This document shows, in pieces, positions 1 through 64,000 of a stretch of DNA of 64,000 bases. Origin of the DNA: Burkholderia sp. WSM2230. Its GTDB lineage: Bacteria > Pseudomonadota > Gammaproteobacteria > Burkholderiales > Burkholderiaceae. How positions within the stretch are numbered: position 1 is the first letter of the stretch; each line of letters begins with the position of its first letter. The stretch is taken from positions 188,551 to 252,550 of the forward strand of contig NZ_AXAJ01000008.1 of assembly GCF_000472445.1 (NCBI RefSeq), given 5' to 3'. Under the pieces are notes generated by a model. It made no database searches. It was not told the origin of the DNA and saw nothing but the letters and a program-made list of their open reading frames with translations. Made by a program: the position numbers and the translations under genes.

Positions 1-456
1 ACGGGCGGCAAGGGCAATGACGGCGTCGCCGCATTCGTGCAACGCCTGCCGGGCGCAATCGGCTACGTGGAATGGGCGTACGCGAAGCAGAACCACATGA
101 CCTACGTCGCGCTGAAGAACTCGACCGGCACGGTCGTCGAGCCGAAGACGGAAACGTTCAAGGCAGCGGCAGCGGGCGCAGACTGGTCGAAGTCGTTCTA
201 CCAGATCCTGACGAACGAGCCGGGCAAGAACGCATGGCCGATCGTCGGCGCAACGTTCGTGCTGCTGCACACGGCGCAGGAAAAGCCGGCGCAAGGCGCG
301 GAAACGCTGAAGTTCTTCGACTGGGCGTTCAAGAACGGCACGCAAGCCGCGAACGAACTGGACTACATCTCGCTGCCGGATTCGGTTGTGTCGGAGATCA
401 AGACGCAGTGGAAGTCGAAGGTGAAGGACGCTTCGGGCAAGCCGCTCGCCGAGTAA
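1..456 (+). CDS. pstS: Phosphate ABC transporter substrate-binding protein PstS (3' part)
   Basis: The window opens inside this gene, so only the last 151 codons are present, in frame from base 1 to a TAA stop. PstS is the periplasmic phosphate-binding protein of the high-affinity PstSCAB importer. The fragment has the family's C-terminal lobe, including the segment [14 protein letters not shown] and the closing helices. Its identity is strongly supported by pstC, pstA and pstB directly downstream in the usual order. A 15-bp hairpin separates it from pstC. The promoter, any Pho box and the signal peptide lie outside the window. Confidence 0.93.
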
Positions 457-496
457 GCGTTGCTCACGCGATAACACGCAACAGCTTCATGTAACA

Positions 497-528
497 CATT
501 GGCCGTCCTCGTCCGAGGACGGCCAATG
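497..528 (+). promoter_or_regulatory. Intercistronic hairpin between pstS and pstC
   Basis: Two perfect 15-base arms (497-511 and 514-528) are separated by 2 bases, about 40 bases after the pstS stop. No T-run follows, so it is not a typical intrinsic terminator. In E. coli the pstS-pstC gap also holds inverted repeats thought to help raise PstS output over the membrane components. A similar role in mRNA stabilisation or partial termination is inferred here. Confidence 0.6.
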
Positions 529-659
529 GCATTGACCGGCGCCGTTTTATCAGCCGATATTGGCCCACAGCGGCCAGCGCCAGTGCCACTGTGCGCATAT
601 GCATGACTCGCCGCGCGACATACGTCGCATGGCAACTGGAAAAGGTCCATCAGGCTCTT

Positions 660-1661
660 ATGTCCGACATCCAATTAGCGTCTGGCGCGTCGAGGGCAAC
701 CCCGCCTGGCGGCGCGTCGCAGCAGAGAGCGCCCAGCCGCGCCGGCGACGTGATCTTCGGCGGCCTTGCGCGCCTCGCCGCCGTCGTCACGCTGTTGCTG
801 CTCGGCGGCATCATCGTTTCGCTGGTCATCGCTTCCATGCCGTCCATCAAGCAATTCGGCCTCGGCTTCCTGTGGAGCGCGCAGTGGGATCCGCCCAGCA
901 AGCAGTTCGGCGCACTGGTGCCGATCTACGGCACGATCGCCACTTCGATCATTGCGCTCATCATCGCGGTGCCCGTCAGCTTCGGCATCGCGCTCTTTCT
1001 GACCGAACTTTCGCCCGCATGGCTGCGCCGGCCGCTCGGCATCGCGATCGAGCTGCTCGCCGCGATTCCGTCGATCGTCTACGGCATGTGGGGCCTGCTC
1101 GTGTTCGCGCCCATCTTCGCGACGTGGTTCGAAAAGCCGCTCGGCGCGGTGCTGGGCGGCATTCCGATAGTCGGCGCGCTGTTCCAGGGCGCGCCCATCG
1201 GCATCGGCATTCTCTGCGCGGGTGTGATTCTCGCGATCATGATCATCCCGTACATCGCTTCGGTGATGCGCGACGTGTTCGAAGTGACGCCGGTCCTGCT
1301 GAAGGAATCGGCATATGGCATCGGCTGCACGACGTGGGAAGTCATGTGGAAGATCGTGCTGCCCTTCACGAAGAGCGGCGTGATCGGCGGCGTGATGCTC
1401 GGCCTCGGCCGCGCGCTCGGCGAGACGATGGCCGTCACATTCGTGATCGGCAATACGAACCTGCTCGATAATGTCTCGCTGTTTTCGCCGGGCAACAGCA
1501 TCACCTCGGCGCTCGCCAACGAATTCGCTGAGGCGGATCCGGGCCTGCACACCTCGGCGCTGATGGAACTCGGCCTGATTCTCTTTGTGATCACCTTCAT
1601 CGTGCTGGCCATTTCGAAGATGATGCTGCTTCGTCTGGAGAAAGGGGAGGGCGCGAAATGA
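660..1661 (+). CDS. pstC: Phosphate ABC transporter permease PstC
   Basis: This is one of the two inner-membrane permease subunits of the PstSCAB phosphate importer (333 aa). It has an N-terminal cytoplasmic tail, about six hydrophobic segments, and the binding-protein-dependent permease (EAA) loop in the second half ([14 protein letters not shown]). The ATG at 660 (MSDIQLASG) gives the family's usual length. An in-frame ATG at 591 would add 23 atypical residues. The TGA stop overlaps the pstA ATG (ATGA), implying translational coupling within the pst-pho operon. Confidence 0.95.
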
Positions 1662-2554
1662 GCCAGTCCACCTTGAACATGCCGGGCTCGAACGACGCCG
1701 TCGCGCTCGAGAAAATGCGCGTGCGTCTGCAAGGCCGCCGCCGCACGCAAAACGCAATCGCATTGACGCTGTCGCTCGCGGCAATGGCGTTCGGTCTGCT
1801 GTGGCTGATCTGGATTCTGTACACGACGCTGCGCCTTGGCATCGGCGGCCTGTCGGTCGAACTGTTTACGCAGTCCACGCCGCCGCCGAACACCGACGGC
1901 GGCGGTCTCGCCAACGCGATTGTCGGCAGTCTGCTGCTCGTTGTGCTCGCAACCTTCGTCGGCACGCCCATCGGCATTCTCGCTGGCGTCTATCTCGCCG
2001 AATACGGGCAGAAACGCTGGCTCGCGAGCGTCACGCGCTTCATCAACGACATTTTGCTGTCGGCGCCGTCTATCGTCGTCGGTCTGTTCGTCTACGCGCT
2101 CGTTGTCGCGAAGATGGGCCACTTTAGCGGCTGGGCCGGCGTGTTCGCGCTCGCGCTGCTGCAGATCCCGATCGTGATCCGCACCACGGAAAACATGCTG
2201 AAACTGGTGCCGAACGCATTGCGTGAAGCGGCGTTCGCACTCGGCACGCCGAAGTGGAAGATGGTGCTGTCGATCACGCTGAAGGCGTCGGTGGCCGGCA
2301 TCGTCACCGGTGTGCTGCTCGCGGTTGCCCGTATCGCCGGGGAGACCGCGCCGCTTCTGTTCACCGCGTTGTCGAATCAGTTTTTTTCGACGGATCTCGG
2401 CCAGCCGGTCGCCAATCTGCCGGTGACGATCTACAAGTTTGCGATGAGCCCGTTCGCGCAGTGGCAATCGCTCGCGTGGGCCGGCGTCTTCCTGATCACG
2501 CTCGCGGTGCTGGGACTGAACATCCTCGCGCGCGCGATCTTTTCGAAAAAGTAA
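1658..2554 (+). CDS. pstA: Phosphate ABC transporter permease PstA
   Basis: This is the second membrane subunit of the phosphate importer (298 aa) and pairs with PstC to form the channel. Several hydrophobic segments and the conserved loop around [14 protein letters not shown] identify the PstA family. It starts inside the last codons of pstC (4-bp ATGA overlap), and pstB follows 17 bases after the stop. It is expected to be expressed with its neighbours under PhoB control. Confidence 0.95.
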
Positions 2555-2571
2555 GGGCGGAGTGTAATCCG

Positions 2572-3420
2572 ATGAACATGGCAGAAACTCAATTCAACAC
2601 AGCTTCGCGCCCGACTGCGCCCGCCGGTTTCGATCCCGCACAAGGTGGCCAGGAGCCGTCGCCGTCGCGTCCGAAAATCGAGGTCAACGACCTCAACTTC
2701 TTCTACGGCAAGTATCACGCTCTGAAGAACATCAACCTGCAGATTCCGGAAGGCAAGGTGACCGCGTTCATCGGCCCGTCGGGCTGCGGCAAGTCGACGT
2801 TGCTGCGCACGTTCAACAAGATGTACGCGCTCTATCCGGAGCAACGCGCCGAAGGCGAGATTTTGATGGACGGCGAAAACCTGCTGACCTCGAAGCGCGA
2901 TATTTCGCTGCTGCGCGCCCGCATCGGCATGGTGTTCCAGAAGCCGACGCCGTTCCCGATGTCCATCTACGACAACATCGCGTTTGGCGTGAAGATGTTC
3001 GAGTCGCTGCCGCGCTCGGAAATGGACGACCGCGTCGAATGGGCGCTCACCAAGGCGGCGCTCTGGAACGAAGTGAAGGACAAGCTTGGCCAGAGCGGCT
3101 ATGGTCTGTCAGGCGGGCAGCAGCAGCGTTTGTGCATTGCACGCGGCATCGCGATCCGTCCGGAAGTGCTGTTGCTCGACGAACCGTGCTCGGCGCTCGA
3201 CCCCATTTCGACGGGCCGCATCGAGGAACTGATCGCGGAGCTAAAGAGCGATTACACGGTGGTGATCGTCACGCACAACATGCAGCAGGCGGCCCGCTGT
3301 TCGGACTACACTGCGTATATGTACCTTGGCGAACTGATTGAATTCGGCGACACCGAAAAGATCTTCATCAAGCCAGTCCGTAAGGAAACCGAAGATTACA
3401 TTACTGGCCGCTTCGGCTGA
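2572..3420 (+). CDS. pstB: Phosphate ABC transporter ATPase PstB
   Basis: This cytoplasmic ATPase energises phosphate uptake and takes part in signalling to PhoR through PhoU (282 aa). Visible motifs are Walker [10 protein letters not shown], the signature LSGGQQQR and Walker [14 protein letters not shown] followed by the switch His in IVTHN. The ATG at 2572 is preceded by GGGCGGAG at a workable distance; a second ATG lies 6 bases on. The first 40 residues are a variable extension before the conserved core. phoU follows after 27 bases. Confidence 0.96.
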
Positions 3421-3447
3421 TTCGCCGGGCAAACAACGGAGTACGAC

Positions 3448-4152
3448 ATGTCCGATAAACACCTCTCCAGCCAGTTCGACGCCGACCTGAACCTGGTTTC
3501 CTCGAAGGTGCTCGAAATGGGCGGCCTCGTGGAATCGCAGATCGTCAAGGCGATGCAGGCGCTCAACGAATTCGACCTCGATATCGCCGAGCAGGTGATC
3601 GCCGCGGAAGACCGCCTGAACACGATGGAAGTCGAGATCGACGAGGAGTGCAGCAACATCATCGCGCGCCGTCAGCCGGCCGCGCGCGACCTGCGCCTGT
3701 TGATCGCGATTTCGAAGACCATCACCAATCTCGAACGCGCCGGCGACGAGGCGGAGAAAATCGCCAAGCGAACCAAGCGTCTGATGGAAGACGGCGCGTC
3801 GCGCACCATCAACATTGCCGAGATCAAATTGTCGGGCGAAATGGCGGTGTCGATCCTGCGCCGCGCGCTCGACGCGTTCGCGCGTCTCGACACAGTCGCC
3901 GCCGCGCAGATCGTGCGCGACGACAAGGCGATCGACGAGGAATTCCGCGCGTTCGTGCGCAAGCTGATTTCGTACATGACCGAAGATCCGCGCTCCATTT
4001 CGGTGGGCCTCGATTTTCTGTTCATCGCGAAAGCAATCGAGCGGATTGGCGACCACGCGAAGAACATCGCGGAGTTCATCATTTACATCGTGAAGGGCAC
4101 GGACGTGCGGCACAAGTCGCGCGACGCGCTCGAACGCGAAGCGCTCAGTTAA
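3448..4152 (+). CDS. phoU: Phosphate-specific transport regulator PhoU
   Basis: PhoU (234 aa) is a cytoplasmic helical-bundle protein that relays the state of the Pst transporter to PhoR and keeps the Pho regulon off when phosphate is plentiful. The sequence shows the two tandem PhoU domains, each with the metal-binding E/DxxxD-type motifs of the family (first around ARDLRLLIAIS, second around GLDFLFIAKAIERIGDHAKN). An ACGGAG-type ribosome-binding site lies just upstream of the ATG. It sits in the conserved pstB-phoU-phoB order. Confidence 0.95.
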   Translation: MSDKHLSSQFDADLNLVSSKVLEMGGLVESQIVKAMQALNEFDLDIAEQVIAAEDRLNTMEVEIDEECSNIIARRQPAARDLRLLIAISKTITNLERAGDEAEKIAKRTKRLMEDGASRTINIAEIKLSGEMAVSILRRALDAFARLDTVAAAQIVRDDKAIDEEFRAFVRKLISYMTEDPRSISVGLDFLFIAKAIERIGDHAKNIAEFIIYIVKGTDVRHKSRDALEREALS

Positions 4153-4178
4153 TCCAGAGATAAGGATCAGAGGTGCCG

Positions 4179-4880
4179 ATGCCCAGCAGCATTCTCGTCA
4201 TTGAAGATGAGCCCGCAATTTCCGAACTGATTTCGGTCAATCTTCAACACGCCGGACACTGCCCGATTCGCGCGTACAACGCGGAGCAGGCGCAGAACCT
4301 GATCAGCGACGTATTGCCCGACCTCGTCCTGCTCGACTGGATGTTGCCGGGCAAGTCTGGCATCGCGTTCGCGCGCGACCTGCGCAACAACGAACGCACG
4401 AAGCACATTCCGATCATCATGCTGACCGCGCGCGGCGACGAGCAGGATAAGGTGCTCGGCCTCGAGATCGGCGCGGACGACTACGTGACCAAGCCGTTTT
4501 CGCCGAAGGAACTGATGGCGCGCATCAAGGCGGTGCTGCGCCGCCGTGCGCCGCAGCTCACCGAGGACGTGGTCGCGATCAACGGTCTGAAGCTCGATCC
4601 GGCGACGCATCGGGTGGCCGCGCACGCGGAAGGCAGCGAGATCAAACTCGATCTTGGTCCGACCGAATTCCGTCTGTTGCACTTTTTCATGACCCACCCC
4701 GAGCGCGTGCACAGCCGCACGCAACTGCTCGATCAGGTGTGGGGCGACCACGTGTTCGTCGAAGAGCGCACGGTGGATGTGCATATCAAGCGTCTGCGCG
4801 CGGCCCTCAAGCCGGCGGGTTGCGATGCTATGATCGAGACGGTCCGCGGCAGTGGCTATCGCCTCGCCAAGAACGCCTGA
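4179..4880 (+). CDS. phoB: Phosphate regulon response regulator PhoB
   Basis: PhoB (233 aa) is the OmpR-family regulator that binds Pho boxes when phosphorylated by PhoR. The receiver domain carries the acidic pair E9/D10, the phospho-acceptor D53 in LVLLDWMLPGKSG, and the conserved Lys in DDYVTKPFSP. The C-terminal winged helix ends in VRGSGYRL. I prefer the ATG at 4179, because the AGAGG ribosome-binding site overlaps the alternative GTG at 4173. phoR follows after 45 bases. Likely targets in this window are ppk1, olsB and the phosphatase gene at 20.2-21.8 kb. Confidence 0.95.
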   Translation: MPSSILVIEDEPAISELISVNLQHAGHCPIRAYNAEQAQNLISDVLPDLVLLDWMLPGKSGIAFARDLRNNERTKHIPIIMLTARGDEQDKVLGLEIGADDYVTKPFSPKELMARIKAVLRRRAPQLTEDVVAINGLKLDPATHRVAAHAEGSEIKLDLGPTEFRLLHFFMTHPERVHSRTQLLDQVWGDHVFVEERTVDVHIKRLRAALKPAGCDAMIETVRGSGYRLAKNA

Positions 4881-4925
4881 TCTCTTGCGGCGGCGCGCAC
4901 GCCGTTCTCTTCGATTGTCTAGACC

Positions 4926-6239
4926 ATGAACATCATCTGGGCGCGCTCCATCGTTTCGATCGTGCTGCTCGCCATACTCTGCGTGGTGGTCGGCGCATTA
5001 GTGAATGTCAAGGCAGCATTGGTCCTCGCGGTCGTCATGCTGCTCGTGCAGAGTCTCTCCGGCACGTTTCATAAAGAGCGTTTGTGGCGTCTGCTGGACG
5101 CGCCGGTGTACGGCGAAGTGCCGAGTGCGCCCGGCATCTGGGGCGAAATCTACTACCGTCTGCACAAGCTCGCGAAGCGCTGGCATGCGCAGGTGCGCCA
5201 GGTCGAGCAGCAGCACTCGCGCTTCATCCAGGCGATTCAGGCGTCGCCGAACGGCGTGGCGATGCTCGACGACCACGATCAGATCGAATGGTGCAATGCC
5301 ATCTCCGAAGTACATTTCGGGCTCGACGCGAAGCGCGATCTGCGTCAGCACATCACGCATCTGGTACGTCAGCCGGAATTCGTGCGTTACCTGAATTCGC
5401 ACGAGTACGAAGAGATGCTGATCATGCGCGGCATGGGCGAGAAACGGCAGAACGTGCTGTCCGTGCAGGTGTTTCCTTACGGCGAAAACCGCAAGCTGGT
5501 GCTGTCGCAGGACATCACCGAGCTCGAGCGCACCGACGCGATGCGGCGCGATTTCGTCGCCAACGTTTCCCACGAATTGAAGACGCCGCTTACCGTGCTC
5601 TCGGGTTTTCTCGAGACGATGCGCGAGTTGCCGCTCGCGGAAGCGGAACGCGCGCGCTATCTGGAGTTGATGGAGCAGCAGGCGTCGCGCATGCGTCATA
5701 TCGTGAACGATCTGCTCGTGCTCGCCAAACTGGAGGGCGACAACAAGCCGCCGAGCGATCACATGATCGACATGCGCGCGGTGTTGCGCCATCTGCGCGA
5801 CGATGCCGAAAGCCTGTCGAGCGACCACCACGAAATCGTCTTCGAAGCGGACGAAGGGCTGACGGTGACGGGCGTCGAAACCGAGATTCTGAGCGCGTTC
5901 GGCAATCTCGTGACCAACGCGATCCGCTATACGCCCGACGGCGGCGCGATCAAGGTGAGCTGGCAGGCGCAGGGCGGCACAGCGGTGTTCTCGGTGACCG
6001 ACAGCGGCCTTGGCATTCCCGCGGCCGACATTCCGCGCCTCACGGAGCGCTTTTATCGCGTGGACCGCAGCCGCTCGCGCGACACCGGAGGCACCGGCCT
6101 CGGACTCGCGATCGTCAAGCACGTGCTGCAACGGCACGATGCGCAACTCGAAGTGAAAAGCGAAGAAGGGCGCGGCAGTACGTTTAGCGTGAGGTTTCCG
6201 CTGTATCGCACGGCGCGGCGGCAACCGGCGCACGCATAG
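4926..6239 (+). CDS. phoR: Phosphate regulon sensor histidine kinase PhoR
   Basis: PhoR (437 aa) is an inner-membrane kinase/phosphatase acting on PhoB. Two hydrophobic helices occupy roughly residues 5-45, followed by a linker and a PAS domain (about 90-200). The HisKA domain has the phospho-acceptor His216 in NVSHELKTPL, and the HATPase_c domain has N-box NLVTNAIRYTP and G-boxes DSGLGI and GTGLGLAIVKH. The short periplasm-poor N-terminus is typical of PhoR, which senses phosphate through PstB/PhoU rather than through a large external domain. It is the last gene before a strong terminator. Confidence 0.95.
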   Translation: MNIIWARSIVSIVLLAILCVVVGALVNVKAALVLAVVMLLVQSLSGTFHKERLWRLLDAPVYGEVPSAPGIWGEIYYRLHKLAKRWHAQVRQVEQQHSRFIQAIQASPNGVAMLDDHDQIEWCNAISEVHFGLDAKRDLRQHITHLVRQPEFVRYLNSHEYEEMLIMRGMGEKRQNVLSVQVFPYGENRKLVLSQDITELERTDAMRRDFVANVSHELKTPLTVLSGFLETMRELPLAEAERARYLELMEQQASRMRHIVNDLLVLAKLEGDNKPPSDHMIDMRAVLRHLRDDAESLSSDHHEIVFEADEGLTVTGVETEILSAFGNLVTNAIRYTPDGGAIKVSWQAQGGTAVFSVTDSGLGIPAADIPRLTERFYRVDRSRSRDTGGTGLGLAIVKHVLQRHDAQLEVKSEEGRGSTFSVRFPLYRTARRQPAHA

Positions 6240-6254
6240 CCGCTCGCAGCTCAT

Positions 6255-6293
6255 AAAAAAGCCCGCCTGAGCTCATGCTTCAGGCGGGCTTTG
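6255..6293. terminator. Bidirectional terminator between phoR and ppk1
   Basis: A perfect 10-bp stem (GCCCGCCTGA / TCAGGCGGGC) is flanked by an A-run on the left and a TTTG-rich run on the right. It can therefore terminate the pst-phoR operon rightward and ppk1 leftward. Confidence 0.88.
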
Positions 6294-6319
6294 TTGCTTT
6301 GTTGCTTTGTTGCTTTGTT
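6290..6319. repeat. Short tandem repeat, unit TTTGTTGC, about 3.7 copies
   Basis: Three exact 8-bp units run from 6290 to 6313 and are followed by a partial fourth. They directly abut the terminator stem and lie between convergent phoR and ppk1. The arrangement looks like slipped-strand expansion of the terminator's T-rich tail. Confidence 0.7.
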
Positions 6320-6356
6320 CGACGCTCGAGCCGCCCGCCGCAGCGAGCGGCGCCGC

Positions 6357-8420
6357 TCACGAGCAGAACTTCGCCAGCAGACTCATCTGTGCATTGCGCG
6401 ACGACTTACCCGGCCGCCGCCGGCGATAATGCCCGTCGCTTTGCATGAGCCACGCGGACTGATTGTCGCCGAGAAACGCCGACAGACCCTCCGCGATCAC
6501 GCGGCGCTTGAGCCGCCGGTTGTTGACCGGAAACGCGACTTCGACGCGGCGAAAGAAGTTGCGATCCATCCAGTCCGCGCTCGATAGATACACCTGTTCG
6601 CGGCCGTCGTCGTAGAAGTAATAGATGCGATGATGTTCGAGAAAGCGCCCGACAATCGAGCGCACCGTGATGTTCTCGGAGAGGCCAGGCACGCCCGGCT
6701 GCAACGAACAGACGCCGCGCACGATCAGGTCGATCTTCACGCCCGCCTGCGACGCTTCGTACAACTCCGCAATCACCGTGGGTTCCAGCAGCGCGTTCAT
6801 CTTCGCGACGATGCGCGCCTTCTTGCCCGCACGCGCATGCTCGGCTTCGGCGCGGATTGCGTCGACCAGCTTCGGATGCAGTGTGAACGGCGACTGCCAC
6901 AACTCGTGCAGTTTCAGTTCGCCGCCAATGCCGGTGAGTTGCTGGAACACATGATGCACGTCCTCGCAGATGCGCGGGTCGGCGGTCATCAAACCGAAGT
7001 CGGTATAAAGACGCGCGGTACGCGGATGATAATTGCCGGTGCCAAGATGCACGTAACGCTTGAGCGTCATCTTGCCGCTCACCGTCGCGCGTCGCACGAT
7101 CAGCATCATCTTTGCGTGGCACTTGTGGCCGACCACGCCGTACACGACATGCGCGCCGACCGCTTCGAGCTGCGAAGCCCAGTTGATGTTGGTTTCTTCG
7201 TCGAAGCGCGCCAGCAGTTCGACCACCACCGTGACTTCCTTGCCGTTGCGCGCGGCCTGCATCAGCGCGTCCATCAGCGGAGAGTCGGTGCCGGTGCGGT
7301 AGATGGTCTGCTTGATCGCGACCACGCTCGGATCCTTGGCCGCTTGCAGCAGCAGTTCAAGCACCGGCTGAAAACTCTCGTACGGATGATGCAGCAGCAC
7401 GTCGCCCTGATCGATCACGTCGAACATGCTTGCGGCATTCGCGATAGGCGCGGGAATGGCCGGAATATGCGGCACGAACTTCAGGTCGGGCCGATCAACC
7501 ATCTCCGGCAGCTGCATGAGGCGCACGAGGTTGACGGGACCGTCGACGTGATAACAGTCCTTGTCGCTAAGCCCGCTTTCGTCGAGCAGACGCCGCACCA
7601 CATGTGCGGGCGTCTCCGCGGACACTTCGAGCCGCACCGCGTTGCCCAGATGGCGCGCCGGCAGTTCGCCCTGCAAGGCGACGCGCAGATTGGTGATTTC
7701 GTCTTCGTCGACGAAGAGTTCGCTATTGCGCGTGATGCGAAACTGATTGCAACTACGCACCACGAGATTCGGAAACAGCTCCCCGACAAAGCGCTGCAAC
7801 AGCGAGCTGAGCAGCACGAAGCCATGCGGATATCCCGACAGTTCCTGCGGCATGCGCACGAGTCGCGGCAGAGCGCGCGGCGCCTGCACGATGCCCATCA
7901 TCGCCTGACGGCCGAAGGCGTCCTTGCCTTCCAGTTCGACGACGAAGTTCAGGCTCTTGTTGAGCACGCGCGGAAACGGATGCGCCGGATCGAGGCCGAT
8001 CGGCGTGAGCACAGGCAGCAGTTCGTCGAAGAAATAATTGCGCGCCCATTCGGTCTGCGCTTCGCTCCATGCCTCCGTGCCGTGAAAATAGATGCCTTCC
8101 TCTTCGAGCGCGGTAAGCACGGTGTCGTGCAGCATCGTGTACTGCCGATGCACGAGCTTTTGCGCACGCTCGACGACGAGGTCGTAGACATGCTGCAGCG
8201 ACATGCCGTCGGGCGAAAGTGCGCCGGGGTTGTCGCGCATCTGCTCCTGCAGTCCGGCCATACGGACTTCGAAGAATTCGTCGAGATTGCTACTCGTGAT
8301 GCAGATGAAACGCAGGCGTTCGAGCAAAGGGACGGCGGGGTCGGCGGCTTGAGCCAACACACGCTCGTTGAAACCCAGAATGCCCAGCTCGCGATTCAAT
8401 AAGGGGTAGCGGATGGACAT
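6357..8420 (-). CDS. ppk1: Polyphosphate kinase PPK1
   Basis: PPK1 (687 aa) reversibly polymerises the gamma-phosphate of ATP into polyphosphate. It has the N-terminal domain (LLNRELGILGFNERVL), head domain and two phospholipase-D-like C-terminal domains. The catalytic His region is VVGHKCHAKMMLIVRR, followed by YVHLGTGNYHPRTARLYTD. The ATG at 8420 (MSIRYPLLNREL) matches the family start; an upstream in-frame start would add 19 atypical residues. A three-unit Pho-box-like array lies 53 bases upstream, consistent with induction when phosphate is low. ppx is divergent. Confidence 0.96.
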   Translation of the reverse strand: MSIRYPLLNRELGILGFNERVLAQAADPAVPLLERLRFICITSSNLDEFFEVRMAGLQEQMRDNPGALSPDGMSLQHVYDLVVERAQKLVHRQYTMLHDTVLTALEEEGIYFHGTEAWSEAQTEWARNYFFDELLPVLTPIGLDPAHPFPRVLNKSLNFVVELEGKDAFGRQAMMGIVQAPRALPRLVRMPQELSGYPHGFVLLSSLLQRFVGELFPNLVVRSCNQFRITRNSELFVDEDEITNLRVALQGELPARHLGNAVRLEVSAETPAHVVRRLLDESGLSDKDCYHVDGPVNLVRLMQLPEMVDRPDLKFVPHIPAIPAPIANAASMFDVIDQGDVLLHHPYESFQPVLELLLQAAKDPSVVAIKQTIYRTGTDSPLMDALMQAARNGKEVTVVVELLARFDEETNINWASQLEAVGAHVVYGVVGHKCHAKMMLIVRRATVSGKMTLKRYVHLGTGNYHPRTARLYTDFGLMTADPRICEDVHHVFQQLTGIGGELKLHELWQSPFTLHPKLVDAIRAEAEHARAGKKARIVAKMNALLEPTVIAELYEASQAGVKIDLIVRGVCSLQPGVPGLSENITVRSIVGRFLEHHRIYYFYDDGREQVYLSSADWMDRNFFRRVEVAFPVNNRRLKRRVIAEGLSAFLGDNQSAWLMQSDGHYRRRRPGKSSRNAQMSLLAKFCS

Positions 8421-8472
8421 CGGCAGCGAGAATGGAATTTCAGATATGGAGGCGGAAAGACGCTCGGAAATT

Positions 8473-8501
8473 CTCACAGTACGGTTACATTGTTATGACA
8501 C
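8473..8501 (-). promoter_or_regulatory. Putative PhoB box upstream of ppk1
   Basis: Read on the minus strand, three 7-bp units lie at exact 11-bp spacing: GTGTCAT, ATGTAAC and CTGTGAG, separated by AACA and CGTA. The first unit matches the consensus CTGTCAT at 6 of 7 positions; the other two are weaker. The array ends 53 bases before the ppk1 ATG. PhoB binding is inferred from spacing and similarity. Confidence 0.55.
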
Positions 8502-8736
8502 TTTCAATGTCATCGATTCTACGCTGTATTGCTCGCCTGTCGTCAATATGACGCAGTCCGTATGGGACCATGGGGCACCCCCATCTGCGCGAGGTGACAT
8601 GGTGAGCTCCGGTACGCTTAGAATGGCGTCTTTGAACAGCGCGGCCGGTCGCAAGGCGCCTCGTGCTTCCGGCAGAAGTCAGTCCTTGCTTGCATACAAC
8701 GCCGCCGCGCTTGCGCGCATGGAGTCCGCATACTCG

Positions 8737-10248
8737 ATGGTCAATACCCCACAACTCCTTGCTGCCGTCGATCTCGGTTCGAACAGCTTCCGGCTGATCG
8801 TCGGCCGGGTCGAGGAAACCGACGCCGGCAGCCAGATCTACCAGGTCGATGCGTTGCGCGAGCCGGTGCGGCTCGCCGCCGGTCTGTCGCGCGACAAGAT
8901 GCTCGACCGCGCCTCGCAGGTGCGCGGCTGGGACGCGCTCAAGCGCTTCGGCGAACGGCTGCGCGATTTTCATCCCGATCATGTGCGTGCGGTCGCCACC
9001 AACACGCTGCGCATCGCGAAGAATGCCGGCGAATTTCTCGGCGAAGCGCAAGCGGCGCTCGGCTTTCCGATTGAAGTGATCGCCGGCCGCGAGGAAGCGC
9101 GGCTCATCTACGCCGGCGCCGCGCACTCGGTGCCGGCGAGTCCCGGCAAGCGGCTCGTGGTGGACATCGGCGGCGGCTCGACGGAATTCATCATCGGTTC
9201 GCATTACACGCCGATCAAGATGGAAAGCCTGTATATCGGCTGCGTGAGCCATAGCCGTGCGTTTTTCCCCGCTGGCAACGTCGACGAATACACGATGCGT
9301 CAGGCCGAACTCGCCGCCGGCCGCGAAATCCAGATCATTTCGTCGGAATACAAGAAGACGGGTTGGGAGCAGGCCATCGGCTCGTCGGGCACGGCGCGCG
9401 CGCTTGCTGAACTCGTCGAGGCAAACGGCTTCAACGACCCCGGCGTCACGCACGGCATTTCGCGCGGCGGGCTCGAGCGCCTCAAGCGCGCGTTGATCAA
9501 GGCCGAGAACGTCAACCGGCTGAAGCTTGTCGCGCTGAAGGCCGACCGCATTCCCGTGCTTGCTGGCGGCCTGTCGATCATGATCGCGGTGTTCGACGAA
9601 CTGGGCGTCGATTATGTCGATACGACAGACGGCGCATTGCGCCTCGGCGTGCTCTACGATTTGCTGGGCCGCTCGCAGCACGAAGACATGCGCACGGTCA
9701 CCGTGGAAGGCTTTATGCGCCGCTATGGCGTGGATCGCGCGCAGGCGGGGCGCATCGGCGAGCTGGCGGTGCGCTTCTACGATCAGTTCGCGGAGCCCGA
9801 CGAAGAACGCCGCGCAGAGAACCGCATGTTTCTCGGCTGGGCGGCGGCGCTGCATGAAATCGGCCTGTCCATTTCGCACAGCGCGTATCACAAGCATTCG
9901 GCGTACATTGCGAGCAACGCGGACATGCCGGGTTTTTCGCGCACCGACCAGGCGCGGCTGGCAGCGCTCGTGCTCGGTCATGCGGGCAAGCTCGGCAAGC
10001 TGTCGCAAACGCGCGAGGTCGAATGGCCGTTGCTGTTCTGTCTGCGGCTTGCGGCGCTGTTGTGCCGGCGCCGTGCGGATGTCGGTCTGCCCGGCATTAC
10101 GGTCGCCCAGGCGAACGGCGGTTATGAAGTGCGCTTGCCCAACGAATGGGTCGCCAATAATCCGCTTACCGACTACAGCCTGATTCAGGAAGCCGCGGAG
10201 TGGGAAAAAGTCGGCATTCCGTATCGAGTGGTCTATACGGACGAGTGA
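8737..10248 (+). CDS. ppx: Exopolyphosphatase (Ppx/GppA family)
   Basis: This is a cytoplasmic exopolyphosphatase that releases phosphate from polyphosphate ends; the family also includes pppGpp phosphohydrolases. The actin-like ATPase fold is clear: AAVDLGSNSFRLIVG at the N-terminus, ATNTLRIAKN, then VVDIGGGSTEFIIG. A C-terminal HD-like helical domain follows (ALHEIGLSISHSAYHKHSAY). The start is uncertain: ATG 8737 gives a 503-aa protein like relatives, ATG 8719 adds six residues, and the frame stays open further upstream. It is divergent from ppk1, so synthesis and breakdown of polyphosphate share an intergenic region. Confidence 0.92.
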   Translation: MVNTPQLLAAVDLGSNSFRLIVGRVEETDAGSQIYQVDALREPVRLAAGLSRDKMLDRASQVRGWDALKRFGERLRDFHPDHVRAVATNTLRIAKNAGEFLGEAQAALGFPIEVIAGREEARLIYAGAAHSVPASPGKRLVVDIGGGSTEFIIGSHYTPIKMESLYIGCVSHSRAFFPAGNVDEYTMRQAELAAGREIQIISSEYKKTGWEQAIGSSGTARALAELVEANGFNDPGVTHGISRGGLERLKRALIKAENVNRLKLVALKADRIPVLAGGLSIMIAVFDELGVDYVDTTDGALRLGVLYDLLGRSQHEDMRTVTVEGFMRRYGVDRAQAGRIGELAVRFYDQFAEPDEERRAENRMFLGWAAALHEIGLSISHSAYHKHSAYIASNADMPGFSRTDQARLAALVLGHAGKLGKLSQTREVEWPLLFCLRLAALLCRRRADVGLPGITVAQANGGYEVRLPNEWVANNPLTDYSLIQEAAEWEKVGIPYRVVYTDE

Positions 10249-10300
10249 TGCACGTGTGTTGCGCTATGCCGGTTCTTAGGCGACGCGGCTTGCGGATGAG

Positions 10301-10327
10301 AAAAAGCCCGGTTTTTCCGGGCTTTTC
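10301..10327. terminator. Bidirectional terminator between ppx and olsB
   Basis: Ten-base arms AAAAGCCCGG and CCGGGCTTTT enclose a 5-T loop, with A- and T-rich ends on both sides. It lies between convergent ppx and olsB and can serve both. Confidence 0.88.
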
Positions 10328-10375
10328 TGTTGATGCGCCTGGTTGCCGCGTGGGCGCTTCCTGGCCCTGGCGCGG

Positions 10376-11179
10376 CTATGCCTCGCCGAGGAAGTGGCGG
10401 GCGTAGCGTGCGTTGATGTCCGACAGACGGAACAGCGTCAGGAAATCGGCCGTATTGAAGTCGGGATCCCACGCCGGCGCGCCGCAAATCTTTGCGCCGA
10501 GACGCAGATAGCCTTTGACGAGCGGCGGAGGCGCGACCTCCACGCCGGTTTGCAACTCGTCGACGGGCAGCGGCGTGTGAGCAAACGCGCGATATTCCGG
10601 CGCGGTCAGCGCGCTGTCGCGCAGCGAGCAATACAGGTTCGCCGCATAGTGACCGCCGTCGACCATCGCGACGCTCGCGCAGCCGAGCATCGTTTCGTAG
10701 CCGTTGTGCTTCATGTACGCGGCGAGCCCGGCCCACAGCGACATGATGACCGAGCCGCTGCGATAGTCGGGATGCACGCACGAGCGTCCCACTTCGACCA
10801 TCTTCGCGCGCAGGTGCGTGAGGCGCGAAACGTCGAACTCGCTTTCGGCGTACAGACGTCCGATGCGCGCCGCCTGATGCGGCGGCAACGCGCGATAGGT
10901 GCCGACTACCTTCAGCGTGTCAAGATCACGGACCAGCAGGTGATCACAGTACGGATCGAACGAATCGACGTCGAGGCCCGCGGGGCCGGAAAGGCGTGCG
11001 CCCATTTCGTCGGCGAACACACGGTAACGCAGACGCTGCGCCTCGCGAAGCTCTTCGTCGGTGCGAGCCCACGTGACTCGCAGCCGATGTTGCGCGGTAA
11101 CTGTCTCTTCGGCGCGCGGCAGGCGACGGGACTCGAAGATCGAAGCGAGGGGCAGGGTAGGCGTCGGCAGTTCTCGCAT
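10376..11179 (-). CDS. olsB: L-ornithine N-alpha-acyltransferase OlsB-like (GNAT fold)
   Basis: This 267-aa protein belongs to the OlsB/'hemolysin-like' acyltransferase family, which transfers a 3-hydroxyacyl chain from acyl-ACP to ornithine in the first step of ornithine-lipid synthesis. Family segments are LRYRVFADEMGA near residues 50-62, DHLLVRD, and EVGRSCVHPDYRSG with the acyl-ACP-binding GNAT core. The ATG at 11179 has an AGGA site upstream; a more distant in-frame start adds a non-conserved tail. A three-unit Pho-box-like array lies about 70 bases upstream. This fits the known induction of ornithine lipids under phosphate limitation in rhizobia and relatives. No OlsA partner is in the window. 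Confidence 0.85.
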   Translation of the reverse strand: MRELPTPTLPLASIFESRRLPRAEETVTAQHRLRVTWARTDEELREAQRLRYRVFADEMGARLSGPAGLDVDSFDPYCDHLLVRDLDTLKVVGTYRALPPHQAARIGRLYAESEFDVSRLTHLRAKMVEVGRSCVHPDYRSGSVIMSLWAGLAAYMKHNGYETMLGCASVAMVDGGHYAANLYCSLRDSALTAPEYRAFAHTPLPVDELQTGVEVAPPPLVKGYLRLGAKICGAPAWDPDFNTADFLTLFRLSDINARYARHFLGEA

Positions 11180-11247
11180 TGGGGCGTCCTGGTCGAAAAA
11201 AGGATGAGTCTTTTTTCGCCAATGTAGTAACGCCCGGTGACGCTCGC

Positions 11248-11276
11248 ATGGCAATGCTGTGACGATTGGATGACTG
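11248..11276 (-). promoter_or_regulatory. Putative PhoB box upstream of olsB
   Basis: On the minus strand three units lie at exact 11-bp spacing: CAGTCAT, TCGTCAC and TTGCCAT, separated by CCAA and AGCA. They match the CTGTCAT/C Pho unit at 6, 5 and 5 of 7 positions. The array ends about 70 bases before the olsB ATG. Regulation by PhoB is inferred. Confidence 0.55.
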
Positions 11277-11418
11277 TATGTAAGCCGTTCGCTTCGCTAT
11301 CCGGCACGCATGCTTGATGAGCCGCGTGCGGCGCGACACCTCGTGTCGGGTCATGCCATGCCATGTCGCAAGCCGCCGCGGTTCGCTGGTGTCGTGCGCG
11401 CGCGACGCGCGGACCGCA

Positions 11419-11877
11419 TCAGACGAGATCGGGTGTCATGGCCGCGAGCAGCACCGCCTGATCGTCGCCGTGACGCTCGCGGCTCGCGATCCACCACAGG
11501 CCGGCTTTCTTGACCGGCCAGCTTGCGTCGCTGCCGGCGAGCAGTTTTGCCGCGACATGGCCGAGCGTCGGCTGGTGACCGACGATCACCACCGTTTCCG
11601 CCATGCCTTTAGGCCACCCTGCCGCATCAAGGACGTCCGCCGCGCTTGCATTCGGCGCGAGTTCGCGCACGACGCGGTACTGGTCGCTCAGCGTCTCGGC
11701 AGTCTGGATGGTGCGCACGGCGGGGCTTGCGAGGACCACGGCGTCATCGGGCAGCCGCGTGCGCAGCCATTTCGCGACGTTTTGCGCCTGCTTGCGGCCG
11801 CGAGTGGTCAGCGCGCGGGCGAGATCCGTGGCGGCATAGTCTTCGGCTTCGGCGTGACGCCAGAGAATCAGATTCAT
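11419..11877 (-). CDS. sixA: Phosphohistidine phosphatase SixA-like (histidine phosphatase superfamily)
   Basis: This 152-aa cytoplasmic protein has the RHG-type catalytic motif LWRHAEAED (Arg7-His8) at the N-terminus and the second conserved His in VVIVGHQPTLGHVA. That is the layout of SixA phosphatases, which remove phosphate from phosphohistidine. An AAGGAG ribosome-binding site supports the ATG at 11877. It follows olsB on the same strand across a 240-base gap, so it is probably transcribed separately. The exact substrate cannot be told from sequence. Confidence 0.88.
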   Translation of the reverse strand: MNLILWRHAEAEDYAATDLARALTTRGRKQAQNVAKWLRTRLPDDAVVLASPAVRTIQTAETLSDQYRVVRELAPNASAADVLDAAGWPKGMAETVVIVGHQPTLGHVAAKLLAGSDASWPVKKAGLWWIASRERHGDDQAVLLAAMTPDLV

Positions 11878-12090
11878 GCGGGCTCCTTGAGTCTGAGTGC
11901 GGCGAGTGGACGTTGTGGTGTCGGCTTGACCGTTGCGCTGTCCACTGTCGCATGAGCGTGCGGCGGGCTGCAAGTCGTGGGGGCGGCTCGCGCTTGCAGG
12001 CGTTGTGCGGGTGCGTGGTCAGTGTCCCGTTGCCTCGCGCGTCTGGATGCTGTAGCAGACCACGATCCTGCACCGGGCGGCTGCAGCCCT

Positions 12091-12130
12091 AAAAAACAAA
12101 AACCCGCGAAGCCGAAGGCTACGCGGGTTT
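12091..12130 (-). terminator. Terminator downstream of tRNA-Pro
   Basis: Arms at 12100-12108 and 12122-12130 pair (AAACCCGCG / CGCGGGTTT) and contain a smaller inner AGCC/GGCT stem. Read leftward it is followed by a long T-rich run, so it terminates the tRNA-Pro transcript. Confidence 0.82.
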
Positions 12131-12176
12131 CGTGATGCTTGTTACCTGTTTGTTGCTCTGCTTGCTGCTTTTTTCG

Positions 12177-12253
12177 TGGTCGGAGCGAAAGGATTCGAAC
12201 CTTCGACCCTCTGATCCCAAATCAGATGCGCTACCAGGCTGCGCTACGCTCCG
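12177..12253 (-). tRNA. tRNA-Pro (anticodon TGG)
   Basis: The 77-nt minus-strand sequence folds as a complete cloverleaf. The acceptor arms are CGGAGCG and CGCTCCG, the D arm contains AGCCTGGTAG, and the anticodon stem TCTGA/TCAGA encloses TTTGGGA with anticodon TGG. The T arm has GGTTCGAATCC, and the 3' end ACCA is encoded in the DNA. A terminator follows it. Confidence 0.97.
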
Positions 12254-12325
12254 ACGAATCCGAGATTCTACGTGGCTTCGAGTGCCAGAGTCAATCTCGA
12301 ATTGCGCCGGGGCGAAAACTCTGCG

Positions 12326-12484
12326 TCATATGCGTCCCAGAACCAGCAGTACGATGACGATGATCAGCACGACGCCGAGCACGCCGGTCGGGCGGTAGCC
12401 CCAGCCGCTGCTGTATGGCCAGGTCGGCAGCGCGCCGATCAGCAGCAGGATAAGCACGATGAGCAGGATGGTTCCGATCGTCAT
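12326..12484 (-). CDS. DUF3309-type small membrane protein
   Basis: This 52-residue protein is almost entirely hydrophobic. It has two membrane segments (about residues 3-18 and 33-50) separated by LPTWPYSSGWGYRPTG, the signature of the DUF3309 family of tiny bacterial membrane proteins. A GGGAG ribosome-binding site precedes the ATG. The function of the family is not known to me. It is the first of a cluster of very small envelope genes between tRNA-Pro and the MATE exporter. Confidence 0.8.
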   Translation of the reverse strand: MTIGTILLIVLILLLIGALPTWPYSSGWGYRPTGVLGVVLIIVIVLLVLGRI

Positions 12485-12711
12485 TTGAGTTCTCCCTGTC
12501 CGGCCGCAGAAGATGGTGGGCCGCGTAGTTGATCCGACGCACATTGCTTGCCGCGGCAAGCGACGCGCAACGCACGCGCTCCTTGCAGCCACGGGTTCAG
12601 CAACGCACGTGCCTGATCATCAGCCGTGCCTTGGGCAGACAACAACGCGAGCAAAGCGGCACCCTCCGCGAGCGCGGGGCCCACCGCAGACGAATCAGGC
12701 AACCGCCGGTT

Positions 12712-12888
12712 TCAATGCCGCCGACGCATCCAGTGCGGCATATGCACATGCTGATGCGTCATCCAGTGATGCAGCATGCCTTCGCCGTGTTCGCGCCGAT
12801 AAGTCCGCGTTTCGAAGATTGACAGTGCGAGCAGCACCACAAGACCTACTCCGAGTCCGACCAGACCCGCGATAGATTCAGCGTCCAT
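12712..12888 (-). CDS. Small His/Met-rich single-span membrane protein (58 aa)
   Basis: The start is supported by a strong AAAGGAG site 6 bases before the ATG. Residues 6-24 form one hydrophobic helix (GLVGLGVGLVVLLALSIF). The remaining 34 residues are positively charged and rich in histidine, methionine and tryptophan (seven His and four Met after the helix). I do not recognise a family. The His/Met-rich tail could bind metal, but this is speculation from composition. It probably stands as its own transcription unit. Confidence 0.65.
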   Translation of the reverse strand: MDAESIAGLVGLGVGLVVLLALSIFETRTYRREHGEGMLHHWMTHQHVHMPHWMRRRH

Positions 12889-13044
12889 GGCAGTCTCCTT
12901 TGACGTCCGGCTGTGACTTCATAGTAGGTCACGCATCGCGAAATGGCAGAGCCGACTGCGCGCGCGGCGTCATGGAATGCGCGTTGCGGGTAGACTTCCG
13001 CGCTGCCGTCGTCCGTTCCCTTTTCGTTAGAGAGATTTGCGTCC

Positions 13045-13212
13045 ATGTTCCGCGTTTCGATGATTGCATTGCTGCTCGCCGCCGGTGTCGCCGGCTGTGC
13101 AAACGGGCCGTCCGGGCACCGTGCTGGCCCGCCGCAGGATCCCGCCGATTACCACGGCGTGCCCACCGACACCCATCCGCCCGCGATGGTGCCTGCGCCG
13201 GTCGCGCGCTAG
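13045..13212 (+). CDS. Small lipoprotein (55 aa)
   Basis: The ATG follows a GAGAG site. Residues 1-16 are a signal peptide ending in the lipobox LAAGVAGC, predicting lipid attachment at Cys17 or nearby and export to the periplasm. The mature part is about 40 residues, rich in Pro, Gly, His and Asp (PPQDPADYHGVP), with no recognisable domain. Function unknown. Confidence 0.65.
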   Translation: MFRVSMIALLLAAGVAGCANGPSGHRAGPPQDPADYHGVPTDTHPPAMVPAPVAR

Positions 13213-13300
13213 CGCCGGGCGCGGTTGTAGCGAAGGGTGGATGCGGATGCGCTGGGGTTTGTGATCTACGCAAAGCTGCCCGCGCTTATGCAGCCTTCCT

Positions 13301-14659
13301 TTATGCGCCCGTAGCGCCCAGGCCGCGAACGAGCTCCGGCAGATGGCGCCCGAGCGTCACGCCGCGCGCAGCCATGAAGAGGAGCAGCGCGGCCCACAGT
13401 CCATGGTTGCCATATGCGGCGAGCAGCATCCACGACGCGCCGACGAAGATCGCAAACGACACGATCATCGAGGTCATCAGTTCGCGCGTTCGCGTTGCGC
13501 CGATGAACACGCCGTCCAGTACATAGCCTGCCACCGACACCACCGGCGAAAACGCCGCCCACGGCAGATACAGGTAGGCGGTGGCGCGCACGGCTGCCTG
13601 ATCTGTCAGACGTTCGACGATCCATGCACCGGTGCCGGCGTACACGAGCGCAAAGCCGAGCGCGCCGAGCGCCGACCATAACGCCGTCACCTTGACCGCC
13701 TGGACGAACGCATGCCGGTCGCGCGCGCCGATCGCTGCGCCGACGAGCGCCTCGGCGGCGTGCGCGAAGCCGTCGAGTCCATAAGCCATGAAGGTCTGGA
13801 AGTTGAGCAGCAGCGCATTGGCGGCGAGCGTTGCGTCGCCCTGGCGCGCGCCCAGGTGCGCAAACCAGCCGAACGACAGCAGCAGGCACAGCGTGCGCAC
13901 GAAAATGTCGCGATTGAGCGTGACAAGCCGCCTGAGCGCCGCCGCGTCGAAGAGCGCGCGGCGGGTCGGCGCGGGCAGGCCGCGTGGCCTGCCGTGCCAC
14001 AGCAGCAGTGCGCCGAGTACAAAGCCGAGCACGTCCGCGGTGGCGGTGGCCGCGCCGATTCCGGCGACCCCCCAATCGAATACAGACACGTAGAGAAGCA
14101 CGGCGGCGATGTTCACACCGTTGATGAACACTTGCGACATTAGCGCGAGCCGCACGCGCTGAGTGCCCAGTAGCCACCCGAGCACCACATAGTTGCCGAG
14201 CGCGAAGGGTGCGGCCCAGACGCGCGCGTGGCAGTACAGGCGGGCGCTGTGCTGCACGGCGTCGCTGCCGCCGAGCGCGCGCAACGCGTAGTCGATCAGC
14301 GGCGCTTGCAACGCGAGCACCGCGGCCCCGATCACGGCCGCGAGCAACAGCGCGCGCACCACGTCATCGCGCAGTCCGGCATGCTGGCCGGCGCCGTGGG
14401 ACTGCGCGACGAGGCCCGTCGTGCCCATGCGCAGAAAGCCGAAACCCCAGAACACGAAGTTGAAGAAGAGTCCACCGAGCGCCACGCCGCCCAGATACGA
14501 CGCATTGCTCAGATGCCCGGCGACGGCGGTATCGACAGCGCCGAGAATAGGCTGCGTCAGATTGGCGAGGACGATAGGAAACGCCAGTGCGAGCACGCGG
14601 CGGTGCCAGCGCACCGGTAGCGCGGGCGCCGCGGGCACGGCAGACGCCGCTTCGCTCAA
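13301..14659 (-). CDS. MATE family efflux transporter (DinF-like)
   Basis: This inner-membrane protein (452 aa) has about twelve hydrophobic segments in the two-bundle MATE layout. The MATE/DinF N-terminus FPIVLANLTQPILGAVDTAVAG and the internal FGFLRMGTTGLVAQ motif are visible. Members export cationic compounds using Na+ or H+. I place the start at TTG 14659, which has an AGGAG site six bases upstream and overlaps the stop of the preceding DUF2288 gene (TTGA). The frame continues upstream, but those residues are Arg-rich and not MATE-like. Confidence 0.88.
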   Translation of the reverse strand: MSEAASAVPAAPALPVRWHRRVLALAFPIVLANLTQPILGAVDTAVAGHLSNASYLGGVALGGLFFNFVFWGFGFLRMGTTGLVAQSHGAGQHAGLRDDVVRALLLAAVIGAAVLALQAPLIDYALRALGGSDAVQHSARLYCHARVWAAPFALGNYVVLGWLLGTQRVRLALMSQVFINGVNIAAVLLYVSVFDWGVAGIGAATATADVLGFVLGALLLWHGRPRGLPAPTRRALFDAAALRRLVTLNRDIFVRTLCLLLSFGWFAHLGARQGDATLAANALLLNFQTFMAYGLDGFAHAAEALVGAAIGARDRHAFVQAVKVTALWSALGALGFALVYAGTGAWIVERLTDQAAVRATAYLYLPWAAFSPVVSVAGYVLDGVFIGATRTRELMTSMIVSFAIFVGASWMLLAAYGNHGLWAALLLFMAARGVTLGRHLPELVRGLGATGA

Positions 14660-14964
14660 TGGCGCTCCTGCACGCACACCCACGGCGAGACCACCACTGC
14701 CCACAGGTCCGGATCGCGTGCGGCGAAGTCGGCGGCGGTTTCGCTTTGCACGCGCTCGACGAGCCCGGCCGACAGCCACTGCGTGACTTGCGTGGTGTCG
14801 TCATTGGCGATGGCTTCGGCGACGCTCACCAGATCCAGGTCGCTGGCGACGCGCAGCAGCATGCCGCGCGCAAAGAAGCGCTCCAGTTCCGGCCAGCCGA
14901 TTTTTGCGGTTTCGGCGAGGAGCTTGGCGTAAAGGGGGCTATGGGTGGCGTCGTTGGAAGTCAT
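14656..14964 (-). CDS. DUF2288 family protein
   Basis: This soluble protein of 102 residues matches the DUF2288 pattern: an N-terminal LYAKLLAETAKIGWPELERFFARG segment, followed by DLDLVSVAEAIANDD and a C-terminal aromatic stretch DLWAVVVSPWVCVQERH. The role of the family is not established. Its stop codon overlaps the TTG start of the MATE exporter gene, so the two are probably translated in a coupled way. Confidence 0.8.
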   Translation of the reverse strand: MTSNDATHSPLYAKLLAETAKIGWPELERFFARGMLLRVASDLDLVSVAEAIANDDTTQVTQWLSAGLVERVQSETAADFAARDPDLWAVVVSPWVCVQERH

Positions 14965-15625
14965 CTTAAGCGGGTTCTGGCGGGGTCGATACTATAAACC
15001 ATCGGGGTGGGCAGTCTGCGCGGCGCGCGTTCGGGCACGCCTCAGTGCCGGGCGATTCAGCCGATTCTGAACCTTCAACGCGCTCGATTCAATGGTGCGG
15101 ATTTGCGCGGGGCCGACGTCATGAGCACGGAATGTAAAAACCACTGCCGAGTGGGTGGATTATGACTTTCGGCCGACTTGTGCGGCGTGACGCTAATGAA
15201 TAACATCTGATAATTAGTCAATCAGCAGATGATCGATTTTAAGGAATTGATATTTGTCGGTGGATTTAATGCCTTGTGTTCCGCTATTTGCGAATCACGT
15301 CTGCCGTATTGCGCCGCCGCGAGTATGGCGGATGCGACTATTTAATCGAAAGGGTGCGCTGGCGCACCAAGCCCTTGAGCAGCGATTAACCGGGCAAACC
15401 GCCACTCTCGCGCTCGCTTCAGGCCGCTGGCGGATTTTTGTCAGCCGAATAGCTCGCCAGTGGCACCAGCCTTGCTACATGCGGGTTTCGGGCGCATTAA
15501 TCGGTTCGTCGATTGAACAATAATCGATCGTTCAGCGCATGTAGGCCGCCTTTTATTCGCCGGATTTGCGCTTCACACAACGCGTAATCGGTGCGTCGCA
15601 GCACATTGTCCGGGAAATTAATATA

Positions 15626-15654
15626 TTGCGCTTGTAAAACCGCGTTGTTAAATT
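15626..15654 (+). promoter_or_regulatory. Candidate sigma-70-type promoter for a small RNA
   Basis: A possible -35 element TTGCGC (15626-15631) and -10 element TAAATT (15649-15654) are separated by 17 bases. This would place the transcript start near 15661, exactly where the hairpin-terminator structure begins. Both hexamers are imperfect, so support rests mainly on the geometry. Confidence 0.4.
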
Positions 15655-15661
15655 TGGTTCT

Positions 15662-15736
15662 GGCGCATGGTGAACCGGTCCTTTGCCGATATGCGCCGAA
15701 CCCCCGTTAGCCCGGCCTCGCGCCGGGCTTTTTTTG
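15662..15736 (+). ncRNA. Candidate small RNA of about 75 nt
   Basis: A first stem pairs GGCGCAT (15662-15668) with ATGCGCC (15691-15697) around a 22-base loop. A short single-stranded C-rich linker follows, then an intrinsic terminator. No open reading frame with a ribosome-binding site fits. A promoter-like pair ends 8 bases before the first stem. I do not recognise a known RNA family. The call rests on structure alone. Confidence 0.45.
15709..15736 (+). terminator. Intrinsic terminator of the candidate small RNA
   Basis: Arms AGCCCGGC and GCCGGGCT enclose the loop CTCGC and are followed by seven T residues. It cannot serve an upstream protein gene on this strand, because none is nearby. 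Confidence 0.85.
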
Positions 15737-15957
15737 CCTGATTTTTACCCGCAGTCATTGCACGTACACACGCCGCGCAGATCATAAAACTTACTTTTAC
15801 TTTCGTCGATTATGAGGCTGGTAATCATTTTTATCGCGCTGTGGCCCGTTGCGTTGGCGGCGCTGCTGGCCTTCGCCGTGCGCATCGAGCCGCGCTCGGG
15901 GCGCTGGCTTCGCGGCCGCCCGGATTCGGCGCGATCCGCGAGCACAGCCTCTTCGTC

Positions 15958-16284
15958 CTATTGCTTGCAGCGAACCACCATCGAACGGTTTTTTACGTTC
16001 GCGCCGAAAATGCCGCCCACGGTGCCGCCCGAGGTGGCGCCGTTATCCACGTCCTTCGATACGACGTCGTAGCCATAATTGCCGCAGACTTCGCCCGCGC
16101 GTTTGTAGCATTCGGCCCAACTGGTGCTCGCATCGCTGCCGCTGCAGTTGATCGCGAAGCCAGTGTCGCCGCTCGGCAAATAGGTCATGGTGGTGGTCGT
16201 GGAGCAGCCCGCCAGGCTGCCCAGTGCCAGCAGGCCGACACCGATCGCCGCGGCCGTCGCCATGGACGCCAATGCGCTCTTCAT
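15958..16284 (-). CDS. Cysteine-containing lipoprotein of unknown function (108 aa)
   Basis: The N-terminus is a classic lipoprotein signal (hydrophobic stretch then LGSLAGC, lipidated Cys27). The mature part has the pattern INCSGSDASTSWAECYKRAG with EVCGNYGYDVVS, and a last Cys near the C-terminus. Four mature cysteines could form two disulphides in the periplasm. A central glycine-rich segment follows. An AAAGGAA site supports the ATG at 16284. I do not recognise a characterised homologue; similar lipoproteins occur in Burkholderiales as far as I recall. Confidence 0.75.
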   Translation of the reverse strand: MKSALASMATAAAIGVGLLALGSLAGCSTTTTMTYLPSGDTGFAINCSGSDASTSWAECYKRAGEVCGNYGYDVVSKDVDNGATSGGTVGGIFGANVKNRSMVVRCKQ

Positions 16285-16558
16285 TGCAGATTCCTTTAAC
16301 AGATGTGAAAGACGTGGCGCGAGGCCACGTGTGCGGGATTGAGCGTTTATAGCACGCGGGGTTCCCCAAGCCGCCGACGCGCCGCGGCGGTGCCGCGTGA
16401 GGCAAGGCGGCGGGGCGAAGCGTCGGCCGCATGGAAATACGCAGGCAGACTGCGCGTAGACGCAACACGCGGCCCGCCCAACACGGTAGAGGCCACGTGG
16501 TGCGGCCGAGGCAAACAGAAAGCGGTCCCCTCAGCGCGCGACCGCAACACGTGCCGGC

Positions 16559-17269
16559 CTATCGCGGCGGCAGCGCACGCGAAGGATCGATCGAGCGGCC
16601 CTGATAGCGCAGTTCGAAATGCAGCATGACGCGGTTCGTGTCGGTGTCGCCCATCTCGGCGATCTTCTGGCCTTGAGCGACAGTCTCGCCTTCCTTTACG
16701 AGCAGCAAGCGATTGTGCGCATACGCGGTCAGATATTCGGCGTTGTGTTTGAGAATCAGCAGATTGCCGTAACCGCGCAGCCCGTTGCCCGCGTACACCA
16801 CCGTGCCGGCTGCCGCCGCGACCACGGGTGTACCGACTGGGGCGGAAATATCGATGCCCTTCGAGTTTGCGCCGTCGAAGCTGCGAATGACGTTGCCGCT
16901 GGTCGGCCACACGAGCGAAATCGACGACGCCGGCGCGGCCGAGGACGCATTGTCGCCCGGCGCGGGGCGCGGCGCGGCAGAAGCACTGCCGTTGCCGTTA
17001 CTGCGCACGGCGCCGCTCGTCGCGGCCGCACCGTTGGGCGGTTCGACGCGCAGCACCTGGCCGACCTCGATGCTGTCGGGATTGGTCAGGTTGTTCCAGC
17101 GTGCGATGCTTTGCACCGATTGCCGGTGACTGCGCGCGATCTTCGACAGCGTATCGCCCCGTTCGACGCGATAGAAACCCGGACCGACCGGCGCCGACCC
17201 GCACGCGGCGATCAGTGCAACCAGCGAGACGCCGGCGAGTCGTTTGATCATTCTTGTTGTTTCAGGCAT
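16559..17269 (-). CDS. NlpD-like lipoprotein with LysM and degenerate LytM (M23) domains
   Basis: The N-terminus is a lipoprotein signal (LVALIAACGS). A LysM peptidoglycan-binding domain follows (YRVERGDTLSKIARSH to GQVLRV), then a variable linker and a C-terminal LytM domain resembling E. coli NlpD (GNGLRGYGNLLILKHNAEYL). The zinc-binding residues of active M23 peptidases are missing: the segment before GIDISAP reads NSK where active enzymes carry His, and the final motif is VMLHFE rather than HLHFE. It is therefore expected to act as an activator of cell-wall amidases rather than as an enzyme. The start at 17269 has a GAGG site; ATG 17251 is an alternative. Confidence 0.85.
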   Translation of the reverse strand: MPETTRMIKRLAGVSLVALIAACGSAPVGPGFYRVERGDTLSKIARSHRQSVQSIARWNNLTNPDSIEVGQVLRVEPPNGAAATSGAVRSNGNGSASAAPRPAPGDNASSAAPASSISLVWPTSGNVIRSFDGANSKGIDISAPVGTPVVAAAAGTVVYAGNGLRGYGNLLILKHNAEYLTAYAHNRLLLVKEGETVAQGQKIAEMGDTDTNRVMLHFELRYQGRSIDPSRALPPR

Positions 17270-17472
17270 TGGACCTCGCAAAGCGCTGCCGCGCGCCGAT
17301 CCCGATCACGCGGCAGGTAGATACAAAGCGTCCGATTCTAACGGTTTTGCGTCGCAGCATCGGGAAAACGAGCATCGACCTCGTTGGCGACGCGAGCAAG
17401 AGCGCTGCCAGCTTGCGCTCGCTCATGCGCGGCCGGCGCATCGCCCAGACTCGGACCGCAAGCCCACGCCAT

Positions 17473-18381
17473 TCATCCCAGCTTCGCAACGTGAATCCGC
17501 AACGCGGCCACTTCGGTCTTGCCCGGTTCGAGCCAGCGCAGCCCCATGCCGTTATGGATCGCATCGGGCAGGCCGAGCCACGGCTCCACGCAATAGAAGT
17601 TCGACTCGGCTGCTTCAGTCCATGTCGTCACCGCGTACCACGGCACGGAGTTCGGACGGTTCAGGTCGATAGTGATAACTCGGCCGAGGCCCGGCGCGTT
17701 CAGCTTCACCGGCTGATGCGGCACGCCGGTCAGGCAATGGAAGCGGTCGTGGATGCGCGCTTCGTCCAGCGTGTAGCGCGCTTCGCCGGGCTCGGCCGCG
17801 CTGATCGAACCGTCGGCCTGCTGGAAGCGCCGCTCGGTAGGCGGTAGTTCGAGCGATGTCGCGCCGCGCTGAGTGTGCGGCAGCGTGAAGTAAAAATGAT
17901 GGCCGGCATAATAGGGCAGCGCTGCGTCGCCGGTATTGGTGGTAGTGAGCGTGACGTCGAGCGTGTGGGCGTCGACGAGCGTGTATGCCGCTTCGAAGCG
18001 AAAGCCGAATGGGTAGCCGCTGCGCGTTGCCTCGCTATCGGTCAGCACGAGGCGCAGGCCCGCGCCGTGCACGTCGGCGTGGGCGTCGAACGGCAGATCG
18101 CGCGCGAAGCCGTGCATGGGCAACTCGCGCACCGTCCCCTGCGCGCCGCGCCAGTAACCGATCTTGCCGTCCACGCGATGGCGTCCGAGAAACGGAAACA
18201 GCAGTGGATTGCCGCCGCGGATGCGCGCGGGCTGGCTCCAGTCGGCGTGTTCCGGCCAATGGATCACCTCCTCGCCGTCGATGATCCACGAGAGCAGACG
18301 GCCGCCGGCTTGCGGCGCGAAGCGGAGCACGGAGGCGTCCTGGGCGATTTCGAGAATGTCCTGCTGCGGTGAAAGAGGCAT
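17473..18381 (-). CDS. Aldose 1-epimerase family protein
   Basis: This 302-aa protein has the galactose-mutarotase-like beta-sandwich pattern: GGRLLSWIIDGEEVIHWPE near the N-terminus, NPLLFPFLGRH, the catalytic-type His in MHGFARDLPF, and AGHHFYFTLP. The C-terminus carries the conserved glutamate segment FYCVEPWLGLPDAIHNG. Members interconvert sugar anomers or sugar-phosphate derivatives; substrate cannot be assigned. It lies alone, with no obvious sugar operon, and no clear ribosome-binding site precedes the ATG. Confidence 0.85.
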   Translation of the reverse strand: MPLSPQQDILEIAQDASVLRFAPQAGGRLLSWIIDGEEVIHWPEHADWSQPARIRGGNPLLFPFLGRHRVDGKIGYWRGAQGTVRELPMHGFARDLPFDAHADVHGAGLRLVLTDSEATRSGYPFGFRFEAAYTLVDAHTLDVTLTTTNTGDAALPYYAGHHFYFTLPHTQRGATSLELPPTERRFQQADGSISAAEPGEARYTLDEARIHDRFHCLTGVPHQPVKLNAPGLGRVITIDLNRPNSVPWYAVTTWTEAAESNFYCVEPWLGLPDAIHNGMGLRWLEPGKTEVAALRIHVAKLG

Positions 18382-18647
18382 GGTCGATGGCGTGATGAGT
18401 CAATGTTGGGCCCGGGCGAGCCCGGCTGAAGATGGTCCAGCAGCGGCCCGCCGAATGTGCGCGAGCACGGCTTGCGCCTGCGCCACAGGCAGGACGGGGC
18501 TGGCCGAGACGACGATTTTGCTCTGCTTTGCGCTACGGGGAAACCCTTCTCGGGAAATTGCGAGTTCGCGAGCAGGCGGTTCTTGCCGATAATCCGTCTC
18601 ACTGCCCGGTGAAATCTACCGCCGGGCGAGATCGCTCAGGAGGCGTC

Positions 18648-18734
18648 ATGGATCTCGCAATGGCAATGGGTGTCGCGCTTTTCGGCATGTTCACCGCAAG
18701 TACGGTTTATTTCTTCTACAAGCTCGAGCGCTGA
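18648..18734 (+). CDS. Very small membrane protein (28 aa)
   Basis: A near-perfect AGGAGG ribosome-binding site lies 5 bases before the ATG. The 28 codons give a single hydrophobic helix (LAMAMGVALFGMFTASTVYFFY) ending in the charged tail KLER. Such size and shape suit a regulatory micro-protein or a subunit of a membrane complex. No family is recognised. The strong initiation signal and the lack of charged residues within the helix are the main support. Confidence 0.6.
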   Translation: MDLAMAMGVALFGMFTASTVYFFYKLER

Positions 18735-19104
18735 GCCGCGCTTCCTGAGGCTGTCTGCCGGGCATGCCGCTCGCCGCCCGCAAGACGCGCCGCATCGCAG
18801 ACGCACTTCGCGGCTTGCGGCCTGGCGCTTGCGATTCGTAAGCGTGACGCCTTCCCGAACGCGCTGATCTGGCGCTGCGCCGTCAGATGAATGAAAGGGC
18901 TGCTGTTGGTAGGCGGCCCTTTTCGCTGGGTTTCGCGAAACGCGCGTTTCGCATCGTGACGCAGCGCGTCAAAATTTCCCCGAATGTGGCCCAAACGCTT
19001 GGCGGTGACTTTGCAGCCAGGCATAATCGGTGCGCCTTTTGACGCGCCGGGTAACTCGTTGTGCGGCGCGCTGTCCCCGACATTTTCCTTACAAGGACCG
19101 CCGC
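18735..19104. other. Intergenic region without a supported gene
   Basis: This 370-base stretch lies between the 28-aa gene and uppP on the same strand. I see no coding frame with a proper start and no clear terminator. The promoter of uppP presumably lies in its right half. Confidence 0.5.
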
Positions 19105-19935
19105 GTGAACCTCTCGTTTCTAATCTTCCTGAGCGTGCTGCAAGGCGTGACCGAACTCTTTCCGGTCAGCAGTCTCGGCCATACGCTGCTGCTGCCTGCA
19201 TTGTTCGGTATGCATATAGATAAACACGCGCCGCAGTTGCTGCCGTTTCTCGTCGCGTTGCACCTCGGTACGGCGTTCGCGTTGCTCTGGTATTTCCGCG
19301 AGCGGTGGTGCGCGCTCGTGCGGGGCTTCTTCTCGTCGTTCGGTGGACGCCGCAACGATGACGCGCACATGATGTGGGCGCTCATCATCGGCACGATTCC
19401 GGCGGGGCTCGTCGGCCTGCTGCTTGAAAAGCGGCTCGAACGGATTTTCCACGACCTGCGCATCGTTGCCATTGCGCTGATCGTCAACGGCGTGCTGTTG
19501 TGGCTCGGCGACCGCCTGCAGCGCTCGCGCGCGCATCAGGCACCCGAGAAAATGAATTTCCGCCAGGCGTTTCTTGTCGGCCTCGCGCAGATCGGCGCGC
19601 TGATTCCGGGCTTTTCGCGCAGCGGTCTTACGATGATCGCAGGCAACGCGGCTGGTCTCACCGCGGAGAAGGCCGCGGAGTTCTCGTTCCTGCTCGGTAC
19701 GCCGATCATTTTCGCGGCCGGGCTGCTCGAACTGCCCAAGCTCTTCCATGCGCCGGGCCAGCTCGCGGACGCACTGCTCGGCGGCGTGCTGACCGCCATC
19801 GCTGCATACCTGAGCGTGCGTTTCCTGATGCGCTATTTCGAAGGCCGCGGACGTCTCGCTTCGTTCGGCCTGTACTGCGTGATCGCGGGCGTCGCGTTCC
19901 TCGGCTGGTTCGCGGTGCATCCCCAACCGGTCTGA
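19105..19935 (+). CDS. uppP: Undecaprenyl-diphosphate phosphatase (UppP/BacA)
   Basis: This integral membrane enzyme (276 aa) recycles the peptidoglycan lipid carrier by removing a phosphate from undecaprenyl pyrophosphate and can confer bacitracin tolerance. The two family motifs are present: [14 protein letters not shown] (Gln13, Glu17, His26) and [13 protein letters not shown]. About eight hydrophobic segments follow the usual pattern. The GTG at 19105, with an AAGGA site 9 bases upstream, gives the normal length; the longer frame would add Arg-rich residues before the first helix. tRNA-Arg lies 70 bases downstream. Confidence 0.93.
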
Positions 19936-20005
19936 TAATGTCGACGATGCCCGCTGCGTTCTGGCGGGCGTGAGGCGATCGGTTATAATCCGGGCCCAGC
20001 CTTGT

Positions 20006-20082
20006 GCGGCGGTAGCTCAATTGGATAGAGCACAGGTCTTCTAAACCTGAGGTTGTGAGTTCGATCCTCGCCCGCCGCGCCA
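20006..20082 (+). tRNA. tRNA-Arg (anticodon TCT)
   Basis: The 77-nt sequence folds as a full cloverleaf. The acceptor arms are GCGGCGG and CCGCCGC, the D-arm segment is TAGCTCAATTGGATAGAG, and the anticodon stem CAGGT/ACCTG encloses CTTCTAA with anticodon TCT. The T arm has AGTTCGATCCT, and GCCA follows, so the CCA end is encoded. A TATAAT hexamer at 19984 is a likely -10 element. Confidence 0.97.
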
Positions 20083-20096
20083 TTGCCTGCATGAAG

Positions 20097-20134
20097 AATC
20101 CCATCTACCGAACAAACGGTGATGGGATTTTTTT
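20097..20134 (+). terminator. Terminator of tRNA-Arg
   Basis: Arms AATCCCATC-T-ACCG and CGGT-GATGGGATT pair with one bulged T around a 6-base loop. A run of seven T residues follows. It starts 15 bases after the tRNA. Confidence 0.85.
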
Positions 20135-20152
20135 ATGGCCAAAGTAGCCCAT

Positions 20153-20176
20153 AAAAAAGGGCAGCCGAAGCTGCCC
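20153..20176 (-). terminator. Terminator of the phosphatase gene
   Basis: Read leftward, GGGCAGC and GCTGCCC pair around a 4-base TTCG loop and are followed by a run of T residues. It sits about 75 bases downstream of the AcpA-like stop codon. Confidence 0.88.
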
Positions 20177-20248
20177 GTTGAAAGCCGCCCGCGAGGGTGG
20201 CTGTTGCTTACCGTTGCTGTTGTGCCGTCACGCGTTCCTTGCTCGCGA

Positions 20249-21826
20249 TCACTGCTTGATGTTCAGCGCAGCGGTCAGGTCGCCCATCGGCTTGCCGCCG
20301 TTGGCGGTGAGCGCCGCGTCGCGCGCCGCGATGCCAGGCAGCGTCGGCAGCGAGAAACGATGCGTGATGAAGCGCAGGATCGACGTCGTGTCGTATTGCG
20401 TGTGATCGACGAAACCCTTCTTCGCGAACGGCGAGATGATGAGCGCCGGAATGCGCGTGCCGGGGCCCCAACGATCGGCCTTGGGCGGCGCGACGTGATC
20501 CCAGAAGCCGCCGTTTTCGTCGTACGTGACGACGACCAGCATGTTGTTCCACTGCGGGCTCTTCTGCAGATGCGAGATCACGTCCGCGATGTGCTGGTCA
20601 CCCGACGCGACGTCCGTGTAGCCGGCGTGCTCGTTCAGGTTGCCCTGCGGCTTGTAGAACGACACTTGCGGCAGCGTGCCGCTGTCGATCGCCTTGATGA
20701 ACTCCGAGCCGGCGAGACCGCCGTCGAGCAGATGCTGCGAGCGGTTGGTGGTGCCCGGCGCGAGATCCGCGAAGTAGTTGAACGGCTGATGATGCGGCTG
20801 GAAGTTCGGCGCCGTGAGATTCGCGCCGTAGATCACATTGGAGGTGCCGTTCTGTGCCGCCGACACGGCCGCGCCCCACGCGCCGCCGTACCACGCCCAC
20901 GACACCTTCGCGTTGTTCAGCAGATCGCCGATGTGCTGCTGCGTCTGCGCGGGCAACGTGGTGGCCACAGACGGATCGGCGAGATTCGCGTCGCCGCCCG
21001 AGGCCGCCTTGTTGCCGCTCGGCTGATACGGCGGCTGCATCGTGTTGATCGCGTAGAAGTCAGGCGTGAGGTTGCCGGACAGCACGAACTTGGGCGGACC
21101 GTTCAGCGCCGACGCCGGCGAGTTCGACGCGAGCTTCAGTGTCACGCCGTCGCTTTCGACTGCCGAAATCGAGCCGGCCGCCGGGCTCTTGTCCGCGTTG
21201 GGATAGATCGGCGTGCACGCGCACACGAGCCACTGGTGGTTCAGGAACGAGCCGCCGAACGCGCCCATGAAGAAGTTATCCGCGAGCGTGTATTGCTGCG
21301 CGATTTTCCACAGCGGCAGCTTGTCGGCGTCGAGCGTGTAGTGGCCCATGACGAGTCCGCCTGAATCGGCCCACGCGGCGAACTTGTCGTTCTTGCCGCC
21401 GTCGATCTGCATCTGGTTCTCATAGAAGCGGTGATACAGATCGCGTGTCGTCGCGGTGATCGGCGTGTTGAAACCGTTGGGGTCGTCGATTGCGAACGGG
21501 CTGTTCGGCAAGTTGGCCGTCATGGCTTGCGTGACAACCGGTGTCACGCCGGTTTGCGTGAGGCCGTTCCAGACCTGCGGCAGCGTCGCGAGCGCGGAGC
21601 CGTCGCGGTCCAGCTGCTTCGCGGCTGCCGCACTGACATTCTGCAGACCGTTTGCGCCCGGGAAGTTGCCGTACAGGTTGTCGAAGCTGCGGTTTTCCGC
21701 GTAGATCACCACGACCGTCTTGATCGACGTGATGTCGGGTTGAGTGACCTCGTTGCCGCCGCATGCGTAAAGGCTTAGCGCTGCGGCGATCGCCAGCGGC
21801 GCCGCGCAGATCAGTTTCTTGTTCAT
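20249..21826 (-). CDS. AcpA/phospholipase-C-type phosphoesterase lipoprotein
   Basis: This exported protein (525 aa) belongs to the phosphoesterase family that includes Francisella acid phosphatase AcpA and non-haemolytic phospholipases C. Residues 1-22 form a signal with a lipobox-like end (LSLYACGG). The metal and nucleophile motif VVIYAENRSFDNLYGNFP is at residues 38-55, and the second metal-binding region is VVVTYDENGGFWDHVAPP. It probably frees phosphate from organic esters outside the inner membrane. A three-unit Pho-box-like array lies in the divergent intergenic region, which supports a phosphate-scavenging role. A di-haem peroxidase gene is divergent. Confidence 0.85.
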   Translation of the reverse strand: MNKKLICAAPLAIAAALSLYACGGNEVTQPDITSIKTVVVIYAENRSFDNLYGNFPGANGLQNVSAAAAKQLDRDGSALATLPQVWNGLTQTGVTPVVTQAMTANLPNSPFAIDDPNGFNTPITATTRDLYHRFYENQMQIDGGKNDKFAAWADSGGLVMGHYTLDADKLPLWKIAQQYTLADNFFMGAFGGSFLNHQWLVCACTPIYPNADKSPAAGSISAVESDGVTLKLASNSPASALNGPPKFVLSGNLTPDFYAINTMQPPYQPSGNKAASGGDANLADPSVATTLPAQTQQHIGDLLNNAKVSWAWYGGAWGAAVSAAQNGTSNVIYGANLTAPNFQPHHQPFNYFADLAPGTTNRSQHLLDGGLAGSEFIKAIDSGTLPQVSFYKPQGNLNEHAGYTDVASGDQHIADVISHLQKSPQWNNMLVVVTYDENGGFWDHVAPPKADRWGPGTRIPALIISPFAKKGFVDHTQYDTTSILRFITHRFSLPTLPGIAARDAALTANGGKPMGDLTAALNIKQ

Positions 21827-21970
21827 TGATTAGGTTCTCTCTCTCTCGTTGGGGACGGACCGAGTGCATCGCATACCTCAGCGACCGCGTGCGAAAGTGT
21901 GGCGAGGCAATTTGACAGAACGATGTATTCATTACGGATTGCTTTTGAGTTTGCGATTGTCGTCGGCTGT

Positions 21971-21999
21971 ATGTCATTTGAACGACATAGAGATGACAT
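21971..21999 (-). promoter_or_regulatory. Putative PhoB box upstream of the phosphatase gene
   Basis: On the minus strand three 7-bp units recur every 11 bp: ATGTCAT, ATGTCGT and ATGACAT, separated by CTCT and TCAA. They match CTGTCAT at 6, 5 and 5 of 7 positions. The array lies about 145 bases before the phosphatase ATG, in the gap shared with the divergent peroxidase gene. PhoB binding is inferred. Confidence 0.6.
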
Positions 22000-22038
22000 A
22001 CCCTCGCGAACTTCGATATCGCACATCACATCATTCAT

Positions 22039-23487
22039 ATGCGGCTCGGTCTGACGGGGATCCGGAAAACAACAGGACATGTGGCGGCGCGACCCGGCGC
22101 GAAGCCGGCGCAAACGCATGGAGCGTGCGTGGGCTGGCTGGCGGCTGTGTTCGCGGCCGTTGCAGTGAGCGCGAGTCTCGCCGGCTGCGATTCCGGCGCG
22201 CCGGCGGTGGCAGCGCAGGCAGACGCGAGCGCCGCGCAGGCGTCGACGTCGGCGGACCGAGGCGCATCGGCGGTGCAGGTGGCGGCGCGTGATGCGGCCG
22301 ATCGAGCGGATCATAAAGCCGCTCATGAAGCGGCAACCGGCGGCGGTCAAACGCGCGCGCAAGTCTACGAGTCCGTACGCAAGACGACCGCGCTTGGCAA
22401 GCAACTGTTCTTCGACCCGTCGCTATCCGGCTCGGGCAAGCTCGCGTGCGCGTCGTGCCACAGCCCGGACCACGCGTTTTCGCCTGGCAACGCGTTGTCG
22501 GTGCAACTTGGTGGCAGCGACATGCATCGCACCGGCATGCGCGCGGCCCCGACGCTCAAGTATCTGCAATCGGTGCCGGCGTTCGCCGAGCACTATCACG
22601 AGTCCGACGACGATGGCGACGAAAGCGTCGACGCGGGTCCCACGGGCGGCCTGACGTGGGACGGTCGCGTGGATCGCGGCAGCGACCAGGCGCGCATTCC
22701 GCTGTTGTCGTCGTTCGAAATGGGCAGTTCGCCGGCCAAAGTCACCGCGGCAGTCAAGGCCGCGCCGTACGCCGGGGATTTTCGCGCGGCCTTTGGCGAA
22801 CATATTTTCGATAGCGAAGACGCGACCTTCAAGGCGGTCCTGCAGGCGCTCGAAACGTTCGAGCAGACGCCCGAACTCTTCTATCCCTACAGCAGCAAAT
22901 ACGACGCCTATCTGGCAGGCAAGGCGCAACTCACGAAAGCCGAATTGCACGGTCTGGAGCTCTTCAACGACGAGAAGAAGGGCAATTGCGCGAGCTGCCA
23001 CATCAGCCAGCGCACGCTGGGCGGCGCGCCGCCGCAGTTCAGCGACTTTGGCCTGATAGCGATCGGCGTGCCGCGCAATCGCGCGCTGCCGGTGAACCGC
23101 GATCCCCGTTTCCATGACCTCGGCGCGTGCGGTCCGGAGCGCACCGATCTGAAAGGACGCGCGGAGTTCTGCGGCATTTTCCGTACGCCGACGCTGCGCA
23201 ACGTCGCGTTGAAGAAGAGCTTCTTCCACAACGGCATCTACCATTCGCTGGAACAGGTGTTGCACTTCTATGCCGAGCGCGACACGAATCCCGGGAAGTT
23301 CTATCCGGTCGTGAAAGGCAAGGTGCAGAAGTTCGACGATCTGCCGCGGCGCTATTGGGCGAACCTGAACACGGAGCCGCCGTTCGACCGCAAGCCGGGC
23401 GACCAGCCCGCGCTGAACGACGCCGAAATAAAGGACGTGGTGGCGTTTCTGAACACGCTCACCGATGGTTATAAGGCAGGAAATTGA
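22039..23487 (+). CDS. Di-haem cytochrome c peroxidase family lipoprotein (MauG-like)
   Basis: This exported protein (482 aa) has a signal with SLAGC, followed by an Ala-rich linker, then two c-type haem-binding motifs CASCH at residues 137-141 and 317-321. This spacing is typical of the bacterial CcpA/MauG superfamily. Later segments RTPTLRNVALKKSFFHNG and the final VAFLNTLTDGY are also family features. It probably reduces peroxide or oxidises a partner in the periplasm. Its divergent neighbour is the AcpA-like phosphatase; a functional link is not shown by the sequence. Confidence 0.88.
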   Translation: MRLGLTGIRKTTGHVAARPGAKPAQTHGACVGWLAAVFAAVAVSASLAGCDSGAPAVAAQADASAAQASTSADRGASAVQVAARDAADRADHKAAHEAATGGGQTRAQVYESVRKTTALGKQLFFDPSLSGSGKLACASCHSPDHAFSPGNALSVQLGGSDMHRTGMRAAPTLKYLQSVPAFAEHYHESDDDGDESVDAGPTGGLTWDGRVDRGSDQARIPLLSSFEMGSSPAKVTAAVKAAPYAGDFRAAFGEHIFDSEDATFKAVLQALETFEQTPELFYPYSSKYDAYLAGKAQLTKAELHGLELFNDEKKGNCASCHISQRTLGGAPPQFSDFGLIAIGVPRNRALPVNRDPRFHDLGACGPERTDLKGRAEFCGIFRTPTLRNVALKKSFFHNGIYHSLEQVLHFYAERDTNPGKFYPVVKGKVQKFDDLPRRYWANLNTEPPFDRKPGDQPALNDAEIKDVVAFLNTLTDGYKAGN

Positions 23488-23560
23488 GGGCTCGGGGGCG
23501 CAGGACGCGGGAGCGTCTGCGTGGCCGGCTGGAGATGATTGACGGTAGCCGTGTGCCTGC

Positions 23561-23800
23561 TCAGATGCGCGCGTCGGCGAGCATGCAATAGCAGGCGCAA
23601 AGCAGCAGCGCAAAAGAAATGAGCAGGCATGCAATGCCCGCGCGCGTCACGAAGTTGGGCCAGCGTGGGCGGCGAAGCCCGTCGATTCGCACGATTGGGC
23701 GCGCGAGACCGGGATCGCGTCGAAGCGCCACTGGCACGAGCGCGACGCAAAAAAGCGCAAGTGTGACGGCAACGATTTCCAGCGCAACGGGGAGTTCCAT
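23561..23800 (-). CDS. Small two-span membrane protein (79 aa)
   Basis: The ATG at 23800 gives a 79-residue protein with two hydrophobic helices (about residues 3-23 and 53-72) separated by a basic loop (LRRDPGLARPIVRIDGLRRPRW). The basic loop between helices predicts that it faces the cytoplasm. No family is recognised and no strong ribosome-binding site is seen. An in-frame start further upstream would add 28 residues. Confidence 0.5.
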   Translation of the reverse strand: MELPVALEIVAVTLALFCVALVPVALRRDPGLARPIVRIDGLRRPRWPNFVTRAGIACLLISFALLLCACYCMLADARI

Positions 23801-24050
23801 GATGGGGCGTGTGAAGTTACCTAGCGCCAGGGCGCAATACGGCCAATCATAGGAATACGCGCCGCGCGGGGATATGGGAGCCATCCTAAAAATGAGAAAG
23901 CTTGCGGCTCGCGCTCATGCGGTCTGAACGATTGCGCCGCGCGCCGCGCGGCCGGGCTCGCACGAACGGCATGCTATGCTTTTGGGGTCCAGATCACGAG
24001 CCGCAGCGAGCGTTCGTGGCCGCCCGAAACGTTTCCGAGGAGAACCCTTC

Positions 24051-24440
24051 ATGTCGATGCGAACCCGTGCTTTCCGTCAACTGACTGCCGCAGGCTTGCT
24101 GCTTGGCGCGGCGATCGGCGCGCAAGCGGCGAACCTCGGCTTTTTGAACGACACGCCGATCAGCTACATGAAGCAGCGCGACGTCGACTCGATCAAGCAG
24201 GCCGTCTTCACCGCACTCGATGAAAAGCAGGACGGCGAAAGCGCCAACTGGGTCAACGAAGGCACCCGCAACAGCGTGAAGATCGACGCGACCATTACTG
24301 TCGCGCGCACGTCGAAGGACGGCGAGCGCACCTGTCGCGATCTGGGCGTCGTGCTCAATGCAAAGGGACAGTCGATGAACCTGCGCCCGCAGTTCTGCAA
24401 AGAGGGCAGCGGCAAATGGCAGTTGCAGAAAAAGCGTTGA
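24051..24440 (+). CDS. Exported protein with RT0821/surface-antigen-like domain (129 aa)
   Basis: An AGGAG site precedes the ATG. Residues 1-26 form a cleavable signal peptide ending in GAQAA. The mature protein has the pattern DRDSI-like start, SVKIDATITVAR, two cysteines (in TCRDLGVV and RPQFCKEG) and the ending GSGKWQLQKKR. This resembles the C-terminal domain of the 17-kDa surface antigen / RT0821 family, with a likely disulphide between the two cysteines. It is expected in the periplasm or outer membrane. Function is unknown. Confidence 0.65.
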   Translation: MSMRTRAFRQLTAAGLLLGAAIGAQAANLGFLNDTPISYMKQRDVDSIKQAVFTALDEKQDGESANWVNEGTRNSVKIDATITVARTSKDGERTCRDLGVVLNAKGQSMNLRPQFCKEGSGKWQLQKKR

Positions 24441-24522
24441 CCATGCGCTCTGTCGCGAGGAGACGCGCGAGCGGCTCGCCGGCGCACGCGCAAGCCGCGC
24501 GCCGGGCGCAGCCCGTGCGGCG

Positions 24523-24972
24523 ATGAGCCCGCGGGTCGTCTCGTGCGGCATCGTCCTGCTCGATCCCGCAGGTCGCGTGCTGCTTGCACATGCTACGGAC
24601 ACCTCGCACTGGGACATTCCAAAAGGACATGGCGAAGAGGGCGAGGCGCCGCACGTCACCGCGCTGCGCGAGATGTTCGAGGAAACCGGTATCGCGCTGA
24701 AGCCCGAGCGTCTGAAAGACCTGGGTCTGTTTGTTTATCGGCGCGACAAGGATCTGCATCTGTTCGCCGCGCGCGCCACCGCCGATGAACTCGACCTCGG
24801 TCCGTGTACCTGCACGTCGCTGTTTCCGCGGCGCTCGGACGGCAAGCTGATTCCCGAGATGGACGCGTATCGCTGGACCGCGCCCGACGAGGTGGAAAAG
24901 TACGCGAGCCGTAGCCTCGCGCGGCTTTTTCAGACCACGCTTTCGCTGACGGAACTGCATCGCTCGCTGTAG
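24523..24972 (+). CDS. Nudix hydrolase
   Basis: This 149-aa cytoplasmic protein has the complete Nudix box between residues 35 and 57 (start GHGEEGE, core REMFEETGI), which binds Mg2+ and hydrolyses a nucleoside diphosphate linked to another moiety. The N-terminus SCGIVLLDPAGRVLL resembles diadenosine polyphosphate or NUDIX-2-type hydrolases. The substrate cannot be assigned. It begins 82 bases after the surface-antigen-like gene and may be co-transcribed with it. Confidence 0.88.
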   Translation: MSPRVVSCGIVLLDPAGRVLLAHATDTSHWDIPKGHGEEGEAPHVTALREMFEETGIALKPERLKDLGLFVYRRDKDLHLFAARATADELDLGPCTCTSLFPRRSDGKLIPEMDAYRWTAPDEVEKYASRSLARLFQTTLSLTELHRSL

Positions 24973-25030
24973 CAGCGATCTTGTGAGTGCAACGGTGAGT
25001 GCAGAGGCAAGCGCCGCGCCACCAGCCCCA

Positions 25031-25076
25031 AAGCACGAAGCACGAAGCACGAAGCACGAAGCACGAAGCACGAAGC
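25031..25076. repeat. Tandem repeat, unit AAGCACG, 6.6 copies
   Basis: Six exact 7-bp copies run from 25031 to 25072 and a partial copy follows. The array lies between the convergent Nudix and glnS genes, next to the glnS terminator. Confidence 0.9.
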
Positions 25077-25088
25077 CTGATTGCGCAA

Positions 25089-25127
25089 AGAAAAAGGCGT
25101 GCATCCGCAAACCAGCAGATGCACGCC
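25089..25127 (-). terminator. Terminator of glnS
   Basis: The stem pairs GGCGTGCATC (25096-25105) with GATGCACGCC (25118-25127). Read leftward a T-rich run follows. It lies 50 bases beyond the glnS stop. Confidence 0.85.
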
Positions 25128-25176
25128 CTCTCCGATCAGTCGATGCGCGACTAACGCGCTCTCATGCGGCTGTGGT

Positions 25177-26886
<1,710 letters not shown>

Positions 26887-27260
26887 GCGAGATGGTGAAA
26901 GTCTGTCGGGGGCGCGCAGTGCGCCCACTTATCCGACAATTCTACCTGACGAGGCTGGATGCGGCAGGCGAGTGCGGCGTGCCGCCGGCGCTCCAGCGGG
27001 TTTCGTGTTGAGTTTCGTGCGAACTGGCGTGGTGGCTCGCGCGCGGCATCGTGTCAATGCGCGCTGTAACAGGAGGTAAATCGGTTCGTTTCGGCGCTGC
27101 CGCGCGACTTAGCATGCGTGCGGCGCGCCTGCCGCTCGTGACGGCGCTCGCGTGAAAGCTCGGGTTCCCGCACCATGGCGCCTTCGGTTTGTCTTCAGTT
27201 TTGTCCTCGGTTTCCCCGTTAGTTTGCCCTCAGTGTGCCCTCAGTGCCGGAGTTTCTCGG
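26887..27260. other. Divergent intergenic region between glnS and ggt
   Basis: This 374-base stretch holds the promoters of glnS (left) and ggt (right). A ribosome-binding-site-like ACAGGAGGT occurs near 27068, but no ATG or GTG frame of convincing length follows it. A GC-rich hairpin-forming GCGCGCAGTGCGC lies near 26910. I see no gene. Confidence 0.5.
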
Positions 27261-29018
27261 ATGTCAATGCCGACGCACGGCGCGCCTCGCGCGCCTTATC
27301 CCTTCACCTTTTTCGCGCGACATGTCGCGGCCGCCGCGCTAGTCGCCACGGTTGCGGCGGGCGTGCTGGCACCGGCTTCGGCGCTCGCCAAAACGCCGCC
27401 GCTGAAAGCGGTATTCGATGCATCCGCGGTCGCGACGCCCGACCGCTACAGCGCTGACGCCGCGCAGCAGATCTTCGCCGCCGGCGGCAACGCGGTCGAT
27501 GCAGCCGTGGCCATCGCCTTCGCGCTCGCCGTGACGCGCCCCGACGCAGGCAATCTCGGCGGCGGCGGATTCATGACGCTGTTCGTCGACGGCAAGCCGT
27601 ATTTTCTCGACTACCGCGAGCGCGCGCCGCAACAGGCGACCCGTGACATGTATCTCGACGACAAAGGCAACGTCGTGCCGGGCATGAGCGCAGTCGGCCA
27701 TCGCGCGGTGGCCGTGCCAGGCACCGTCGACGGCATGTGGCAGGCGCAGCAGCGTTTCGGCAGGCTGAAGTGGAAACAGGTGCTCGCGCCCGCGATCCGA
27801 TACGCCACCGACGGCTTTCAGGTCGACCCCTGGCTCCAGCAGCGGCGCGAGGCTACGGCGAAGAACTTCGCGGGCAAGACCAACTTCGACGCCTATTTCG
27901 CGAGCCTGAAAGCCGGCACCACGTACCGCCAGCCGGAGCTCGCGCAAACCCTCGCGCGCATTGCGAGCGACGGCGGCCGCGAGTTCTACGAAGGACGCAC
28001 CGCCGATCTGATCGCGCAGCAGATGTACGGCCATGGTCTTGTCACGAAGGCCGATTTGCGGCAGTACAAGGCTGTCTGGCGCCAGCCGCTCATGGCGAAC
28101 TGGAACGGCTACCAGGTGCTCACCGCGCCGCCGCCAGGTTCGGGCGGTGTGGGTCTGATACAGATGCTGAAGATGAAGGCCCATTTGCAGCAGGCGTTCG
28201 ACGGGCTCGAACTGAATTCCGCGCCGTATATTCATCTGATTGCGCAAATCGAAGACCGCGTGTTCGCCGACCGGCAGCAATACATGGGCGACCCGGACTC
28301 GTACAAACTGCCCGTCGGCAAACTGCTCGACGACGCCTACCTCGCTCAACGCGCCGACGAGGTCAAAGCCGACGAAGTGCCGGGCGCGACGGCGATCAAG
28401 CCGGCTCCTGGCGACGCGCCGCCCGAGAAGGCGCAGACGACGCACTTCTCGGTGGTGGACAAATGGGGTAACGCGGTGTCGAACACCACCACGCTCGACG
28501 GCGAATTCGGTTCGGGCGTGGTCGTTGACGGTGCCGGCTTCCTGCTGAACGACGCGATGGACGACTTCGTGACGAGGCCCACCGCCTCAGGTGAGTCAGC
28601 CGCAAGCGGCGGCGGGAATCTCAACACGGTGCTGCCGGGCCGCCGCCCGCTTTCGTCGATGACGCCGACCATCTTGCTGAAGGACAACAAGGTGTCGCTG
28701 GTGATCGGCACGCCGGGTGGTTCGCGCATTCTGACCTCGATCTTTCAGGTCATGACCGATCTGTACGACTTCAACATGACGCCTGCGGACGCGCTCGCGG
28801 CCATGCGCTTTCATCACCAGTTGCTGCCGCAAAAGACGATCTACTTCGAACCCTACCGCCCGATTGCCGGCGAACTCGCCGCCCAGTTGCAAGCCATGGG
28901 CTATGTGCTGGAAGGGCAGTCGTTCAACGGTGATGTGCAGATGATCCGCGCCGACGGCACGACGCTCGAGCCGGCCGCTGATCCGCGTGGCGTGGGCGTC
29001 GGTCGCGTGATACGTTGA
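27261..29018 (+). CDS. ggt: Gamma-glutamyltransferase
   Basis: This is an exported, self-processing enzyme (585 aa) that hydrolyses or transfers the gamma-glutamyl group of glutathione. A signal peptide ends near ASALA. The precursor is cut before the nucleophile Thr393 in QTTHFSVVDKWGNAVS. The substrate-binding loops DAGNLGGGGFMT and LLNDAMDDF and the late PGGSRI segment are intact. The ATG at 27261 (MSMPTHG) has GGAG upstream; starts 5' of it would put extra residues before the signal peptide. Confidence 0.93.
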   Translation: MSMPTHGAPRAPYPFTFFARHVAAAALVATVAAGVLAPASALAKTPPLKAVFDASAVATPDRYSADAAQQIFAAGGNAVDAAVAIAFALAVTRPDAGNLGGGGFMTLFVDGKPYFLDYRERAPQQATRDMYLDDKGNVVPGMSAVGHRAVAVPGTVDGMWQAQQRFGRLKWKQVLAPAIRYATDGFQVDPWLQQRREATAKNFAGKTNFDAYFASLKAGTTYRQPELAQTLARIASDGGREFYEGRTADLIAQQMYGHGLVTKADLRQYKAVWRQPLMANWNGYQVLTAPPPGSGGVGLIQMLKMKAHLQQAFDGLELNSAPYIHLIAQIEDRVFADRQQYMGDPDSYKLPVGKLLDDAYLAQRADEVKADEVPGATAIKPAPGDAPPEKAQTTHFSVVDKWGNAVSNTTTLDGEFGSGVVVDGAGFLLNDAMDDFVTRPTASGESAASGGGNLNTVLPGRRPLSSMTPTILLKDNKVSLVIGTPGGSRILTSIFQVMTDLYDFNMTPADALAAMRFHHQLLPQKTIYFEPYRPIAGELAAQLQAMGYVLEGQSFNGDVQMIRADGTTLEPAADPRGVGVGRVIR

Positions 29019-29105
29019 GCGCGCTGGAAGGGGGGCCGCAACGGGATGTAGCGGTTCCCGGCAGCTTCGCAAACGCATCGCCAAAAACAGGTTACGGGGA
29101 ACACC

Positions 29106-29675
29106 ATGAGCGCACCAAAAACCAACGTACTCGTACTGCCGGGCTACCAGAACTCGGGCGCCGGGCATTGGCAGACTCGCTGGGAGACACTCGATCCGGC
29201 ATTCACGCGCGTGCAGATGCCTGACTGGGATCATCCCGCGCGCGACGCCTGGTGCCGCGCGCTGGACGCCGCAGTCGCGGCCGTCGCGGACGTTGACTCG
29301 CCGATCCTGCTCGCGGCCCATAGTCTCGGCTGCCTGACGACCGCTTTCTGGGCCGCGCAGTATGCGAGCGCCGGGCAACTCGCCAAGGTCGCCGGCGTGC
29401 TGCTGGTGGCCGTGCCCGATCCAGCGGAACCGCACTTTCCGCAGGACGCCAGCGGCTTTGCGCCCGTACCGCTCGAACGCTTGCCGTTCGCGAGCATTGT
29501 CGTATGCAGCACCGACGACCCCTACGGCGGCGTGCCTTTCTCGCAAGCCTGCGCAAAAGCCTGGGGCAGCCGCTGGATCGACATCGGCCCGCGCGGACAC
29601 ATCAATGCCGACAGCGGACTCGGCGATTGGGACGAGGCGCGCCGGTGGCTGTCCGCGCTTTGCAAGTTGGGCTGA
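29106..29675 (+). CDS. RBBP9/YdeN-family serine hydrolase
   Basis: This compact alpha/beta hydrolase (189 aa) has the N-terminus VLVLPGYQNSGAGHWQTRWE typical of the RBBP9/YdeN family. The catalytic triad is visible: Ser73 in AHSLGC, Asp138 in STDDPYGG, and His165 in RGHINADSG. Biological substrates of this family are largely unknown. It starts 87 bases after ggt on the same strand and may be co-transcribed. A GGGGA stretch precedes the ATG. Confidence 0.9.
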   Translation: MSAPKTNVLVLPGYQNSGAGHWQTRWETLDPAFTRVQMPDWDHPARDAWCRALDAAVAAVADVDSPILLAAHSLGCLTTAFWAAQYASAGQLAKVAGVLLVAVPDPAEPHFPQDASGFAPVPLERLPFASIVVCSTDDPYGGVPFSQACAKAWGSRWIDIGPRGHINADSGLGDWDEARRWLSALCKLG

Positions 29676-29712
29676 AGCAGGACGGCGCGCAGTCGGCAGT
29701 CGGCCGGCAGTC

Positions 29713-29762
29713 AGTCGGTAGTTAGTCGGTAGTTAGTCGGTAGTTAGTCGGTAGTTAGTCGG
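29713..29762. repeat. Tandem repeat, unit AGTCGGTAGTT, about 4.5 copies
   Basis: Four exact 11-bp copies (29713-29756) are followed by a partial one. Degenerate CAGTCGG-type copies precede them from about 29690. The array lies between the convergent hydrolase and CoA-transferase genes. Confidence 0.9.
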
Positions 29763-29823
29763 CGACGGATGCGCGTCGGCGAACTGCGAACGCGTCGCCG
29801 CCGCAGCGCGTCGCCTCCCGCCT

Positions 29824-31044
29824 TCATATCACCGCTTGCGCGCGCAACGCCGTGATCCGTTCGTCGCTATAACCGAGCACATCGCGTAGCACGCTTTCCG
29901 TGTGCTCCCCGAGCGTCGGCGGATGAGCGAGCGCCTGCGGCGGCGTGCCCGTCATATTGATCGGATTGCGCACCAGCTTGACAGTGCCGCCCGAAGGATG
30001 GGGCAGATCCACCTGCATGCCGCGCGCCACCACCTGCTCGTTCTCGAACACTTCTGCGAGATCGTTGATCGGCCCGCAAGGCACCCCCGCCGCTTCGAGC
30101 GCCGCGATCCATTGCTGCTTGCCCTGCAGGCGGACCATCTCCGCGAGGATCGGCACGAGCACGTCGCGGTGACGCACGCGTGCGGGGTTGGTCGCGAAGC
30201 GCTCGTCGTCGGCGAGTTCGGCGCGTTGGCCCACCTCGACGAACTTGCGGAACTGTCCGTCGTTGCCGACTGCGACGATGATCCACCCGTCGCTCGTCTG
30301 GAAAGTCTGGTAGGGCACGATGTTCGGGTGCGCATTGCCCCAGCGCACCGGCGGCTGACCGCTCGCGAGGTAGTTCGAATTCATATTGGCGAGCATGGCG
30401 ACCTGCACGTCGAGCAGCGCCATGTCGATATATTGACCTTCGCCCGTTCGGTCGCGATGCGTGAGCGCGGTGAGCACCGCGATGGTCGAATACATGCCGG
30501 TCATCAGGTCGGCAATGGCCACGCCCGCCTTCTGCGGGCCGCCGCCCGGCTGGCCGTCGCGCTCGCCGGTAATGCTCATGAATCCGCCTATGCCTTGCAC
30601 GATGAAGTCGTAGCCCGCGCGCTGGGCATACGGTCCGGTCTGCCCGAAACCCGTCACCGAGCAATAGATCAGGTCGGGCTTCACTTCTTTCAGCGACGCG
30701 TAGTCCAGGCCGTATTTCTTCAACTGACCGACCTTGTAGTTCTCGAGCACCACGTCGCTTTGCGCGGCCAGCTCGCGAATGATCCGCTGGCCTTCGGGCG
30801 AGGCGATATCCACGGTGACCGAGCGCTTGTTGCGGTTCGCCGCCAGGTAGTAGGCCGCCTCGCGCGTGTCCGCGCCTTCAGGCGTCTTCAGGTACGGTGG
30901 CCCCCAGTGGCGCGTGTCGTCGCCCACCTCCGGGCGTTCTATCTTGATGACGTCCGCGCCGAAATCGGCAAGCGTCTGCGCGCACCAGGGGCCGGCGAGC
31001 ACGCGGGTGAGATCCAGCACGCGGATATGACTGAGAGCGCCCAT
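29824..31044 (-). CDS. CaiB/BaiF (family III) CoA-transferase
   Basis: This cytoplasmic protein (406 aa) moves CoA between carboxylic acids. The family pattern is clear: VLDLTRVLAGPWCAQTLADF at the N-terminus, DVIKIERP, NRNKRSVTVDI, and the catalytic Asp in GVAIADLMTGMYS. It resembles dicarboxylate (glutarate or succinate type) CoA-transferases, but the substrate is not certain. The ATG at 31044 follows GGAG; an in-frame TTG six codons upstream is less likely. No acyl-CoA dehydrogenase gene lies next to it. Confidence 0.88.
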   Translation of the reverse strand: MGALSHIRVLDLTRVLAGPWCAQTLADFGADVIKIERPEVGDDTRHWGPPYLKTPEGADTREAAYYLAANRNKRSVTVDIASPEGQRIIRELAAQSDVVLENYKVGQLKKYGLDYASLKEVKPDLIYCSVTGFGQTGPYAQRAGYDFIVQGIGGFMSITGERDGQPGGGPQKAGVAIADLMTGMYSTIAVLTALTHRDRTGEGQYIDMALLDVQVAMLANMNSNYLASGQPPVRWGNAHPNIVPYQTFQTSDGWIIVAVGNDGQFRKFVEVGQRAELADDERFATNPARVRHRDVLVPILAEMVRLQGKQQWIAALEAAGVPCGPINDLAEVFENEQVVARGMQVDLPHPSGGTVKLVRNPINMTGTPPQALAHPPTLGEHTESVLRDVLGYSDERITALRAQAVI

Positions 31045-31260
31045 GTTTGTCTGTGTCTCCAATGTAAGCAGGCGGCACGCGAGGCGCCGCGGATGTGGGC
31101 AATCTTAAGCGATTCACGCGAGCCGGCGCAGTCGGCCAAACGTCATAGGACGAATCAGGCGCCGTCGCTGGACGCGGGAGGCGCAACGAACGAGGCATGG
31201 ACGGCACGCCAAGGCGCGTATGACCAGGATGTGGAGCGATGTCTGAGGGGCGGTGCAAAC

Positions 31261-31338
31261 AGCGCGGACAAACTGCACGGACAAACAGCGCGGACAAACT
31301 GCACGGACAAACCGCGCGGACAAACCGCACAGACAAAC
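31261..31338. repeat. Tandem repeat of 13 bp, six copies
   Basis: Six contiguous 13-bp units share the pattern nGCrCGGACAAAC, with alternating AGCG and TGCA starts in the first four. It lies upstream of alaS, about 65 bases before a TATAAT element at 31405. Just after it comes the near-palindromic CTGGCCAGGCCTGGCCA. Confidence 0.9.
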
Positions 31339-31495
31339 GCCTGGCCAGGCCTGGCCAAACGGCCGACGCGCCCGCGGCGCTGCCGCGCAAGCGCGCCGAT
31401 CCCGTATAATCAGTCGTTTAAGAAACAAACAGTTGGCGCATCTCACGATGCCGCCGGTAAAAGTCAGGATCAGTCAGGACCGTCCCCCGCACGCC

Positions 31496-34120
31496 ATGAA
31501 AGCCGCCGAAATCCGCGAGAAATTCCTCCAGTTCTTCGAATCGAAGGGCCATACGATTGTTCGCTCGTCGAGCCTTGTGCCCGGCAACGACCCGACACTG
31601 CTCTTCACCAATTCGGGAATGGTGCAGTTCAAAGATGTGTTCCTCGGCGCGGAATCGCGGCCGTATTCGCGCGCCACGACCGCGCAGCGCAGCGTGCGCG
31701 CTGGCGGCAAGCATAACGATCTGGAAAACGTCGGCTACACCGCGCGTCACCACACGTTCTTCGAAATGCTGGGCAATTTCTCGTTCGGCGACTATTTCAA
31801 GCGCGACGCGATCCACTATGCGTGGGAATTGCTGACAGGCGTGTACCAGCTGCCGAAAGAAAAGCTGTGGGTGACCGTCTATCACGAAGACGACGAAGCG
31901 CACGACATCTGGGCGAAAGAAGTGGGCGTGCCGGTCGAGCGCATCATCCGGATCGGCGACAACAAGGGCGCGCGTTACGCGTCGGACAACTTCTGGCAAA
32001 TGGCCGACACCGGTCCGTGCGGCCCGTGCTCGGAAATTTTCTACGACCACGGCCCGGACGTGTGGGGCGGCCCGCCGGGATCGCCGGAAGAAGACGGCGA
32101 CCGCTACATCGAGATCTGGAATCTCGTGTTCATGCAGTTCAACCGCGACGCGCAGGGCAACATGACGCCGCTGCCCAAGCAGTGCGTCGACACCGGCATG
32201 GGTCTCGAGCGTATCGCGGCGGTGCTGCAGCACGTGCACAGCAACTATGAGATCGACCTGTTCCAGGCGCTCATCAAGGCCGCGGCGCGCGAAACGGGCG
32301 TGAGCGATCTCACGAACAACTCGCTGAAGGTGATCGCCGACCACATCCGCGCGTGCTCGTTCCTGATTGTGGACGGCGTGATTCCCGGCAATGAAGGCCG
32401 CGGCTATGTGCTGCGCCGTATCGTGCGCCGCGCTATCCGCCACGGCTACAAGCTCGGCAAGAAGGGCTCGTTTTTCCATCGCATGGTGGCCGACCTCGTC
32501 GAGCAGATGGGTGGCGCCTATCCGGAACTGAAAGACGCCCAGGCGCGCGTGACCGACGTGCTGCGCCAGGAAGAAGAGCGCTTCTTCGAGACCATCGAGC
32601 ACGGCATGTCGATCCTCGAAAACGCGCTCGCAGAGCTCGAAAAGAAGGGCGGCAAGACGCTCGACGGCGAACTCGCGTTCAAGCTGCACGACACCTACGG
32701 CTTCCCGCTCGACCTGACGGCAGACGTGTGCCGCGAGCGCGAAGTCACCGTGGATGAAGCCGCGTTCGACGAAGCTATGGCGCGTCAGCGCGAACAGGCT
32801 CGTGCGGCCGGCAAGTTCAAGATGTCGCAGGGCCTCGAATACTCGGGCGCGAAAACGACGTTCCATGGCTATGAGGAAATCGTCTTCGACGACGCGAAGG
32901 TCGTGGCGCTGTATGCGGACGGCGCGTCGGTGCAGGAAGTCGCGCATGGTCAGCAGGCGGTCGTCGTGCTCGACCACACGCCGTTCTACGCGGAATCGGG
33001 CGGCCAGGTCGGCGACCAGGGCTTGCTCGCGAACGCAAGCGTGCGCTTTGCGGTAACCGACACGTTGAAGGTTCAGGCCGACGTGGTCGGCCATCACGGC
33101 ACGCTCGAGCAGGGCACGCTGAAGGTAGGCGACGTGGTCAAGGCTGAAATCGACGCGGTTCGCCGCGCGCGCACGGCTCGCAACCACTCGGCCACGCACC
33201 TGATGCACAAGGCGCTGCGCGAAGTGCTCGGTTCGCACGTGCAGCAGAAGGGCTCGCTCGTCGATCCTGACAAGACGCGCTTCGACTTCGCGCACAACGC
33301 GCCCATGACAGACGAGCAGATTCGCCGCGTCGAGGAAATCGTCAACGCGGAAGTGCTGGCGAACGCCCCCGGCATCGTGCGCGTCATGCCGTTCGACGAA
33401 GCGGTGAAGGGCGGCGCAATGGCGCTGTTCGGCGAAAAGTACGGCGACGAAGTACGTGTGCTCGATCTGGGCTTTTCGCGCGAGTTGTGCGGCGGCACGC
33501 ACGTGCATCGCACTGGCGACATCGGTCTCTTCAAGATCGTGATGGAAGGCGGCGTGGCGGCGGGCATCCGTCGCGTGGAAGCCATCACCGGCGACAACGC
33601 CGTGCGCTTCGTGCAGGACCTGGACGCGCGCATCAACGCCGCGGCCGCGGTGCTGAAGGCTCAGCCGTCCGAGCTCACGCAGCGCATCAGCCAGGTGCAG
33701 GATCAGGTGAAGCAGCTCGAAAAAGAATTGAGCGCGCTCAAGTCGAAGATGGCGTCGAGCCAGGGCGACGAGCTTGCCGGTCAGGCAATCGAAGTCGCCG
33801 GCGTGCAGGTCCTTGCGGCTACGCTCGAAGGCGCTGACGTGAAGACGCTGCGCGAAACGGTGGACAAGCTCAAGGACAAGCTGAAGAGCGCGGCAATCGT
33901 GCTGGCTTCCGTCGAAGGAGGCAAGGTCAGCCTGATTGCCGGTGTGACCGCGGAGGCGAGCAAGAAGGTCAAGGCCGGGGAACTGGTCAACTTCGTTGCG
34001 CAGCAGGTTGGCGGAAAGGGCGGCGGCCGGCCGGACATGGCTCAAGCCGGCGGCACGGAGCCGGCGAATCTGCCTGCGGCGCTCGCCGGCGTGAAGGGTT
34101 GGGTCGAAGCGCAGCTTTGA
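31496..34120 (+). CDS. alaS: Alanine-tRNA ligase
   Basis: AlaRS (874 aa) attaches alanine to tRNA-Ala and edits mischarged Ser and Gly. The class II catalytic domain begins [14 protein letters not shown] and contains [17 protein letters not shown]. The editing domain has the zinc-type motif NHSATHLMH and the later [15 protein letters not shown]-terminal coiled-coil/DHHA1 domain ends [12 protein letters not shown]. The ATG at 31496 matches the family start and length; the frame runs open upstream through the tandem repeat, which is not family sequence. A TATAAT at 31405-31410 is a likely -10. Confidence 0.97.
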
Positions 34121-34215
34121 TCCGTCGTCAAGCTCGGAGTGCGAGCCGACCGGTTATCTCTGGCAGGCTCGCTGAAGCGCATTAAAGAGCTCGAGACAAG
34201 GCCAGTTTGGGCCAA

Positions 34216-34270
34216 ATTGGGCCACGTAGGGCGCCTGGTTGCCGGCGCGTTACGTGGCCCAATGTTTTTT
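34216..34270 (+). terminator. Terminator of alaS
   Basis: A perfect 13-bp stem pairs ATTGGGCCACGTA (34216-34228) with TACGTGGCCCAAT (34251-34263) around a 22-base loop that contains a smaller hairpin. A run of T residues follows. It lies 96 bases after the alaS stop. Confidence 0.82.
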
Positions 34271-34379
34271 CCACGAGCGCGACTACTTAGGCGTTTAACC
34301 GTGGAACTCGCACGCGTCCACATGACGGCCGCGACTCATGCCAAACAGCCGCAGACTCCGCCAGCGCTTGACGCAAAGA

Positions 34380-35372
34380 TCAGGCGACGTCAGCGCCTAC
34401 GCTTGCCTGAACGCCGGAGGCCGCATCCAGAGCCCCGTGGTCCGTTTCTCCGACGCTGCGCACGCCGCTGTGCCCCGTCAGCGTCTGCTTCAGCGCATTG
34501 AGTGCTGACGAAAAATGCCCGCGCCGCCAGACGAGCAGCGTCTCTACGGTGCCGATGTCGGGCAGGTCATGCACGGCGATATTGCTCGCGTCGGCGGCCA
34601 AACCCAGCACCGAGCGGGGCGCCACCGCCACGCCCGCACCGGCGGCGACGCATGCCACGATTGCGTGATATGAGCCGAGTTCCAGCACACGCGCCGGCCT
34701 CACGCCGTGCTCCAGATACCATTTCTCGATGTAAGCCCGATAGGCGCAGCCGCGCTCGAACGCCACGAGCGTCGACAGCGCGATGTCGCGCACCTCGTGA
34801 ATCGGCCGATGTCCGCGCGGAGTCAGCATCACGAGTTCCTCTGTGAAGACCGGCACCGTCTCGAACAGTTCGCCGAGGGCGGCGGGGTCGAGCGGCGTGG
34901 CTACCAGCGCGGCGTCCACCTCGAATTCGCGAACACGCTCGATCAGTTTGCCGGTCGTGCCGGTCTCGAGCTCGAGCGCGACATCGGGCCATTGCTGGTG
35001 ATACTGGGCGAGCAGTCCCGGAAGACGCGTTGCCGCGACGCTTTCCATGGTGCCCAAACGCAGGCGTCCGCTCGGACGGTCCGCGCGCACGGCATGACGC
35101 GCTTCGTCCGCTAGAGCGAGCAGCCGTTCGGCATAAGGCAGAAGCGTCTCACCGGCCGGCGTCAGCACGAGGCGCCGCCCGTCGCGGATGAAAAGCTCCG
35201 CGCCGAGCTGCTCTTCGAGTTGCTTGATCCGGGTAGTGACGTTCGATTGCACGCGATTGAGCTTCGCAGCGGCGCGCGTCACGCCGTTTTCGCGCACGAC
35301 GGCCCGAAAAATCGTCAAGGCGGCCAAGTCCACGATTCTCTCCCGGCGATGGATGGTATCCAAATTATTCAT
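34380..35372 (-). CDS. LysR-family transcriptional regulator
   Basis: This 330-aa DNA-binding protein has the LysR helix-turn-helix at about residues 15-75 (AALTIFRAVVRENGVTRAA, VTTRIKQLEEQLGAELFIRD) and a C-terminal effector domain (RLRLGTMESVAATRLPGLLA). It is divergent from the YbfB-type MFS transporter gene, with a 156-base AT-containing gap. By the usual LysR arrangement it probably controls that transporter and itself. The effector is unknown. Confidence 0.9.
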   Translation of the reverse strand: MNNLDTIHRRERIVDLAALTIFRAVVRENGVTRAAAKLNRVQSNVTTRIKQLEEQLGAELFIRDGRRLVLTPAGETLLPYAERLLALADEARHAVRADRPSGRLRLGTMESVAATRLPGLLAQYHQQWPDVALELETGTTGKLIERVREFEVDAALVATPLDPAALGELFETVPVFTEELVMLTPRGHRPIHEVRDIALSTLVAFERGCAYRAYIEKWYLEHGVRPARVLELGSYHAIVACVAAGAGVAVAPRSVLGLAADASNIAVHDLPDIGTVETLLVWRRGHFSSALNALKQTLTGHSGVRSVGETDHGALDAASGVQASVGADVA

Positions 35373-35528
35373 TTTTCATGATTGAATCGTCAAGCTAATA
35401 TGGAACGGCCTGTCTGGACGGGGCTGTCGATCTAGCCTTGTCTTGCCTGGTCTTTGCCTTACTGCGCGGCGGCTGATGCGGTCTCCGCGTGGTTTCCTGC
35501 GCTCCCTCACTCTCCTGAACGGCTGGCC

Positions 35529-37037
35529 ATGAACGATCTCGCTTCCAACGCCCAACGCTTTCTAGCGGAGCCTCAGGCGGCACGGCGCGCCGCGCTTGCC
35601 TGCATGGTGACGCTCGCCGTCGCGCTTGGCGTCGGACGGTTCGCGTTCACGCCGCTCCTGCCGTTGATGCTGCACGGCGGCGCGTTCGGTCAGCCGCCAA
35701 TCGACATCCAGCATGGTGGCTGGCTGGCGTCGTTCAATTACGCAGGCTATTTCGTGGGTGCGCTCAGCTGCGCGGCGTTGCGAGTCGAGCCCGCGCGGGT
35801 GGTGCGCGCGGGGCTCGCGCTGACTGTGATGTTGACGCTGGCAATGGGCGTCACAAGTCACTTCTGGATATGGGCGGTGGTGCGCTTCGTTGCAGGAGCG
35901 GTCAGCGCGTGGACTTTTGTTTTCGCGTCGCAGTGGGGCTTGCGGCGGCTCGCGGAACTCGTACAGCCGGCATGGGGCGGCGTGATTTATACAGGGCCGG
36001 GCGTCGGCATTGTCGGGACCGGGTTGCTGGTCAGCGCGGCGGGCAGTTATGGCGCGACGGCGGGATGGATCGGCTTTGGCTTGATCTCGGCGGTCCTCGC
36101 GGCGGCAGTCTGGCCGGCGTTCGGGAGCGGCGTGACATCAGCCGCGGGTGCGGAGGCCAACGGCGCTGCGGCGCCGGTCACCGCGGCAGCAAAGGGCGCT
36201 GTCGCTGCGACGCCAGGTGGACGTGGCGGGCCCGCAAGTCCCGGAACTGCTGGAACTGCCGGAACTGCTGGAACTGCTGGAACTGCTGGAACTGCTGGAA
36301 CTGCTGGAACTGCTGGAACTGCTGGAACTGCCGGCAGCACTGCAAGCCGCGAAAGTGCCGAAAGCGTCCAAAGCCCCGAGAGGCTTCAAAGCCCCGGCTC
36401 CAGAACCACTGCCGCCGCAACCGGCCGCCCGGCGTCTGACAGCATTCCTGCCACCCACCGCGCCGACGCCTTCTGGCTAGTGGTGCTGTACGGTGTGCCT
36501 GGCTTCGGCTACATCATCACCGCGACGTTTTTGCCGGTGATCGCGCGCCACGCGTTGCCGGGCTCGCCGTGGCCCGACCTGTTCTGGCCGATGTTCGGCG
36601 CCGCGCTGATCGTCGGTGCATTGCTGGCCGCGCGCCTGCCGCTGCACCTGGACAACCGCGTGTTGCTGGCGGGCAGCTATGTGTTGCAGGCGGCTGGTAT
36701 CGCGCTGGGAATCGTCTGGCCGACGGCGGGCGGTTTTTCGCTCGGAAGCGTTCTGATCGGCGTCCCGTTCACTGCCATCACGCTCTTTGCGATGCGGGAG
36801 GCGCGGCGTCTGCGCGGCGACGATGCGGCCGGTCTCATGGGCTACGCGACGGCTGCTTATGGTCTTGGCCAGATCGTCGGCCCGCTGGTGGCCGCACCGA
36901 TTGCCGCGCACACCGGCTCGTTTTCGCCCGCGTTGTGGCTGGCGGCCGGCGTGTTGCTGCTCGGCGCCGTGGGGCTGGTGGTCGTGGCGCGCGTACCTCG
37001 CGCACGAGAACGTATGGCAGATTGCGGTTGCGGCTGA
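35529..37037 (+). CDS. YbfB/YjiJ-type MFS transporter with (Gly-Thr-Ala)10 loop
   Basis: This inner-membrane protein (502 aa) has twelve hydrophobic segments. The first bundle starts MVTLAVALGVGRFAFTPLLP, the YbfB/YjiJ signature. Between helices 6 and 7, where relatives have a short cytoplasmic loop, there is a long low-complexity insert (about residues 200-320). Its core is ten tandem Gly-Thr-Ala units encoded by a 9-bp minisatellite, followed by Ser/Pro-rich sequence. The second bundle starts FWLVVLYGVPGFGYIITATF. The ATG at 35529 is chosen over an earlier frame start. A divergent LysR gene probably regulates it. Confidence 0.88.
   Translation: MNDLASNAQRFLAEPQAARRAALACMVTLAVALGVGRFAFTPLLPLMLHGGAFGQPPIDIQHGGWLASFNYAGYFVGALSCAALRVEPARVVRAGLALTVMLTLAMGVTSHFWIWAVVRFVAGAVSAWTFVFASQWGLRRLAELVQPAWGGVIYTGPGVGIVGTGLLVSAAGSYGATAGWIGFGLISAVLAAAVWPAFGSGVTSAAGAEANGAAAPVTAAAKGAVAATPGGRGGPASPGTAGTAGTAGTAGTAGTAGTAGTAGTAGTAGSTASRESAESVQSPERLQSPGSRTTAAATGRPASDSIPATHRADAFWLVVLYGVPGFGYIITATFLPVIARHALPGSPWPDLFWPMFGAALIVGALLAARLPLHLDNRVLLAGSYVLQAAGIALGIVWPTAGGFSLGSVLIGVPFTAITLFAMREARRLRGDDAAGLMGYATAAYGLGQIVGPLVAAPIAAHTGSFSPALWLAAGVLLLGAVGLVVVARVPRARERMADCGCG
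36243..36332 (+). repeat. Coding minisatellite, 9-bp unit GGAACTGCT, ten copies
   Basis: Ten uninterrupted 9-bp units (two carry a final C) lie in frame in the MFS gene and encode Gly-Thr-Ala each time. Since the unit is a multiple of three, gain or loss of copies would keep the reading frame. Confidence 0.95.
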
Positions 37038-37153
37038 ACCCAGGCAAACCCACGCAACCCACCCGCGCACAGATGACCAAACACCCCCCTTGCGCACTAA
37101 AATGACCGCTTTCCGTCATCCCCGCGCGTCTGTCGCCGGTCGCGCCGTCCGTC

Positions 37154-37705
37154 ATGCAACATTTCGCGTCCGACAACTATGCCGGCATCTGCCCTGAAGC
37201 GCTGGAGGCGCTGATCGCCGCCAACAACAGCGGCCACGAACCGGCCTACGGCGACGACTCCTGCACCAACCAGGTCTGCGACCGTCTGCGCGAACTTTCC
37301 AGACCGACTGCGAAGTGTTCTTCGACCGCGCGCTCGCCGACGACTTCGTATATCGCCTCGAGCAGGCGGGCCAGCTTGCATCGAAAATGCGCTATCTCCG
37401 CACCCTGGCTCGGCCTGCTCGATAACGACGTGTGGCTGCGCAACGCACGTCATGCGAACGCAATGGCCGGGCTGCTGCAAACGCGCTTGCAGGAAATTCC
37501 CGGCGTGAGCATCATGTTTCCGCGCGAGTCGAACGCGGTGTTCGCGCAGTTGCCCGCGCAAGCCGCCAGAGTGATGCGCGCGCGCGGCTGGAAGTTTTAC
37601 GAGTTCATCGGCGCGGGCGGTTGCCGGCTGATGTGCGCGTGGGACACGCAGCCGGAGACCGTGGAGCGCTTCGCAGCGGAAGTACGCGAGCTATGCGCAG
37701 CGTAA
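37154..37705 (+). pseudogene. Decayed low-specificity L-threonine aldolase gene
   Basis: The first 46 codons match the start of a PLP-dependent threonine aldolase (FASDNYAGICPEALEALIA, GDDSCTNQVCDRLREL), and the last 95 or so match its C-terminus (APWLGLLDN, LRNARHANAMAGLL, CRLMCAWDT). In between the frame shifts. A base is missing near 37299, so that ELFQTDCEVFF continues in another frame. That frame jumps straight to DRALADDFVYR, a segment that normally lies about 170 residues later. Two bases are missing near 37396, which restores the original frame. The PLP lysine region is lost, so the product cannot be active. Comparison is with the family from memory. Confidence 0.85.
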
Positions 37706-37752
37706 GATTGCAGGCGCTGGGTGCACAACGCGCATAAAACCACAACCCCACC

Positions 37753-38283
37753 ATGACCGACTACCGATTTTGCCCCCGCTGCTCGACGCCTCTCATCGAG
37801 CGGGCCGACGCCGTGCACGAAGGCGGCCGCATCCGCCAGACCTGTCCCGATGCGGATTGCGGCTACGTCCATTGGAACAACCCGCTGCCGGTGGTCGCGG
37901 CGATCGTCGAATACGAAGGCAAAATCCTGCTCGCGCGCAACGCGGCGTGGGCCGAGGGCGTATTCGCGCTGATTACTGGCTTCCTCGAAAACGGCGAGAC
38001 ACCGGAAGAGGGCATTGCGCGCGAGGTGTGGGAAGAGACGTCGTTGCGCGCGGAGTCGGTGGAACTGATCGGCGTGTACGAGTTCATCCGCAAGAACGAA
38101 CTGATCATCGCGTATCACGTGAAGGCGCACGGCACCATTTCGTTGTCGCCCGAGTTGCTCGAATACCGGCTGGTCGAGCCGGCCAAACTGCGGCCGTGGC
38201 GCGCGGGCACCGGTCAGGCGCTCGGCGAATGGATGCGGCGGCGCGGTTTGCCGTTCGAATTCGTCGACAAGCCTGGGCAGTAA
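37753..38283 (+). CDS. Nudix hydrolase with N-terminal zinc ribbon
   Basis: This 176-aa cytoplasmic protein starts with a four-cysteine zinc ribbon (Cys7, Cys10, Cys31, Cys36; FCPRC and TCPDADCGYVHW), as in NADH pyrophosphatase NudC-like enzymes. A Nudix domain follows; its box starts GFLENGETPEEG and ends REVWEETSL. The combination suggests hydrolysis of a dinucleotide such as NADH or of an ADP-linked substrate, but that is inference. It precedes the thioesterase and liv genes on the same strand, with a gap of 128 bases. Confidence 0.9.
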   Translation: MTDYRFCPRCSTPLIERADAVHEGGRIRQTCPDADCGYVHWNNPLPVVAAIVEYEGKILLARNAAWAEGVFALITGFLENGETPEEGIAREVWEETSLRAESVELIGVYEFIRKNELIIAYHVKAHGTISLSPELLEYRLVEPAKLRPWRAGTGQALGEWMRRRGLPFEFVDKPGQ

Positions 38284-38411
38284 AGGAGCGCGAGCCGCGT
38301 TCGTCGAATGCAGTGCTCATGCAGCGGCATCGACCACCGACACAGCGGCGCGCCGCGATTCGCCGGATAACCATAAGCGCCTGACAGCCACACACGTTCG
38401 AGCTCACGCCC

Positions 38412-38867
38412 ATGTCCAAACCCGCACCCTCCGCACGAAGCTCGTATCCACACTTTCTCACCATCACCACGCGCTGGATGGACAACGACGTCTACGGCCA
38501 CGTGAACAACGTCGTCTATTACAGCTACTTCGATACGGTCGTGAACGAGTATCTGATCCGCGCCGGCGTGCTCGACTTCGAACGCGGCGCGACTATCGGA
38601 CTTGTGGTCGAAACGCATTGCAACTACTTCGCGCCGCTGGTGTTCCCGCAGCGCGTCGACGCGGGCCTGCGCGTGACGCGGCTCGGCACCTCGAGCGTGC
38701 GCTATGAAGTGGGCCTCTTTCGCGAAGGCGACGACGAAGCCGCCGCGCAAGGACACTTCGTGCACGTGTATGTGGACCGCGTCACGCGCCGTCCGGTGAA
38801 TCTGCCGGATGCACTGCGTGCGGCGCTGGAGCCGCTTTGCGTCGCCAGCAACGCGGCGGCGGACTAG
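38412..38867 (+). CDS. Acyl-CoA thioesterase, 4HBT (YbgC-like) family
   Basis: This 151-aa hot-dog-fold protein has the active-site motif [20 protein letters not shown], with the catalytic Asp in NDVYGHVNN (residue 26). A later segment [17 protein letters not shown] is also typical. Members hydrolyse acyl-CoA thioesters. The stop codon lies only 4 bases before the GTG start of livH, so the thioesterase is probably the first gene of the livHMGF transcript. Confidence 0.88.
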
Positions 38868-38871
38868 GCAC

Positions 38872-39810
38872 GTGCAGTCGTTCGTCATCAATCTGCTGAA
38901 CGGAATCAGCTTCGGCCTCCTGCTTTTCATGCTGTCGGCCGGCTTGACGCTGATTTTCAGCATGCTCGGCGTGCTCAACTTCGCGCACGCGAGCTTCTAC
39001 ATGCTGGGCGCTTACGTCGGCTACTCGGTCGCGGCGCGAGCCGGCTTCTGGGCCGCGCTCGTGATCGCGCCGCTTGCCGTCGGGCTGATTGGTGCCGCGC
39101 TCGAACGCTGGCTATTGCGCCGCGTGCGAAGCCACGGACATCTGGCCGAGTTGCTGCTGACCTTCGGCGCCGCCTATGTGCTCGGCGAACTCGTCAAGCT
39201 CGGCTGGGGCTTGAGTCCGCTCGGCGCAAGCGTGCCCGCGGCGCTCGACGGTCCGCTTTTCACGCTGTATGGCGCGACCTTTGCGCGTTATCGCGCATTC
39301 ATGATGGCGGTTTCGCTCGGCATGCTGGCGCTCCTGTACGCGGTGCTGCGGGTGTCGAAAGCGGGGCTCATCGTTCGCGCGGCACTCACGCACGCGAGCG
39401 CCGTCGAAGCGCTCGGTCACAACGTGCCGCGTGTCTTCACCGGCGTGTTTGCGGCGGGCACGGCGCTGGCCGCGCTGGCCGGCGTGATCGGCGCGCCGCT
39501 CTCTGTGATCGAACCGGCGATGGCCGAATCGCTCGGCTCGATCGTGTTCGTGGTCGTCGTGATAGGCGGGCTCGGGTCGCTGGGCGGCGCGCTCACAGCG
39601 TCGCTGCTGATCGGCTGTGTGCAGACGCTCGCGGTTGCAAGCGACGTATCGCTCGGCGACGTGCTCGCCATCTTCGACGCTTCCCTGCCGCGCGAATGGG
39701 ACACGCTCACGCTCGCACAGCTCGCGCCGCTGATTCCGTATCTGCTGCTCGTCGCGATGCTGGCGCTGCGCCCGCGCGGACTATCCGGACGGCGTGACGA
39801 CCATGCGTGA
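38872..39810 (+). CDS. livH: Branched-chain amino acid-type ABC permease LivH
   Basis: This integral membrane protein (312 aa) is one of the two permease subunits of a LivHMGF-type importer for hydrophobic amino acids or related compounds. It has about eight hydrophobic segments and the family start SFVINLLNGISFGLLLFMLS with LNFAHASFYMLGAY. The GTG at 38872 lies 4 bases after the thioesterase stop. The end overlaps livM by 8 bases. Substrate cannot be told, since no binding protein is encoded nearby. Confidence 0.92.
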   Translation: MQSFVINLLNGISFGLLLFMLSAGLTLIFSMLGVLNFAHASFYMLGAYVGYSVAARAGFWAALVIAPLAVGLIGAALERWLLRRVRSHGHLAELLLTFGAAYVLGELVKLGWGLSPLGASVPAALDGPLFTLYGATFARYRAFMMAVSLGMLALLYAVLRVSKAGLIVRAALTHASAVEALGHNVPRVFTGVFAAGTALAALAGVIGAPLSVIEPAMAESLGSIVFVVVVIGGLGSLGGALTASLLIGCVQTLAVASDVSLGDVLAIFDASLPREWDTLTLAQLAPLIPYLLLVAMLALRPRGLSGRRDDHA

Positions 39811-41155
39811 ACTCTTCAAGCCCACCGCACGAGTCGCCGCGACGTCAAGGCCGGAGGCCGATGCGCGAGCCGCTCAAGCCCTGCAGGCCGGGCGCGTCAG
39901 GTCCGTCACGTGGCGCCGTCTGTTACCGTGGCTCGCGCTGGTTCTGCTGCTTGCGCTGCCGCCCTTCATCTGGCGGCAAAGCTGGCTGCTCGCCTACCTC
40001 GCGCAGACCGCGACGATGATCGTCTTCGCGCTCTCGTACAACCTGCTGCTCGGCGAAACAGGACTGTTGTCGTTCGGACATGCGGCTTACTCCGGCCTCG
40101 GCGCACTGATCGCCGCGCACGTGTTCAACCGTGCCGGCGTACCGCTCGCGCTGCTGCCGCTCATCGGCGGAGCAGGGGCCGCGCTATGCGGCGCGCTGCT
40201 CGGTTTCATTTCGACGCGCGGCGCCGGCACGGCGTTCGCGATGATCACGCTCGGCATCGGCGAACTCGTCGCCGCCGCCGCGTGGACCTTGCCCGGCTGG
40301 TTCGGCGGCGAGGCAGGCGTCGCAATCGACCGCGCGAGCGGACCGACGTTCGGCGCGTGGACATTCGGCCCGGCCCGCGAGGCGTATGCGCTGATCGCGC
40401 TGTGGTGTCTGCTCGCCGCCGCGGCGATGTTCGCGCTGACGCGCACGCCGTTCATGCGCCTCGCCAACGCCGTGCGCGACAACCCGGCGCGCGCCGCGGC
40501 CATCGGCTGCTATCCGCGCCGGATCCGCCATGGCGTCGTGGTGATGTCGGCGTTTTTTGCGGGCGTCGCGGGCACGCTTGGGCTAATCAATGTCGAGCTG
40601 GTGTCGACGGAAAGCGTGAGCATGGTGCGCTCCGGCACTGTGCTGATCGCGACGGTGACCGGCGGCACGGGCGCCTTTTTTGGGCCGGTCGCGGGCGCGG
40701 TCATGCTGACGTTTTTCAGCGTGGCGGTGGCCAGCGTCACCCGCGCCTGGCTCTTTTATCTCGGGCTGTTCTTTGTCGTGATCGTGGTGGCTGCACCGGA
40801 TGGGCTCGCCGGTTTCATGGAGCGGCATGTGGCGCGGCTCGTACGGTATGGCTGGCGGCAGTGTCGTGCGCTCTATCTGGCCGGCACGGCGGCGCTTCTT
40901 CTGTGGAGCGCCGCCGTCGTGCTCGCGGTGCAGTGGGCGTACGCCGCGCAATTCGGCGCGGACGAAGGCGCTGCGCTGCGCGCGACCGCCGGGCCTTCGC
41001 TGCTATCGTTCGTCGCGTCGTCGACTTTGCGGCTTGGCCTCGCGATTGTGGTCCTGGCTGCTTGCGGCACGCTGGCGGCATTAGCCGCGCGCCGGGCACA
41101 AGGCCGTCTTGCCGCGCAGGTGCGCGTGCTGCAAAACACCGGAGACGCGCGATGA
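39803..41155 (+). CDS. livM: Branched-chain amino acid-type ABC permease LivM
   Basis: This is the second permease subunit (450 aa). The core matches LivM: YNLLLGETGLLSFGHAAYSGLGA and the cytoplasmic loop FMRLANAVRDNPARAAAIGC. At 450 residues it is longer than many LivM proteins, because of an N-terminal charged tail of about 40 residues and a C-terminal extension with extra hydrophobic segments (about residues 350-445). The ATG at 39803 lies within the livH end; a GTG at 39794 is possible. Its stop overlaps the livG ATG (ATGA). Confidence 0.9.
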   Translation: MRELFKPTARVAATSRPEADARAAQALQAGRVRSVTWRRLLPWLALVLLLALPPFIWRQSWLLAYLAQTATMIVFALSYNLLLGETGLLSFGHAAYSGLGALIAAHVFNRAGVPLALLPLIGGAGAALCGALLGFISTRGAGTAFAMITLGIGELVAAAAWTLPGWFGGEAGVAIDRASGPTFGAWTFGPAREAYALIALWCLLAAAAMFALTRTPFMRLANAVRDNPARAAAIGCYPRRIRHGVVVMSAFFAGVAGTLGLINVELVSTESVSMVRSGTVLIATVTGGTGAFFGPVAGAVMLTFFSVAVASVTRAWLFYLGLFFVVIVVAAPDGLAGFMERHVARLVRYGWRQCRALYLAGTAALLLWSAAVVLAVQWAYAAQFGADEGAALRATAGPSLLSFVASSTLRLGLAIVVLAACGTLAALAARRAQGRLAAQVRVLQNTGDAR

Positions 41156-41916
41156 TCCCGGCGCTCGCGCTGTATGGCGTCGAAAAACGTTTTGGCGCCA
41201 CGCAGATCCTGCGCGGCGTGAATCTCGCCATCGAACCGGGCGAACGCCATGCGCTGATCGGGCCGAACGGCGCGGGCAAATCCACGCTGTTCAATCTGAT
41301 CGCCGGCGGCGCGCGGTCCAACGCGGGGCGCATCCATCTGTTCGGCGCGGATATCACGCGGCTTGCGCCGGCGGCCATCACGCGCCGCGGCCTCGCGCGC
41401 AGTTTCCAGAGCACCAGCGTTTTCGCGCGCCTGAGCGTCTTTGACAACCTGCGCTGCGCCGCACTGCTTGCCGAGCGCGACCGCACGCGCTGGTGGCAGC
41501 GTTTTGCGGGTTCATCCACGGTCGATGCACGCGCGTGGCAGGTGCTCGAGGCGGTCGGCCTCGGCGAGCGCGCGCAAGTGCCGGCCGGCACGCTCAGCTA
41601 TGCGGAGCAGCGCGCGCTCGACCTCGGCATTGCGCTCGCGGGCGGCGCGCATACGTTGCTGCTCGACGAGCCCACCGCCGGCATGAATCGCGCCGAGGCG
41701 GCACGCGCGATCGAACTGATCCGCGAGACCACCGGGGGTCGCACGCTGCTGATGGTCGAGCACGACATGAACGCGGTGTTCGCCATCGCCGATCGCATTT
41801 CAGTGCTTGTGCAAGGGCGCATTATCGCGACCGGCACGCCCACGGCGATTCGCGCCGACGCCGCGGTACGCGCGGCCTATCTGGGCGACGGGTTCGATGA
41901 GCGAGGCGGCGTATGA
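41152..41916 (+). CDS. livG: Branched-chain amino acid-type ABC ATPase LivG
   Basis: This cytoplasmic ATPase (254 aa) has Walker A GPNGAGKST, the LivG-type signature TLSYAEQRALDLGIAL and Walker B TLLLDEPTAGMN, followed by VEHDMNAVF. It powers the LivHM channel together with LivF. It overlaps livM and livF by 4 bases each, so the operon is tightly coupled. Confidence 0.93.
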   Translation: MIPALALYGVEKRFGATQILRGVNLAIEPGERHALIGPNGAGKSTLFNLIAGGARSNAGRIHLFGADITRLAPAAITRRGLARSFQSTSVFARLSVFDNLRCAALLAERDRTRWWQRFAGSSTVDARAWQVLEAVGLGERAQVPAGTLSYAEQRALDLGIALAGGAHTLLLDEPTAGMNRAEAARAIELIRETTGGRTLLMVEHDMNAVFAIADRISVLVQGRIIATGTPTAIRADAAVRAAYLGDGFDERGGV

Positions 41917-42638
41917 CGCCTTTGCTCGACATTCGCGGACTCGACGCATGGTACGGCCTGAGCCAGGCATTGCACGGCGTGAGCCTGCGGATCGACGCCG
42001 GCGAAGTGCTCGCGCTCGTCGGCCGCAACGGCTCCGGACGCTCGACGCTCGCCCGCGCGATCATGGGCCTCGTGCAATGCGACGGCGAGCTGCGCTTCGC
42101 GGGCCGCTCGCTCGCCGGACTGCGTACGTACGAAATCGCGCGGCTCGGCATCGGCTACGTGTCCGAGCATCGCGATGTGTTTCCTACGTTGAGCGTCGGC
42201 GAAAACCTCGAGTTGGGCGTCGTGCCGCGTCGGCGCGAAAGCAGGCGCGCAGAGCCTGCTCGCTTTACCATCGACGATGCGTACACGCTTTTCCCCGTGC
42301 TGCGCGAGCGCAAGCGCACGCGTGCGGGCGCACTGTCGGGCGGCGAGCAGCAGATGCTCGCGCTCGCGCGTGCGTTGCTCGGCGACCCGGATCTGCTCGT
42401 GGTGGACGAACCGGGCGAGGGCCTCGCAAGCTCGGTCATGCAGCAGGTCGCGCAATGTCTGCGCGTGCTGCGCGAGCGCGGCATGGCGATGCTGCTGATC
42501 GAACAGCGCCTTGTGATCGCACGCGACATTGCGCGCCGCGTCGCGGTGATGGGGCATGGCGAGATCGTCTTCGACGGCGAGCTTGACGCGTTCCTGCAAC
42601 GCGCCGACGTCATGCGCGAATGGCTCGGCGTGGGTTGA
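41913..42638 (+). CDS. livF: Branched-chain amino acid-type ABC ATPase LivF
   Basis: This is the second ATPase of the importer (241 aa). The signature ALSGGEQQMLALARAL, Walker B LLVVDEPGEGLA and the switch segment IEQRLVIAR are intact. The Walker A motif reads GRNGSGRST: the invariant lysine is replaced by arginine (codon CGC). The Walker B is followed by GEG instead of the common SEGL. ATP hydrolysis at this site may be weaker, or the arginine may be tolerated in this subgroup. It ends the liv run; no livK follows. Confidence 0.92.
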   Translation: MTPLLDIRGLDAWYGLSQALHGVSLRIDAGEVLALVGRNGSGRSTLARAIMGLVQCDGELRFAGRSLAGLRTYEIARLGIGYVSEHRDVFPTLSVGENLELGVVPRRRESRRAEPARFTIDDAYTLFPVLRERKRTRAGALSGGEQQMLALARALLGDPDLLVVDEPGEGLASSVMQQVAQCLRVLRERGMAMLLIEQRLVIARDIARRVAVMGHGEIVFDGELDAFLQRADVMREWLGVG

Positions 42639-42921
42639 ATCGGCTCGCATGATCTTTCTTTCCAGGCGAGTCGGGCGCTCGCTCAAAAGCGACGGCGCAA
42701 TTCGCGTTTGAAATCCGATGGTCGACACCGCGCTCGCGACCAGCCTGCGCGGCTTTGCGCCGACCGCACACGGCGATTCAAACGCTTGATTGTTTGGTGA
42801 GCATCCTCCAGAAATGTTGTCGGCAGCACGCGGACAAATAAAGACAATCATTCGAAGGCGCGCGGCGCCGGCGCGGGCAAGCGCGTCCGCCGGATGCGTC
42901 GCGGCTTCAGGAGGAGACATC

Positions 42922-45219
42922 ATGAAAGACAAAGACGCTTTCCGCGACAAGCCCAGATGCAAGCCATGGGCGGCACGCGGGCATCGAGCATGCGTGGTGG
43001 CATCCACGAGTGGCTGGCGAGTGCCGCTGCGCGCAGCCGTCGCGTTGTTGAGCGCGGTGCTTTTCATGTCGGCGTGCGCCGGCGCGACTTCCACGATGAA
43101 CGCCGCGCCCTCCGCGGACCTGCCAGGTTCGAGCGCCTCGGGTGCGCAAGCCACTTCATCGCCGCGCCCAGCGATAGAAGCCGCAAAAGCGCAACAACTC
43201 GCTTTTGAGCAAAGCATCGCAGAGCGCGTGCCGGCCGCGAGCGGCATGAGCATGAAACGCAGCCGCGCGCTGACGCTGCGCGACTCAGGCATCGACGGTT
43301 CGCTGATGTTCGCGCGCGACGTCGATTTCCGCGTGACCGGCGACATCGGCTTCATGATTCACGATATGGCGGCGACGCTGGTGCCGGCGCGCGCCGGCGA
43401 GCCGATCGTCTTCGATGACCCGACGAGCGTAATGATCGACGTGCATCGCGGCGAAGTCACGCTCGACAGCGCGAAGCTCACCGCCATCTTCAACCGTTAT
43501 CTGTTTCGTTACCAGGGCTCGCCGCTGCGCAACATGCGCGTTGTGCCGCAGGATGGCGGCAGCTTGCGCATTACCGGCGAGATGCATCGCGACACGTGGG
43601 TGCCGATCGTGCTGTCGGGATCGCTCGCGATGCGCAGTGCCGACGAACTCGTGTTCCATGCCGATCACGTCGAGGTCGCGGGCGTGGCCGCCGACAAGTT
43701 GATGCAGGCCGCGCATGTGAAGATGGCCGACCTGCTCAGAGTTCATACGCCGATTGCGCGCCTCGACGGCGACGACGTCGTGATGCAGGTCGCGAAGCTG
43801 ACACCGCCGCCCGCGCTGCGCATGCGCATCGCGAACATCGCGACGAGCGCGGCGGGCGTGCGCTTCACGCTCGACGACGGCACGCTGCCGAAGATCGACT
43901 GGCCCGCGAACATGCCCGCGCGCGGCATGCTGCTGCAAGGCGGCGATGTGAAGTTCATGCGCTCCATGCCGATGAACATCGACATGGCGTTGACGCCCAT
44001 CGACGCCGGCACGCCGTTCGTGCTCGATCTGTACCACTATCGCGATCAGATGGCCGCCGGCTATTTCACGTTCGACGAAGCCGGTGCGCTGGACGTTCAC
44101 CTGCCTTCGTTCACCGCCGTTGCGAGCGTGGCGAACGAGCCGCCGCAGCAGATCGGCAGCGCGAACGCGCGCTTTAACGACAGCTTCATTCGCGCGCAGC
44201 AGGCGTCGCTCGCACAGGCGCGGCTCGTCTGGCAACACGTACCGCAGAGCTTGCAAAGCGCGTCGGCGGCGCGCGCGATGCCTGTCAGCCTGCGCGCGGC
44301 ATTGTCCGGCCGCGCGCAGGGGACTCGAACCCCTACACCCAACGACGAGCGTCATTCGCCCGGTACTACCGCGCTGATTCACGTCGAAAACGTGGACTTC
44401 TACGTAGCGGGGCGCATCGGCTTTCACGTGCGCTCACTCGACGCGCAGATGGTCCCGAAGACGCCGGGCCAACCGGTCGATCTCGACGATCCGGGGCAGT
44501 ACGACATACGTATCATCGGCGGGGAGGTGGTCGAGCCGTGGCCCGCGATGGCTGCGCTATTTAACGACTATCTGCTCGATTACGAGCCACGCTCGCTCAA
44601 CGACCTTCAATTGAAACCGATGGACGGCAAGCTCGAAGTCACGGGCGGCATCAAGCTGTGGAATCACTTTCCTGGCGTATGGCTGCCCACGACGATGAGC
44701 GGCACGATCGTCGCGAGAGACGAGCGGCACCTCGTGTATCAGCCGACTTCTGTGAAGGTGCTTGGCGTGCCGCAGGCCGCATTGCTGCGCGCGCTCGACA
44801 TTCCGCTTGCCTCGCTGACACCGTTCACGCGCAAGGGCGTCGCGCTGCAAGGCAACGAACTCGTATTCGATCAGTACACCGTATTTCCACCGCCGGTGTT
44901 GCAAGGGCGCCTCGCGAGCGCGACGGTGACCGACGACGGCCTCGTTCTCAAGTTCAAACGCGAGACCGGCGTTGCTCTCGCGCGGCCGCCGGACAACGGT
45001 GGAAAGAGCGCTGCAAAGAGCTATGTATGGATCGAGTCCGGCGACGTGAAGATGTTCAACTCGCTCGTCACCAACGCGCGAACCTTCATCAAGGACAGTT
45101 CGAACTCGGGCGCGATGAAGTTCGATCTGTACGGCTATCGCCGGGACGTTTCCAAAGGCACGGTGCGGATGGGCACCGACGGTGCGCTCGACGTGGATCT
45201 CGCCGCGCGCGGCAAATGA
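42922..45219 (+). CDS. Large internally duplicated lipoprotein of unknown function (765 aa)
   Basis: A strong AGGAGGAG site lies just before the ATG. A hydrophobic stretch ending FMSACAG suggests a lipoprotein with lipidated Cys after an unusually long basic N-region (about 50 residues). The mature protein has two related halves of about 260 residues (roughly 134-393 and 491-762). Matching pairs occur in the same order: VDFRVTGDIGF / VDFYVAGRIGF, FNRYLFRYQGSPL / FNDYLLDYEPRSL, SGDVKMFNSL / GGDVKFMRSM, and GALDVHLP / GALDVDLA. I know no characterised homologue. Alternating strands resemble lipid-binding LmeA/DUF2993-like or AsmA-like folds, but this is a guess. It is flanked by liv and iol genes, with no evident link. 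Confidence 0.8.
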   Translation: MKDKDAFRDKPRCKPWAARGHRACVVASTSGWRVPLRAAVALLSAVLFMSACAGATSTMNAAPSADLPGSSASGAQATSSPRPAIEAAKAQQLAFEQSIAERVPAASGMSMKRSRALTLRDSGIDGSLMFARDVDFRVTGDIGFMIHDMAATLVPARAGEPIVFDDPTSVMIDVHRGEVTLDSAKLTAIFNRYLFRYQGSPLRNMRVVPQDGGSLRITGEMHRDTWVPIVLSGSLAMRSADELVFHADHVEVAGVAADKLMQAAHVKMADLLRVHTPIARLDGDDVVMQVAKLTPPPALRMRIANIATSAAGVRFTLDDGTLPKIDWPANMPARGMLLQGGDVKFMRSMPMNIDMALTPIDAGTPFVLDLYHYRDQMAAGYFTFDEAGALDVHLPSFTAVASVANEPPQQIGSANARFNDSFIRAQQASLAQARLVWQHVPQSLQSASAARAMPVSLRAALSGRAQGTRTPTPNDERHSPGTTALIHVENVDFYVAGRIGFHVRSLDAQMVPKTPGQPVDLDDPGQYDIRIIGGEVVEPWPAMAALFNDYLLDYEPRSLNDLQLKPMDGKLEVTGGIKLWNHFPGVWLPTTMSGTIVARDERHLVYQPTSVKVLGVPQAALLRALDIPLASLTPFTRKGVALQGNELVFDQYTVFPPPVLQGRLASATVTDDGLVLKFKRETGVALARPPDNGGKSAAKSYVWIESGDVKMFNSLVTNARTFIKDSSNSGAMKFDLYGYRRDVSKGTVRMGTDGALDVDLAARGK

Positions 45220-45244
45220 CTCAGCGCGCGGCAAGCGGCACAAC

Positions 45245-46045
45245 TCACTCTTCTTTATTGATGATCCACTCGTGCGCCGGATCGTTGCGGAAGTGCCACA
45301 CGCGCTGCGCGCCCGCCATCACGTTCAGATAGTACGAGTCGTAACCATAAGGCACGACCACCGGATGATAGCCGCGCGGCACCATCACGACGTCGTGATC
45401 TTCAACGGCCATGGATTCGTCGATGTCGCGCATATCGGTGTACACGCGTTGAAACGCAAAACCTTGCGGCGGATTCAACCGATGGTAGTACGTCTCTTCG
45501 AGCGAACTCTCGTGGGGCACGTTGTCGGTATCGTGCTTGTGCGGCGGATAGCTCGAAGCGTGTCCGCCAGGCGTTCGCACTTCGACGACCAGCAGCGACT
45601 CGGCAGGTTCGGTTTGCGGAAGAATGTCGCAAACGTATCGCGTATTGAGGCCCTTGCCGCGTGTGGAGCGCTTCATGGAAGACGGCTCGATCAGGCGCGC
45701 GAAAAACTCTCCCTTCGCGGGCGCGCTCGCCACGCCGATCTCGGCGTCGCGGCACGCACGCACGGCGGTGCGCATGCCGGGCGGCAAATACACTGCGTAG
45801 GGCGCGGCATCTTCGAACACGCTGTCGCGCGAGCCCAGCGAAGACCACTTCGCGTGCTGCGTTTCAATGTCCACCGCGCCCGCAAGCACCACGATGCACA
45901 CCTCGCGCGACGGCTCGAATACGTGCACGACCTCACTCGCACCCATACGATAAGCGGCAAAGCCGACATATCGCCAGCACGCCGACTGCGGTGTTACGCG
46001 CGCGATTGTCTGGCCTTCGCGCTCGGCCTTCACCAATAGACTCAT
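45245..46045 (-). CDS. iolB: 5-deoxy-glucuronate isomerase IolB
   Basis: IolB (266 aa) converts 5-deoxy-glucuronate to 5-dehydro-2-deoxygluconate in the inositol pathway. The bicupin features are visible, with metal-binding HKHD in SSYPPHKHDTDN, then EETYYHRLNPPQGFAFQRVY and PRGYHPVVVPYGYDSYYLNVMAG. The ATG has a perfect AGGAGG site inside the end of iolE, and the start overlaps the iolE stop (ATGA). It is the last gene of the minus-strand inositol operon. Confidence 0.94.
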   Translation of the reverse strand: MSLLVKAEREGQTIARVTPQSACWRYVGFAAYRMGASEVVHVFEPSREVCIVVLAGAVDIETQHAKWSSLGSRDSVFEDAAPYAVYLPPGMRTAVRACRDAEIGVASAPAKGEFFARLIEPSSMKRSTRGKGLNTRYVCDILPQTEPAESLLVVEVRTPGGHASSYPPHKHDTDNVPHESSLEETYYHRLNPPQGFAFQRVYTDMRDIDESMAVEDHDVVMVPRGYHPVVVPYGYDSYYLNVMAGAQRVWHFRNDPAHEWIINKEE

Positions 46046-46980
46046 GCTGCCTCCTGCGTATTGCGCGGCTTGTTGCTCGCGGCCGTGTCGAGCGGTGCGT
46101 CGACCAACGCGCGCAATGTGCTGAAGCCTTTTTGCGCGTATTCGAACGAGGGCGCGACAACCGGGTCCTGTTCTGCTTCGACCACGAGCCAGCCTGAATA
46201 ACCGTGCTGCTTCAGCCGCGCGATGATCGACGGAAAATCGACCGCGCCGTCGCCCGGCACGGTGAACGCGCCTGCTATTACCGCGTCGAGAAAACTCCAG
46301 TTGCGATTGCGCGCGAGCTTCATGACGGCGGGGCGCACGTCCTTGCAATGCACGTGGCACACGCGGCCGATGTGTTTGTCGAGCACGCTGAGCGGGTCGC
46401 CGCCGGCGAACGTGATGTGTCCCGCGTCGAACAGCAGACCGACTACGTCGCTCGTGCGCGACATCAACTGATCGACGTCGGCCGGCGTTTCGACGTAGGC
46501 GCCCATGTGATGATGGTACGCAAGCCGCACGCCGCGGCTTAGCGTATAGCGCGCGAATTCATCGACGCGCGCGGCATACGCGGCCCATTGCGCGTCGCCG
46601 AAAAAACGCGGCCGTTGATAGAGCGGCCTTGGCGCACCCTGAATGGAATCGGCCACTTCGCCGTACACCATGACAGTCGCGCCGTTTTGCGCGAGCAGTT
46701 CGAGGTGCGGGCCGACTTCCGCGATTTCTTCTTCGACGCTGCGCCGCGCGAGACGTCCCGAATACCATCCCGAGACGAGCGCGAGGTCGTATTGCGCGAG
46801 CAGCGTCTTCAATGCCTGTGGCTCACGCGGAAACTTGTTGCCGAGTTCGAAGCCCTGATAGCCGATCTGGCGACCCTCGGTCAATGCGACTTCCAGCGGC
46901 GTCTCGCCGCCGAGCGAGGGCAGGTCGTCGTTCATCCACGACAACGGGTTGATGCCGATGCGTACGTTGAAAGCTGTCAT
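46042..46980 (-). CDS. iolE: Myo-inosose-2 dehydratase IolE
   Basis: IolE (312 aa) dehydrates 2-keto-myo-inositol to 3D-(3,5/4)-trihydroxycyclohexane-1,2-dione. It has a xylose-isomerase-like TIM barrel with IGINPLSWMNDDLPSLGG at the N-terminus. Metal-ligand segments are AYHHHMGAYVET, LLFDAGHITFAGGDP, VCHVHCKDVR and a late glutamate in VVEAEQDP. It overlaps iolB by 4 bases and follows iolD after 11 bases, in the usual operon setting. Confidence 0.95.
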   Translation of the reverse strand: MTAFNVRIGINPLSWMNDDLPSLGGETPLEVALTEGRQIGYQGFELGNKFPREPQALKTLLAQYDLALVSGWYSGRLARRSVEEEIAEVGPHLELLAQNGATVMVYGEVADSIQGAPRPLYQRPRFFGDAQWAAYAARVDEFARYTLSRGVRLAYHHHMGAYVETPADVDQLMSRTSDVVGLLFDAGHITFAGGDPLSVLDKHIGRVCHVHCKDVRPAVMKLARNRNWSFLDAVIAGAFTVPGDGAVDFPSIIARLKQHGYSGWLVVEAEQDPVVAPSFEYAQKGFSTLRALVDAPLDTAASNKPRNTQEAA

Positions 46981-46991
46981 GCGAGCGATCC

Positions 46992-49019
46992 TCAGTTATT
47001 GGCTTCGTGGTTGGGGAGAGGGTTGCCGGCCTCGTTGTTATCGCCCTTGGCGTTCGCGTTGCCCTTGCCGTTGTGCTCCATCGCACCCTGCGGTTTGCCG
47101 CGCGCCGCAACCTGCGCCTCATAGTTCGCTCGCGCATCGAGCACGCCCGCTCGCGGTGATACTTCGGGCACCGCGACTTCCCACCACCAGCCACCCTCGG
47201 CCGTGGTGCGCGCGGGGTCGGTGTCGATGCTGATCACGTAGGTGCGGTCCGCCGCGCGTGCGCGTTGCAATGCCACTTCGAGTTCTGCGATGTTCGCCGC
47301 ATGTTCCGCGTGCGCTCCGAGCGCTCGCGCGTGCGCGGCGAAGTCGATGCGCGGCGCGCCAAGCGGACCCTGCCTGCAGTCTTCGAGCAGGTTGTTGAAC
47401 GGCGCGCCCCCGCATGCCTGCTGCAGCCGATTGATGCAGCCGTAGCCGCGATTGTCGAGCACCACGACGATCAGCTTCGCGCCGAGCATCACCGACGTGG
47501 CGATCTCGCTGTTCATCATCAGATAGCTGCCGTCACCTACCATCACGATCACTTCGCGCTCCGGTCGCGCCAGTTTCGCACCGAGCCCTCCGGCAATTTC
47601 ATAGCCCATGCACGAGTAGCCGTATTCGACGTGATAGGCGCCCGGCGTACCCGCACGCCACAGCTTATGCAGCTCCGCAGGCAAGGTGCCCGCCGCGCAG
47701 ACCACAATGTCATGGATCGGCGAGTTGGCGCTGGAACGTTGTACGGCGCCGATCAAATCGCCCTCGTAGGGCAGCACGGCCTCGCGCTGCGGCGCGTGCG
47801 TGAGCGCATGCACCGTGTCACGCCAGGTGGCCGCGAGTTCGCGGGCGCGCGCAGTCCACGCGTGCTCCGCATGCCAGTCCTGCAGGCCCGCGGTGAGCGC
47901 GTCGAGCGCGAGGTGTGCGTCGGCTTCCACCACTTGCGCGCGATGCTTGAGGCCGTCGAATGCATTCGCGTTGATGCCGATAACGTGCGCCTGCGTGAAA
48001 AGCGAATTCGAGCCGGTGGTGAAGTCCTGTAGGCGCGTGCCGAGCGCGAGCACACAATCGGCCTCGCGCGCGAGCGCGTTCGCAGCAGGCGAGCCCGTCA
48101 CGCCCAATGCGCCGGCGTTAAAAGGATCGTCCCATGCGAGGGCACCTTTGCCTGCTTGCGTCTCCGCGACAGGAATGCCGTGCGCGGAGGCAAAGCGTTG
48201 CAGCGCATCGGTCGCGCGGCCGTACAGCACGCCGCCGCCCGCGACGATCAGCGGACGCTGCGCGCGCCGCAAACGTTCGATCGCAGCGCCGATTTCGTCC
48301 GCGCGCGGTGCGGGCGAGTAAAACATCACGACGCGCGGCGCGAAGAAATCGGCGGGGAAGTCCCACGCCTGCGCCTGAACGTCTTGCGGCAGTGCGAGCG
48401 TGACGGGGCCGCACGACGCTGCGTCGGTGAGCACGCGTAGCCCACGCGGCAGTGCACTCAACAATTGCGCGGGATGGACGATGCGATCGAAGTAGCGCGA
48501 CACGGGCTTGAACGCATCGTTCGCGGAAACGCCGCCGTCGTGGAAGTCTTCAAGCTGCTGTAAAACGGGGTCCGGCGCGCGCGAGACGAAAATGTCGCCC
48601 GGCAATAGCAGCACCGGCAGACGGTTGACGTGCGCGAGTGCCGCGGCGGTCAGCAGATTGGTGGCGCCCGGGCCGATGGAGGTGGTGACCGCCATCATGC
48701 GGCGGCGGAAATGCGCCTTCGCATATGCAATCGCGCTATGCGCCATCGCCTGTTCGTTATGCGCGCGTAGCGTCGGCAGTTCGTCGCGATGCTGGTACAG
48801 CGCCTCGCCTATGCCGGCGACGTTGCCATGACCGAAGATCGCGAACACGCCGCCAAAGAGCGGCTCGGTGCCGAGCCCGTCTTCTGTTGCGACACGTTGT
48901 GCGGCCAGATAGCGCACGAGCGCCTGCGCGGTGGTCAGGCGGATGGTGCCGCCTGAAACTGCGCCGCCCGCTACTGCTTCGTCATCCTGATCTTTGTGCT
49001 CTGAAAAGCGCTGATTCAT
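46992..49019 (-). CDS. iolD: 3D-(3,5/4)-trihydroxycyclohexane-1,2-dione hydrolase IolD
   Basis: IolD (675 aa) is a thiamine-diphosphate enzyme that opens the inositol ring to give 5-deoxy-glucuronate. The N-terminal pyrimidine-binding domain has the catalytic Glu in LRAHNEQAMAHSAIAYAK, and the C-terminal domain has the ThDP motif starting VMVGDGSYLMMNSEI. The overall length fits. The ATG overlaps the iolC stop (ATGA). Confidence 0.95.
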   Translation of the reverse strand: MNQRFSEHKDQDDEAVAGGAVSGGTIRLTTAQALVRYLAAQRVATEDGLGTEPLFGGVFAIFGHGNVAGIGEALYQHRDELPTLRAHNEQAMAHSAIAYAKAHFRRRMMAVTTSIGPGATNLLTAAALAHVNRLPVLLLPGDIFVSRAPDPVLQQLEDFHDGGVSANDAFKPVSRYFDRIVHPAQLLSALPRGLRVLTDAASCGPVTLALPQDVQAQAWDFPADFFAPRVVMFYSPAPRADEIGAAIERLRRAQRPLIVAGGGVLYGRATDALQRFASAHGIPVAETQAGKGALAWDDPFNAGALGVTGSPAANALAREADCVLALGTRLQDFTTGSNSLFTQAHVIGINANAFDGLKHRAQVVEADAHLALDALTAGLQDWHAEHAWTARARELAATWRDTVHALTHAPQREAVLPYEGDLIGAVQRSSANSPIHDIVVCAAGTLPAELHKLWRAGTPGAYHVEYGYSCMGYEIAGGLGAKLARPEREVIVMVGDGSYLMMNSEIATSVMLGAKLIVVVLDNRGYGCINRLQQACGGAPFNNLLEDCRQGPLGAPRIDFAAHARALGAHAEHAANIAELEVALQRARAADRTYVISIDTDPARTTAEGGWWWEVAVPEVSPRAGVLDARANYEAQVAARGKPQGAMEHNGKGNANAKGDNNEAGNPLPNHEANN

Positions 49020-51085
49020 GCGGCCTGCTCCTGATGAACATGCGTGTTCGCGTCGCGTTCCGCAGCGGCGGAGTCACGCGCCGCGCGCCATGATGCGATC
49101 AGCGTTTCGAAAATGCGCCGCACGCGCGCGATCAGTTCGTCGTCGCCGATCTCGCCTGCGAGCCATGCGTGGCTCGGCTCGTGAAAGATCGTGCGGCCCA
49201 CGGTAAATCCGCGGCACGTCGACGAGCGCGCCGCCGCGCGAAAGCCTTCGTTCAACTGCTCGACGCCCGCCGACAAACCGAGCAGCACCACGCCGCGGCA
49301 ATACGGATCGCGCTCGGCGATCAGTGCGTCGATCTCGCGCCACTGCGCGGCGTCCATCGGTTCCAGCTTCCACCACTCAGGGTAGATGCCGATGTTGTAG
49401 AGCCGCTTCAACGCGCGATACACGACGTTCGGCCCTTGCGGCAAGCTCGCGTGCTTCGGCGGAATCACCTCGAGCAGCAACTCGTGACCGCTCGTCTGGG
49501 TTGCATCGTAGAGGGCGCGCAATTGCGCTTCCTGTTCCAGACGCTGTTCGATCGGTTCGTCGGGATGGAATTGCACGAGGCATTTCGCGACATGCTCGTG
49601 CGGCCACGTCACGAGCGTCGTGCCCACCGAGCGGCCGTGGTCGAACACGAGTGGCACCGAGCCCGGCAATTCGACCGGGCGGCCGATCCACCAGCCGCGG
49701 CCGGTCGCGGCATTGAGCGCCTCCTGCCCATAACGGTCGTCGATCAATACGCCGATGCGGCCTTGCAGGCCCAGCGCACTTTCGGTTTGCGCGACCGCGT
49801 CGACGAACAGGCCCTTGAGTCGCGCGATACGGGCCTCGCTGGCGCCGGTCTGCTGTGCGAGTTCGAAGAACTGATTGCGATGGTCGAATGCAAAACCGAG
49901 TACTTCGTTCCATTGCTTGCGCGCGGGCGTCACGCGGTGCAGGCGCGCCAGCGTGGCGTCGCGATCCGGGCGGCGCATGCGCTCAGGGTCGGCTTTCGCC
50001 TCGCGCAGGAAGTAGTCGAGTTCGGCGGGCGTGGGCATGGCCGGCGCGCAGGCGTGACGCGACACGACCAGTGCGCCGCTCGCATTCGCGGCGCGCGCGC
50101 ATGCGTCGAGCGGTTGATCGCGCAACCATCCGGAGAGAAAGCCCGATGCAAACGCGTCGCCCGCGCCCAGCACGTTCAACACTTCGACTTCCACGCCGCC
50201 GTGAACCGGCAGTTCATCGAGCGAGGCTGGCACGTTGCCGTCGATGATCTGGCAACCCATCGGCCCGCGCTTGAGCACGAGCGTGGCCGGCGTGACCGCG
50301 CGCACCATGGCGAGCGCGTCGACCAGCTCGCTCTTGCCGCCGGCAATGCGAAACTCTTCCTCCGTGCCTATCACGAGATCGAACAAGGGCAGAATGCGCT
50401 GCAAATGCGCGGTGACGCCTTCGCTCGCGACAAAGCGAGTCTCGCCGTCCGCTTTGCCCGTGAGGCCCCAAAGCACCGGGCGATAGTCGATATCGAGCAC
50501 AGTGCGCACCTGGTTGCGCCGCGCGTAATCCAGTGCGCGGCGGCTCGTGCGGTTCACCTGTTCGGTGGAGAAGTGTGTGCCGGTAATCAGCAGCGCTTTG
50601 GATGAAGCGATGAACGCCTCGTCGAAGTCGGCTTCGTCCACGGCCATGTCAGCGCAATTCTCGCGGTAGAAGATCAGCGGAAACGTATCGCGGTCCTTGA
50701 GCCCGAGCAGCACGAGCGCGGTCAGGCGGTCCCGATCGACGCGCACGTGGCTCACGTCGCAGCCTTCTCTCGTCAACGTTTCGGTGAGAAAGCGGCCCAT
50801 GTGGTCGTTGCCGACGCGCGCGAGCATCGCCGCCGCCAGCCCGAGCCGCGCGCAACCGAAGGCGATATTCGCCGACGAACCGCCGAGATACTTCGCGAAG
50901 CTCGACACGTCCTCGAGGCGCGCGCCGACCTGCTGCGCGTACAGATCGACGGCGAGGCGGCCAAGGCACACGATGTCGCGGCTGCGGCCCGGCGCGAAGC
51001 GGCTGCCGGCGTTCGCGCCGGATACGCCCGCGGTTTCGCCCGAGCCTTGCGCCGGCGTACCGCTGAATGTACTGGAATGAGCCAT
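49016..51085 (-). CDS. iolC: IolC kinase fused to a DUF2090 (IolJ-like) domain
   Basis: This 689-aa protein joins two steps of inositol breakdown. Residues about 35-345 are a PfkB-type sugar kinase (VCLGRLAVDLYAQQVG, GGSSANIAFG, catalytic Asp in VLGAGDAFASGFLSG), which phosphorylates 5-dehydro-2-deoxygluconate. Residues about 365-670 form a DUF2090 domain with an aldolase-like barrel (FAFDHRNQFFELA, LLEVIPP, YNIGIYPEWWKLEP), thought to replace IolJ, which cleaves the phosphorylated product. The ATG at 51085 has an AGGGA site. The fusion is known in several proteobacteria. Confidence 0.93.
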   Translation of the reverse strand: MAHSSTFSGTPAQGSGETAGVSGANAGSRFAPGRSRDIVCLGRLAVDLYAQQVGARLEDVSSFAKYLGGSSANIAFGCARLGLAAAMLARVGNDHMGRFLTETLTREGCDVSHVRVDRDRLTALVLLGLKDRDTFPLIFYRENCADMAVDEADFDEAFIASSKALLITGTHFSTEQVNRTSRRALDYARRNQVRTVLDIDYRPVLWGLTGKADGETRFVASEGVTAHLQRILPLFDLVIGTEEEFRIAGGKSELVDALAMVRAVTPATLVLKRGPMGCQIIDGNVPASLDELPVHGGVEVEVLNVLGAGDAFASGFLSGWLRDQPLDACARAANASGALVVSRHACAPAMPTPAELDYFLREAKADPERMRRPDRDATLARLHRVTPARKQWNEVLGFAFDHRNQFFELAQQTGASEARIARLKGLFVDAVAQTESALGLQGRIGVLIDDRYGQEALNAATGRGWWIGRPVELPGSVPLVFDHGRSVGTTLVTWPHEHVAKCLVQFHPDEPIEQRLEQEAQLRALYDATQTSGHELLLEVIPPKHASLPQGPNVVYRALKRLYNIGIYPEWWKLEPMDAAQWREIDALIAERDPYCRGVVLLGLSAGVEQLNEGFRAAARSSTCRGFTVGRTIFHEPSHAWLAGEIGDDELIARVRRIFETLIASWRAARDSAAAERDANTHVHQEQAA

Positions 51086-51148
51086 GAATATCCCTGAATG
51101 ACGGAGCGCGGCGAGCGGTGCCACGGCAGCAGCCGCCGCGCGAATGAA

Positions 51149-51991
51149 TCAGATCGTTGCGCCTTCGAGTTCGCCGATCATCTTCTGCATCTCGGCGCCG
51201 CCCGCCATCATGTCGAGCACTTCGTCCTTGCTGATGGTCTCCTTGGTGAACGTGCCGAGCGATTTGCCGCGATTGAGCAGCGTGAACGAGTCGCCGATCG
51301 GGTAAGCGTGATGCACGTTGTGCGTGATGAAGATCACCGAGATGCCTTTCGCGCGCGCCTTGTGGATGAGCTTGAGTACGTTGAAGCTCTGCTTCACGCC
51401 GAGCGCAGCGGTCGGCTCGTCGAGAATCAGCACGCGTGCGCCGAAGTGAATGGCGCGCGCTATCGCGAGACACTGCTTCTCGCCGCCCGACATCGTGCCG
51501 ATCGGCTGATGCGGATCGCGCACATGTATGCCCATTTCGGCGAGCTTGTCGCGCGCGGTGGCGGCGCTCGTTTCAAGGTCCATGACGTTCAGGAACCCGA
51601 ATAGTTTCTTTTGCGGTTCGCGCCCCATGAAAAAGTTGCGCGCGACAGACAGAAGCGGCACGAGCGCGAGGTCCTGATAGACGGTGGCAATGCCGAGATC
51701 GAGCGCGTCTTTCGGCGACTCGAACAGCACCGGCTTGCCGTCGACAAGATACTGGCCCGACGACGGTTGATGTACGCCGGCGAGCGTCTTGATGAGCGTC
51801 GATTTGCCCGCGCCGTTGTCGCCGAGCAGGCAGTGCACTTCGCCGCGCTTCAGGCGCAAGGTCACGCCGCTCAGCGCGATGACCTTGCCGAAGTACTTGC
51901 TGACGTTTTCGAGCGCGAGGATTACGTCTTCCTGCGGCCCGGCGGCGCTCGCGACGGAAGCTGACTGAGTCACGTTGCTGGTATCGGACAT
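51149..51991 (-). CDS. Sugar ABC transporter ATPase of the inositol locus
   Basis: This 280-aa ATPase is of the single-domain (FrcA-like) type, not the double-length RbsA type. It has Walker [10 protein letters not shown], signature [15 protein letters not shown], Walker [13 protein letters not shown] and the switch His in FITHN. The first 22 residues are a variable tail. It lies 63 bases upstream of iolC and follows the permease gene by 13 bases, and it probably drives uptake of myo-inositol or a stereoisomer. Confidence 0.92.
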
Positions 51992-52004
51992 GTTCGTCTC
52001 CTCG

Positions 52005-53168
52005 TTACGACTGCGACACGCGACGGCGCACGTAGTGGTTGAACAGCACAGCGATCAGCAGCATCACGCCGAGGAACACGCGGAACCAGTCGGAGCTCAC
52101 GTTGGTATAGGTGATGCCGATTTGCACCACGCCGAAGATCAGCGCTCCGAAGCAGGCGCCGATCACCGATCCATAGCCGCCCGTCAGCAAGGTTCCGCCG
52201 ATCACCGCCGCGATGATCGCTTCGAATTCCTTCTGCAAGCCACGGTCTGCCGCAGCCGAGCCGATGTCGCACACTTGCAGCACGGCGAACAGGCACGAGC
52301 AGAAGGCGGTCAGAACGAACAGCAGAATCTTGACGCGACGCACAGGAATACCCACGTTCTTTGCCGCGTTGGCGTCGCCGCCCACGGCGAGAATCCAGTT
52401 GCCGGCGCGCGTTTTCGCGAGCACGAACGCGCAGATCGCGGCGAGGCCGAACCACCACAGAATCACCTTCGGAATGCCGGGCACGAGTGCATGGCCGTTA
52501 TCGAGCAGCGTGCCGATGCCGTGATGCGCGAGCATCGTGAAGAGCGCTTGCAGTGCGACGCCGTGAAAGAGCGTGTTGGCGAGCCAGTCCTGCTGTGCGA
52601 TATCGCCAACGCCGGACACGATGGTGCGGTCCGCGAACATGATCGACAGCGCGAGCGTGAGGCCGCGAAGAATGAACAGGAAGGCGAGCGTGACGATGAA
52701 CGACGGCAGCCGCGTGCGCATCACCAGATAGCCGTTGAGCGCGCCAAGCAGCATGGAGCCGACGAATGCAAACAGGATCGCAAGCCAAATCGGCCAGTGA
52801 AAGTAGACGGTGGGAATCGCGACCATCATGCCGGCAAAGCCGATCATCGAACCTATCGAGAGATCGAACTCGCCCGCGATCATCAGAAGGCACGCGCCCA
52901 CCGCGAGGATGCCGAGATAGGCAGACACCTGCGACCAGTTCATCACGCCGTCGAGATTGAACATGCCGGAGCTGCCGGCGGTCAGCGCGAAAACGAGAAA
53001 CACCAGTACCGCGCCGGAAATCGCGGCGAACTCGGGGCGGTTCAGCAAATGACCGAACCACGATTCCTTGCGCACGCGCTCGTCCGTCTCGGGTCGCGAC
53101 GCCGCGTTATGCGAAGCGGCGTTGTTCGAGTCGACGTGCGGTGGAAAGTGTTTGCCGGCTACACCCAT
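52005..53168 (-). CDS. Sugar ABC transporter permease of the inositol locus
   Basis: This 387-aa membrane protein belongs to the RbsC/FrcB permease family. After a charged N-terminal tail of about 45 residues, some ten hydrophobic segments follow, with [20 protein letters not shown] and [15 protein letters not shown] being family motifs. [22 protein letters not shown] near the end is also typical. It lies between the binding-protein and ATPase genes. Confidence 0.92.
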
Positions 53169-53307
53169 GATGTCTCCTTGGAGCCGGCTGTGCGTCTCCC
53201 CAGCGGAAATGCGGTGCGAGAACGACAGCCGGTGAAGTGCGCGCTGGCGGCGAAGCCGCCTGGCGGGAGCGACGCCCGCCGCGCGCGTGACTAGCTAGTA
53301 AAAAGAA

Positions 53308-54354
53308 TCAGCGATACTGCCCTGCGTACTTGACGACCTTGTCGAGGTTTTCCTTCGTGATGAAGCCCGGCCCCGAGCGAATGTTTTTCGGCCCATACGA
53401 CGGCGCAAGACCGTATGTAGTGAGCCGCGCCTTGAACTTGGGATTCGCTTCGAGAATCTGGCGGATTTTCGCGGGGTCGGTGGTGTGCTCTTTCTTCACT
53501 ATGGCGAGCACGGCGACCGGAATGTAGCCCTGCAAATAGGGCTGCTGGTCGATCGCGAACTGGATTGTGCCGTTCTGGATGGCCTTGGCGATGTCGTCCG
53601 AGAAGTCGAACGTGCAGAAGTAGATCTTGCCGGCAAGGCCCATTTGCTGAACGGCTTTCAGGGTGGCCGAGGCGGGCGTCGGTCCGAGCGTGAGAATTGC
53701 GCCAGTGTTGGGATGGTTGCGCAAATAGGCGCTGACCTTCGACTGGATCTCGGTCGGGTCCTGGCCGGAATCGATTGTGGACGCCTTGTAGTCGACGCCG
53801 AGTGCCTCCGCGAAACCGCGGCAACGGTCGAACGAAACCGTGTTGGTCGCGATGTGGTTCACGCACAGGAACGACTTCACGCCGGCGGCTTTCGCTTTTT
53901 CGCCCGCGGCCTTGCCTGCGACGTACTCAGGTTGGCCGACATGCATGATCGCGCCCAGTTGCGCGCTCTGTTCCTCGGTGCCGGAGTTGATCGTGACGAG
54001 CGGAATTTTCTTCGCGGTGACCTTGTTGATCGAGCTCTTCAGCACGTCGTAATCGGCGATGGTGACGATCACGCCGTCATAGTTGCGCGCGGCGGCCTGT
54101 TCGACGAGGCGCGCCATATCGGCGATGTCGCCGTTCGGTGGATTGCGATAGTCGGTCTCGACGTTGAAGTCCTCGTCGGCCTGCTTGATTGCATTCTTGA
54201 TGGTGTTCCACCACGAATCGGAGTCCGGCGCGTGGCTGATCAGCACGAAATGAGCGTCAGCCGCGCGGGCGGCCGTGGCCGCTCCGAATCCCGTCGCCAA
54301 CGTCAAAGCCGTCACCAGAATCCTGAGCGTAGCCTTGCCCTTGCAAAGTCTCAT
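53308..54354 (-). CDS. Sugar ABC transporter substrate-binding protein of the inositol locus
   Basis: This periplasmic protein (348 aa) starts with a signal peptide ending AARAADA. Its mature part is a type I sugar-binding fold (HFVLISHAPDSDSWWNTIKN, YDGVIVTIADYDVL, GAILTLGPTPASATLKA). It is the first gene of the minus-strand transporter-iol unit, and by context it binds myo-inositol or another inositol. The sequence alone does not fix the ligand. It faces the RpiR regulator gene. Confidence 0.9.
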   Translation of the reverse strand: MRLCKGKATLRILVTALTLATGFGAATAARAADAHFVLISHAPDSDSWWNTIKNAIKQADEDFNVETDYRNPPNGDIADMARLVEQAAARNYDGVIVTIADYDVLKSSINKVTAKKIPLVTINSGTEEQSAQLGAIMHVGQPEYVAGKAAGEKAKAAGVKSFLCVNHIATNTVSFDRCRGFAEALGVDYKASTIDSGQDPTEIQSKVSAYLRNHPNTGAILTLGPTPASATLKAVQQMGLAGKIYFCTFDFSDDIAKAIQNGTIQFAIDQQPYLQGYIPVAVLAIVKKEHTTDPAKIRQILEANPKFKARLTTYGLAPSYGPKNIRSGPGFITKENLDKVVKYAGQYR

Positions 54355-54478
54355 GTCTCCACCTTTCTCGGTCTGTCGTTATTGAAAGGAGCGACGCACG
54401 TTCGCCGAAGCGCCATCGCTCACGACCAAGATTAGGTCATCTTCGAAGGTGGTGCAATAGAAATTTCACGGTGAAGAA

Positions 54479-54500
54479 AAATGGAAAATGCGTTCCATTT
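54479..54500. promoter_or_regulatory. Palindromic operator, probable RpiR/IolR site
   Basis: Two perfect 8-base arms, AAATGGAA and TTCCATTT, are separated by 6 bases. The core GGAA-N6-TTCC equals the motif proposed for the RpiR-type IolR of Sinorhizobium meliloti. It lies in the divergent gap, 99 bases before the regulator ATG and 125 before the binding-protein ATG. It overlaps the -35 region expected from the TATAAT at 54516. Confidence 0.75.
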
Positions 54501-54515
54501 ATGCGGTGCGCTGCC

Positions 54516-54521
54516 TATAAT
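54516..54521 (+). promoter_or_regulatory. -10 element of the regulator-dehydrogenase unit
   Basis: A perfect TATAAT lies 78 bases before the regulator ATG. The matching -35 position (54493-54498) falls in the right arm of the operator and is a poor hexamer, as expected if a bound regulator interferes with polymerase. Confidence 0.5.
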
Positions 54522-54598
54522 CGGCAACGTCAAACATGCGGTGCGGCGCGTGACGTGAAGCGTCTGCCGCACTGCGAGAAAGCACCGAAGAGAGAGCC

Positions 54599-55480
54599 AT
54601 GGCGGAAGAGAGCACCGAAGAATTGCCGAGCGTCGAAGAATTGATGCAGCGCATCGCGGAAAACTACGAGGCGCTGCCACGTCAATTGAAGAGCGTCGCG
54701 ACGTATATCGAGCAGCATCGTTCGAGCGTGATGGTGGATCGCACAAGCGACATTGCCGCAAGCTGCGGCGTGCATCCGTCGGCGGTCGTGCGCTTTGCGC
54801 AGCGCTTCGGCTTTTCCGGCTTTTCCGACTTGCAGGCGGTGTTTCGTCAGGCGTATACGGGGCAGGGCGCTTCGTCACCGAGTTATCAGCAGCGCATTCG
54901 CAAGCTGATCGACGAGAAGCCCGGTGCGCTGTCCGGCGGCGCGGTGGCGCGCGAATTCATCGCGGCTTCGCGCGGCGGCCTGGAAGAACTCGAAGCGGGC
55001 CTCGACGACAAGCAGTTCGACGCCGCCGTGAAAATGCTGCAGCAGGCGGACAACATCTATGTAATCGGCGTGCGCCGTTCGTTTCCGGTGGCGAGCTACA
55101 TTGTCTATGCGCTGCAGCACACGCCCAAACGCGTGCACCTCGTATCGGGTTTCGGCGGCATGTATCGCGAGCAGATTCGCAGCGTGAAGAAGGGCGACGT
55201 GGTGATCGCAATCAGCTTCGCGCCCTATGCGAAGGAAACGCAGTACTGCCTGCGCGTAGCGCACCATCATCAGGCGAAGACGCTGGTTATTACGGACAGC
55301 CAACTATCTCCGCTCGCGCGCTACGCCAGCACTCAACTGTATGTGAAAGAGGGCAGCGCGTTCGCGTTCCGCTCGCTGACCAGCACGATCTGCCTGTGCC
55401 AGGCGCTTTTCATTGCGCTTGCGTACAAGCTCGAATTGAACGTGGAAGAAGCCAAAGACACTGGAGGATACGATGACTGA
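54599..55480 (+). CDS. iolR: MurR/RpiR-family regulator of inositol catabolism
   Basis: This 293-aa regulator has the RpiR helix-turn-helix domain at residues 10-85 (MVDRTSDIAASCGVHPSAVV, RFAQRFGFSGFSDLQ) and a C-terminal SIS sugar-phosphate-binding domain (VIGVRRSFPVASYIVYALQ, GDVVIAISFAPYAKET). It is divergent from the inositol transporter and catabolic genes, with a palindromic site between them. It most likely represses both units until an inositol intermediate binds. The symbol iolR is inferred from context. It overlaps the next gene by 8 bases. Confidence 0.85.
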   Translation: MAEESTEELPSVEELMQRIAENYEALPRQLKSVATYIEQHRSSVMVDRTSDIAASCGVHPSAVVRFAQRFGFSGFSDLQAVFRQAYTGQGASSPSYQQRIRKLIDEKPGALSGGAVAREFIAASRGGLEELEAGLDDKQFDAAVKMLQQADNIYVIGVRRSFPVASYIVYALQHTPKRVHLVSGFGGMYREQIRSVKKGDVVIAISFAPYAKETQYCLRVAHHHQAKTLVITDSQLSPLARYASTQLYVKEGSAFAFRSLTSTICLCQALFIALAYKLELNVEEAKDTGGYDD

Positions 55481-56492
55481 CGCAGCAAAACCGATCGACG
55501 TCGCGGTGTTCGGCGCGGGCCGCATCGGCAGGATTCACGCGGCCAACCTCGCGCGGCAGCCGGGCGTGCGGCTCAAGTATGTGGTCGACGTCAACCGCGA
55601 GGCGGCGGCCGCGCTGGCCGCCGCGCACGGCGCGCAAGTGGCGGATATCGACGGCGCCATCGGCGACGCGTCCGTTGGTGCAACGGTGATATGTTCGAGC
55701 ACCGACACGCATGCGGACCTGATCATCAAGTCCGCCGCGCAGAGAAAGCACGTGTTCTGCGAGAAGCCGGTGGACCTCACGCTGGAGCGCGCGCGCGCCT
55801 GCGCCGACGCGGTGGAACGCGCGGGCGTGGTATGCATGATCGGCTTTCAGCGCCGCTTCGATCCGACGTTTTCCGCGCTGAAGGCGCGCCTCGACGCGGG
55901 CGAGATCGGCACGCCGGAAATACTCGTGGTGACGAGCCGCGATCCGGGGCCGCCCCCTGTCGAATACATCCGTCATTCGGGCGGCATCTTCAAGGACATG
56001 CTGATCCACGACTTTGACATCTTCCGCTGGATTCTCGACGACGAAGCCGACACGCTGCATGCCACCGGCAGTTGCCTCGCGGATCCGGCAATTGCGGATG
56101 CGGGCGACATCGACTCCACCGCGGTGACGATCCGCACGAAGCGCGGCCGGCTGTGCCAGATCAACACCGCGCGGCGCGCCGCGTATGGTTACGATCAGCG
56201 CTTTGAAGTGCTGGGCAGCACCGGCATGCTGCAAGCGGGCAACGTGCGGCCCACGGAAGTCACCGCGTACTCGAAGACCGAAGTGTCCAGCGACGTGCCC
56301 GAGGCGTTTTTCCTCGAACGCTATCGCGCGGCTTACGCACTGGAAATCGCGCATTTCTTCGAGGCGGTGACGCAGGGCAAGCCGGTGCGAACCACCGTCG
56401 CGGACGGCGTGAAGGCGCTCGAGCTCGCGGAGGCGGCAACGCGCTCGTGGCGCGAGGGCCGGGCCGTGAAGCTCGGGGAGGCCGCGCAATGA
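55473..56492 (+). CDS. iolG: Inositol 2-dehydrogenase (Gfo/Idh/MocA family)
   Basis: This NAD-dependent dehydrogenase (339 aa) carries out the first step of myo-inositol catabolism. It has a Rossmann fold with VAVFGAGRIGRIHAANLA and the catalytic Lys in VFCEKPVDLTLERA. The conserved C-terminal domain includes GGIFKDMLIHDFDIFRWIL. Its ATG lies inside the end of the regulator gene and its stop overlaps the next dehydrogenase. Identity as IolG is based on sequence type and context. Confidence 0.9.
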   Translation: MTDAAKPIDVAVFGAGRIGRIHAANLARQPGVRLKYVVDVNREAAAALAAAHGAQVADIDGAIGDASVGATVICSSTDTHADLIIKSAAQRKHVFCEKPVDLTLERARACADAVERAGVVCMIGFQRRFDPTFSALKARLDAGEIGTPEILVVTSRDPGPPPVEYIRHSGGIFKDMLIHDFDIFRWILDDEADTLHATGSCLADPAIADAGDIDSTAVTIRTKRGRLCQINTARRAAYGYDQRFEVLGSTGMLQAGNVRPTEVTAYSKTEVSSDVPEAFFLERYRAAYALEIAHFFEAVTQGKPVRTTVADGVKALELAEAATRSWREGRAVKLGEAAQ

Positions 56493-57544
56493 ATGGGGCA
56501 CCGGCAGCCGCGTCCGCCCGGCCCCTTCATATCGGCGTGGTCGGTCTCGGGCGGCTCGGTAAGCGTCACGCGGAGAATCTGGCGTATCGCGTGCCGGGCG
56601 CGGAACTCGTCGCCGCGTGCAGTCCGCTCGAAGAAGAGCGGGCGTGGGCGCGCGAGGCTTTGCCGTCGCCGCGCCTCTACGACGATTACGCAAAGCTGCT
56701 CGGCGACAGCGACGTGGACGCCGTGTGGCTCGTCACGCCCTCGTCGCTGCACGCGCAACAGATCGTGGACGCTTTGCGCGCCGACAAGCACGTGTTCTGC
56801 GAAAAGCCTTTGTCGCTCGATCTCGCCGAATGCGAGCGCGTGCTGGCCGAGGCCGCGCGCTTTCCGTATCTTCAGGCGACCATCGGCTTCATGCGGCGTT
56901 TCGATCCGAGCTATCAGGACGCGTTCGACAAGATCACCGCGGGCACGATTGGTCGGCCGTTTCTGGTGCGCTCGCAGACCGCCGACAAAAACGATACCGA
57001 TGGTTTTTTCGTGCAATTTGCTGCGACTTCCGGCGGCATTTTCCTGGATTGCACGGTGCACGACATCGACATCGCGCGCTGGCTGCTCGGCAAGCCGCGC
57101 GCGACGCGCGTGTTCGCGGCCGGCGCGACTGCGCTGCATGAGGGCCTGCGCGAGTTCGGCGACGTCGACAACGGTGTCGCGATCTGCGAGTTCGAGGGTG
57201 GCAAGCTCGCGATGTTCTACGCGTCGCGTACCCAGGCGCACGGCAATGATACGCACAGCGAAGTAATCGGCACGACGGGCGCGCTCGCCATTGGCCGCAA
57301 TCCGCGCGCGAATCGCGTGGAGATTTACGACGCGGGCGGTATTCGCAACGAATGCACGCCGAACTTTTTCGATCGTTTCGAAGAGGCGTTTTTGCGCGAG
57401 GCGCAAGCGTTTGTCGGTTCAGTGCAGGGCGGGGTGGCATCGAACGTGCAAGCCGGTGCGACGCTCGCCGATGCGCTCGAGGCGACGCGCATCGGCAATG
57501 CGCTGCGGCAGTCGCTGCAAAGTGGGCAGGCGGTGACGTTGTAG
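56489..57544 (+). CDS. Second Gfo/Idh/MocA dehydrogenase of the inositol locus
   Basis: This 351-aa oxidoreductase has IGVVGLGRLGKRHAENLA for NAD(P) binding, the catalytic Lys in VFCEKPLSLDL and the Asp-His pair region LDCTVHDIDIARWLL. It is clearly related to, but distinct from, the iolG product next to it. It may oxidise another isomer such as scyllo- or chiro-inositol, or reduce an inosose; this is inference. The ATG at 56489 overlaps the upstream stop (ATGA). It ends the plus-strand inositol unit. Confidence 0.88.
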   Translation: MNGAPAAASARPLHIGVVGLGRLGKRHAENLAYRVPGAELVAACSPLEEERAWAREALPSPRLYDDYAKLLGDSDVDAVWLVTPSSLHAQQIVDALRADKHVFCEKPLSLDLAECERVLAEAARFPYLQATIGFMRRFDPSYQDAFDKITAGTIGRPFLVRSQTADKNDTDGFFVQFAATSGGIFLDCTVHDIDIARWLLGKPRATRVFAAGATALHEGLREFGDVDNGVAICEFEGGKLAMFYASRTQAHGNDTHSEVIGTTGALAIGRNPRANRVEIYDAGGIRNECTPNFFDRFEEAFLREAQAFVGSVQGGVASNVQAGATLADALEATRIGNALRQSLQSGQAVTL

Positions 57545-57692
57545 CGCGGGGCTTGCGCGGCGGCTTTGTCAGCACGGCGACGTCGGCCGCGCAATCAGCG
57601 ATGGCGGCACCGGCAAGGCGACGGAGGCTGCGGTAGAATTTGACCCTCTGTCCGGCGTCGCACACGGCGCCTCGTCCCGAAGGTCATCGTCG

Positions 57693-57926
57693 ATGCAAAT
57701 TCAGGTTCACAAGGAAGTCGATGCGCGCGGGCTGATGTGCCCGCTGCCCATCCTGCGCGCCAAGAAGGCGCTCGCCGACATGGAAAGCGGCCAGATTCTC
57801 AAGGTGCTCGCCACCGACCCGGGCTCGCAGCGCGATTTTGCCGCGTTCGCGAAGCAGACCGGCAATGAGATTGTCGAGAGCTCGGCACACGACAAGGTGT
57901 TCACGTTTCTGATGAAACGCCGTTAA
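57693..57926 (+). CDS. TusA-family sulfurtransferase
   Basis: This 77-aa cytoplasmic protein has the TusA motif EVDARGLMCPLPILRAKKAL, with the active Cys16 in CPLP. Members pass persulfide sulfur, for example towards 2-thiouridine or molybdenum cofactor synthesis. The usual TusBCDE partners are not adjacent, so its acceptor is unknown. A terminator shared with galU follows. Confidence 0.9.
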   Translation: MQIQVHKEVDARGLMCPLPILRAKKALADMESGQILKVLATDPGSQRDFAAFAKQTGNEIVESSAHDKVFTFLMKRR

Positions 57927-58000
57927 AACACGTGCCGAGTCGCGCCACGGCGGACGCGCCCACCCGGCGCTCATTCAGCGCTCATTCAGCGCGCGTCGGC

Positions 58001-58046
58001 AAACAAAAGGCGCTGTGCCCGCCAAAGCGGAGCACAGCGCCTTTTT
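58001..58046. terminator. Bidirectional terminator between the tusA-like gene and galU
   Basis: A perfect 14-bp stem pairs 58005-58018 with 58032-58045 (AAAAGGCGCTGTGC / GCACAGCGCCTTTT) around a 13-base loop. A-rich and T-rich flanks let it work in both directions. Confidence 0.9.
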
Positions 58047-58093
58047 CGCTTCTGTCCGGCGCGAAGCAGCGGCCGGGCCTCTCGCGCAAAGCC

Positions 58094-58975
58094 TTAGCCT
58101 TCCAGCACCGGCGAACGCGTACGCAGATATTCCTCGAAATCCGCGGCTACTTCCGGATGGCGCAGCGCGAATTCCACCGTCGCCTTCAGATAACCGAGCT
58201 TGCTGCCGCAGTCGAAACGCGTGCCGTGATATTTGTACGCGAGCACCTGTTCGTCGGCGAGCAGCGACTGGATCGCGTCCGTGAGCTGCAATTCGCCGCC
58301 CGCGCCCGGCTTGATCGCGCGGATGTGGTCGAAAATGCGCGGCTTCAGCACGTAACGGCCGACTACACCGAGGTTGGACGGTGCCACGCTCGGCTCTGGC
58401 TTTTCGACGATGCCCGACATCTTGATGATCGAGTCTTCCCACTCCTTGCCGTCGACGATACCGTACGACTTGGTCTCTTGCGGCGGGATTTCTTCCACGC
58501 CGATTACCGAGCTGTGATAGTGGTCGAACACCTCGATCATTTGCGTCATGACGGGCGGCGTGCCGTACAGCAGGTCGTCCGCGAGAATCACGGCGAACGG
58601 GTTGTCGCCCACCAGCTTTTCCGCGCACAGCACCGCGTGGCCGAGGCCGAGCGCTTCCGGCTGACGCACGTAGAAACAGTCGACATGGCTCGGCTTGATG
58701 CTGCGCACGAGTTCCAGCAGCTTGTCCTTGCCGCGTGCCTCGAGTTCGGCTTCGATTTCGTACGACTTATCGAAATGGTCCTCGATCGCGCGTTTGCTGC
58801 GGCCCGTGACGAAGATCATCTCCGTGATGCCGGCCGCCATGGCTTCTTCCACCGCGTACTGAATCAGCGGCTTGTCGACGATGGGCAGCATTTCCTTCGG
58901 GCTTGCCTTCGTGGCAGGGAGGAACCGGGTGCCAAGACCTGCTACCGGAAATACCGCCTTTGTAACTTTTAGCAT
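58094..58975 (-). CDS. galU: UTP-glucose-1-phosphate uridylyltransferase GalU
   Basis: GalU (293 aa) makes UDP-glucose from UTP and glucose-1-phosphate for surface polysaccharides. The nucleotide-binding start KAVFPVAGLGTRFLPATKAS and the segments KEMLPIVDKPLIQYAVEEA and FAVILADDLLYG are typical. The ending TRFDCGSKLGYLKATVEFAL is also conserved. It starts 70 bases downstream of valS on the same strand, so it may be partly read through from that gene. Confidence 0.95.
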   Translation of the reverse strand: MLKVTKAVFPVAGLGTRFLPATKASPKEMLPIVDKPLIQYAVEEAMAAGITEMIFVTGRSKRAIEDHFDKSYEIEAELEARGKDKLLELVRSIKPSHVDCFYVRQPEALGLGHAVLCAEKLVGDNPFAVILADDLLYGTPPVMTQMIEVFDHYHSSVIGVEEIPPQETKSYGIVDGKEWEDSIIKMSGIVEKPEPSVAPSNLGVVGRYVLKPRIFDHIRAIKPGAGGELQLTDAIQSLLADEQVLAYKYHGTRFDCGSKLGYLKATVEFALRHPEVAADFEEYLRTRSPVLEG

Positions 58976-59045
58976 GTGATTTACCCTGAGTCCTCTGGTT
59001 TAGCTATCAGTCCGTGCCGCCGCGCGGGCGGGCATGGAGCGTCGA

Positions 59046-61955
59046 TCAGGCCGGCAAGCGCGCGAACTGCGCTTTCAGCTTGCCGACAGTTGCTTCGAAT
59101 TCCGCCAGCCTTTTCTGCTCCTGCTCGACGACTGCGGGCGGCGCCTTGGCGACGAAACTTTCGTTCTGCAGTTTGGCGTTGCACTTGACGATTTCCGTGC
59201 TCAACCGCGCGATCTCCTTCGACAAACGCTCGCGCTCGAGCGCGACGTCAATCTCCACCTTCAGCACGAGCTTGTCGCTTCCTACAATAGCAATTGGCGC
59301 GCCATCTGCCTGCGCGTCGAGTGTTGCCTCGTCGGCGATGATCTGCACTTCGGACAGACGAGCCAATGCCTGGGCGTACGGAGCGAAAGTGGAGAGACGC
59401 TCCGCGTTGCCGGTGGCGAGCAACGGCACCTTAACCGCCGGCGAGAGATTCATTTCGCCGCGCAGATTCCGGCACGCATCGATCACCGCCTTCAGGTCGG
59501 CCGCCCATTGCTCTGCTTCTTCGTCGATCTTCGACATCTCGGCAACGGGATACGGCTGCACCATAATGGACGCTTCGCCCTCGGTTTTGCCCGCGGGATA
59601 ACGCCCGGCCAACGGTGCAACTTTCTGCCACAACGCCTCGGTGATGAACGGAATCACCGGATGCGCGAGGCGCAACACCGTCTCCAGCACGCGCAGCAGG
59701 GTGCGCCGCGTGGCGCGCTGCTGGTTCGGCTGACCCGTCTGGATCTGCACTTTGGCGAGTTCGAGATACCAGTCACAGTATTCGTCCCACACGAACTTGT
59801 ATAGGGCGTTGGCCACATTGTCAAAGCGATAGTCGGCAAAACCCTTGGCGACCTCGGCTTCCACGCGCTGCAGAAGCGAAACGATCCAGCGGTCCGCGGA
59901 CGAGAAATGCAGATGCCCCTGCGGCCCGCATTCGCCGCATTCGGCCGGCTTGCCGAAGCCGCAGTCGTGGCCTTCGCAGTTCATCAGCACGAAGCGCGTG
60001 GCGTTCCACAGCTTGTTGCAGAAGTTGCGGTAGCCCTCGCAACGCGCAAGATCGAAGTTGACGTTGCGCCCGAGCGTGGCCATTGACGCCATCGTAAAAC
60101 GCAGCGCGTCCGTGCCGAAGGCAGGAATGCCGTCCGGAAACTCCTTGCGGGTTTTCTTTTCGATCGACGCCGCCTGCTTCGGATTCATGAGGCCGGTGGT
60201 GCGCTTGGCGACGAGCGCGTCAAGTCCGATGCCGTCGACAATGTCGATCGGGTCGAGCGTATTGCCCTTGCTCTTCGACATTTTCTGGCCTTCGGCGTCG
60301 CGCACCAGGCCGTGCACGTAGACCGTGTTGAACGGTACCTTACCGGTGAAGTGCGTCGTCATCATGACCATGCGCGCGACCCAGAAGAAGATGATGTCGA
60401 AGCCCGTTACCAGCACCGACGACGGCAGGAAGTGCTTCAGTTCCTGCGTTTCGTTCGGCCAGCCGAGCGACGAGAACGGCACGAGCGCGGACGAAAACCA
60501 CGTGTCGAGCACGTCTTCGTCGCGCTTGAGCGGGCCTGTGTAGCCGGCTTCAGCTGCTTTCTCGCGCGCGCCTTCCTCGGTCTTCGCGACGAAGATTTCG
60601 CCGTTTTCGCCGTACCACGCCGGAATCTGATGCCCCCACCAGAGCTGGCGCGAGATGCACCAGTCCTGGATGTTTTCGAGCCACTGGTAGTACGTGGTCG
60701 TCCAGTTTTCCGGCACGAACCTGATCTCGCCGTTGCGGACCACGTCGAGCGCCGTTTCGGCAATCGACTTGCCCGGATTGAACGTGCCCTCTGGCGCCGG
60801 CTTGCTCATGGCGACGAACCACTGGTCGGTGAGCATCGGCTCGATCACGACGCCGGTGCGGTCGCCGCGCGGCACCATCAGCTTGTGGGGCTTGACCGAT
60901 TCCAGCGCGCCGAGTGCTTCGAGGTCGGTGACGACCTGCTTGCGGGCTTCGAAGCGGTCGAGGCCGCGGTATTTTTCCGGCGCGTTCGCGTTGATCTTCG
61001 CGTCGAGCGTGAGGATTTCGATTTGCGGCAGCTTGTGGCGCAGGCCGACCTGGTAGTCGTTGAAGTCGTGCGCGGGCGTCACCTTGACGACGCCCGTGCC
61101 GAATTCGCGGTCGACGTAATCGTCGGCGATGATCGGCACTTCGCGGTTCGACAACGGCAGCGTGACAGTCTTGCCGATCAGGTGCGCGTAGCGCTCGTCT
61201 TCCGGGTGGACCATCACGGCGGTGTCGCCGAGCATGGTTTCGGGACGCGTGGTGGCGACCGTCAGGTGGCCCGAGCCGTCGGTGAGCGGGTACTGGATGT
61301 GCCACAGGTGGCCGTTTTCCTCTTCGCTGACGACTTCGAGATCGGACACGGCGGTGAGCAGCACCGGGTCCCAGTTCACGAGGCGCTTGCCGCGATAGAT
61401 CAGGCCCTGTTCGTAGAGGCGCACGAACACGTCACGCACGGCGGCCGACATTTTGTCGTCCATCGTGAAGTATTCGCGCGACCAGTCGATGGAGGCGCCA
61501 AGGCGCCGCACCTGGTTCGTGATGGTCGAGCCGGACTCCTGCTTCCATTCCCAGACGCGTTCGACGAATTTCTCGCGGCCGAGGTCGTGGCGCGACACGC
61601 CTTTGGCGTCCAGTTGCCGTTCGACGACGATCTGCGTGGCGATGCCCGCGTGGTCAGTGCCCGGCACCCACAGCGTGTTTTCGCCGAGCATGCGGTGATA
61701 GCGGGCGAGGCCGTCCATGATGGTCTGGTTGAACGCGTGGCCCATGTGGAGCGTGCCGGTGACGTTCGGCGGCGGCAGCTGGATCGAGAAGTCCTTGCCG
61801 TTCCCGTTGAAGGAGGGCGCCGCGTAGGCGCGCTTTTCCCATTCCGGGCCCCAGTGGGCTTCGATGGTGTGCGGCTCGAAGCTCTTTGCAAGGGTGGAGG
61901 CGCTCTGGGTGTCGCGCTGAATGTCGGGCTGGGTGTCGCTCGGGGTCTCGCTCAT
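59046..61955 (-). CDS. valS: Valine-tRNA ligase
   Basis: ValRS (969 aa) attaches valine to tRNA-Val and edits threonine. The class I motifs are present: [18 protein letters not shown] and [12 protein letters not shown]. The editing domain includes [19 protein letters not shown], the anticodon-binding domain follows, and a C-terminal coiled coil ([20 protein letters not shown]) closes the protein. A Ser/Thr/Gln-rich N-terminal tail of about 25 residues precedes the core. Confidence 0.97.
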
Positions 61956-62537
61956 GTGTCGATCGGCTGGTAAATGCGGAGAATGTTCGATTATAAAGGG
62001 CGCCGGGGGCGCGGTTTGGGTTTTGGGGTTTCTGGCTAGAGGCTGGTTTTGTTAACCCCTTGGCCTTTCCTTGAATTCACGGCGGTGTATTAGCGTTGCC
62101 CCTGTGCGAGCGGCAGTTACTTTCTTTGTCCCCCAAGGGACTTCCTTCGGGGCGCCGCCGCGCGCTGCGCGAGCCCGCGCACACCTCTTGGTAGTTCGCC
62201 CCAGGCGAAGCCGATGACCTCGCCGCGAGGAAAGGCGCGCGGTCGGTTTTGAGCGAACCGTTCCGGCGATCACGAAGTGCGACGCGGAGGCTCACTGCCT
62301 TGTCGCTCACACAGAATCTGCGGGGAACAGATTCCAGATGCAACAGGTGAAACATGCGGCCATGCAGGATCGAGCGTATCAGTTGACGCCCGCCTGTGCG
62401 GCGGAATGCAACGGCAATCAGAAAAAGCTGATTTCGCGTGATCCGTTGTGTGGGCGCGAACCTTGACGATTCTTCACAGTTTTTGCCTTGGGGTTCTGTA
62501 CGTTACGAGGTCTTTGCTGATTCGTAATACAAGAACA
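61956..62537. other. Non-coding stretch between valS and the exoprotein gene
   Basis: This 582-base gap holds no gene I can support. The left part contains the valS promoter region. From about 62056 to 62180 the sequence resembles a widely dispersed intergenic element of Burkholderia-group genomes. The right end, near 62460-62530, is AT-richer and should contain the promoter of the exoprotein gene. Confidence 0.5.
62056..62180. repeat. Possible dispersed intergenic repeat of Burkholderia-type genomes
   Basis: Read on the minus strand this contains CAAAGAAAGTAACTGCC followed by a short GC-rich part and GGGGCAACGC. I recall near-identical strings from many intergenic sites of Paraburkholderia genomes. 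Only one copy is visible in this window, so the call depends on memory and not on internal repetition. Confidence 0.35.
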
Positions 62538-64000
62538 ATGAACCACAGAACATACAGGCTGGTGTTCAGCCGCCTGAGAGGCATGCTCGTCGCGGTCGAG
62601 GAAACTGCCGCAGCGACGGGCAAAGGGCACGGCGAGATCAGTGCAACACGGCACCCGCAGATGGAGGCATCGCATACCTCGCGATTCGCATTGCGAAGCA
62701 TTGTCCTTGCCGCTCTTGTGCTGCTCGGCGCCGTGCCGGCCGTTACTGTGGCGCAGATTGTCGCAGCACCGGGCTCCGGCGCGCAGGTCATGTCGACGCA
62801 GAACGGCTTGCCGCAGGTGAACATCGCGCGACCATCAGGTGCGGGTGTCTCGGTCAACAGCTATTCGCAGTTCGATGTGCAGAGGCCCGGCGCGATCCTG
62901 AACAACTCGCCCACCATCGTGCAGACCCAGCAGGCGGGCATGATCAACGGTAATCCGAACTTCGCAGCCGGGCAGTCCGCGAAGATCATCGTCAATCAGG
63001 TCAAGAGCAGCGCGGCGAGCCAGATCAACGGCTATCTGGAAGTCGCCGGCCAGCGAGCCGAAGTCGTCATTGCCAACGGCAGCGGAATCAGCGTGAACGG
63101 CGGCGGCTTCATCAACACGTCCCGCGCCATCCTCACGACCGGCACGCCGAACTACGGCGCGGACGGCAACCTGGCAGGTTTCAACGTGACGGGTGGGAAC
63201 ATCACCGTGCAGGGCGCGGGCCTGAATGCCGGTAACGTCGACCAGGTCGATCTGATTGCGCGCGCCGTGCAGGCGAATGCCGCAATATATGTGAAGAACC
63301 TGAACGTCATCACGGGCGCCAATAGCGTCGATCACGATACGCTGAATGCCACGCCCATCGTGGGCAGCGGACCGGCGCCGGGCGTTTCCATCGACGTGAG
63401 CAATCTGGGGGGCATGTACGCAAACCGCATCGTTCTCGTGGGCACGGAGAACGGCGTGGGCGTATCGACAAAAGGGGTGCTGGCTGCGCAGGCGGGTGAC
63501 CTGACGCTCACCACGGCGGGCAAGCTCGTGCTTGCAGGACAGACCAGTACGAGCGGCAATATCGCGATCAGTGCGCACGACGGCATCGATAACAGTGGCA
63601 CAACCTACGCGCAGCAGTCAGTCAGCGCGAATACATCCGGCGCGCTGACTAGCAGCGGCACGCTCGCCGCGCAGCAGAACACAACCGCTACCGCCAGCAG
63701 CATCGTATCGACGGGCACGCTCGGCGCCGGTATCAACAGCGACGGCTCGATTGCCCCCGGCGGCGAACTGAACCTGAGCGCAAGCGGCGCGCTGACGGCC
63801 ACCGGCCGCAATGCCGCGGGCGGCAGCGCGACGGTAGAGGGCGCCTCGGTCAATCTGGCCGGCAGCAGCACATCGGCCAAAGGCAACCTGACACTCATCG
63901 CGACGGCGGGTGACCTGAACAACTCTGGCGCGACGACGACCGCAGGCGGTACGCTGACGGCGAGCGCCGCCGGCACGCTCACGAACGACAACGGCGTCCT
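62538..64000 (+). CDS. Two-partner-secretion exoprotein, FHA/CdiA-like (5' part)
   Basis: The frame opens at ATG 62538 and has no stop before the window ends, giving 487 codons of a larger protein. The N-terminus is an extended signal peptide region (MNHRTYRLVFSRLRG, then a hydrophobic helix at about residues 56-76). The TPS haemagglutination domain follows (VNSYSQFDVQRPG, ILNNSPTIVQTQQAGMI, GNPNF, ANGSGISVNGGGFINTSRA). The canonical NPNGI reads NGSGI here. Repetitive beta-helix sequence starts around residue 310. Such proteins are exported by a TpsB pore and act in adhesion or contact-dependent inhibition; which applies depends on the unseen C-terminus. Confidence 0.9.
   Translation, partial: MNHRTYRLVFSRLRGMLVAVEETAAATGKGHGEISATRHPQMEASHTSRFALRSIVLAALVLLGAVPAVTVAQIVAAPGSGAQVMSTQNGLPQVNIARPSGAGVSVNSYSQFDVQRPGAILNNSPTIVQTQQAGMINGNPNFAAGQSAKIIVNQVKSSAASQINGYLEVAGQRAEVVIANGSGISVNGGGFINTSRAILTTGTPNYGADGNLAGFNVTGGNITVQGAGLNAGNVDQVDLIARAVQANAAIYVKNLNVITGANSVDHDTLNATPIVGSGPAPGVSIDVSNLGGMYANRIVLVGTENGVGVSTKGVLAAQAGDLTLTTAGKLVLAGQTSTSGNIAISAHDGIDNSGTTYAQQSVSANTSGALTSSGTLAAQQNTTATASSIVSTGTLGAGINSDGSIAPGGELNLSASGALTATGRNAAGGSATVEGASVNLAGSSTSAKGNLTLIATAGDLNNSGATTTAGGTLTASAAGTLTNDNGV

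Follow-up and report, generated by a model that had tools for sequence, protein, structure and literature searches.

The open reading frame at positions 42922..45219 (plus strand) of the window, as we call the whole 64,000-nucleotide stretch of Burkholderia sp. WSM2230 DNA analysed here, encodes 765 residues that read as a lipoprotein made of two similar halves, and the question is what such a protein may do in the cell envelope. Database searches gave no direct answer: the whole protein had zero matches in Pfam, NCBIfam and the PDB sequences, and, judged by these profile searches, the family is not covered by any model in the copies of Pfam and NCBIfam searched.

Predicted lipid anchor and two homologous modules

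The frame is open throughout and begins at a conserved ATG, preceded at normal distance by a conserved SD sequence, AGGAGG; this start context is kept in ~40 Paraburkholderia relatives, and the GGAGGAGACATCATG block near the start is conserved among relatives as well. Translation and the alignment of relatives place a signal peptide at 42922..43077 (+), composed of a long, variable n-region, a hydrophobic core and the lipobox LFMSA/C52, whose Cys codon lies at 43075-43077 (+). C52 and A53 do not vary among the 18 aligned relatives, and the lipobox LFMSAC with its invariant Cys after a signal peptide marks the product as a bacterial lipoprotein, with acylation predicted. The sequence-only reading had pointed to an unusually long N-region in front of the lipobox; the length is real but says little, as the lipobox Cys of relatives lies anywhere from ~residue 20 to 90 and the sequence before it is poorly conserved. 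Because both length and sequence vary among relatives, we gave the N-region no weight. We infer that the protein is tethered to the envelope membrane via acylated Cys52 and faces the periplasm. According to the sorting rule for lipoproteins of E. coli, an Asp at position +2 bears on membrane location; position +2 is Ala here, not Asp, which makes an outer membrane location appear the more likely one.

Downstream of the lipobox Cys, the alignment places a low-complexity spacer and a pre-module helix, IEAAKAQQLAFEQSIAERVP (~residues 85-104; helix predicted at 84-102), at 43078..43272 (+). They are followed by an N-type TULIP-like module (residues 118-398; 43273..44115, +), a linker with a helix, SANARFNDSFIRAQQASLAQARLVWQ (44116..44352, +), and a C-type TULIP-like module (residues 478-761; 44353..45204, +), the likeness to TULIP domains, which are tubular and lipid-binding, being predicted. 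Half 1 (~residues 120-398) and half 2 (~480-761) share 29% identity over 282 residues (E 2e-35), and their local alignment score of 300 compares with a mean of 35 and a maximum of 63 for shuffled sequences (z 48). The similarity of the two halves is far beyond chance. The first reading of this DNA had already described a 765-residue lipoprotein of two homologous halves, and the alignment, together with the invariant C52, bears this out. It had also been right about the linker, put at about 95 residues and measured at ~85-95, and about the GALDV-D/H-L ending of both modules (GALDVHL and GALDVDL); only the module size has to be corrected, from 260 to ~280 residues.

The modules as adjacent genes and as a fusion

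When 150 genomes from the window's own family were searched with a module profile, 34 of them, from 4 of 25 genera, had matches. In wider samples, in which each count includes the window's own genome, matches were found in 3 of 300 genomes of the order, 4 of 369 of the class and 6 of 398 of the phylum; a plasmid collection contained no relatives. The distribution of the family is patchy. The fused form occurs in the window's genus (Paraburkholderia) and in two further genera, g117 and g129.

Genus g128 (13 genomes) has the split form, with each module in a reading frame of its own and the two frames adjacent. In the loci read, the upstream gene has a lipobox (QSC/ATAG), the downstream gene has a Sec signal (ARA/AEP), and the two overlap by ATGA. 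Further split pairs were found in the families f212 and f227 (same class) and f210, and as a second, diverged pair in genome G328 (locus L077). Junctions were read in seven pairs: the overlap is 4 bp in five and 11 bp in a sixth, and in the seventh the genes are 32 bp apart. Some split pairs have an N protein with only a Sec signal or a possible transmembrane anchor, and the lipid anchor is therefore not universal. With N and C profiles that were built from other genera, except for the L077 and g128 rows, which were included, the better match was always N for gene 1 and C for gene 2, by a narrow margin for gene 1 of L099. In split pairs as well as in fusions, N always precedes C.

In a maximum-likelihood tree of the modules from the window's own family, an N clade is separated from a C clade with 100/100 support; the second pair of G328 sits on very long branches, so that its placement inside each clade is unsure. 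Because all N modules separate from all C modules at this support, the duplication predates these genera. The linker of the fused protein corresponds, in the alignment, to the pre-module helix (AQ..L...R..W) with which the free-standing C-type protein of split relatives begins, as expected if a stop codon and a signal peptide were lost. One single fusion event would be the simplest reading, and fission elsewhere is possible.

The genomes G328 (L077 5275-7688) and G717 (L100 4051-6176) each carry a second, strongly diverged N/C pair, that of G717 having the layout seen in g128 with an upstream lipobox LAGC/SS. Since both hold such a pair, N and C appear to have been kept together as a unit. In genome G277 (L080 2277-2993) we observed what is left of a C-type module, which aligns in broken form and has no N partner in sight; it probably belongs to a decaying second pair. 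That the modules act as a functional pair is well supported, and the stronger evidence, the existence of the halves as separate, paired genes elsewhere, lay outside what the sequence-only reading could see.

Predicted fold and relation to known TULIP proteins

Because the full-length AF2 model is poor (pLDDT 56), our reading of the fold relies on the module model alone. Half 1, modelled from an alignment of 40 rows in which N- and C-type sequences are mixed (A3), gave a pLDDT of 83 and a pTM of 0.83. Compared with the PDB by VIA-align, this model ranked YceB at the top, with a Z of 6.4 over 140 residues, which is modest on VIA-align's own scale. The next ranks were taken by CETP, LBP, BPI and P47 (Z 4.5-4.8), and the unrelated, bile-salt-binding VtrA/VtrC was also among the matches (Z 4.9); with the full-length model, YceB again came first. 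For comparison, DALI values in the literature are 6.0 for TULIP-N versus TULIP-C and 9.2 for YceB versus BPI-C, both of them pairs of accepted TULIP domains (PMC5507252), which would bring a Z of 6.4 within the TULIP range. Foldseek found no match of the module model in the PDB at E < 0.001, and the module profiles matched nothing significant among PDB sequences.

A sequence signal points in the same direction. A scan of 40 single modules against Pfam brought out matches of N-modules of several relatives to LmeA (PF11209), and two N-modules from other genera also matched (7.5e-4 and 1.8e-3). In all, the E values are 8.1e-5, 5.3e-4, 7.5e-4, 1.6e-3 and 1.8e-3, over ~150 to 180 collinear residues. 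The best match, in the N-module of a relative, spans 179 collinear residues at 23.2 bits, below the Pfam gathering score of 27.3 bits, a cut-off that no module reaches. Only some N-modules match; neither the C-modules nor the window protein itself did. Taken together, the models make it probable that each module folds as a TULIP-superfamily tube, built of long, curved, antiparallel strands and a helix as in BPI and YceB. The sequence-only reading had suggested envelope lipid handling and named LmeA, AsmA and TULIP proteins for comparison by structure prediction, besides profile searches with single modules. The TULIP and LmeA side of that suggestion holds, with YceB as the top structural match and the sub-threshold LmeA matches of several N-modules; no AsmA or Chorein-N match was found in Pfam, and AsmA and TamB were absent from the VIA-align structure lists.

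The closest known systems resemble the window family in part. LmeA (DUF2993, PF11209), a periplasmic protein of mycobacteria, is a phospholipid binder with a TULIP domain (PMC7643837, PMC6791001); the likeness lies in the predicted TULIP region, the collinear N-module match and the periplasmic location. It is, however, a single-module protein of ~270 aa from actinobacteria, cyanobacteria and some firmicutes (PMC6791001), whereas the window family occurs in proteobacteria, has two modules that have diverged and carries a lipoprotein anchor. YceB of E. coli (DUF1439; PDB 3L6I), the closest in structure, is likewise a Gram-negative envelope lipoprotein, but it has one module, is 186 aa long and has no detectable sequence similarity to the window family: the DUF1439 model had no match in Pfam, and hhalign of our profile against the single YceB sequence was null. 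We know of no paired partner of YceB.

With respect to architecture, the bacterial pseudo-dimer DUF4403 has two TULIP domains per chain, like BPI (PMC6791001). In the window protein, two homologous modules in one chain are certain from the alignment, and that each is a TULIP domain rests on models; in contrast to DUF4403, the modules of this family also occur as separate adjacent genes. The DUF4403 model of Pfam matched neither the window protein (E up to 10) nor the single modules (40 modules at E up to 1; 22 modules at E up to 0.1). BPI, CETP and LBP have the two-TULIP architecture that is predicted for the window protein and were found as structural matches at Z 4.6-4.8, but they are eukaryotic, secreted and soluble, and have no sequence match to the window family.

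Genomic setting and probable function

In the window, the TULIP-like gene lies downstream of livHMGF and convergent with iolB, iolE, iolD and iolC, an arrangement common to most Paraburkholderia relatives. The stretch at 38872-42638 holds a 4HBT thioesterase gene followed by livHMGF; several relatives have no livHMGF here, and three of them retain the thioesterase. Other genera have unrelated neighbours, and no conserved partner was found across lineages besides the N/C pair itself. In family f210 (genomes of 6.0-6.7 Mb), the split pair stands directly before folA (dihydrofolate reductase) and abuts it (L118 5310-7923). We take PA0348/PA0349 to be the Pseudomonas genes adjoining folA; a literature search for them found nothing. 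The gene is frameshifted in one symbiont MAG (L039 6001-8286), and fragmentary in another (L045 6001-6812), and in Paraburkholderia sp. BL9I2N2 no more than a 3' remnant of it is left (L046 6001-6351); it is therefore dispensable in some lineages.

Upstream of the gene, a conserved dyad, ATTCAAACG-N6-YGTTTGGT (42776..42799, +), is common in its exact form among relatives and has one mismatch in the window copy. Of 43 Paraburkholderia loci, 39 have an exact CAAACG-N6-CGTTTG in the 1 kb before the gene, and the 607 kb of these loci contain no other copy. In genus g117 the form CAAAC-N4-GTTTG (12 of 14 loci) fits, as a sequence, the published consensus of PsrA, C/GAAAC-N2-4-GTTTG/C (PMC13104628), a regulator tied to fatty acids and predicted in Burkholderia to control fatty acid biosynthesis (PMC5343134). 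As the spacing in Paraburkholderia differs and the window copy has a mismatch, regulation of the TULIP-like gene by PsrA is a lead only. In searches of the window's own genome, neither the PsrA-like CAAACG-N2-CGTTTG nor the exact N6 form turned up, which left no regulon to draw. Closer to the gene, 13 aligned upstream regions share a conserved block, TTGTCGGCAGCACGCGGACAAATAAAGACAATC at 42818..42860 (+), i.e., TTGTCGGCAGC-CGC-GACAAAT-AAGACAATC. The block includes an inverted repeat, TTGTC/GACAA, and is possibly the core promoter; a sigma-70 scan found no site.

How else could these data be read? The modules might have another beta-barrel or sheet fold, YceI/lipocalin-like or new, and the TULIP ranking would then reflect a generic sheet of long strands. 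YceI-family structures do appear in the VIA-align lists (Z 3.4-3.8), hhalign gives a weak local YceI match (P 0.0013 over 39 residues), 1y0g matches the module profile at E 0.39, and the Foldseek result would fit as well. However, YceB was aligned over 140 residues at Z 6.4, with three human TULIPs and P47 next, and the independent sequence signal, running over 150-180 collinear residues, is that of a TULIP family, LmeA, compared with 39 residues for YceI. The YceI signal was judged to be a local strand pattern, and we regard another fold as unlikely. Of the same low order is the chance that the protein is a structural or scaffolding lipoprotein of the envelope, whose TULIP-like modules make protein contacts and carry no lipid. 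No family match implies catalysis, no partner is conserved beyond the pair and the neighbourhood changes between lineages, all of which would suit a scaffold; on the other hand, LmeA and those TULIPs that have been characterised are mainly lipid binders (PMC5507252, PMC7643837).

An accessory role for the neighbouring ABC transporter of branched-chain amino acids (liv) or for inositol catabolism (iol) is suggested by the position of the gene, which livHMGF and iolBEDC flank in the window as in most Paraburkholderia relatives. Yet the gene is kept where no liv genes were detected in the flank (L019, L026, L036, L041 and L042), and its neighbours in other genera are quite different. With the neighbourhood not conserved, we rejected a link to liv or iol, which we hold to be very improbable.

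Our preferred reading, held with some confidence, is a fused, membrane-anchored TULIP pair that probably holds or shuttles an envelope lipid; the same measure of confidence applies to lipid handling as such. In this model, the N and C modules would pack against each other in a heterodimer or pseudo-dimer of the kind seen in BPI, CETP and DUF4403, the acylated Cys52 would anchor the chain to the envelope membrane with the modules facing the periplasm, and the hydrophobic tube would bind an acyl-chain lipid and hold or shuttle it. In the fusion, the N gene probably lost its stop codon and the C gene its signal peptide, so that a single acyl anchor would now serve both modules. A bolder version, which we put forward tentatively and rate below even chances, is an undescribed two-component periplasmic lipid carrier of proteobacteria. 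One TULIP subunit would be anchored in the envelope and the other secreted, the two being obligate partners in a heterodimer; in Paraburkholderia-type bacteria they would be fused into one lipoprotein, and in some they would be under PsrA-like, fatty-acid-sensing control.

How lipids cross the periplasm of Gram-negative bacteria is incompletely known, and of the few TULIP proteins of bacteria most are uncharacterised. A review of 2017 saw no evidence for TULIP dimerisation in prokaryotes at that time (PMC5507252), and a survey of 2019 listed DUF4403 as the one full-length pseudo-dimer (PMC6791001). New is that, by tree and gene order, the modules fall into two ancient clades, N and C, and that other genera encode them in separate, adjacent genes. 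In sum, a family that exists both as partner genes and as a natural fusion offers evolutionary evidence for a paired, probably heterodimeric, bacterial TULIP, and the split pairs make the partnership of N and C open to simple experimental testing.
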